Shown piece by piece: positions 1-32,524 of a stretch of DNA of 32,524 bases (positions are counted from its first letter, which is position 1; every line of letters starts with the position of its first letter). The position numbers and the translations under genes are program-made. Source of the DNA: Candidatus Magasanikiibacteriota bacterium (GTDB lineage Bacteria; Patescibacteriota; Patescibacteriia; Magasanikbacterales; 2-02-FULL-50-9b); NCBI GenBank assembly GCA_023246755.1, contig JAHFHU010000005.1, positions 35,081-67,604 of the forward strand. Direction: 5' to 3'. The notes beneath the pieces were generated by a model. That model was not told the DNA's origin and made no database searches. It was given only the letters and a program-made list of their open reading frames with translations.

Positions 1-374
1 TTTGTCCCGAGACAGTCGATCAAATTTTGAACACCGTTGTGACCGGCTGCTGTGCGATCAAATTGCGCACGTGCATCGCCCAAGTCAAAATCCATATCAT
101 CGTGTACGGCGATAATGTGGTCGGGTGGAATTTTATAAAATGCAGCGAGGGGCGCCGCGACGGTACCCGATAAATTCATGTACGTGTGTGGTTTCACGAG
201 TAAAATTTTTTCGCCACCCATCGATCCATCGGCGATTTCCGCATCCAATTTTTTATCAACGCGCCACGTCGCGTCAATTTCATTCGCCAAAAAATCAAGC
301 GCCATCCAACCTGCGTTGTGCCGCGTCGCCACATATTCTTTTCCCGGATTGCCGAGCCCAACAATGAGCCACAT
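1..374 (-). CDS. pth: Peptidyl-tRNA hydrolase, partial (C-terminus beyond left edge)
   Basis: This ORF is missing from the supplied track because it is open at the window edge. Read on the minus strand from the ATG at 374 it begins MWLIVGLGNPGKEY, followed by TRHNAGW, KPHTYMNLSG and VHDDMD. These are the hallmark blocks of bacterial peptidyl-tRNA hydrolase, including the conserved Asn of GNPG, the catalytic His of TRHNAG and the Asp of HDDMD. The enzyme releases tRNA from peptidyl-tRNAs that drop off the ribosome. About 124 residues are visible of a family length near 190. The start lies 4 nt beyond the stop of der, so it is almost certainly the third gene of an LCP-der-pth operon. I see no strong Shine-Dalgarno, which suggests translational coupling. 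Family identity is secure. Confidence 0.95.
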   Translation of the reverse strand, partial: MWLIVGLGNPGKEYVATRHNAGWMALDFLANEIDATWRVDKKLDAEIADGSMGGEKILLVKPHTYMNLSGTVAAPLAAFYKIPPDHIIAVHDDMDFDLGDARAQFDRTAAGHNGVQNLIDCLGT

Positions 375-378
375 AAAA

Positions 379-1749
379 TTACTGCTTTGTTTTTTTAGTA
401 TACAACGAGATCGGTGTGCCGACAAAACCAAAATGTTCACGCACCGAACGCTCGACAAATTTGATGTACGATTGCGCGAGAATTGATTTCGCGCGAATGC
501 TCATCTGAAAATATGGCGGGTCTGTTGCAAGCTGTTTCAAACCGTAAATTTTTGGCGGAATATTTCCACCCCCACGTTTAGGCGGATGCTTTGCGAGTAA
601 TTCGTGGATGAAGGTGTCGAGGGTCAATGCATCGATAATTTTGTGACGCGCGCCCCAAGCCGCAACAATATTTTCATATAATTGATGCACGCGATAACCG
701 GATTTTGCGGACAAAAAGACGATGGCAGCGTGTTGCAGATGTGGATAGAGTCCGTACAGCAATTTGATAAATTCTTTTCGGTTTTCTTCGCTGTGATCTT
801 CGATCAAATCCCATTTGTTCACGACCAAAATAACGCTTCGACGTTTTTCTTCGATCAAACTCGCGAGAATTTTTTCTTGATTTGACACCGGCTCGGTCGC
901 GTCAATCATCAAAAGCACGACGTCTGCATTTTCCATGTGTGCGATACTTTGCGACACACCAATTTTTTCAAGTCCTTCGTCAACATGTGACTTGCGACGA
1001 ATACCCGCCGTATCGATAAATTCAATCACGTGCGCATTCCATGTCACCATCAAATTAAACGTTTCGCGCGTCGTGTGTGCGATCGGGGAGGTGATCACCA
1101 TGTCTTCGCCGGCAATTTGGTTGAGCAGTGTTGATTTGCCAACATTCGGTTTGCCCAAAATCGCAACGCGAATATCGGGTTTAACGGAAACTTGTTTTGG
1201 GCGACGTTTTGCTTTGTTAAATAATTTGAAAATTTCATCCAGCACATCGCCGACGCCTGTTCCGTTTGACGCTGATACCGGGCGCGGTTCACCCATGCCG
1301 AGTTTCAACCATTCCGCCTCATGCGCGTTCGCACGGTAGCGTGGCGAATCTGCTTTGTTGCCAACGAGCAGCACCGGAACTTTTTCTTTGCGAAGTAATT
1401 TTGCAATCTCGCGTTCTTGCGGCATCAAGCGATCTTGCAAGTCAACTAAAAATAAAATTACGTCGGCTTCAGCGATCGCTTTTTTTGTTTGCGCTAAAAT
1501 TTCTTCTTCAAAATCAGCCGACTCATCAAACGTCAAACCGCCTGCGTCAACGATACGTGATTGAACACCACGCCACGTGAAGTTGCCGATGTTGCGTGTG
1601 CGTGTCGTGCCGGGCACGTCGGAAACAATCGCTTGTCGCGTTTCCATGATGCAGTTGAACAGGGACGATTTACCAACATTAACACGGCCGACGAGGGCGA
1701 CGGTTGGCAGGCGATAATCAACTTGTTCAGGGCGTCGTTCTGTTTGCAT
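379..1749 (-). CDS. der: Ribosome biogenesis GTPase Der (EngA), tandem G domains
   Basis: The 456-residue length fits Der. The first G domain carries a P-loop GRVNVGKSS near residue 21 (the usual Pro is Val here), switch region DVPGTTRTR, DAGG and NKAD. The second G domain, from about residue 200, carries GKPNVGKST, DTAGIRRKS and NKWD. A C-terminal KH-like domain follows (KHPPKRGGGNIPPKIYGLKQ). Der is an essential GTPase in 50S subunit maturation. The start lies 4 nt after the stop of the upstream LCP gene, with pth 4 nt downstream, so the three look co-transcribed from the promoter at 3211-3239. Pairing with an envelope gene is unusual but plausible in a compacted genome. Confidence 0.97.
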   Translation of the reverse strand: MQTERRPEQVDYRLPTVALVGRVNVGKSSLFNCIMETRQAIVSDVPGTTRTRNIGNFTWRGVQSRIVDAGGLTFDESADFEEEILAQTKKAIAEADVILFLVDLQDRLMPQEREIAKLLRKEKVPVLLVGNKADSPRYRANAHEAEWLKLGMGEPRPVSASNGTGVGDVLDEIFKLFNKAKRRPKQVSVKPDIRVAILGKPNVGKSTLLNQIAGEDMVITSPIAHTTRETFNLMVTWNAHVIEFIDTAGIRRKSHVDEGLEKIGVSQSIAHMENADVVLLMIDATEPVSNQEKILASLIEEKRRSVILVVNKWDLIEDHSEENRKEFIKLLYGLYPHLQHAAIVFLSAKSGYRVHQLYENIVAAWGARHKIIDALTLDTFIHELLAKHPPKRGGGNIPPKIYGLKQLATDPPYFQMSIRAKSILAQSYIKFVERSVREHFGFVGTPISLYTKKTKQ

Positions 1750-1753
1750 AAAT

Positions 1754-3193
1754 TTAATCGGCTATATCAGGCGCATTCTCCCCCAAAATCACAATTATGT
1801 CAACCGTTGGCGCGGTTTGTGTTGTATCGTCGACCGCAATCGATGGCCGCATCACAACGACTTCGGCGTTGTAGATTTTTTTTATTTTCTCAAAAACCTG
1901 CGGATTGCGTGTGTTTGTCGGATAAATTTGCGTAAGGGGGATCGGTCGCACCGGTGCATTTCCAACGCTCACCACACGGAATCCTTGCTGTTCGAGCTTG
2001 CGTTTTTGTCGCGCCGCAAAACCTGGACGCCACGTTCCATTTTGAATTTCAATTTTTGTATCGGTGAGTTGTTCTGGTTTGAGCGGCACCTGATCGATGA
2101 GCGTTTTTGCACTTTCAGAAACTTTTTCATCAAAAATATTTGTCGCGATGTAATGAATTTGTTCAAGTGTCGGATCGCGCGGTCGAAGATAAAATGCGCC
2201 GCTCGAATTATCTGGATACAAAACACTTGCGGGATCATCTGAAAAAACAATGTTGGTCACTTTGTTCGTATCAACATCTTTTGCAAGAGCGGCGAGTTCG
2301 AGTAATTCCGTCACACCGATATTTGTTTTGATGTGCGCATCGAGTGTTCCCAAAATGTCAGTGAGACGAGATGGATGCAGCAGTGTTTCAGTTGACAGCA
2401 GTTTGTCGCGCGCCGCGACTAACATTTTTTGTTGGCGATGTGCACGCGCAAAATCAGAACCCTCGAAATTATTTCCGTGGCGTGAGCGCGCAAAATCGAG
2501 CGCGCGCGCGCCGTCAAAATGCGCCCAACCTTTTTGAAATGAGATGGTGCGATATTTATAGTCGTTGGTTGGGAATTCAGAATCGCTAAAAGTTTTATCA
2601 ACATAAACATCGACGCCGCCGATGTCATCGATCAATTTTTCAAAGCCACCGAAATCGACGCGTGCGTAGTAGGGAATATCGATGCCAAGAAAATTTTGGA
2701 GCGTATCGAGTGCGACATCCGGACCACTGCCTGGATTTTGCATTTCGGCGAGCGCGTTTGCTTCGTTGATTTTTCGAAAGCCGAAGCTCGGGATATTCGC
2801 AACGGTATCGCGGGGAATTGAGATGAGCGCGACTTGTTTGGTCGATGGTTTGATACTTGCGATGAGAATGGTGTCGGTGAGTTGCGCGCCATCGTGTCCA
2901 TCGCCGCCAATGCCGAGTAGCGCGATGTTGACGCGATCGCCATTCACGATGAGCGCCGATCCAGTGCTCGCGGTAAACAACGCTTTTACTTTGCCGATGA
3001 ACGTTGAGGTGTCAATTGGCTTCACGCGTTCGATGGTTTTTGGTTCTGTTTTTTTTCCAAAAACTTGCGCACCAACCCACGTTGTTCCGGCGAGCGCGCC
3101 GCCGATCAATAAACAGAAAAAGATGACAAGCATCATCTTTTTTCGCTGGGGGCCTTGATACGGATATTGTGGCTCGAGGAGGTTTACGTACAT
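1754..3193 (-). CDS. LytR-CpsA-Psr (LCP) family cell-wall glycopolymer ligase
   Basis: This 479-residue protein has a short cytoplasmic N-terminus, one membrane anchor (MMLVIFFCLLIGGALAG, near residues 20-36) and an extracellular LCP domain. The LCP motifs are clear: LTDTILIASIKP, ALISIPRDT, then ARSRHGNNFEGSDFARAHRQQ with its arginines. The C-terminal part (KIEIQNGTWRPGFAARQKRKLEQQG) resembles a LytR_C domain. LCP enzymes transfer lipid-linked glycopolymers to the wall, so the protein should act outside the membrane. It is the first gene of the operon with der and pth. The TATACT -10 box lies only about 18 nt before the ATG and there is no Shine-Dalgarno, so the leader should be very short (about 10 nt). 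The acceptor polymer cannot be inferred. Confidence 0.93.
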   Translation of the reverse strand: MYVNLLEPQYPYQGPQRKKMMLVIFFCLLIGGALAGTTWVGAQVFGKKTEPKTIERVKPIDTSTFIGKVKALFTASTGSALIVNGDRVNIALLGIGGDGHDGAQLTDTILIASIKPSTKQVALISIPRDTVANIPSFGFRKINEANALAEMQNPGSGPDVALDTLQNFLGIDIPYYARVDFGGFEKLIDDIGGVDVYVDKTFSDSEFPTNDYKYRTISFQKGWAHFDGARALDFARSRHGNNFEGSDFARAHRQQKMLVAARDKLLSTETLLHPSRLTDILGTLDAHIKTNIGVTELLELAALAKDVDTNKVTNIVFSDDPASVLYPDNSSGAFYLRPRDPTLEQIHYIATNIFDEKVSESAKTLIDQVPLKPEQLTDTKIEIQNGTWRPGFAARQKRKLEQQGFRVVSVGNAPVRPIPLTQIYPTNTRNPQVFEKIKKIYNAEVVVMRPSIAVDDTTQTAPTVDIIVILGENAPDIAD

Positions 3194-3210
3194 AAAGCGA
3201 GTCGAAGGTG

Positions 3211-3239
3211 AGTATACTACGAATACGAAAAGTGTTCAA
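3211..3239 (-). promoter_or_regulatory. Promoter of the LCP-der-pth operon
   Basis: On the minus strand TTGAAC, a 17-nt spacer and TATACT precede the LCP ATG. The expected start of transcription is near 3204, giving a leader of about 10 nt. Confidence 0.7.
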
Positions 3240-3333
3240 TCATAAAAATACCTTATCCGCATACCTTGCTCGTTTGCGGGAGTGTGCAGTCAAGCCTTGT
3301 GTGGTTCGGGTTTTTTGGTGAGGTGCGGGTGGG

Positions 3334-3924
3334 CTACTGAAATGATTCTGTCACAGGCTTTATTCGATTAAAAATTTTGGTATGCCCTTGCGTGTTGGGG
3401 TGTAATCCGTCAACAAGGTCATCGTTCCGAAGAACATCGTTCATCAAAACGAATTTTAACCTATTGTTTTCGCAAAACTTCCCAATAGCCTCATCAAACC
3501 GCCTGATATTTTTGTTGAAATATGATCGATCGTGTTTCCATTGACAAGGAATTGTTTTTGACTCGTCTACTGTGGTCAGACCAACAAAAACGATTTTATC
3601 GGTAAACTTTTTGGCAATAGAAAGAAGTTTCGCAAGATTTTGTTGAAACTCATTAATCGAAATTCGTAAATCATTTGTAGACTTGATAAATTGAGCATCG
3701 TTAATGCCAATGGCAAAAATTATCAAGTTCGGCTCGCGAGGTTTTGCTTCCACCTCAATTCTTTCAAGTAAATCAGTCGTGGTTTCACCAGGAATACCTA
3801 AGTTGTAAACATCAATGTCGTTTTCTTGTTCCTCAAAATAATTTCTTAAACGAGTAACCCAGCCGCCCTGCTCTGGGTCATATGCGCCCCAAGCTATACT
3901 ATCGCCAAAAACCAAAATATTCAT
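3334..3924 (-). CDS. SGNH/GDSL-family hydrolase (esterase/lipase fold)
   Basis: This 196-residue protein carries the SGNH blocks in order: block I FGDSIAWG (nucleophile Ser near residue 9), block II NLGIPGETT (Gly), block III GINDAQF (Asn) and block V DGLHPNTQGH (Asp and His). The family includes esterases, thioesterases and polysaccharide deacetylases; the substrate cannot be inferred. There is no signal peptide, so it is probably cytoplasmic. It lies about 55 nt downstream of tRNA-Val on the same strand and may be read through from that promoter. Codon use is more AT-rich than its neighbours, with fewer of the GCG/CGC-type codons common here, which hints at a separate origin. Confidence 0.9.
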   Translation of the reverse strand: MNILVFGDSIAWGAYDPEQGGWVTRLRNYFEEQENDIDVYNLGIPGETTTDLLERIEVEAKPREPNLIIFAIGINDAQFIKSTNDLRISINEFQQNLAKLLSIAKKFTDKIVFVGLTTVDESKTIPCQWKHDRSYFNKNIRRFDEAIGKFCENNRLKFVLMNDVLRNDDLVDGLHPNTQGHTKIFNRIKPVTESFQ

Positions 3925-3978
3925 AAAATATTTTTGATAAATGATTTAATATTTTTAGCCCAACTCTGTTTGCATCAA

Positions 3979-4055
3979 TGGTGGACGATACTGGGTTCGA
4001 ACCAGTGACCTCACGAATGTGAATCGTGCGCTCTAACCAACTGAGCTAATCGTCC
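3979..4055 (-). tRNA. tRNA-Val (anticodon CAC)
   Basis: The minus strand folds as a complete cloverleaf: acceptor GGACGAT/ATCGTCC, D arm GCTC...GAGC, anticodon stem CACGA/TCGTG with loop TTCACAT (anticodon CAC), and T arm ACTGG-TTCGAAC-CCAGT. The discriminator A and the CCA end are encoded in the DNA. Length is 77 nt. Confidence 0.96.
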
Positions 4056-4072
4056 GAAGGATTGGTGTTCGA

Positions 4073-4101
4073 ATTTTACGTCTTTGGCAGTCACCCGTCA
4101 A
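4073..4101 (-). promoter_or_regulatory. Promoter of tRNA-Val
   Basis: On the minus strand TTGACG, a 17-nt spacer and TAAAAT end 17 nt before the tRNA 5' end. Confidence 0.7.
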
Positions 4102-4152
4102 GAAAAAACTTGAGCAGCGGCCGAGCAGCAGAGCCGAACACCATTTCAATAC

Positions 4153-4172
4153 AAAAACCGCCTCGCGGCGGT
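4153..4172 (-). terminator. Rho-independent terminator of the HU gene
   Basis: The minus strand reads ACCGCC-GCGA-GGCGGT followed by TTTTG, a 6-bp GC-rich stem with a GNRA tetraloop and U tract, 24 nt past the HU stop. Confidence 0.85.
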
Positions 4173-4195
4173 CATTGCGATTTAATTGTGGCGAA

Positions 4196-4471
4196 TTATT
4201 TCAACGCGTCCTTAAGATTTTTGCCCGCTTTGAACTTTGGAACGGTTACCGCAGGGATTTGAATTTTTTGTGTTGGATTTTGGGGATTAACACCGGTGCG
4301 GCCCGCGCGTTGTTTCGCGCTGAACGTGCCGAAACCAGCGATCGTGACCTCGCCACCTGCTTTGAGCGTCTTAACGACAGTCGCGACGAAGCCCTCGACC
4401 ACATCCTCGGCCTGTTTTTTTGAAATTCCGGTCTGCTCAGCAAGTTGTGAGATAAGTTCTGCTTTGTTCAT
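4196..4471 (-). CDS. hup: DNA-binding protein HU (bacterial histone-like)
   Basis: From the ATG at 4471 this is a 91-residue protein starting MNKAELISQLAEQTGISKKQ, the standard HU N-terminus, with GFGTFSAKQRAGRTGVNPQ (core and DNA-binding arm with Asn-Pro intercalation tip) and a VPKFKAGKNLKDALK C-terminus. HU dimers bend and compact DNA. The track start two codons upstream uses TTG and adds MF; the ATG is preferred because it matches the family. It has its own promoter (4502-4530), a leader of about 24 nt and its own terminator, and is divergent from the PemK gene. Confidence 0.97.
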   Translation of the reverse strand: MNKAELISQLAEQTGISKKQAEDVVEGFVATVVKTLKAGGEVTIAGFGTFSAKQRAGRTGVNPQNPTQKIQIPAVTVPKFKAGKNLKDALK

Positions 4472-4489
4472 AAACAAAAAATAGATGAG

Positions 4490-4505
4490 TAATCTTCTAA
4501 GATTA
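4490..4505. promoter_or_regulatory. Palindrome TAATCTT-CT-AAGATTA over the HU -10/start region
   Basis: A perfect 7-bp inverted repeat with a 2-nt centre overlaps the -10 box of the HU promoter and runs into the transcription start. Its position is that of an operator; no regulator can be named. Confidence 0.45.
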
Positions 4506-4530
4506 TATGCATTTCGCTCAGAATGAGCAA
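4502..4530 (-). promoter_or_regulatory. Promoter of the HU gene
   Basis: On the minus strand TTGCTC, a 17-nt spacer and a perfect TATAAT. The expected start near 4495 gives a leader of about 24 nt. Confidence 0.8.
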
Positions 4531-4553
4531 ATAGTTATGAACAGGGCAAAATT

Positions 4554-4582
4554 TTGACAATGTCACAAACTTATTTTAAAAT
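4554..4582 (+). promoter_or_regulatory. Promoter of the PemK/MazF-like gene
   Basis: A perfect TTGACA, a 17-nt spacer and TAAAAT lie 32 nt before the ATG, in the divergent region shared with HU. Confidence 0.75.
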
Positions 4583-4614
4583 CTCAACAATTAATCAACG
4601 TAACCAAGGAGGGT

Positions 4615-5028
4615 ATGTTTGAAATCATTGATCGTTTTAGTTTGTGGTGCAAACAAAAAATCAGTTTGCACGCGGTCGCTGCTGCCGAATCGCAGCGCCA
4701 AAAATTTTTCAAGCAGGGCGAGGTGTGGTGGTGCCGCATCGGGATGAATGTCGGCGATGAAATATTTGGGAAGGGCGATGCATTTGTTCGCCCCGTTTTT
4801 GTGTTCAAAAAGTTAACGGGCAACACCTTTTTGGGTTTACCAATCACAAAACGAGAGAAAGTTGGTTCGTGGTATGTTAAATTTCGTGTCGATGGCGATG
4901 ATCGTTGGGTGCTGTTGAATCAAGCGCGCGTTTTTGATTCTCGTCGACTACTCGGGAGAGTTGGTGCCGTAAGCACTCGAGATTTCAATATAATCAGAGG
5001 CAGATTCGTTACGTTTTACAGCTCTTAA
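4615..5028 (+). CDS. PemK/MazF-like protein (type II toxin fold), no visible antitoxin
   Basis: This 137-residue protein has the PemK/MazF SH3-like barrel pattern: GEVWWCRIGMNVGDE, then RPVFVFKKL, then LGLPITKREK, and a conserved tail where the antitoxin groove usually lies. MazF/PemK toxins are ribosome-dependent or free mRNA endonucleases. The usual N-terminal block is preceded by about 35 extra residues (MFEIIDRFSLWCKQK...). A strong AGGAGGG lies only 2-3 nt before the ATG, which is unusually close. No antitoxin-sized ORF lies beside it: HU is divergent upstream and RNase Y convergent downstream. It may be a solo, possibly domesticated, RNA-binding member rather than an active toxin. Confidence 0.8.
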   Translation: MFEIIDRFSLWCKQKISLHAVAAAESQRQKFFKQGEVWWCRIGMNVGDEIFGKGDAFVRPVFVFKKLTGNTFLGLPITKREKVGSWYVKFRVDGDDRWVLLNQARVFDSRRLLGRVGAVSTRDFNIIRGRFVTFYSS

Positions 5029-5057
5029 AAAATTCTACCCCGCCATTGCTGGCGGGG
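5027..5057 (-). terminator. Rho-independent terminator of RNase Y
   Basis: On the minus strand CCCCGCC-AGCAAT-GGCGGGG is followed by TAGAATTTTTT. It lies between the convergent RNase Y and PemK-like genes. The U tract is only on the minus side, although the hairpin could affect both. Confidence 0.8.
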
Positions 5058-5122
5058 CGAGTGGGAAATCCCAAATTATGCGTGGACTATAGCTTTAATT
5101 TGTAGCAATGTCAAATCACCGT

Positions 5123-6643
5123 TTACCGCGCATATTCAATCACCCGACTCTCTCGAATCACCGTCACCTTGACTTCGCCCGGTACATGCAATTCGGTCTC
5201 GATTTTTTTCGCGATGTCTTTCGCGATGTTGTATGCACCGTAGTCATCAACGTCTTGCGGGCGAACAAACACGCGCATCTCACGACCTGCTTGAATCGCA
5301 TACGCTTTTTCAACACCTTCAAACGACGTCGCGACTTTCTCCAATTCCTCTAATCGGCGCACATATTGCTCATACGAATCACGTCGCGCACCCGGGCGCG
5401 CGCCTGAAATCGCGTCCGCCGCTTTGATGATGCAGCCGAGCAAAGTTTTTGGTTTGTCTTCGTGATGCGCGATCGAGCAATACGCGATTTCTTCCGGCAA
5501 TCCAAATTTTTTCATCAATTGATAGCCGAGTTCTGGGTGTGAGCCTTGTGTGTCGTGATCGATTGCTTTGCCAACATCGTGGAGCAAACCTGCTTTGCGC
5601 GCTTGAATCGGGTCAACGCCGAGTTCGTCCGCGAGCATCGACGAGATGTGTGCGACTTCGATCGCGTGCAACATCTGATTTTGTCCGTACGATGTTCGAT
5701 ATTTCAAGCGTCCAACAATCGAAACTAATTTTGGATCGATTCCTGCGATGCCAAGTTGATAGAGCGCGTCTTCACCGGCCTTGCGCACATCAATCGCTAA
5801 ATCCTTTTTTGCTTCCTCAATCACTTCTTCGATGCGCGCCGGATGGATGCGACCGTCAGACATTAATTTTTCGAGCGTCAATTTTGCAACTTGGCGGCGG
5901 ATCGGCGAAAAACCAGAAATCATAATTGATTCCGGCGTTTCGTCGATGATCAATTCACAGCCCGTCAATTTTTCGATTGTCTGAATGTTGCGGCCTGCTT
6001 TGCCGATGATGCGACCCTTCATTTCGTCGCTCGGCAATTGCACCGTCGTGGTCATCGTTTCGGCTGCGTGTGATCCGGCGTACCGATAGACGACGGTGGT
6101 CAGAATTTTTTTAACCTCTTTTTCGTAATAGTCGGATGATTCACGTTCGAGTTTCATGATGCGCGCGCTGAGCGCCTCGGCTTCGCTTTCCTGAACGAGC
6201 TTCAACATGCTCTCGACTGCCTCATCTTTGGTGAGTCCGGCGATCGATTGTAATTTGGCGAGCTGCGTTTCTTTGAGCGCCTCGGCTTCGGCTTGCACAA
6301 CTTTTACGCGATCCGCTTGTGCAACCAACTTTGCGTGGCGATCTTGAATTTCGGCGAGCTTTTGGTCAAACGTCGTTTCGCGTTTTTCAAGTCGTTGCTG
6401 CTGCTCTTTGAGTTCGCGGCGCAATTCGTCCTGCTCTTTTTTGGATTCATCAATTAATGCGATTGATTTTTCGCGTGCTTTGAGCAGAAGATCCTGTTCT
6501 TTATTTTTTGCGTCCGTGAGAATTTTTTCTGCGTGTGCTTCTGCGGAATTAACTTGCGATTTTGCGACGGACTTGCGAGCGAAATAGCCAATAGCGACAG
6601 ATATAACCGCGACAAAAGCGGTGATGATCATGCTGAATAACAT
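5123..6643 (-). CDS. rny: Ribonuclease Y (membrane-anchored endoribonuclease)
   Basis: This 506-residue protein has the full RNase Y layout: an N-terminal membrane helix (MLFSMIITAFVAVISVAIGY), a long charged coiled coil to about residue 170, a KH domain near 205-270 (GRIIGKAGRNIQTIEKLTG) and an HD domain (HAIEVAHISS, then LLHDVGKAIDHD near 350) with the metal-binding His-Asp pair, then a conserved C-terminus. RNase Y starts bulk mRNA decay at the membrane. It is monocistronic, with a promoter at 6794-6822, a leader of about 145 nt and no Shine-Dalgarno. Instead, a hairpin directly abuts the start codon, so post-transcriptional control is plausible. Confidence 0.97.
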   Translation of the reverse strand: MLFSMIITAFVAVISVAIGYFARKSVAKSQVNSAEAHAEKILTDAKNKEQDLLLKAREKSIALIDESKKEQDELRRELKEQQQRLEKRETTFDQKLAEIQDRHAKLVAQADRVKVVQAEAEALKETQLAKLQSIAGLTKDEAVESMLKLVQESEAEALSARIMKLERESSDYYEKEVKKILTTVVYRYAGSHAAETMTTTVQLPSDEMKGRIIGKAGRNIQTIEKLTGCELIIDETPESIMISGFSPIRRQVAKLTLEKLMSDGRIHPARIEEVIEEAKKDLAIDVRKAGEDALYQLGIAGIDPKLVSIVGRLKYRTSYGQNQMLHAIEVAHISSMLADELGVDPIQARKAGLLHDVGKAIDHDTQGSHPELGYQLMKKFGLPEEIAYCSIAHHEDKPKTLLGCIIKAADAISGARPGARRDSYEQYVRRLEELEKVATSFEGVEKAYAIQAGREMRVFVRPQDVDDYGAYNIAKDIAKKIETELHVPGEVKVTVIRESRVIEYAR

Positions 6644-6665
6644 AGCGGGAAAAAGTTAACCCGCT
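6644..6665 (-). promoter_or_regulatory. Hairpin directly abutting the RNase Y start codon
   Basis: The minus strand reads AGCGGG-TTAACTTTTT-CCCGCT and then immediately ATG. This 6-bp GC-rich stem occupies the place where a ribosome-binding site would lie. Confidence 0.5.
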
Positions 6666-6793
6666 CGAGTTCGGATCAGATATGTTGGTGTGTGATGTGT
6701 GATGACACAAACGATGGAGGGAAGATGGATAACATAAGCTGCCGTAACGCGCGCGGTTTCTGGAGTATATATTAAGGTAGAGGGAACAAAATA

Positions 6794-6822
6794 ACTATAG
6801 CGTGTTGGGCACGACTTGTCAA
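6794..6822 (-). promoter_or_regulatory. Promoter of RNase Y
   Basis: On the minus strand a perfect TTGACA, a 17-nt spacer and TATAGT. The predicted start near 6787 gives a leader of about 144 nt containing TGTG/CACA-rich repeats and the start-site hairpin. The -35 box overlaps the U tract of the upstream terminator. Confidence 0.8.
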
Positions 6823-6857
6823 AATAAAAAACCAGTTGTAGGTTCGGGACAACTGGT
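6821..6857 (-). terminator. Rho-independent terminator of the 7280 gene
   Basis: On the minus strand ACCAGTTGT, a 9-nt loop and ACAACTGGT are followed by TTTTTATTTT. The U tract runs into the -35 box of the RNase Y promoter. Confidence 0.85.
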
Positions 6858-6869
6858 AAACCCATTTGC

Positions 6870-7280
6870 TTATTGTTCAAACAGTGCGCGGAGCAGGGGA
6901 AGCTGGCTCTCGTTCCATGCAATTTTGTCCGGACGACGCATGTATTGCAGCAGAGTGATCCGCGGGTGTAGGCCATTGGATCCTGCGATGGTGACGATGA
7001 CGTCGTTGACGCGCTCGTTGAATGGACGCACTTCGTGTGGAGTCCACGAGACCGTGTAGACGACGACGAGTTCACTGCGCTCCACGCGACGCGGAAGTTT
7101 TTCCACGACGGTGAGTGTGCCACGTTCAGTTGTTTTTCGAACCGAAAATGCGCGTTGTGGGGAGAAGTCAGGGATAAGATGTTTTGCAACGAGTTCACCA
7201 AAGGTGACCAGATCCCGACAATTATCAAGCACTTCTTTGTATGGATCCCGTTTCTCAAGGGCTGATGCTAAGTTACTCAT
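6870..7280 (-). CDS. Hypothetical protein, 136 aa
   Basis: I do not recognise this protein. The ATG at 7280 (MSNLASALEKRD) is preferred over the track start at 7340 because CCGGAG lies just upstream and the promoter at 7312-7340 would fall inside the longer ORF. It has no signal peptide or membrane helix. The N-terminus is helical and the middle has alternating hydrophobic beta-like strands (RSELVVVYTVSW, NDVIVTIAG). It is a single gene with its own promoter and terminator, divergent from smc. Codon use (many GAG, GTG, ACG) differs somewhat from the housekeeping genes. No function is proposed. Confidence 0.7.
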   Translation of the reverse strand: MSNLASALEKRDPYKEVLDNCRDLVTFGELVAKHLIPDFSPQRAFSVRKTTERGTLTVVEKLPRRVERSELVVVYTVSWTPHEVRPFNERVNDVIVTIAGSNGLHPRITLLQYMRRPDKIAWNESQLPLLRALFEQ

Positions 7281-7311
7281 CAATACTCCGGTGATGGATT
7301 GTGGAGTTTGT

Positions 7312-7340
7312 ATACTAAATAAAAATATTCTCCCTGTCAA
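7312..7340 (-). promoter_or_regulatory. Promoter of the 7280 hypothetical gene
   Basis: On the minus strand a perfect TTGACA, a 17-nt spacer and TAGTAT. Transcription should begin about 25 nt before the ATG. It sits back to back with the smc promoter. Confidence 0.75.
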
Positions 7341-7343
7341 TTT

Positions 7344-7372
7344 TTGGATTTATTGTGACAAAGTGTTACAAT
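7344..7372 (+). promoter_or_regulatory. Promoter of smc (leaderless arrangement)
   Basis: TTGGAT, a 17-nt spacer and TACAAT end 11 nt before the smc ATG, so the transcript should begin at or within a few bases of the start codon. Confidence 0.65.
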
Positions 7373-7383
7373 AACCGACGAAT

Positions 7384-9690
7384 ATGTTTTTAAAACGTGT
7401 AGAAATTCAGGGGTTTAAATCTTTTGCAACAAAAGTTGCGTTCGATTTCCAGCCGCCAACGGCTGCGGCGCGATCAATCACGGCGGTGGTGGGGCCAAAC
7501 GGATCGGGTAAATCCAATTTGGCAGATGCGATTCGATGGGTGCTCGGCGAGCAATCGATGAAAACGTTGCGCGGGAAAAAATCCGAGGATGTTATTTTTG
7601 CGGGTTCGGATAAAAAAGCGCGGCTCGGGTATGCGGAAGTTTCGGTGCATCTGGTTAATGAGGGCGTTGTCGCGGGAGCAGCGGGCGACGAATATGATTG
7701 GATGAATGTGCCGGAGATTGTGATTGCGCGGCGTCTCTATCGTGATGGCGCTGGCGAATATTATATTAATGGAAGCAAGGCGCGATTGAGCGACATCCAA
7801 TTGTTGCTCGCGAAGGCGCATTTTGGACAGAAGACCTACACCGTGATCGGTCAGGGTTTGATTGATCAAATTTTGCTCGTGTCTCCACGTGAGCGTAAGG
7901 AGTTTTTTGATGAGGCCGCGGGCGTCAAGGAATTTCAACTGAAGCGACATCAGGCGTTGCTCAAATTACACGCAACGCGCGAAAATATTTCGCAGGCCGA
8001 AAATTTATTGAAAGAAATTGAGCCGCGGTTGCGGAGTTTGCAGCGCGCGGTCAAACGATTGGAAGAGCGCGAAGCGGTCGAAGCGCGGTTGCGATCGTTA
8101 CAAAAACAATATTATGGAACGTTATGGCATGATTTGAGTACGCGGGTTGGCGAGTTGACGACGGCGTGCGGGGGCGATGAGACAGCGCTCGGCGAAATTC
8201 GGGCGCGCTATGATGCGATGCTCGGGTCACTCCATAAACTCGAAGTCGAAGAGACGCAAAGTGAGGTGATCATCGGTTTGCAACGATCGTATGAGGATGC
8301 GTCGAAAAAACGGGGGGCGCTTCGCGAGGAAGAGTTGCGTTTGAAAACCGCGCTGGAGGTTTCGCGCGTGCGACGCGAGGTGCGCGCGGAGTGGGCGCCG
8401 TTGCCGCTGTCGAAAATTATCGATGAGCTGGAAGAGATGAAAACGGCGCAGCGTGAACTTGGTGCGCGGTTGCGCAGTGCAACGACGATTGAGGCGGTCG
8501 TTAAAATTTTGGATGCGTTTGATGCGGTTGTTGATCGAACTGAACATTTGGTCGCGCGCTTGCAGCGTCCGGCGCCCGAGGTCGCGCCGCAAGAAACCAA
8601 AGCAGATCCGAAAATTCAGGCGCAACTTGATGAATTGCAGGAGTCGGTTTTGTTGCTTGATGTGCAGCTCAAAGAATTGAGCGCGGCGATGCACGCCGAA
8701 TCGCATCGTGAGCAGGAAAAAAAATCGGAATTTTTTGCGGTGCAGCGACGATTGCAAGATGAGCAGCGTGCGATGCATGAGATTGAATCGCGGTTGTCGG
8801 GGCGGAAAATTGAGCGCGCGAAATTTGAGACGCGGCTTGAAAGTTTGCGCGAGGAGATGCAGATGGAAGTTCCGCACATGGTTGCGGAAGTTTTGGCTGC
8901 GCGACCAGCGGAAAATTTGGCGTCGGCGGATCAGGCGCAGCGCGAACTGTTTTCTTTGAAGCATCAGTTGGAATTAATCGGCGGCATCGATCCGGAGGTG
9001 ATGAAGGAATATGACGAGACGAACACACGCTACACATTTTTGTCCGAGCAGCTGGGTGATTTGTCGGGTGCTTTGGCGAACACAGAGACGACAATCAAAG
9101 AGTTTGACGAGATTTTGAAAACGCGGCGCGAAGAAGCGCTGACGACATTAAATGTTTTGTTTCAGGAATTTTTTGCGACGCTGTTTAAGGGTGGGTCGGC
9201 AAAATTGATTCCGGTGTATGTTGATCCGCGCGATGAGTTGACGGCGCGCGCGGGCGATGACGACGGCGAGACCGAAGAAGATGTTGCAGAGGCGGCCGAG
9301 GAGCGCGCCGAGGGCGTGTCGCGCGAGCCGGTTTTGGTTGGGATTGATATTCAGGCGCAGCCGCCCGGTAAGCGCATCAAAGATATTTCGGTTTTGTCGG
9401 GCGGCGAGCGCGCGATGACGTCGGTGGCACTTTTGTGTGCGATCATGGCGAGCAATCCGTCGCCGTTTGTTGTTTTGGATGAGGTTGATGCGGCGCTGGA
9501 CGAAGCAAACTCAATTCGTTATGCGGATATTTTGGAGCGGTTGGCCGAAAAAACCCAGTTCATCGTCATCACCCACAACCGCGCGACCATGGGCAAGGGC
9601 GACATTTTGTACGGCGTGACGATGGGCGACGATGGCGTGTCGCAATTATTGAGCGTGAAATTTGCGGAGGCGGAACGGTGGGCGAAATAA
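7384..9690 (+). CDS. smc: SMC-type chromosome-segregation ATPase, short, hinge not recognisable
   Basis: The N-terminal head is a textbook SMC: FLKRVEIQGFKSFA, Walker A GPNGSGKS at 37-44, then VLGEQSMKTLRGKKSEDVIFAG and QGLIDQILLVSPRERKEFFDEAAG. The C-terminal head has VLSGGERAMTSVALLCAIM near 670, Walker B FVVLDEVDAALDEAN near 695 and the H-loop ITHNRATM. At 768 residues it is far below the usual 1100-1200. Each arm is only about 150 residues, and the centre (about 336-410: EWAPLPLSKIIDELEEMK..., ending in a Pro-rich linker) is helical with no Gly-rich hinge. An acidic insertion (GDDDGETEEDVAEAAEERAEG, about 630-650) precedes the signature motif. It is monocistronic, and no ScpA or ScpB is nearby. 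SMC or a hinge-less SMC-like relative are the options; the ATPase heads are secure. Confidence 0.93.
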   Translation: MFLKRVEIQGFKSFATKVAFDFQPPTAAARSITAVVGPNGSGKSNLADAIRWVLGEQSMKTLRGKKSEDVIFAGSDKKARLGYAEVSVHLVNEGVVAGAAGDEYDWMNVPEIVIARRLYRDGAGEYYINGSKARLSDIQLLLAKAHFGQKTYTVIGQGLIDQILLVSPRERKEFFDEAAGVKEFQLKRHQALLKLHATRENISQAENLLKEIEPRLRSLQRAVKRLEEREAVEARLRSLQKQYYGTLWHDLSTRVGELTTACGGDETALGEIRARYDAMLGSLHKLEVEETQSEVIIGLQRSYEDASKKRGALREEELRLKTALEVSRVRREVRAEWAPLPLSKIIDELEEMKTAQRELGARLRSATTIEAVVKILDAFDAVVDRTEHLVARLQRPAPEVAPQETKADPKIQAQLDELQESVLLLDVQLKELSAAMHAESHREQEKKSEFFAVQRRLQDEQRAMHEIESRLSGRKIERAKFETRLESLREEMQMEVPHMVAEVLAARPAENLASADQAQRELFSLKHQLELIGGIDPEVMKEYDETNTRYTFLSEQLGDLSGALANTETTIKEFDEILKTRREEALTTLNVLFQEFFATLFKGGSAKLIPVYVDPRDELTARAGDDDGETEEDVAEAAEERAEGVSREPVLVGIDIQAQPPGKRIKDISVLSGGERAMTSVALLCAIMASNPSPFVVLDEVDAALDEANSIRYADILERLAEKTQFIVITHNRATMGKGDILYGVTMGDDGVSQLLSVKFAEAERWAK

Positions 9691-9831
9691 GTGCAAAATT
9701 AAATTATTCAGGAGACCACCTTGCATTTTCTCAGCAGAAAATGCTCGGCTTCCTCAGCGTTGCTCGTCGCGCGTTGCGCGACACTGGCCCGCAACGCTTG
9801 CGCAGTCTCCCTCATAATTTATTTTGCACTT
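9689..9831. other. 143-nt multi-stem structured element after smc (ncRNA or MITE-like repeat)
   Basis: AAGTGCAAAAT at the left end pairs with ATTTTGCACTT at the right end. The outer stem continues (TAAATTAT, then GGAGAC with GTCTCC) to about 25 bp with one bulge and a small internal loop. Inside are a perfect 9-bp hairpin (GCATTTTCT-CAGC-AGAAAATGC, 9723-9744) and an 8-bp stem (AGCGTTGC, 9756-9763, with GCAACGCT, 9791-9798) enclosing a 7-bp hairpin GTCGCGC-GTT-GCGCGAC (9766-9782). The left arm overlaps the smc stop codon. The ends look like terminal inverted repeats, but I see no target-site duplication and no U tract. It may be a structured RNA, an smc 3' stabiliser or a mobile palindromic element. 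Confidence 0.7.
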
Positions 9832-9861
9832 CTGGTATATGTACAAAGAACTTCCGCATTG

Positions 9862-9890
9862 TTGACTCGCTCACGCAGGTACGATATAGT
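9862..9890 (+). promoter_or_regulatory. Promoter of the 9938 gene
   Basis: TTGACT, a 17-nt spacer and TATAGT, giving a leader of about 40 nt that ends in GGAGGA before the ATG. Confidence 0.75.
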
Positions 9891-9937
9891 ACCCAGTCGT
9901 CAGAATCCTCTGACGCCATGAACGATACGGAGGAATC

Positions 9938-10741
9938 ATGGAAGGGAATCAGGAAACGATTAAAAAGTATTTTCGACTGCGTCGATTCGTGTGCGCATCG
10001 AAGTTTACGTGGGACATCGAAATTTTGTCGCTCATGACCGCGGCATTACTGGTGGTTGATCTGTTCGTGCGGCTGGTGTTTACTCAAAAGCTGAGCAGCG
10101 ACGTGTTTGCGTCTATCGTGCTGGTGCTTGCAGTCCGTTTGATCTTTGGAGTGCATGGGCTGGCGCGGCGTGGAGTAATTCCGTGTGATGCACGTCAAAT
10201 TGAACAGGGTCTTCGGTATAGGATTTTTCTTTTGAAGAATGGATATTTCCGCGCTCCGATTAAGCATTGGGTGCTTGTGCGTGTCGGGCTCATGTCACGG
10301 AGTAGAACATGGGGGATCGACGTCGTTCCGCTTCTCGAGAAATCGATGCAGGAATTTTTCCCTGAAATTTCGTCAGGATTGTCACCAGATGCGGAGATTG
10401 AGTTGGTTTCTTGGACATCATCCTTTCATTACGATGTTTTGTTTGCAGACGTAATCATCCAGCGATGGCTTGACCAGAAGATTGAGCAGATCAAGACCGA
10501 GCTGCATCTTCCACTCGCGCAAATCGAATTTCGGATTGCAGAAGGAGCGGCGCTTGAAACATGTGTTCGACAAATGGAGCTCGTCGTGCAGTTTGAGTCA
10601 AGCATTCGTCAGGCGCGTAAAGCCATACTCAAGGAATTGCTGCGCCCCCCTCATCGTGTGGTCACGCCCGAGTCAATCACGGCCTACGTGAAATCGGTTC
10701 GTGCGAAGGTCATAGAGGTGTGTGTGCTCGAGAAAACTTGA
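9938..10741 (+). CDS. Hypothetical membrane protein, 267 aa
   Basis: I do not recognise this protein. A strong ACGGAGGAATC precedes the ATG and fixes the start. The N-terminal 30 residues are basic and cytoplasmic in character. Two hydrophobic segments follow (LSLMTAALLVVDLFVRLVF, about 30-48, and DVFASIVLVLAVRLIFGVHG, about 55-74). The remaining 190 residues look soluble, with mixed alpha/beta character (HWVLVRVGLMSRS, IDVVPLLEKSMQEFFPEI) and a C-terminal helix rich in Arg, Lys and Glu. It is transcribed alone from 9862-9890 and ends at a strong terminator (10762-10820). It ends in TGA, which supports the standard code. No function is proposed. Confidence 0.8.
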   Translation: MEGNQETIKKYFRLRRFVCASKFTWDIEILSLMTAALLVVDLFVRLVFTQKLSSDVFASIVLVLAVRLIFGVHGLARRGVIPCDARQIEQGLRYRIFLLKNGYFRAPIKHWVLVRVGLMSRSRTWGIDVVPLLEKSMQEFFPEISSGLSPDAEIELVSWTSSFHYDVLFADVIIQRWLDQKIEQIKTELHLPLAQIEFRIAEGAALETCVRQMELVVQFESSIRQARKAILKELLRPPHRVVTPESITAYVKSVRAKVIEVCVLEKT

Positions 10742-10761
10742 GAATCGCAGAGGTTGTCTTC

Positions 10762-10820
10762 CGCAGATTGTTTCGTCGCCACCACACGAGTGTGCGCGAA
10801 GCAGTCTGCGTTTTTATTTT
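10762..10820 (+). terminator. Rho-independent terminator of the 9938 gene
   Basis: CGCAGATTGTTTCG pairs along 14 positions (two G-U pairs) with CGAAGCAGTCTGCG and is followed by TTTTTATTTT. The loop holds a small CACAC-GA-GTGTG hairpin. The U tract overlaps the last codons of the convergent HAD gene. Confidence 0.85.
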
Positions 10821-11487
10821 AGCGTATGCCTTGTTTGATTTCCCGCATCTCTGTCACTTCAGTCGGCAATTCAAGGAGCGATTTTATTTTTTTGTGTTCG
10901 TATCGTGACAGGTTCATGTTGTGTGGTGATTCTGGCCGTTCGATTAAATATGTGTCAACAACATCAGGCTCGTGCACATCACGCACGCGATCCAATTCTG
11001 CTGGTCGGTCGTCAACAAAAACAATCGGACTGCCAAAGCGTTTGAGTAATTTTTTTATAGCATCAGCTTTTCCAACCATCGGAGACACAACAAACACGCG
11101 GTCTGTTGGTAAATTAACCGCTTCGATTTTTTTCACCTGCCACTCTTCGTTACCTGCAGTGATGATTGCCCACGGCAGGCCACGCGCTTCAATTGAAATT
11201 AAAAATTGATCAACGTCCGGATAGCGTGCGAGTCCATCGTGCTCAAGCCATCCGCACACATCGCGCTCGAGTTGTGGGGCGTTAATTTGATTATGTAGCT
11301 TGCACAGCGCTGCGACAAATGTTTTGTGAGAAAAACCGACATCAGAATCGACCACCGCATTCATTACACGTACGGCCACATCGCGCGGCACACCATATGT
11401 TGCAACGATGTCGATTAACGCATCAGTACCGCGCGTAAAATAGGTGAGCGTATTGTCCAAATCGCAGGCGTAACACGTGTAATTCAT
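10819..11487 (-). CDS. HAD-superfamily hydrolase, probable phosphatase
   Basis: From the ATG at 11487 this is a 222-residue protein with HAD motif I ACDLDNTLTYF near residues 7-17 (nucleophile Asp, general acid Asp), motif II region AIITAGNE, a Lys-rich segment before VGKADAIKKLLKRFG, and motif IV FVDDRPAE. The helical cap is inserted between motifs I and II. HAD phosphatases act on many phosphorylated metabolites; the substrate is not inferable. The ATG at 11487 is preferred over the track start at 11523 because a TACAAT -10 box lies 7 nt upstream, so the longer start would precede transcription. The mRNA is probably leaderless. Its -35 box coincides with that of the divergent rpsP. Confidence 0.88.
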   Translation of the reverse strand: MNYTCYACDLDNTLTYFTRGTDALIDIVATYGVPRDVAVRVMNAVVDSDVGFSHKTFVAALCKLHNQINAPQLERDVCGWLEHDGLARYPDVDQFLISIEARGLPWAIITAGNEEWQVKKIEAVNLPTDRVFVVSPMVGKADAIKKLLKRFGSPIVFVDDRPAELDRVRDVHEPDVVDTYLIERPESPHNMNLSRYEHKKIKSLLELPTEVTEMREIKQGIR

Positions 11488-11494
11488 ATGTATG

Positions 11495-11523
11495 ATTGTA
11501 GCCTGTCGAGTTTCCCTTGACAA
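11495..11523 (-). promoter_or_regulatory. Promoter of the HAD gene (shares -35 with rpsP)
   Basis: On the minus strand TTGTCA, a 17-nt spacer and TACAAT end 7 nt before the ATG. The -35 hexamer is the complement of the rpsP -35, shifted by 1 nt. Confidence 0.7.
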
Positions 11524-11545
11524 GGTACAAAAAAACCAGTATCCT
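11517..11545 (+). promoter_or_regulatory. Promoter of rpsP
   Basis: A perfect TTGACA, a 17-nt spacer and TATCCT, giving a leader of about 53 nt. It shares its -35 with the divergent HAD promoter. Confidence 0.75.
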
Positions 11546-11604
11546 GCTGCTATCCGTCAATCGCGCTCACGATTAGACACCGGGCTGCGGCCCAAACTTC
11601 ACTT

Positions 11605-11916
11605 ATGTTATCACTCAAATTATCACGCGTCGGTAAAAAGAAACAACCACAGTATCGCCTCATCGTGACCGAACAAGGCCGCGATCCATGGGGTCGCGCG
11701 GAAGTTATCGGACACTACAACCCGATGATCAATCCAAAGACGTTCACCGTCGACAAAGATCGTCTCGAGGTGTTGCTTAAAAACGGTGTGCGTCCAACGA
11801 CGACCGTCAACAATTTACTCATCAATTTCGGCTTCATGAAAGGCGAGAAGATGCAGAAAGTTCATATCACCAAGAAACGTGCAGCAAATATCGCTAAAGA
11901 GGCGACAAAGAAATAA
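11605..11916 (+). CDS. rpsP: 30S ribosomal protein S16
   Basis: At 103 residues it has the S16 signature: MLSLKLSRVGKKKQPQYRLIV, the RDPWGRAEVIGHYNPM block and VHITKKRA near the C-terminus with a Lys-rich tail. S16 binds 16S rRNA early in 30S assembly. In many bacteria rpsP heads an operon with khpA, rimM, trmD and rplS. Here it is followed at once by its own terminator and a repeat, with khpA about 770 nt further on and trmD about 3.2 kb away. Family identity is certain. Confidence 0.98.
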   Translation: MLSLKLSRVGKKKQPQYRLIVTEQGRDPWGRAEVIGHYNPMINPKTFTVDKDRLEVLLKNGVRPTTTVNNLLINFGFMKGEKMQKVHITKKRAANIAKEATKK

Positions 11917-11940
11917 TTTTTTGCTGTCTGTTTTGAAAGG

Positions 11941-11966
11941 CCGCCCTTCAGGGGGCGGTTTTTTTG
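11941..11966 (+). terminator. Rho-independent terminator of rpsP
   Basis: CCGCCC-TTCAGG-GGGCGG is followed by TTTTTTT, 25 nt past the rpsP stop. Confidence 0.9.
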
Positions 11967-11994
11967 TGGCGGCGGGTGAGTGTCTCGACGCATG

Positions 11995-12060
11995 GTACAA
12001 AATTGTTAAACATTTTGATCTGATTTGTTAAACAATTTTGTACACACCAGCAAGACATAT
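11995..12060. repeat. Intergenic palindromic repeat, copy A
   Basis: A perfect 13-bp inverted repeat GTACAAAATTGTT / AACAATTTTGTAC (11995-12007 and 12031-12043) is followed by CACCAGCAAGACATAT. The 66-nt unit aligns without gaps to 23891-23956, with about three quarters of positions identical. Confidence 0.8.
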
Positions 12061-12149
12061 GTCCAATGTTCGAAACTTGACTTTTTGGGCATAATATGAT
12101 TTACTTGCATCCAACAAATAGGCCCCTTGAGTGGGGAAAGGATACGAAC

Positions 12150-12494
12150 ATGGACGCAGGGATTTCAGTTCAAGGAGTGGCCGACGCGCTTCGTCGCTCG
12201 GAAGCTGATGGCACGATTAGCACGCTGCAGGCAAACATTCTGCGCATGCGAACAGGCATCGTGGTTCAGGACGGCGAGCAGTTGCAGACCAGCTACGGTC
12301 AGCTTCCGCCCGAAGTGGCGGCGGATCTCGCGACTATGGAACAGCGCGCGATCGGCGGCGTAATCGCTGCGGAACGTGTTCGTTCCGGAAGCCGCGGGCT
12401 GCAAATGCTCGCGCGCACGATTGCTGGCGTGCCACACAGCTCGGCGGCCGAGGCGCGCATGCGTTACGGCCACGGCTGCAAAGGCGGCAAGTAG
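12150..12494 (+). CDS. Hypothetical small protein, 114 aa
   Basis: I do not recognise this protein. The ATG at 12150 is preferred over the track start at 12096 because GGGGAAAGGA lies just upstream and the longer N-terminus reads like leader sequence. The product is mostly helical and Ala/Arg/Glu-rich (VADALRRSEADGTISTLQANIL, PEVAADLATMEQRAIGGVIAAERV), without membrane helices. It ends in a Gly/Lys/His/Cys tail (YGHGCKGGK). GC and codon use are higher than in the neighbours. It lies about 90 nt after repeat copy A. I see no terminator after it. No function is proposed. Confidence 0.65.
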   Translation: MDAGISVQGVADALRRSEADGTISTLQANILRMRTGIVVQDGEQLQTSYGQLPPEVAADLATMEQRAIGGVIAAERVRSGSRGLQMLARTIAGVPHSSAAEARMRYGHGCKGGK

Positions 12495-12581
12495 TCGGAA
12501 CGCGACGGCGATCTATCATGCGGCAGGGTTGAGACGGAAGCAATTCTATCACAACTCTCGCCGCGTTTTTATTATTAGAGT

Positions 12582-12609
12582 TTGCGGTTGTAAAAAATTT
12601 TGTTATACT
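12582..12609 (+). promoter_or_regulatory. Promoter of the KH-domain gene
   Basis: TTGCGG, a 16-nt spacer and TATACT. The predicted start near 12616 precedes both candidate ATGs (12634 and 12685). Confidence 0.6.
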
Positions 12610-12684
12610 TTTACTTGAGTAGGACTCGAAAACATGGCGAGCCTCATACATTCTATTCAGCTAATCAGTTTTTATTGTTTTGAT

Positions 12685-13050
12685 ATGCAGCAGACAGATC
12701 AAGAGTTTGTAGAAATGCTTGTTAAGGCAGTCGTTGCGCATCCGGACGATGTTCGCACCGATCGTATCGTTGATGAACGTGGTGTGCTTATCACGCTTCA
12801 TGTTAATCCGGAAGACATGGGTTATGTAATCGGCCGACAGGGTCAGACCGCACGCGCGATTCGTACACTCGCGAAAGTCGTGGGCGCGAAAAATAACGCG
12901 CGGGTCAATCTTAAAATTATGGAGCCAGAAGGTTCACGCGGTCCACGTCGATATCAGGATAACGACAATGGTGGGGGCGATGCACGACGTGCGCCCGAGC
13001 CAGAGCGCGCGTTCGACGATATCGCATCAATCGATGATCTCGGTATCTAA
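12685..13050 (+). CDS. khpA: KhpA-like single-KH RNA-binding protein
   Basis: From the ATG at 12685 the protein has 121 residues: DQEFVEMLVKAVVAHPDDV, a beta strand, VNPEDMGYVIGRQGQTARAIRTLAK (the KH GxxG loop as GRQG) and a disordered Arg/Asp/Gly/Pro tail. KhpA (YlqC family) binds RNA, often with KhpB, and is typically encoded after rpsP. The ATG at 12634 is a real alternative: it lies about 18 nt after the predicted transcription start with AGGA 9 nt upstream, but it adds 17 residues (MASLIHSIQLISFYCFD) unlike the family. The 3' end overlaps the convergent 14382 gene by 24 nt. The family is clear; the start is uncertain. Confidence 0.9.
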   Translation: MQQTDQEFVEMLVKAVVAHPDDVRTDRIVDERGVLITLHVNPEDMGYVIGRQGQTARAIRTLAKVVGAKNNARVNLKIMEPEGSRGPRRYQDNDNGGGDARRAPEPERAFDDIASIDDLGI

Positions 13051-14382
13051 GATTCGCGGCGCGACAATTAAAAAAACAAAATATATGACGCCGAACCCTT
13101 GAAATAAGGCCGGCGTCGTTATATTTATGATGAAGAGCGCAAGCGCACCGGCGACGAGTCCGCGTGCGAGGGGTGTGTGTGCCATGCGTGAGAAGTTGTA
13201 GATGATTGCGCCGAGTAGTGCGAAGTACGAGGCAGCACCAAGCACGCCAAGTTCAGCGATCATTTCAAAATAACCCCAATCAAATTGCGTGCGGGTTTGC
13301 GGTGTGTGCGTGATCGGGTCGGTGTATGTTACTGTTTGTCCAAGGCCCGAACCGAAAAGTGGGTGCAGCGCGATGATGCGCTTGATGTCGGGGAGGAGCG
13401 CGATACGAATCGCACCGCTCGGGTCGTTTTCGGGTTTCACGCCTGCGACGCGCACGCCGAGGAGTTTAAGGCCGATCGATTGACCGCGGCTTGCGATAAA
13501 ATGCGTGCTGAAAAAAATAAGTCCGGCCACGCCGAGGGTGAGTGCGGAAACTTTGAACCATTGTTTTGCCGGTGTGCGATAGAACAGCAGAAGCGCGCCA
13601 GCTGCGAGACCTACAAAATAAATGCGCGTGAAATTTAAAATTACGACGATGAGAGAACACACGAGTAGTGCCCAGATTTTTTTGTTTGAAATTTTTTTAG
13701 TGAGCATGCTGAACAAAACCAAAATGATGGGCACGAATAAAATTTGTTCGGCGGTGACGATGCGAAAAAAATGTGCGCCGAGATCCGTGATTTTTCCGGC
13801 CGCGACATCGCGAAACCAGTGGTAGTATGGATCTTGTAAAACTGAAATATTGAGTGAATAAAGCGCGAAGGTGATGAGAGAAAAAAGTGTGGTGCCGAAA
13901 ATAAAAATTTTGATCGCAGCGACATAGAGCGGCTCCGGCGCGTGTTCGAATTCGAGCGCGGGAATTAAAAGCAAAATAAATAAATAAAGGATCGTATCTT
14001 GGATAATAAAATTTGGTGCGTGGTGATTTAGAAATCCATTAACGATTGACCACGCTAAAAATACACCAAAAATTCCGAGTGCAACGCGAATATTTTTTTG
14101 TGGCACTGAAAATTTTTTTCGTGTGCGAATTTTTTTGATGAGCCACAGCGCGCCAAAAATTCCGAGCACCCATGTGCGCAGAAGTAGGCCACGCAGCTCA
14201 AAAAAATGCCCCGCGCCATCGAGAATGAGTTCGAGCACAAGCACCTTCCACGCGAGCGAGAGATTTTTGATGCAGAGGTACGCGAAAAAACCAACGAGCA
14301 GAGCGGCGATGATTTCTTGGAGGACCGCGTGGTTTCTTAGAAGAAAAGAAAGTGTGCGGATCGCGATATAAAATATAAGCAT
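13027..14382 (-). CDS. O-antigen ligase/polymerase-like polytopic membrane protein
   Basis: From the ATG at 14382 this is a 451-residue protein with roughly ten or more hydrophobic helices. A longer soluble loop late in the sequence contains HPLFGSGLGQTVTYTDPITH and TRTQFDWGYFEMIAELG, the arrangement of the Wzy_C/WaaL ligase domain. Such enzymes move undecaprenyl-linked glycans onto acceptors or polymerise them. Function with the LCP enzyme is possible but unproven. The track start at 14412 would lie upstream of transcription, since TTGCAA-17-TACCAT ends 7 nt before 14382, so the mRNA is probably leaderless. Its 3' end overlaps khpA on the other strand. The gene interrupts the rpsP-khpA-trmD neighbourhood. 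Confidence 0.85.
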   Translation of the reverse strand: MLIFYIAIRTLSFLLRNHAVLQEIIAALLVGFFAYLCIKNLSLAWKVLVLELILDGAGHFFELRGLLLRTWVLGIFGALWLIKKIRTRKKFSVPQKNIRVALGIFGVFLAWSIVNGFLNHHAPNFIIQDTILYLFILLLIPALEFEHAPEPLYVAAIKIFIFGTTLFSLITFALYSLNISVLQDPYYHWFRDVAAGKITDLGAHFFRIVTAEQILFVPIILVLFSMLTKKISNKKIWALLVCSLIVVILNFTRIYFVGLAAGALLLFYRTPAKQWFKVSALTLGVAGLIFFSTHFIASRGQSIGLKLLGVRVAGVKPENDPSGAIRIALLPDIKRIIALHPLFGSGLGQTVTYTDPITHTPQTRTQFDWGYFEMIAELGVLGAASYFALLGAIIYNFSRMAHTPLARGLVAGALALFIINITTPALFQGFGVIYFVFLIVAPRILDTEIID

Positions 14383-14388
14383 GCTAAA

Positions 14389-14417
14389 ATGGTAGCAGCA
14401 ACCGTGGAGCATTGCAA
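14389..14417 (-). promoter_or_regulatory. Promoter of the O-antigen-ligase-like gene (leaderless)
   Basis: On the minus strand TTGCAA, a 17-nt spacer and TACCAT are followed by 6 nt and the ATG at 14382. Confidence 0.6.
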
Positions 14418-14427
14418 TTTTTATCTG

Positions 14428-14440
14428 TATAATCTATAGT
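14428..14440 (+). promoter_or_regulatory. -10 boxes upstream of the NYN gene
   Basis: A perfect TATAAT (14428-14433) and TATAGT (14435-14440) lie 18-30 nt before the ATG. No good -35 was found, so this is a weak call. Confidence 0.4.
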
Positions 14441-14457
14441 CCCTCAAAAGTTTTTGT

Positions 14458-15018
14458 ATGGAAAATGTCTGTAACATCCACGTATTCATAGACGCTGCGA
14501 ATTTATGGCAGGCGCAAAAAGCTAAAGGGTGGTTTTTGGATTATCAAAAAATAGTTGATCGGATTAAATTGGCATATCTTGCAACAAGTATCCGAGTTTT
14601 TTATTATACGGCTTATCCTGCTGATGGTACGCGACCGTATGATGTCGCAGCCAAACATAAATTTTTTATTTATTTGAAAAAAGGTTTGAAATTTGTGGTT
14701 CGAAAAAAAGAGCTCAAGCGAATTAAGGTCGTTGATGAATTAGGGGAGTCCGTGCATGAGAAAGGGAATATGGATGTTGAAATGACAATAGATGTTATTC
14801 ATCACGTGCAGCATTTTGATACAGCAATTTTTTTTACGGGCGATTCAGATTTTCTAGCATTAATTAGTTATTTAAAAAATGCGGGTAAAAAAGTTTTTGT
14901 TTATTCTTCAAAAAATAATATTTCACAAGAGTTGCGTACAGCGGCTGATGAGTATGTCGATATTTTAAATCTCGATGAAGATGTGTGGGGCCGTCCGCTT
15001 ATTCATCGACGAGTATAA
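14458..15018 (+). CDS. NYN-domain protein (LabA/DUF88-type PIN-like nuclease)
   Basis: This 186-residue protein has NYN/PIN-like acidic motifs: HVFIDAANLWQ near the N-terminus, KGNMDVEMTIDV in the middle and FFTGDSDFLALISYLKNAGKKVFVYSS, then ELRTAADEYVDI. The conserved Asp residues of DAAN, MDVEM and GDSDF form the expected metal-binding cluster. NYN proteins are predicted or shown to cut RNA. Codon use is AT-rich compared with flanking genes (many AAA, ATT, TTT), in contrast to the GC-rich codons of trmD. The gene ends at a GNRA-loop terminator 4 nt past the stop. The target RNA is unknown. Confidence 0.92.
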   Translation: MENVCNIHVFIDAANLWQAQKAKGWFLDYQKIVDRIKLAYLATSIRVFYYTAYPADGTRPYDVAAKHKFFIYLKKGLKFVVRKKELKRIKVVDELGESVHEKGNMDVEMTIDVIHHVQHFDTAIFFTGDSDFLALISYLKNAGKKVFVYSSKNNISQELRTAADEYVDILNLDEDVWGRPLIHRRV

Positions 15019-15087
15019 ATAAAACACCCTCCGCGAGGAGGGTGTTTCTTGGATGTGAAACCCTATAAGTCATCACAACTCATAGAT
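15017..15087 (-). ncRNA. Candidate small RNA, antisense to the end of the NYN gene
   Basis: A minus-strand promoter (TTGACA-17-TACAGT, 15094-15122) points to a start near 15087. The transcript would meet AAACACCCTCC-TCGC-GGAGGGTGTTT followed by TATTT after about 60 nt, giving an RNA of about 70 nt with no sizeable ORF. It would overlap the NYN stop codon on the other strand. This is a prediction from promoter and terminator alone. Confidence 0.35.
15022..15050. terminator. Bidirectional Rho-independent terminator after the NYN gene
   Basis: AAACACCCTCC-GCGA-GGAGGGTGTTT is an 11-bp stem with a GNRA tetraloop. It has a short T run on the plus side (TTTCTT) and a better one on the minus side (TTTTATTT). 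Confidence 0.85.
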
Positions 15088-15093
15088 GATGAT

Positions 15094-15122
15094 ACTGTAT
15101 ACTATATCAAACCGTCTGTCAA
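15094..15122 (-). promoter_or_regulatory. Minus-strand promoter between the NYN gene and trmD
   Basis: On the minus strand a perfect TTGACA, a 17-nt spacer and TACAGT, pointing away from trmD with no gene on that strand before the terminator. The same AT-rich palindromic stretch holds a plus-strand TATACT that could serve trmD, but without a -35. Confidence 0.5.
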
Positions 15123-15136
15123 TTTAAACAATCTTT

Positions 15137-15781
15137 ATGAAATTCACCGCCATCACACTTTTTCCTGACATGATCACTGCGTATGCGAACGTGGCGATTT
15201 TGGGGCGCGCGCAAAAAGCGAAATTAATTACGGTGGCGACGATCAATCCGCGCGTGTTTGCGACGGATGTGCACGGAACAGTTGACGATAAGCCGTATGG
15301 CGGTGGCGCAGGGATGGTGATGAAAATTGAGCCGCTCTACAAAGCGATCAAACAGGCGGCGCCGCGGGCGAGTAAAAAACGCCACGTGATTTTAATGTCT
15401 GCGAGTGGCCGACCATTCACCCAGCGCGTCGCGGAAGAATTTGCACAGAAATATTCTGACATAGTTTTTGTGTGCGGGCGCTACGAGGGCGTTGACGCGC
15501 GCGTCGCGGAATTTGTCGACGAAGAAATTTCTGTTGGGCCATTTGTGTTGACCGGCGGCGAACTGCCGGCGCTTGCAATTATGGATGCGGTTGCGCGTCT
15601 CGTTCCCGGTGTTCTCGGGAATGCCGAGTCGCTCACCGAAGAATCACACAATGCGGATGGCGAAGGCGAGTATCCCCACTACACACGCCCCGAAGTTTTT
15701 AAAAAATTAAAAGTGCCGGAGGAGTTGCTTTCCGGGAACCACCAATTGATTGCAGCGTGGCGAAAAAAGAATATAAAATAA
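15137..15781 (+). CDS. trmD: tRNA (guanine(37)-N(1))-methyltransferase TrmD
   Basis: The 214-residue protein begins MKFTAITLFPDMITAY and has the TrmD blocks KPYGGGAGMVMK, VFVCGRYEGVDARV, VGPFVLTGGELPALAIMDAV and LVPGVLGNAESL, which form the SpoU/TrmD trefoil-knot SAM site, then HYTRPEVF and SGNH. It methylates G37 of tRNAs to prevent frameshifting. It is about 25-35 residues shorter than typical, mainly at the C-terminus (ends AAWRKKNIK). It is monocistronic: rimM and rplS, its usual partners, are absent from the window. Confidence 0.97.
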   Translation: MKFTAITLFPDMITAYANVAILGRAQKAKLITVATINPRVFATDVHGTVDDKPYGGGAGMVMKIEPLYKAIKQAAPRASKKRHVILMSASGRPFTQRVAEEFAQKYSDIVFVCGRYEGVDARVAEFVDEEISVGPFVLTGGELPALAIMDAVARLVPGVLGNAESLTEESHNADGEGEYPHYTRPEVFKKLKVPEELLSGNHQLIAAWRKKNIK

Positions 15782-15786
15782 AAACA

Positions 15787-15820
15787 CGCACCACAGATCT
15801 CGGTTGAGTTCTGTGGTGCG
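15787..15820. terminator. Terminator between convergent trmD and the 16451 gene
   Basis: CGCACCACAGA, a 12-nt loop and TCTGTGGTGCG. On the minus strand it is followed by TGTTTTATTTT, so it best serves the 16451 gene; on the plus strand the T run lies 11 nt further on. Confidence 0.8.
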
Positions 15821-15848
15821 ATACCACCCCATTTTTTGTTGTTGAGTA

Positions 15849-16451
15849 TTAGTTGTCGCACGCGCTTGCAAAGCGCAAATTTTTTGGGCCGTTGCGTTCG
15901 TTGCGGTGAATTTTTTTGACCACCTTTGGATCAAGAGCGCGTGGCGCTAAGTTTGCGACGAACTCGATGATTTTTTTCGTTGCGTCGCCACCGCCGCGTT
16001 CGAGAACTGCGACGAGCGCCGATGCGCTTTCGACGTCAGCAATGTGATGCGTCTCGTGTTGGGTGCGATCCGTTGTCATCGACATCGTGTCGTGACCGAT
16101 CACGACCATGAGTGCGGTGGCGTCTGATTCTTGCAGTTCCCAACGCCGATCACCGCACCGGCACCATCGATAGATAGCACCCTCCCCCCGACATCCGAAG
16201 TTGAACAAACATTCGGCGATTGCACGGAGTAGATCGCAGAACACGAGTGATTCGAGGTCGCTCGTGGGATCGATATCGGCGATGTTGAAGTTCAGACTCT
16301 TAACCACGCCTGAATTCTTGTTGTAGCGCAGCTCTCCATTCATGTAGAACGTGCGGCGTTGCTCATAGCTGCCAAGCGGTTCGCTCGTTGTAAGGCACGC
16401 GCGGCGCGCGTTGTCTGGTACGTACCATTGAATCAGGACTTGTGTTGTCAT
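15849..16451 (-). CDS. Hypothetical protein, 200 aa
   Basis: I do not recognise this protein. GAGAG lies before the ATG at 16451. It is soluble, with no signal or membrane helices. A Cys/Trp-rich stretch (LFNFGCRGEGAIYRWCRCGDRRW, about 82-104) could bind metal, given its C-x(10)-C-x-C spacing. A His-rich segment (TQHETHHIAD) and a basic C-terminus (KKIHRNERNGPKNLRF) follow. It has its own promoter (16487-16515) and shares a terminator with trmD. Codon use is GC-rich compared with the AT-rich HicBA next to it. No function is proposed. Confidence 0.75.
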   Translation of the reverse strand: MTTQVLIQWYVPDNARRACLTTSEPLGSYEQRRTFYMNGELRYNKNSGVVKSLNFNIADIDPTSDLESLVFCDLLRAIAECLFNFGCRGEGAIYRWCRCGDRRWELQESDATALMVVIGHDTMSMTTDRTQHETHHIADVESASALVAVLERGGGDATKKIIEFVANLAPRALDPKVVKKIHRNERNGPKNLRFASACDN

Positions 16452-16486
16452 TTTCTCTCACATGCAGAGTTGGTCTGCTGGGGCCT

Positions 16487-16515
16487 AGGATATATGCGGG
16501 GGATGTAAATGTCAA
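16487..16515 (-). promoter_or_regulatory. Promoter of the 16451 hypothetical gene
   Basis: On the minus strand a perfect TTGACA, a 17-nt spacer and TATCCT, about 36 nt before the ATG and divergent from hicBA. Confidence 0.75.
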
Positions 16516-16546
16516 TTTGCCCTAAAGGTTATCCACAGTTATACTC

Positions 16547-16573
16547 TTGACATATATTTAAAATTGTTATAAG
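16547..16573 (+). promoter_or_regulatory. Promoter of hicBA
   Basis: A perfect TTGACA, a short 15-nt spacer and TATAAG end 10 nt before the ATG, so the mRNA should be nearly leaderless. Confidence 0.6.
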
Positions 16574-16583
16574 AGAAAATTTT

Positions 16584-16823
16584 ATGGTACCCGTAGAATT
16601 CAAACATATGAAATTTCCAGTCATTATCGAAAAAGGTCACGATGGTTATTATGTTGCGGAATGCACAATTTTTACCGGTTGTTACACGCAGGGTACAACG
16701 ATCGATGAAGCTTTAAAAAATATTCGTGAAGTTATCGAGCTCTGCCTTGAAGAGGAGGAAAATCAGGAGCGTGCACGCTCTATTAAAATTGAAGATTTTG
16801 CGTTTCATGCAGTAAGTTTATAG
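16584..16823 (+). CDS. hicB: HicB-family antitoxin
   Basis: This 79-residue protein has the HicB partial RNase-H-like fold: FPVIIEKGHDGYYVAECTIFTGCYTQGTTIDEALKNI, then REVIELCLEEEENQ. HicB neutralises HicA by direct binding. It is the first gene of the pair, as in some HicBA loci, with 2 nt between its stop and the HicA start. There is no C-terminal DNA-binding helix-turn-helix or ribbon-helix-helix, so any autoregulation would need another mechanism. An internal ATG at 16608 (MKFPVIIEK) is an alternative start; 16584 is kept because it lies about 4 nt after the predicted transcription start. Confidence 0.9.
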   Translation: MVPVEFKHMKFPVIIEKGHDGYYVAECTIFTGCYTQGTTIDEALKNIREVIELCLEEEENQERARSIKIEDFAFHAVSL

Positions 16824-16825
16824 AT

Positions 16826-17041
16826 ATGAAATTACCACTTGTATCAGGGAGGGAAGTGGTTAGGGTGCTTGAACGAATCGGCTATTATATTGAACGTCAA
16901 CGCGGAAGTCATATTCGTTTGTATCATTCAGACCGCACGGCTGTGACTGTCCCTGATCATTATGAAATAGATCGCGGTATGCTTCGAAAGATTTTGTTTG
17001 ACGCGGGACTTTCAAATGAGGATTTTTCGAATCTTTTGTAA
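16826..17041 (+). CDS. hicA: HicA-family mRNA interferase toxin
   Basis: This 71-residue protein matches HicA: MKLPLVSGREVVRVLERIGY, the dsRBD-like core with RGSHIRLYH containing the catalytic His, TAVTVPDHYEIDRGMLRKIL and a C-terminal DAGLSNEDF. HicA cleaves mRNA when free of HicB. The catalytic His is present, so it looks intact. It is translationally coupled to hicB and ends about 50 nt before the rRNA promoter, with no clear terminator between. Confidence 0.93.
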   Translation: MKLPLVSGREVVRVLERIGYYIERQRGSHIRLYHSDRTAVTVPDHYEIDRGMLRKILFDAGLSNEDFSNLL

Positions 17042-17092
17042 CCCAGCTGAGGCTAGCTTCAACAGCCCCGATTTACCCACAGCCACAAGCCC

Positions 17093-17121
17093 TTGACAGA
17101 TATTTTGCGTCCATATACAAT
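17093..17121 (+). promoter_or_regulatory. Promoter of the 16S rRNA gene
   Basis: A perfect TTGACA, a 17-nt spacer and TACAAT lie about 170 nt before the mature 16S 5' end. Confidence 0.85.
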
Positions 17122-17178
17122 ACCGACACGCGAAAAGAAAACGTCCGTAAAACAGTCGGCAATTCGCGCAAATCACCA

Positions 17179-17206
17179 GCTCGTTTACAATTCAAGATGT
17201 GACAAC
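17179..17206 (+). repeat. 5' strand of the 16S precursor processing stem
   Basis: The 28 bases from GCTCGTTTAC to GATGTGACAAC pair with 18858-18885 at 26 of 28 positions. Bringing both 16S ends together in this way is the typical RNase III substrate. Confidence 0.85.
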
Positions 17207-17294
17207 TAAACATGCCGTGGATTGTGCTATCGATTGGCGCAGGAAACGGTGGTGCTAGTGGTCCTTAATTCTATTCAATAAAAAACCAATCGTA

Positions 17295-18798
<1,504 letters not shown>

Positions 18799-18823
18799 CA
18801 GGGAGTTTTCTTCCTAGTCGAGC

Positions 18824-18843
18824 GCCTGAACTTCGGTTCAGGC
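18824..18843 (+). other. UUCG hairpin downstream of 16S
   Basis: GCCTGAAC-TTCG-GTTCAGGC is a perfect 8-bp stem closed by a cUUCGg tetraloop, between the 16S 3' end and the processing stem. Confidence 0.75.
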
Positions 18844-18857
18844 CGGGCCCTAGTACC

Positions 18858-18885
18858 GTTGTCACATCTTGAAATGTAAATGAGC
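18858..18885 (+). repeat. 3' strand of the 16S precursor processing stem
   Basis: GTTGTCACATCTTG through TGAGC is the complement of 17179-17206 at 26 of 28 positions. Confidence 0.85.
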
Positions 18886-18906
18886 ACCCGCGCAAGGCGG
18901 GTCTCT

Positions 18907-18932
18907 GAAAAATCGGCGAAAGCCGGTTTTTT
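18907..18932 (+). terminator. Rho-independent terminator of the 16S unit
   Basis: AATCGGC-GAAA-GCCGGTT is followed by TTTTGTTTT, confirming that transcription ends before any 23S gene. Confidence 0.9.
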
Positions 18933-18960
18933 GTTTTGTGTAAATTGGATGTGCTATAAT
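18931..18960 (+). promoter_or_regulatory. Promoter of the 18993 exported-protein gene
   Basis: TTGTTT, an 18-nt spacer and a perfect TATAAT. The -35 lies in the T tract of the 16S terminator. Confidence 0.55.
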
Positions 18961-18992
18961 CTTTTTAATTAATTCGTTCTTCATTGAAATGT

Positions 18993-20588
18993 ATGGTTAA
19001 AAATCGTTCTGTTTATGTAGGAATTTTGATCGTCGGTCTTCTGGCGGTCTCTGCAGTCAGCGCTTATTTCTTGGTAAGTGCAGCGCCCATAAAGGTGCCG
19101 AAGCAGGCGTCACAGCCGGTGATTGCAAAAATTGGCGTTAAAGCCAACACCGCACAGGCGAATGGTAACTTACAAATATTTCCATGGGCGGGCGCTGCAG
19201 TGAAACCTCCTGTCATTCAGATTTCTCCAAAACAAAAAACCGTTGAGTTCATCGTGCAAGTGAATGGTGTGGAAAATGTTCCGACGTGGTACGCATTCGA
19301 CAGTTTTATTATTTCGAAAGTAATGCCTGCACAAAGTATTGAGAAGATTGTAAAAGGCAATGTTCCGAGTGTCGCATCTGACGTTTGGAAAAAAACACGT
19401 TCACAGCTCGTAAATGTTGAGGGTTATAATGACCAGAACAGCGTGGTTGTTGTGGCCTATGTGATGAACAGCGATCCAATGGGTGGCGCAGGGCTCGGAA
19501 TTGTTGATGATGTCGCGTATGCAGTTTTGAAACCGACAGATCTAGCTCCAACGGTGCCGGCGGCCGTAGTAATAAAAGAAGGCGTGAGCGTTGCGGAAGC
19601 GGCTGATGATGTGATGGGGACTAATTTTGTCATGGGTCAAACGAATCAAGCTGTATTTCGTTTCAAGGTTACCGCAGCGGCAGCGGATAGTATTTTTGTG
19701 AAGCAAGTTCCGATCACGTTTAATGTAAAGGGTGATTCCAATTATCAAGCGTCTGATAAATACCTCGGTGCATTGAAGAATATTCGGTTGTACGACGGTA
19801 ATGCGCAGGTTGGTTCCGCTGTTGCTGCATTATCAAAGCCAGCGCAGGCAGAAGCGGGAATTGGGCAAGCGGTGTTTATGCAGTTGAACATCGCGGTGCA
19901 AAAGGGAACGAGCAAGACTTTGACGGTTGTTGCCGATGTTTCTGCAAGTCCGGATACATATTCGGGTGTACAATTTACCCCACAAATCAGCCCATCGTGG
20001 AAATATACCCCGGATGCTCCGGTGATGACTGCGGTTGATGGTGCGGGCACACCCATTGGAATTTCAGGTACCGTGCAAACGAATATCAAGGGTAAAATGC
20101 ACAACATTTACAAGACCGGAATTTCCGTTGCGCATGCAGCGAACGCGCCGTCAGGGGCGGTGTCAAAGGGTAATGATCAGGTAGTTGCACGGTTTGTGGT
20201 TTCGAATGCTACAAATGTAAATAATCAATCAGCCACGATTATTGCGATTGATCCGCAATTAACGACGAGCATTGCTTTGCCTAAGACGGCAACGCGCATG
20301 CTCAAGGTGTTTAGCGGCCAACAATTGATGAGTTCGAAGCTGCTCGGATCAAAGGCGTATTCGGGGGGTAACGTGAGTGCGCTTGAAAAAGGTGCGGTCG
20401 ATGGAGCGATGATCGAATCAGGGTCATCCCAGTTATTTACGGTGACGTTTGATTCTGTTGACGCATCGTCTAATGATTCGATAAATGTTGGGTTAAAACA
20501 AGGGAGTGTTGTGTGGTCTGACGGGGTGTCGCCCGCGATCAATTGGACGACGTCGCTGCCACTTGCTGGCAAGACATTGGTTTACTAA
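18993..20588 (+). CDS. Exported or membrane-anchored protein, 531 aa, beta-rich, unknown function
   Basis: The ATG at 18993 (MVKNRSVYVGILIVG) is preferred over the track TTG at 18984 because it puts a basic n-region directly before the hydrophobic segment VYVGILIVGLLAVSAVSAYFLVSA. This is a signal peptide or N-terminal anchor. The rest is beta-rich, low in Cys, Ala/Val/Ser/Thr-rich, with repeated strand patterns (TVEFIVQVNGVEN, AVFRFKVTAAAADSIFVKQ, QVVARFVVSNATN, QLFTVTFDSVDASS), consistent with several Ig-like or cohesin-like beta-sandwich domains on the cell surface. I do not recognise a named family. It sits alone between 16S and tRNA-Ile, and lepB, whose product may process it, lies downstream. 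Confidence 0.8.
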   Translation: MVKNRSVYVGILIVGLLAVSAVSAYFLVSAAPIKVPKQASQPVIAKIGVKANTAQANGNLQIFPWAGAAVKPPVIQISPKQKTVEFIVQVNGVENVPTWYAFDSFIISKVMPAQSIEKIVKGNVPSVASDVWKKTRSQLVNVEGYNDQNSVVVVAYVMNSDPMGGAGLGIVDDVAYAVLKPTDLAPTVPAAVVIKEGVSVAEAADDVMGTNFVMGQTNQAVFRFKVTAAAADSIFVKQVPITFNVKGDSNYQASDKYLGALKNIRLYDGNAQVGSAVAALSKPAQAEAGIGQAVFMQLNIAVQKGTSKTLTVVADVSASPDTYSGVQFTPQISPSWKYTPDAPVMTAVDGAGTPIGISGTVQTNIKGKMHNIYKTGISVAHAANAPSGAVSKGNDQVVARFVVSNATNVNNQSATIIAIDPQLTTSIALPKTATRMLKVFSGQQLMSSKLLGSKAYSGGNVSALEKGAVDGAMIESGSSQLFTVTFDSVDASSNDSINVGLKQGSVVWSDGVSPAINWTTSLPLAGKTLVY

Positions 20589-20597
20589 GAAAAAATC

Positions 20598-20646
20598 AAT
20601 CCGGCTTAGGCTCAGCGCTGTCGCGTCTGTGCTTGGGCCGGATTTT
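20598..20646 (+). terminator. Terminator-like hairpin after the 18993 gene
   Basis: AATCCGGC and GCCGGATT form an 8-bp stem around a 31-nt loop, followed by only a short T run. A weak terminator. Confidence 0.5.
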
Positions 20647-20697
20647 GGTGTCGATGGCCGCGGGCGTCGTCAGCGTAAATGGTGCTTCAGGGGAGAT

Positions 20698-20726
20698 TTG
20701 ACGCGTTCAAAAAAAACAGATAGAAT
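20698..20726 (+). promoter_or_regulatory. Promoter of the tRNA-Ile/lepB/hisS unit
   Basis: TTGACG, a 17-nt spacer and TAGAAT end 27 nt before the tRNA 5' end. No other promoter was found before lepB. Confidence 0.75.
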
Positions 20727-20753
20727 AGGGGACGTTCCCTGTCTTTTTACTGC

Positions 20754-20830
20754 GGGCGATTAGCTCAGTTGGTTAGAGCGCGTCACTGATAATGACGAGG
20801 TCCGAAGTTCGAATCTTCGATCGCCCACCA
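20754..20830 (+). tRNA. tRNA-Ile (anticodon GAT)
   Basis: A complete cloverleaf: acceptor GGGCGAT/ATCGCCC, D arm GCTC...GAGC, anticodon stem CGTCA/TGACG with loop CTGATAA (anticodon GAT), and T arm CGAAG-TTCGAAT-CTTCG. Discriminator A and CCA are encoded. Such tRNA-Ile genes often lie in rRNA spacers; here it is 2 kb from the lone 16S. Confidence 0.96.
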
Positions 20831-20837
20831 CTCCACT

Positions 20838-21446
20838 ATGGATGATTTTGCACCTGACAATCTATTGGCCCCCGAAGATTTAAAACAGTATCCGCTGAAA
20901 GTTTTTTTTGCTGAATTGTTCAAAGTTTTAATTCTCGGTGCGTTTGCTGTTGTTGCAATTCGCTACTTTATTTTTAAGCCGTTTGTCGTTAAGGGCGCGT
21001 CGATGGAGCCGAATTTTCACGAAAAAGAATATTTGATCATCGATGAATTGTCCTATCGGCTGCATGATCCGCGTCGAGGCGATATCGTTGTGCTTCGTCA
21101 TCAAGGGTTTGATGAAAAAGATTATTTTTTGAAGCGGATTATCGGATTGCCGAACGAGCGGATTGTGATCACCGGCGGACGGGTCAAGATTTATAATAAG
21201 GCAAATGCAGAGGGTGTGTATCTCGATGAAAGCTTGTATCTTGCGTCGTCGATCTTGACATTTGGCGACACAGACGTTACGCTGACGGGAGATCAATACT
21301 TCGTGCTCGGAGACAATCGGCCCGCGAGCCTTGATTCGCGCCGCATTGGTCCGATTCCAACGTTTGATATCGTGGGGCGCGCGTTTTTTCGTGGGTGGCC
21401 GCTCGATCGACTTGAGGTGCTCGCGAAACAATATATTCGTCAATAA
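20838..21446 (+). CDS. lepB: Signal peptidase I
   Basis: This 202-residue protein has one N-terminal membrane helix (LFKVLILGAFAVVAIRYFIF, about 27-46), then the catalytic Ser in VKGASMEPNF (S55), RGDIVVLRH, the catalytic Lys in YFLKRIIGLP (K99) and the GDNRPASLDSR box near the C-terminus. It removes signal peptides from exported proteins, presumably including the surface proteins encoded here. The ATG lies 7 nt after the CCA end of tRNA-Ile, with no Shine-Dalgarno, so the mRNA is probably released by tRNA 3' processing and is almost leaderless. hisS follows after 8 nt. Confidence 0.96.
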   Translation: MDDFAPDNLLAPEDLKQYPLKVFFAELFKVLILGAFAVVAIRYFIFKPFVVKGASMEPNFHEKEYLIIDELSYRLHDPRRGDIVVLRHQGFDEKDYFLKRIIGLPNERIVITGGRVKIYNKANAEGVYLDESLYLASSILTFGDTDVTLTGDQYFVLGDNRPASLDSRRIGPIPTFDIVGRAFFRGWPLDRLEVLAKQYIRQ

Positions 21447-21454
21447 TTTTTCAT

Positions 21455-22861
21455 ATGGCTATTAAAAAAAAGGTTGTTGTAAAAAAAGTAGTGGCACGGC
21501 CCGCACCAAAAAAAGAGTTTTCTAAAAAACCGATCGTCGCGGCAAAAAAAGATACCGCGCCTGCTGTTGCGGGGAAAAAACAGATTCAATTACTCCGTGG
21601 CATGAAAGATATTTTGCCGCGGGATCAGTATTATTGGAAAACAGTTTTCGAGGCGGCGCAACGCATGTCTGAAGATTTTGGTTTTAACCGAATTGAGACG
21701 CCGTTGCTTGAAGAGGCATCTGTGTTTATGCGAGGCGTTGGCAAGCAGACTGATGTCGTTGAAAAGGAAATGTACGTATTTGAGGATCGCGACATGGAGA
21801 AAGTTGCGCTGCGTCCTGAAAATACCGCGGCAGTCGTGCGTGCATATTTGCAACACGGAATGTGGAACCAGCCGCAGCCGGTGAAACTTTGGTATTTTGG
21901 TCCGTTTTTTCGACATGAGCGTCCGCAAGATGGTCGGCAACGACAGTTCCATCAGTTTGGTCTTGAGGTCATCGGCGACGCATCACCCGTTATCGATGCG
22001 ATGGTGATTCAGATGACATATCTTTTGTACACCGAGCTTGGAATTCCGGTGAGCGTGCAGATCAATTCGATCGGCATGCCCGAAGATCGCACGCGTTACA
22101 AAATGGAACTCGTGCAATATTATCGTTCGCATCGCGCAACGATTTGTGAAACATGCAAAGCACGGCTCATGAAAAATCCGATGCGTGTTCTTGATTGTAA
22201 AGAAGATTCGTGTCAGCCGATCAAAGCAAACGCGCCGCAAATTGTTGACTATCTCTCAAACGAATCGCGCGATCATTTCATGAAGGTGCTCGAATATCTC
22301 GACGAACTCGGCATTCCATATTTCTTGAATCACACGTTGGTCCGCGGCCTTGATTACTACACAAAAACTGTTTTTGAAGTCGTGACGAGCGATGAAGAAC
22401 AGGGTTCACAAACTGCGCTGTGTGGCGGTGGTCGCTATGATTTGCTTGTGGAAGAATTGGGCGGTAAACCAACGTCTGCCTGTGGCGTTGCTCCCGGCAT
22501 CGAGCGTTTAATTTCGCAAATGAAAAAACGACAGGTTCCCTTGCCGGCTCGCCGCACGCCGCAAGTTTATGTTGCGCAGCTCGGGGATTTGTCGCGCCGG
22601 AAAGCGATGGTGTTGTTTGCGCGTTTGCGCGCCGAGGGCGTGATGGCTGATCAAGATTTTTCAAAGGGTTCTTTGAAAGCCCAGCTCGAGAGTGCGAATG
22701 CGAACAAAATTCCGTACGCGTTTGTGATCGGTCAAAAAGAAGTTCAGGAAGGTACGGTTATTATGCGCGACATGGATTCGGGTGTGCAAGAAACGGTTGA
22801 CTTCAACAAAGCACCTCAGATTTTGAAGCGAAAATTGGGGCTTGATAAGTCGGTTGAATAA
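21455..22861 (+). CDS. hisS: Histidine-tRNA ligase (HisRS), Lys/Ala-rich N-terminal extension
   Basis: This 468-residue class II synthetase starts its core at LLRGMKDILPRDQYYW near residue 47 and shows RPENTAAVVRAY (motif 2 region), FGPFFRHERPQDGRQRQFHQFG, RGLDYYTKTVFEV and LCGGGRYDLLVEELGG, then a C-terminal anticodon-binding domain with the VYVAQLG strand. It charges tRNA-His. The first roughly 40 residues (MAIKKKVVVKKVVARPAPKK...) are an added, low-complexity basic tail that may bind RNA. No internal ATG is placed to remove all of it; the core GMKDIL Met is too late. It is co-transcribed with lepB and ended by the terminator at 22884-22911. Confidence 0.97.
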   Translation: MAIKKKVVVKKVVARPAPKKEFSKKPIVAAKKDTAPAVAGKKQIQLLRGMKDILPRDQYYWKTVFEAAQRMSEDFGFNRIETPLLEEASVFMRGVGKQTDVVEKEMYVFEDRDMEKVALRPENTAAVVRAYLQHGMWNQPQPVKLWYFGPFFRHERPQDGRQRQFHQFGLEVIGDASPVIDAMVIQMTYLLYTELGIPVSVQINSIGMPEDRTRYKMELVQYYRSHRATICETCKARLMKNPMRVLDCKEDSCQPIKANAPQIVDYLSNESRDHFMKVLEYLDELGIPYFLNHTLVRGLDYYTKTVFEVVTSDEEQGSQTALCGGGRYDLLVEELGGKPTSACGVAPGIERLISQMKKRQVPLPARRTPQVYVAQLGDLSRRKAMVLFARLRAEGVMADQDFSKGSLKAQLESANANKIPYAFVIGQKEVQEGTVIMRDMDSGVQETVDFNKAPQILKRKLGLDKSVE

Positions 22862-22883
22862 TTGGGCGGCTGAATTTAAGCAG

Positions 22884-22911
22884 AAAAACAGAGCTTCATG
22901 GCTCTGTTTTT
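22884..22911 (+). terminator. Rho-independent terminator of hisS
   Basis: AAAAACAGAGC-TTCATG-GCTCTGTTTTT, an 11-bp stem ending in a U tract, 23 nt past the stop. Confidence 0.9.
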
Positions 22912-22915
22912 GATA

Positions 22916-22944
22916 TTGACAATTTTTGAAAATTACGCTATCAT
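22916..22944 (+). promoter_or_regulatory. Promoter of the 23135 gene
   Basis: A perfect TTGACA, a 17-nt spacer and TATCAT begin 5 nt after the hisS terminator. The predicted start near 22951 gives a leader of about 184 nt. Confidence 0.75.
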
Positions 22945-22950
22945 GTTTTG

Positions 22951-23134
22951 TCGTCATGAAAAGCTGAACGACCCGCACGGCGCGGTGAGCTGTTCGTTAC
23001 AAGGAAGGTGTGATATGTAGACGTAAGGTGTTTGATCTAACCGTACACAAAAAAATTGACATGGTGTCCTTTTTCCTCTGTGTGCGGCAACGCGCACAGT
23101 TTGACCTTCGGGTCAGGCAAGAGGAGAGGTCAAC
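22951..23134 (+). promoter_or_regulatory. Long structured 5' leader with a start-stop mini-ORF
   Basis: The leader holds a strong AAGGAAGGTG before ATG-TAG (23015-23020), a TGTGCG/CGCACA hairpin, and TGACC-TTCG-GGTCA (23102-23115). The segment TTGACCT (23101-23107) can instead pair with AGGTCAA (23127-23133), which lies between the Shine-Dalgarno and the ATG. The two pairings exclude each other, a switch-like layout. Confidence 0.5.
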
Positions 23135-23794
23135 ATGCCAGTTCGTCTCAAGCAAGAAGAGGTCGTGAACCGTCGCCGCAGCGCGAACGTCACCTACCAC
23201 GATTCATGGGGTGGGAATTCGTTCTGTATGTGGTGGAAGACGGCGCACTCTCTGCGCGACGCGGCAGACGCCACGAAGCGCATCAACCTCTCGATGGAGG
23301 CAGTGGCCGAGATCGACAAGCTCATCGTGCTTCGGCGCGAGATGGAGGATTGCGAACAAGATTGGGAGGGGAGGGAACGGCACTGGCTGTGCCTGACCGC
23401 CTCCGTCGAGGAGCTCAAGAAGGTGATCGCTGACGGCAAGATGTCGTTGGGGCAGATCTGTGCGGTGATCGCTTCCTGCAAGAACTGGGTCTTCGGTGGT
23501 GAACAGATGATTCGTCCGCTGCGCGCGAAGGCCAACGAGCGCCGTCGAGAACGCGAGCAACTCGAAGAAGATCGTGCACGCGCTTCGGCTCGTCGCGTTT
23601 CGGAGCGCGAGGTGCACACAGAGCAGAAAGCGCAGATCGAAGAAGCGAGGCTGCGCAAGCAGACTGGGCCTCTGTCTGGAGTTCTGCTCGATCGACGTCT
23701 GCGCGCCGAAGCTCCGCCTGTGTTTGTGTGCTACCAACGGGCTATTCGCCAAAATCCCGGCAACAACCGTCGGTGGTGGTTCAAGCAGATCTGA
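23135..23794 (+). CDS. Hypothetical Arg/Glu-rich coiled-coil protein, 219 aa
   Basis: I do not recognise this protein. AAGAGGAGAGG just upstream fixes the start. The product is soluble and highly charged. A Trp-containing N-terminus (HDSWGGNSFCMWWK) is followed by helical segments (INLSMEAVAEIDKLIVLRREMEDCEQ, about 54-80) and a basic coiled coil (RAKANERRREREQLEEDRAR, about 130-150, continuing to 175), then a basic tail with two adjacent Trp residues (NNRRWWFKQI). Codon use is GC-rich (CTC, GAG, AAG, ATC) and clearly unlike the flanking hisS and rpsU. It has its own promoter, leader and terminator. RNA or DNA binding is conceivable from charge alone; no function is proposed. Confidence 0.75.
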   Translation: MPVRLKQEEVVNRRRSANVTYHDSWGGNSFCMWWKTAHSLRDAADATKRINLSMEAVAEIDKLIVLRREMEDCEQDWEGRERHWLCLTASVEELKKVIADGKMSLGQICAVIASCKNWVFGGEQMIRPLRAKANERRREREQLEEDRARASARRVSEREVHTEQKAQIEEARLRKQTGPLSGVLLDRRLRAEAPPVFVCYQRAIRQNPGNNRRWWFKQI

Positions 23795-23800
23795 CAACCA

Positions 23801-23851
23801 GCCGCTCGGTTCCTCTTCAACGGGGGGATCGGGCGGCGAATTTTATTTTTA
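23801..23851 (+). terminator. Rho-independent terminator of the 23135 gene
   Basis: GCCGCTCGGT pairs over 10 positions (two G-U) with ATCGGGCGGC and is followed by GAATTTTATTTTT. Confidence 0.7.
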
Positions 23852-23890
23852 TATGGCACCACGAGATTTTAGATGTGCTTTGCCTGTGTG

Positions 23891-23956
23891 ATACAAAAAT
23901 GCTAAACAATTGATGCCGAAATGTTAAACATTTCTGTACCCACCACAAAGACAGAT
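23891..23956. repeat. Intergenic palindromic repeat, copy B
   Basis: TACAAAAATGCT and AACATTTCTGTA form an imperfect inverted repeat with the same spacing as copy A (11995-12060), followed by CCCACCACAAAGACAGAT. At position 8 of the arm both strands have changed together relative to copy A (T-A to A-T), so the hairpin is conserved. Confidence 0.75.
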
Positions 23957-23999
23957 ACCCCCGCCCCCACCATTAAGAATCCGTGTCGTAAATCCTGAT

Positions 24000-24029
24000 T
24001 TGACGAAATCAGCAATCCTGTGCTAATAT
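24000..24029 (+). promoter_or_regulatory. Promoter of rpsU
   Basis: TTGACG, an 18-nt spacer and TAATAT preceded by TGC (extended -10 style), 42 nt before the ATG. It probably also drives yqeY and perhaps the two surface-protein genes. Confidence 0.65.
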
Positions 24030-24071
24030 TCCGCCCATAAGAATCCTAACTCACCGGGAGGTGAAACTAAC

Positions 24072-24296
24072 ATGATCGAAGTTAAGAAACGAAAAAACGA
24101 GAGTTTTGAGTCATTGATGCGCCGCTTTCGCAAGCAGGTTCAGCAGAGTGGTGTTGTATTGCAGGCAAAAAAAGTGCAGTACCGCAAATCTCACAAAAGC
24201 AAGAACATCGTGCGCGCAAGCACACTCATTCGCTTAAAGCGAAGAGGCACGATGGCGTATCTCGAAAAAATCGGCAAGACCCCGTCAGAAAAATAA
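24072..24296 (+). CDS. rpsU: 30S ribosomal protein S21
   Basis: At 74 residues with MIEVKKRKNESFESLMRRFRKQVQQSG this is S21-like: the N-terminal strand and the FE.L.RRF..Q...SG block match the family, followed by a Lys/Arg-rich helix. S21 helps initiation on the 30S platform near the anti-Shine-Dalgarno. A near-perfect GGGAGGTGA precedes the ATG. It is followed after 35 nt by yqeY, a pairing common in bacteria. The C-terminal 25 residues (ASTLIRLKRRGTMAYLEKIGK) are longer than in E. coli S21. Confidence 0.93.
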   Translation: MIEVKKRKNESFESLMRRFRKQVQQSGVVLQAKKVQYRKSHKSKNIVRASTLIRLKRRGTMAYLEKIGKTPSEK

Positions 24297-24331
24297 TTTA
24301 GTTCAATTTTTACTCTCGTAGAGTTTGTCCT

Positions 24332-24784
24332 ATGGGAATTAGTCAACAGATTGAACACGATGTAGCCGAAGCTATGAAAGCGCGCGATGAAATCCGGCTT
24401 TCGACGCTTCGGCTTGTTCGTGCCGCAATAAAAAATGCAGAGATCGAACAGCGCACCAAAGGAGATTTTGACGCGGATCAACTTGCAGTCACGGTGATCA
24501 AACGACACGTCAAACAAACGCAAGAAGCGGTGGAAGATTTTAAAAAAGGTGCACGCGTCGATCTCATCGCGAAAGCGACACAAGAGATTGCGATTATGAA
24601 CGCGTATCTCCCCGCGGAACTTTCGGATGCGGAGATTCAGGTGATTATTTTAGAGGCTGTTGCAGCTGCGGGCGAAGCGCCGCACGTCGGAAAATTAATT
24701 GGTGATGTGATGAAACGGATTGCGGGTCGCGCGGACGGTACACGTGTGCGTAACTTAGTTGAACAGAATCTCAAAAAAGTGTAA
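24332..24784 (+). CDS. yqeY: GatB/YqeY domain protein
   Basis: This 150-residue helical protein matches YqeY: EAMKARDEIRLSTLRLVRAAIKNAEIE near the N-terminus, VIKRHVKQTQEAVEDFKKGAR, EIAIMNAYLPAELSDAEI and GKLIGDVMKRIAGRADGTRVRNLVEQNL. The C-terminal part resembles the tail domain of GatB, and a role in tRNA-linked metabolism has been proposed but not established. Linked to rpsU, as in many genomes. The next gene starts 15 nt after the stop, so transcription may continue into the surface-protein genes. Confidence 0.95.
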   Translation: MGISQQIEHDVAEAMKARDEIRLSTLRLVRAAIKNAEIEQRTKGDFDADQLAVTVIKRHVKQTQEAVEDFKKGARVDLIAKATQEIAIMNAYLPAELSDAEIQVIILEAVAAAGEAPHVGKLIGDVMKRIAGRADGTRVRNLVEQNLKKV

Positions 24785-24798
24785 AATAGAAACGTGGT

Positions 24799-26700
24799 AT
24801 GCTCGACACACGTTTCTTAAAACGATTCACATTTTTTTCACGTACACAGATGGGTGTGTTTTTTATTTTTGCGCTTTTTGCGACTGCAATTTTTATTGTG
24901 CAGCCTGTTTATGCGGCGGGAAGTGCGCCCGTTGTTCAGAATTTGAACGCAGTTGGAAAAGAGGCGGGTCTCGGAACCGCGTCACTCGGTCAAATTATTG
25001 CAAAAATTATCAGAGTTTTTTTTGGAATACTTGCGGTGGTCGCGCTCGGCCTCACGATTTTTGGAGGGTTCAAATGGATGACCGCGGCGGGAGACGAAAA
25101 AAAAGTTGGAGAGGCGAAAGATATTTTAAAAAATGGGGTGATCGGCCTCACGATAATTTTTTCAGCATTTGGTATTTCAGAATTCGTGATGTCGAAACTG
25201 TTTAATTCCGCAGGTCTTAAAAATAATGGGGGGATTTTGAGTGGGGACACGAACGGCGAAAACGCATTACTTTCGGGATACAATGGAGCGAGTGCTATGG
25301 GAACGATTGTGCAATGGCACGATCCGGTTCGTGACGCGATCAATGTGAGCCGCGCGTCGGTGATTCAGGTGAAATTCAAATTTCCCATCGAAGTCGCAAG
25401 CCTCATCGACGGGACATCAAAAGATGTGCAGAAAAAAGATGGCGTTGTTATTTCTGGCCCGCTTAAAGCCGGAAGTGTTTTGATTTATCCGACAGCGCTC
25501 ACGGAATCAGAGGCGCTGAAACCGGATCAGGTGTGGGTTACGGTCGTTGCGGACGGAACGGACACGATGTTCGTATTTGACCCGGTCCCATTTCTTGGTT
25601 CTGCTTCACAAAACACCCTTTATACTGTTAAGCTCGCGTCATCCATCACTCGACAGCAGCCGGCGGGCGCAAGTGCGTTCTCGAGTTTTAGCGGCGGATA
25701 TTCGTGGCAATTTACCGTTGGCACAAAAATTGACACAACACCGCCAACGCTTGTTTCGATTGTTCCGGTTGCGGGTGGAACGTATGATCGTAACATCACT
25801 GTCCAGCTCACATTTTCAGAACCGCTCAACCTTGCATCAGCTGTCGGGCTTTTTGATCCAGCGAAAAATAAAACGTTTCAAAATATTGTTGCCGCCGTTA
25901 ATGCACAACCGATTGCGGGTGTGTGGCGTGCGGGTGACGGTTTCAACATCATCGAATTTACGACGCTTAATAAGTGCGCGACCAATTCATGCGGGCAAGA
26001 CGTTTTTTGTTTGCCCGCGAGTTCTTCAATCGAGGTGCGCGCGAAATCGGCAATACTGCTGAAAAATGCTGCGGGAGTTATCGAGAATGCCCAGCTCGAT
26101 CCAAAGTTTGGATACAGCGGTGTTGCGGATACGTCGAATAACGCGCTTGATGGCGGTGGAAAAAATTCTGAAAAGCCGTGGTCGCTCGCGCAGGGGGGCA
26201 CGCCACACGGCACGCCCGACGACGATTTTTTCATGAACTTTACGACAACGGATGCAACAAAAACGAATGCGCCATCGATCATTTCGCTCGAGCCGAAATT
26301 TTATGCAAGTGCAAAAAGCGATCCAATTTTTGATGTGAAATCACCGGTAACCGCAACGTTTGATACCGTGATGAAAATGACAACATTTGACGATGTGGCG
26401 CTACGCGCAAAAAATCCAAAAGCGCAGTCGGGCTACTGGAAGATGGGAGCGAACATCAAAACGACGATTAATAAAGTTGAGCAAACGGTCACGAAATTGA
26501 CGATTGATCATGTTAATTTTGCAAAAAATTCTGCGTACGCAGCTTCGGTTCCATCGTCGGTACAGGATATTTATCAGAACTGTTTTTTGCCGGCGGGTGG
26601 TCTCCAGTGTGCACCGGATCCGAAATCTGGGTTATACTCTTGTTGCAACGGAGTCGCCGCAGGGCAAGCCTGTGAAAAAATAAATTATGGCGCACAATAA
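24799..26700 (+). CDS. Surface protein: TrbC/VirB2-like membrane module plus SbsA/Big-type domains
   Basis: This 633-residue protein has a signal peptide (hydrophobic 18-36, cleavage after VYA), then a two-helix module at about 64-135 (IIAKIIRVFFGILAVVALGLTIFGGF, KWMTAAGDEKKVGEAKDILKNG, VIGLTIIFSAFGISEFVMS). This module has the length and polarity of TrbC/VirB2 pilin-like proteins common in CPR genomes. About 490 extracellular residues follow, with at least two SbsA-type Ig-like domains (PTLVSIVPVAGGTYDRNITVQ near 315; NAPSIISLEPKFYASAKSD near 490) and a Cys-rich C-terminus (CFLPAGGLQCAPD, CCNG). Its stop overlaps the start of the next gene by 14 nt. A surface structure or adhesin is likely; function is unproven. 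Confidence 0.85.
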   Translation: MLDTRFLKRFTFFSRTQMGVFFIFALFATAIFIVQPVYAAGSAPVVQNLNAVGKEAGLGTASLGQIIAKIIRVFFGILAVVALGLTIFGGFKWMTAAGDEKKVGEAKDILKNGVIGLTIIFSAFGISEFVMSKLFNSAGLKNNGGILSGDTNGENALLSGYNGASAMGTIVQWHDPVRDAINVSRASVIQVKFKFPIEVASLIDGTSKDVQKKDGVVISGPLKAGSVLIYPTALTESEALKPDQVWVTVVADGTDTMFVFDPVPFLGSASQNTLYTVKLASSITRQQPAGASAFSSFSGGYSWQFTVGTKIDTTPPTLVSIVPVAGGTYDRNITVQLTFSEPLNLASAVGLFDPAKNKTFQNIVAAVNAQPIAGVWRAGDGFNIIEFTTLNKCATNSCGQDVFCLPASSSIEVRAKSAILLKNAAGVIENAQLDPKFGYSGVADTSNNALDGGGKNSEKPWSLAQGGTPHGTPDDDFFMNFTTTDATKTNAPSIISLEPKFYASAKSDPIFDVKSPVTATFDTVMKMTTFDDVALRAKNPKAQSGYWKMGANIKTTINKVEQTVTKLTIDHVNFAKNSAYAASVPSSVQDIYQNCFLPAGGLQCAPDPKSGLYSCCNGVAAGQACEKINYGAQ

Positions 26701-29700
26701 ACAAACAACTCGATTAGTGATGCTCGCACTTGCGGTGTGCGCGTTTGTTGGCGTGCTTATATTTTCTGGAATTCCGACGCACATGGTTCATGCGCAAGAC
26801 GCGGGTCAAGCGCTCGTGCAGCCGGGGGATTTGGGTTTGGATCAGGTTCAACAAGCATCCGGGCTCGGCAAATCATCATTCGGGGTGATTGTTGGCAGGA
26901 TCATTCGGGTAATTTTATCGCTGCTCGGCATCGTTACCATCGGTTTTATTATTTTTGGTGGATTCCTCTGGATGACATCGAGCGGAAATGAGGAAAATCT
27001 CGATAAGGCAAAAAAGACGATCACGAACGGCGTCATCGGTTTGATTATTACGCTGTCAGCGTTTGCGATCACGCAATTTGTGATGAGTGCGCTGACGAAT
27101 GCAACGGGAACACAAACAGGTTTTGTGAGTTCTGGCGCAGATACCAGTGGTAATATCGATCTCGGCCCCGGAATTGGCGGTAGTGGAAGCTCAACGAGTG
27201 GTGGACTCCAAATCAAAGCAGTTCTTCCAAAGGGTTCGCAAAATTTTGCAAATTTAAAAGTCTCTGTTTTGTTTACGGGAATCATTGACGAAACAACGGT
27301 TGCAAATAATTTTAAGGTTACGAATGCGGCGGGCGCGGTTTCCGGTTCGGTTGTTGTTAAGGGCGATAGCATTTTATTTACCCCGTCAACCGCATGTCCG
27401 GCGCCACACGCTGATAAAAAATGTTTTACATCGGGTACGGAATATACGGTGACCGTGACCGGCGGCAAAGGCGGAATTGTTTCCGCAACAACAAAGCGTC
27501 CGCTCAATTGTGGCGCGCAAAATTGTGTGGTCAAATTTGTTGCGGGTGAAAAAGTTGACGATAAGGCTCCGACAATTTCAAATTTTGAACCGAAAGACAA
27601 TGATAAAATTCCAACTGATCAGGTCGTTTTGATCAAGGCGCTGCTCAGCGATGATAATGCGGTTGCGCTCGGACGAATTTATATCAATGGAGTTGTGCTT
27701 GAATCGAATGCGGCGGTTGCAAGCGGCGATGCGACGCTGCAAGAATTTTTGTTGCAGACAAAAAAGTTCAACACAAAAGGTGATGCGGTAAAAAAAGAAT
27801 ACGAAATTGGAATTGAAGCGGAAGATGTTTCGGGGAATGCGACGATGCTTAAATATAAAGTTGTCACTGCTCCGCAGCACTGTTTCAATAAGAAAAAAGA
27901 TGAGGACGAACTTGATATCGATTGCAGTGCGCCGGAAGGTTCGTGTTCGCTTTGCACGAACATCGCCTGCAAAAAAACGATTGATTGCGCGAATGGTTCA
28001 AAATGCGATGCGGGTAAAAATATTTGTGTCGCGTCGCCACTCATCAACTCGGTTCAACCACAAGACGGCGCGCCGGGCACCTACGTGACCATTGGCGGCG
28101 AGGGTTTTGGAACGCAAGCAGGGTTTGTTGCGTTTTTAGGAGATCCAAATAACACAAAAGATGATGTTGAGGCGGGACCGGCGTGTAATGAGGGTTGGTC
28201 TAATACACAAGTGGTTGTTCGAGTTCCGGATGCGGCGGTGAGTGGGGCGATTCAGCTCAAAAATACGGCGGGCTCGAGTGACACGACGGATGATGCAGAT
28301 GGTTTGAAGCTCACGGCTTTTGATGTTAACGAGGTTCAGCGGCCGGGGCTGTGTTCCATCGCACCAACGTCGGGATTGCCCGCAAAAACAAAAATTACGA
28401 TAACTGGAAATGAATTTTTGAGTAATGCTGCGCTTGAGCGCAAGCTATTTATTGGCGGATTTTTCGTGGATTCCGCGAAATGGGGAGAGGCGGGGGCGAA
28501 TACCGTCACCGGCATCATTCCTCCGTTTGATCCCGCAAAAGTTTCGGTTCAGGTTACGATTAAAAGCATCGCAAGCAATCCACTCGAATTGGTTGTTGAT
28601 GACCCAAACGCGGCGGCTCCCGCTTCGTCGATAGGCAGTTTGAATCCGGCCGCGGGTCCAACAGGGCAATACGTAACGATTAAAGGCTCTGGTTTTGGAA
28701 CGACGCCGAATAAAGTTTATTTTGTGGTGCTCAATGCGGCCGGGAAATTAACGGACGATCAAACGCCTGCAGGATTTAATTTTCCGCAACAATGCGCGAA
28801 AACTTTTTGGAATGATGGGCAAATTGTTGCAAAAGTTCCTGCGTTGCCGCCGGGAAATTATGCCGTTGTTGTTCAACCGTTTGGAAAATCGAAACAAAGT
28901 TCGTATAAAATGTTTACGGTTAATGCGGACACATTGGGGCCACAGGTTTGCGCGCTCGTGCAAGACACCGGTCCGGCTGATGGGGTGATTAAGGTCGCGT
29001 TGTACGGAGAAAATTTTGGAAAAGATTCGGGCGTTGTCATTTTTAATGATAAATTTGTTGTCAAACCTGCTGCAGGCGCGGGGAATTGGAGCAACAATAG
29101 CGCGGTCGTGACCGTTCCGGTTGGCGTTGTGACCGGAGACACGACGCTTGTGCGCGCAGCGGGTGTCGTCGCGGCGGACGTGTGCGTGAAAACTCCGGCA
29201 AGTTGTAGCAATAAAATGGTTTACACCGTTGCAGATTGTCGACTCAAGACAAATAGTTGTGGCGCGGGAACTATGTGCTGCGGCGATGGAACGTGTTCGG
29301 CACAATGTGCCGCAGTATCCGGCCCGAAACCGGTAAAAGGCGTGTTTGCGTGGTGTTTCTCAACGGGTGATTCGTGTGATGTGATTCAGCCGCCGCGCAT
29401 TGTCGAGGAATGTGTGGCAGGTTCGGGCGTGTCAAAATCGGTTCCGTCGCCAACGCCATCGTCGATCTGGGCATCGACCGCGACGGGTGGCGCGTGTCCG
29501 AACGCGATGCTCACGATTAAATTTACACAACCTGTTGATCCAACGACGGTTACGATTAACGCAGGATCGCAAAGCTCAATTCAGGTTGAAGAGTGTACGG
29601 GCGGCGAAACCGAAGATCCTACATGCGAACAGGTCGCTGCACAACCGATCACGCTTGCCAATCTTAAAGTTTTAGATCAGATCGATGAAAAAAATGCGGG

Positions 29701-32524
29701 CGCGCTCGTTGTGCCGCATTCGTTGAAAACCGCGACACGCTATAAAGTTACGCTTTCAAACGCAATTACCGGCGTTGATTCGGGATTACCGCTTGCGGCT
29801 CCGGACAAACCAAGTGCAGCGAATAAATGTAAAGCTTCGGGCAGTGGTGTGTACTGCTATTTATTCAAAACCACAGACAAAGAAGGTGTGTGTTCAGTTG
29901 ATTCGGTTGGTGTTGCGCCTGCATCCTACATCGCCGAATCGCTCGGAGTCATCAAAGGACCAAAGGGCGATACCGTTGCATGGACACCGCTCGCATTTCC
30001 TGCGGACAAATGTCAGGTGCTCGATCCGAGCGGGTATGCATGGGGTTGGGCGCCGGCAAAAAAATCTGATAAAAATTTTGAATTTGCCGAATCGTTGAGC
30101 GCGGCGGGAACGGAATCACCGTTTCTCGCAAAAGCGCCGACTGCAGCAAAAATTCCGACAAATATTATTGCGACTGAATTAAAATCGGGGAAATCGGGGA
30201 GTGGTGATCTCACGATCAATCCGGGCATACCAAAAGTTACGGAAGAGTGCTCGATCAATGGTCCGCGTAGTCCAAGCCCATCGAGTCAGTGGGGTGGCGA
30301 GGTGTGCGTTGACGCGCCGATCGTCGTTGAGTTTAATCAACCGGTAACGAATAAAGAAGCAAAAGGTGTTCTGGACTCCTCATTCAAAGCGCTCGTCTCG
30401 GAATGTTCGGGAACCGAAGCGGGAAAAGAGTGCACGACGCTCGTAAAACCAAACGTCATCACGGATTCGGCCACATATAAATTCAGCGAAATCCGCCATG
30501 CGTATATTTTTCAGCCCGCTCAATCGCTTGCGCAAAACACCAACTATCTGGTTGAAATTCCGGTAACGACCAAGGGCGTCGGCGAATTCGGAAAGCAAAT
30601 GGTGCAAAATAAAAATTGTCGACCCGGCGTTGCGTATTGTTTTACGTTCAAAACGTCGGCGAATTTGGATGATTGCAAAATCAAAAGTGTTGAAGTCGCT
30701 CCATTTGCATGGAAGGCGATTGACTACGGCGTGCAACAATCGTTTGATATCAATGGCGACGCGGTCAATCAGATTTGGCACGCGCAAGCATTTGGAAAAA
30801 ATCAGTGTGTGTGGCTCAAAAATTCGTACAAGTGGAGTTGGGGAATCGATGCGGAGCACACGGGTTACGCGATGGTAGATCCATCGCCAGATTTTGTTGG
30901 CGCGGCGGGTGACGCCGGTGGGCTAATCGGCGCATATTGGGACACGAGTCCGGATCAGATAATTGCGGCATACAAAGAAACAAAACTCGATGATCCGGTG
31001 TATGTGCAAGCAACTGCCGAGGGCGTTATGGGCGCGAGCACCCTTGATATCGCATTTCCAAATCCGACGCTCAGCGAGTTTGCGCCATCGGGCTGTGGAT
31101 CGAAAAATGTGTGCACAAACGCGGCGGTTAAGTTGAAATTTTCCGTGAACATGAATCCGGATTCGTTCAAAGATGCGGTTTCACTTTTGGAGTGTCCGAT
31201 TGCGGGGCAAGACGCGATTGATGCGGCGGCAAAATTTTTGCAAGCAGCGATTGATGCGGACAAAGTTGCAAGCGTGGCGGATGCGGTGGTTGAAGCAGAC
31301 AAGTCAGCGCCGCAAACTGCGGACACACAAATGTTGATTACCGAGCACAAGAGTGTGGCTGCTGCGGCACATCTCGCTGCAACGAAGGCGCACGATACAG
31401 CGAAGAAAGCGCAAGATATCGCGGCGGTTGGTTCTGTGTGCGCGTACACAGCAGGCAAGCCGGTGATCAAACTCGTTTTGGCTCCGGGCGCGATTGATAA
31501 AAAAACAAACAAACCGATTCCAACGAACGAATTTTTGTTTGGAATGCCAGACGGCAAGATGCTGACGCCGAATGTGCAGTATCGCGTTTTGGTTGGCGCG
31601 GGGCCGCGTTCGACCGCTGAGAAAAAATTTGTTGGGTTTAATTATCCAGAAAAAAATTCAGAATTTTTTAGCTGGACGTTTAGTGTTGGTAAAGATCAAT
31701 GTGCGGTAAATTCGATTAAAATTCATCCGGTGAATCCGGTGGCGCACGCACAAGGTGACGAACAAGAATTTATTGCGAACGCATACACAACGCCGGATGC
31801 GTGTTATCCGCAGGGTCAACTTTTGTATCCGAAAGCGTTTTTATGGTCATGGGCGTCGAGTGACATCGCAGTTGCAACACAAAAAGCATCCTCGCTCACC
31901 AACACGCAATCGTTTGTCATGAAAGGGAACGGGCAGGTGATCAACAGCATGCAGAGCGCGGATATTGCTGCGTCGACCGCGAATGTGACGGGAAAAAGTA
32001 CGTGGAAACTCGAGTGCAGTTCGCCGCCGGTTAAATGTCCGATCGGTAAATGGCCCGGGAGCGATCACTGCTGTCACACACCACCAAACATTACGGCGAC
32101 ATATCCAAAAAGTAGCGATGTGGGCGTTTGCCGAAATACGCTCGCGACCATCGATATTTCTGATTGGGTGAAATCAGATTCGATCACGACATCATCCATC
32201 AGACTTGGATTTGCGACAAAGGATCCAAATGAATGTCCGGGTGTTGATAGCGAGATCGAGGATGGATATTGTTTTGATCATATTCCTTTTACGACGACCG
32301 TCGTGAATACAAAAAACAAGTCCGATGCTCATACGGGCCGCATCGTGTTGAACTTGGGGGCGCTCTTGCCGGCGGATCGCAAAATCATGATCAAAGTTCG
32401 GCCGATTGCAAGCGAAGGCGATAATCCGGAAACAGTCAGTGTTCGTTCAACGCTTAATGTTCCGATTGTCGGCGAAAATATCAAATTTACGACGAGCGCT
32501 GGCTTTTGTGAATTAACCGATGTG
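26687..32524 (+). CDS. Giant surface protein, partial: TrbC-like module, IPT/TIG and repeated beta domains
   Basis: This ORF is not in the track because it is open at the right edge; I checked the frame at several points to the last codon (…CELTDV). At least 1946 residues. It has a signal peptide (LVMLALAVCAFVGVLIFSG, cleavage near VHA-Q), a two-helix module at about 63-136 (IIRVILSLLGIVTIGFIIFGGF, WMTSSGNEENLDKAKK, NGVIGLIITLSAF) paralogous to the upstream gene, a Gly/Ser linker, and about four IPT/TIG-like domains (near 450, 555, 650, 750; for example GTYVTIGGEGFGTQAG). Cys-rich patches include CCGDGTC. From about 925 a two-domain unit repeats (see findings). The start overlaps the previous gene by 14 nt. 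It is probably an extracellular fibre or adhesin; the C-terminus is unseen. Confidence 0.88.
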   Translation, partial: MAHNKQTTRLVMLALAVCAFVGVLIFSGIPTHMVHAQDAGQALVQPGDLGLDQVQQASGLGKSSFGVIVGRIIRVILSLLGIVTIGFIIFGGFLWMTSSGNEENLDKAKKTITNGVIGLIITLSAFAITQFVMSALTNATGTQTGFVSSGADTSGNIDLGPGIGGSGSSTSGGLQIKAVLPKGSQNFANLKVSVLFTGIIDETTVANNFKVTNAAGAVSGSVVVKGDSILFTPSTACPAPHADKKCFTSGTEYTVTVTGGKGGIVSATTKRPLNCGAQNCVVKFVAGEKVDDKAPTISNFEPKDNDKIPTDQVVLIKALLSDDNAVALGRIYINGVVLESNAAVASGDATLQEFLLQTKKFNTKGDAVKKEYEIGIEAEDVSGNATMLKYKVVTAPQHCFNKKKDEDELDIDCSAPEGSCSLCTNIACKKTIDCANGSKCDAGKNICVASPLINSVQPQDGAPGTYVTIGGEGFGTQAGFVAFLGDPNNTKDDVEAGPACNEGWSNTQVVVRVPDAAVSGAIQLKNTAGSSDTTDDADGLKLTAFDVNEVQRPGLCSIAPTSGLPAKTKITITGNEFLSNAALERKLFIGGFFVDSAKWGEAGANTVTGIIPPFDPAKVSVQVTIKSIASNPLELVVDDPNAAAPASSIGSLNPAAGPTGQYVTIKGSGFGTTPNKVYFVVLNAAGKLTDDQTPAGFNFPQQCAKTFWNDGQIVAKVPALPPGNYAVVVQPFGKSKQSSYKMFTVNADTLGPQVCALVQDTGPADGVIKVALYGENFGKDSGVVIFNDKFVVKPAAGAGNWSNNSAVVTVPVGVVTGDTTLVRAAGVVAADVCVKTPASCSNKMVYTVADCRLKTNSCGAGTMCCGDGTCSAQCAAVSGPKPVKGVFAWCFSTGDSCDVIQPPRIVEECVAGSGVSKSVPSPTPSSIWASTATGGACPNAMLTIKFTQPVDPTTVTINAGSQSSIQVEECTGGETEDPTCEQVAAQPITLANLKVLDQIDEKNAGALVVPHSLKTATRYKVTLSNAITGVDSGLPLAAPDKPSAANKCKASGSGVYCYLFKTTDKEGVCSVDSVGVAPASYIAESLGVIKGPKGDTVAWTPLAFPADKCQVLDPSGYAWGWAPAKKSDKNFEFAESLSAAGTESPFLAKAPTAAKIPTNIIATELKSGKSGSGDLTINPGIPKVTEECSINGPRSPSPSSQWGGEVCVDAPIVVEFNQPVTNKEAKGVLDSSFKALVSECSGTEAGKECTTLVKPNVITDSATYKFSEIRHAYIFQPAQSLAQNTNYLVEIPVTTKGVGEFGKQMVQNKNCRPGVAYCFTFKTSANLDDCKIKSVEVAPFAWKAIDYGVQQSFDINGDAVNQIWHAQAFGKNQCVWLKNSYKWSWGIDAEHTGYAMVDPSPDFVGAAGDAGGLIGAYWDTSPDQIIAAYKETKLDDPVYVQATAEGVMGASTLDIAFPNPTLSEFAPSGCGSKNVCTNAAVKLKFSVNMNPDSFKDAVSLLECPIAGQDAIDAAAKFLQAAIDADKVASVADAVVEADKSAPQTADTQMLITEHKSVAAAAHLAATKAHDTAKKAQDIAAVGSVCAYTAGKPVIKLVLAPGAIDKKTNKPIPTNEFLFGMPDGKMLTPNVQYRVLVGAGPRSTAEKKFVGFNYPEKNSEFFSWTFSVGKDQCAVNSIKIHPVNPVAHAQGDEQEFIANAYTTPDACYPQGQLLYPKAFLWSWASSDIAVATQKASSLTNTQSFVMKGNGQVINSMQSADIAASTANVTGKSTWKLECSSPPVKCPIGKWPGSDHCCHTPPNITATYPKSSDVGVCRNTLATIDISDWVKSDSITTSSIRLGFATKDPNECPGVDSEIEDGYCFDHIPFTTTVVNTKNKSDAHTGRIVLNLGALLPADRKIMIKVRPIASEGDNPETVSVRSTLNVPIVGENIKFTTSAGFCELTDV

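Follow-up and report, generated by a model that had tools for sequence, protein, structure and literature searches.

The closest described systems to the repeat analysed here are the paired operators of dimeric bacterial proteins and the short repeats of the repetitive extragenic palindromic (REP) or MITE type. REPs carry a 5' GTAG tetranucleotide. Like paired operators, the repeat has identical palindromic half-sites 22 bp apart, conserved around a free spacer, and in several copies it lies near promoters; unlike them, it has no coherent regulon and has longer common flanks, and its protein partner is hypothetical. Like the REP and MITE-type repeats, it is short, palindromic, intergenic and dispersed, with copies present or absent at orthologous gaps, but the copies are very few, neither a REP-associated Y1 transposase nor a target duplication accompanies them, and the unit is without the GTAG tetranucleotide. 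Literature searches found no paper with both "repetitive extragenic palindromic" and "Patescibacteria", and none of the listed publications that print the half-site sequence TGTTAAACA is, judged by its title, on a paired-operator site. The family described below is confined to one genus and is real but small, and of a familiar general kind.

Two copies lie in the window, the whole 32,524-nucleotide stretch of contig C23 that was analysed, both on the plus strand. The core of copy A (11996-12042) consists of the arm TACAAAATTGTTAAACA, a 13-nt spacer and the arm TGTTAAACAATTTTGTA, and includes two TGTTAAACA half-sites, each an odd palindrome, at 12004-12012 and 12026-12034, which have the same orientation and are 22 bp apart. 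It is followed by the tail CACACCAGCAAGACATAT (12043-12060), which is common to copy B and the copy on contig C19, and partly to copy C20a on contig C20. Copy B has the arms TACAAAAATGCTAAACA and TGTTAAACATTTCTGTA around its 13-nt spacer (23892-23938), a left flank TGTGTGA (23885-23891) that is exact also in copies C20a and C20b and in the copy of the sister genome G003, and the tail CCCACCACAAAGACAGAT (23939-23956). The preliminary description had aligned the two copies over 66 nt without gaps at about three quarters identity, and both were found in place with 49 of 66 positions identical; the ungapped match pairs 11993-12060 with 23889-23956, at 75% over 68 nt. This is the top 66-nt ungapped pair of the window, the next real pair reaching 43, while the best pair in six dinucleotide-preserving shuffles of the window did not exceed 40. 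The hairpin arms, the TAAACA/TGTTAAACA motif and the GTAC.CACCA..AAGACA tail that had been proposed are likewise all present, except that the hairpin carries a fixed A.A mismatch, because the two TGTTAAACA motifs, each an odd palindrome, are oriented alike. The paired change reported at one arm position was also recovered, at columns 12 and 45 of a trimmed alignment of eight copies (A3; MAFFT with long flanks had misplaced the G003 copy): the pair is A-T in seven copies and T-A in copy A, and represents a single event.

Copies A and B were described as lying between a terminator and the next gene, and this order was borne out. A stem-loop with a T run ending at about 11965, read by eye and with an orthologous counterpart in G003, precedes copy A, and the scan placed a terminator-like stem on the plus strand at 23801-23837, 5' of copy B. 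Promoter-like sequence follows copies A, B and C19 on their 3' side; for copy B, it reads TTGACG-18-TAATAT (24000-24029, plus strand), ahead of the S21-like gene at 24072-24296. These promoter and terminator calls are consensus matches or readings of the sequence, and the scan itself reported neither for copy A. The gene that follows copy A is an orphan of 114 aa (12150-12494) between rpsP and khpA, which matches no Pfam family; a diverged relative occupies the same place in G003, and none is found in G002.

The genome (G000; 920,547 bases in 32 contigs, 98.8% complete) was searched by DNA, by pattern and by covariance model. Each search returned the identical five full copies, all intergenic, although the covariance model was built from the same five copies that it recovers, and its E-values are rough owing to a short calibration. 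Besides the two in the window, there is one copy on contig C19 (8183-8264, plus strand), and two on contig C20, denoted C20a (61054-61135) and C20b (14010-14091), both on the minus strand. The proposal of a genome-wide family thus holds to the extent of five copies here and a few partly diverged ones in sister species, but the family is small. Its refutation, by a lack of further copies and of conservation in relatives, fails, so the family stands. C19, too, has a terminator on one side and the next gene on the other, but neither the type of gene nor the distance to it is constant, and C20b, like its G002 counterpart, is probably flanked by two convergent terminators. The neighbouring genes (the orphan gene, the S21-like gene, a Mur ligase gene, a hypothetical glycosyl hydrolase gene and an unknown gene) have no function in common, and the genes that adjoin the copies do not make up a visible single regulon. 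Stand-alone left half-sites outside coding sequence were not found in any of the six genomes, and the extra half-site matches in contig C32 and in G001, G002 and G003 were set aside as lying in coding sequence or at its edge. In G003, a 21-nt sequence identical to the left flank and arm of C20a, AAAATGTGTGATACAAAAATG (contig C53, 27175-27191; L060 / L099), falls within a small coding sequence, at its 3' end, and lacks a second half; it may be a chance match or the source of the arm.

Taken over the copies, the unit is a palindromic DNA of 47 to 69 bases, TACAAAAATGTTAAACA-N13-TGTTAAACATTTTTGTA plus weaker flanks, with the full consensus TGTGTGA-TACAAAAATGTTAAACA-N13-TGTTAAACATTTTTGTA-CMCACCA..AAGACA; the common flanks stretch it to about 69 bp in some copies. 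Each half contains the odd palindrome TGTT-A-AACA, with a central A, directly repeated 22 bp apart, and the arms themselves are inverted. The five copies have a mean pairwise identity of 95% per arm, of 58% over the 13-nt spacer and of 44% over its inner 7 nt; outside the core, the near flanks reach 56-67% and the DNA further out about 26%. One of 100,000 column permutations gave as strong a difference between the arms and the spacer. Nine of the ten half-sites of this genome are exactly TGTTAAACA. The spacing between half-sites is 22 bp in the five copies and in G003, 21 bp in G004 and 23 bp in G002, and in the G003 copy both half-sites have the same first-base change, from TGTTAAACA to AGTTAAACA. 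Any two copies agree at 49-57 of 69 positions (71-83%) and none are identical, so that they are not fresh duplicates.

Comparison with five sister genomes (G001-G005) showed that most copies do not keep their places. These genomes are drafts, 87-98% complete, and absence from a whole genome is therefore weaker evidence than absence from a fully read gap. Four of the five copies (A, B, C19 and C20a) are missing from orthologous gaps of the sister genomes. At the copy A locus, the promoter of the related orphan gene in G003 comes immediately behind the rpsP terminator, and rpsP and khpA are adjacent in G002. Copy B is absent before the S21-like gene in G002-G005, while the G001 contig ends too near to the gap to be informative. 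In G002 and G005, no element separates tRNA-Lys from the Mur ligase gene, as the C19 copy does here; in the remaining sister genomes, this locus is rearranged or not comparable. At the C20a locus, the HTH gene directly adjoins the glycosyl hydrolase gene in G003 and G004, and the gap in G005 is without the element. Conversely, G003 has one full copy adjoining tRNA-Pro, with a TGTGTGATA flank, and in G004 the one full copy separates tRNA-Thr from a gene that weakly matches PhdYeFM_antitox, and abuts the ribosome-binding region of that gene; the gaps of the present genome orthologous to these two sites are without the element. A diverged copy in G002 (E 0.054), downstream of rplT and tRNA-Asp, is in the orthologous place of C20b. 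The differing presence and absence at orthologous gaps indicate that copies were gained or lost within the genus.

GC-rich imperfect palindromes of about 100-150 bp also adjoin tRNA genes in several genomes of the family. Parts of the tRNA 3' half recur in them, repeated or inverted, as in GGGATTCGAA...GGAATCCCACC. They were seen in L038 (around 6035-6180), in L040 on the minus strand downstream of tRNA-Asp (9246-9322), downstream of tRNA genes in L083 and L072, and in L086. These palindromes look like a separate, tRNA-associated repeat family. Short hairpins from the tRNA-Asp 5' end (GGACTGGTAGTTA..TAACTACC.GTCC) are repeated upstream of the tRNA-Asp gene, between rplT and tRNA-Asp, in L085, L084, L086 and contig C20 of this genome.

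Of the 86 genomes of the order, pattern scans, which would miss copies as diverged as that in G002, picked out 3 with GTTAAACAN{13,14}GTTAAACA, each of them within the genus; the 81 genomes of the order that lie outside this genus did not show the paired core. In a phylum sample of 380 genomes, the stricter pattern TGTTAAACAN{12,14}TGTTAAACA matched only this one. An exact scan of genome and viral contigs returned one gap in Ruminococcus and one in a viral contig, both without the outer arms, and plasmid and phage blastn gave no match over more than about half of the unit. A spread beyond the genus was therefore rejected, the scans of order, phylum sample and genome and viral contigs having yielded only the two arm-less gaps. 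The viral contig (IMGVR_UViG_2558860120) is like the unit in having intergenic TGTTAAACA half-sites at 22- and 33-bp spacing, and unlike it in being AT-rich (29% GC), with four half-sites and without the outer arms in common; in the gap itself (L097, 6043-6153), the four half-sites are spaced 47, 22 and 33 bp. We regard this cluster as a parallel and do not claim homology.

The anatomy of the unit is best read as a double-stranded DNA recognition site for a putative dimeric DNA-binding protein, a reading that in our judgment stands evenly poised between right and wrong. The two like half-sites, their helical spacing and their greater conservation than the spacer are what is expected of a paired operator. 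The putative dimer would bind each TGTT-A-AACA palindrome, and since 22 bp is about two helical turns, two dimers would lie on one face of the helix, where they may bind cooperatively; the outer TACAAAA/TTTTGTA arms would add contacts. The unit of 47-69 bp would have been copied several times within the genus into intergenic gaps, often behind a terminator or close to a tRNA gene, after which the arms would have been kept and the spacer would have drifted; an effect on neighbouring promoters may follow. The identical change in both half-sites of the G003 copy fits directly repeated binding sites rather than a hairpin. The reading is also favoured by the lack of lone left half-sites outside coding sequence, by the promoter-like sequences 3' of A, B and C19 and by the place of the G004 copy at a ribosome-binding region. 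Against it stand the lack of a common function among the neighbouring genes and the probable convergent terminators around C20b and its G002 counterpart. In G003, moreover, the orthologue of the copy A gene is served by a promoter of its own immediately behind the rpsP terminator, with no element, so the site is not needed there. The common flanks point to copying of the unit, as a bare operator would not need them, and the up-to-69-bp unit in common, together with positions that differ between sister species, suggests that it was probably copied as a block. Among the options initially offered (protein site, RNA or mobile element), protein-bound DNA thus fits best, a mobile element is possible and RNA is unsupported.

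The main rival to the paired protein-binding site is a small, non-autonomous MITE-like element, whose arms would be terminal inverted repeats served by a transposase encoded elsewhere, and whose copies would be insertions. We consider it unlikely, though to be taken seriously: the 17-bp arms, with one fixed mismatch, form terminal inverted repeats as in MITEs, four of the five copies are missing from the orthologous gaps, the G003 and G004 copies are at places empty in this genome, and the 69-bp unit, common at 71-83%, can be read as TG...CA. However, there is no consistent target-site duplication, the one flanking 7-mer being at C20a only, and the five copies are few, with no two identical. 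The arms have been kept while the spacer drifted, which is unexpected for decaying insertions, and they occupy nearly the whole unit. With regard to a parent transposon with the same ends, the six genomes gave no lone ends outside coding sequence. The transposase family Y1_Tnp (PF01797), the only one searched, was found in none of these genomes (G000-G005), with 5 of 14 controls positive; with only five copies in 920 kb, this also led us to reject REPs mobilised by REP-associated tyrosine transposases.

That the unit is the core site of a tyrosine-type recombinase, its arms TGTTAAACAWTT / AAWTGTTAAACA flanking a variable crossover region of 7 bp, appears very improbable. The inner 7 bp are indeed the most variable (44% identity) and lie between conserved arms, but the copies are dispersed, without gene-cassette arrays or common cargo, and the inner arm edge is not cleanly inverted, since 7 of 8 copies show one and the same base at columns 22 and 35 of A3. 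Least probable of the alternatives weighed is a structured RNA or a hairpin for RNA processing. A stable hairpin fold was predicted in all five copies, four of them with z-scores of -2.0 to -4.1, but only one pair changes on both sides among the eight sequences, and 58 of 500 shuffles reach the covariation score; covariation not above the control does not support a conserved RNA. The core of copy A begins about 30 bp after the T run of the rpsP terminator and ends before the next promoter, and is thus probably not transcribed. The window copies match no Rfam 15 family at the gathering threshold, the weak matches being animal microRNA models and one sRNA. The double change to AGTTAAACA in G003 breaks two hairpin pairs and keeps both half-sites alike. 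Together, the weak covariation, this double change and the probable lack of transcription favour a double-stranded DNA site.

Other known sites were rejected. Integron attC does not apply, since the outer ends are TACAAAA/TTTTGTA and not RYYYAAC/GTTRRRY, both inner sites are GTTAAAC, repeated directly, and the copies are scattered without cassette arrays. No copy has the CACGTG centre of ParB parS (palindrome TGTTNCACGTGNAACA), and the XerCD dif site, about 28 bp long with a 6-bp centre, occurs once per chromosome, compared to five copies with a 13-nt spacer between the arms here. GC skew is positive on the plus strand around all copies, with the C20 copies on the minus and the C23 and C19 copies on the plus strand; copies on both strands under the same skew may speak against a one-orientation replication-fork barrier (Ter).

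A broader proposal builds on the paired protein-binding site: that the unit carries a complete, putative paired site and is itself mobile, a genus-restricted element of 47-69 bp that would spread ready-made operators into the terminator-promoter gaps of very small genomes and so rewire neighbouring promoters. We think this quite improbable as a whole. If the unit does spread, streamlined, sub-megabase genomes would gain intergenic protein sites by block copying and not by point mutation, and their presence or absence could be seen at orthologous gaps. If it is only an operator family, it would still provide a specific bait sequence for finding the DNA-binding protein.
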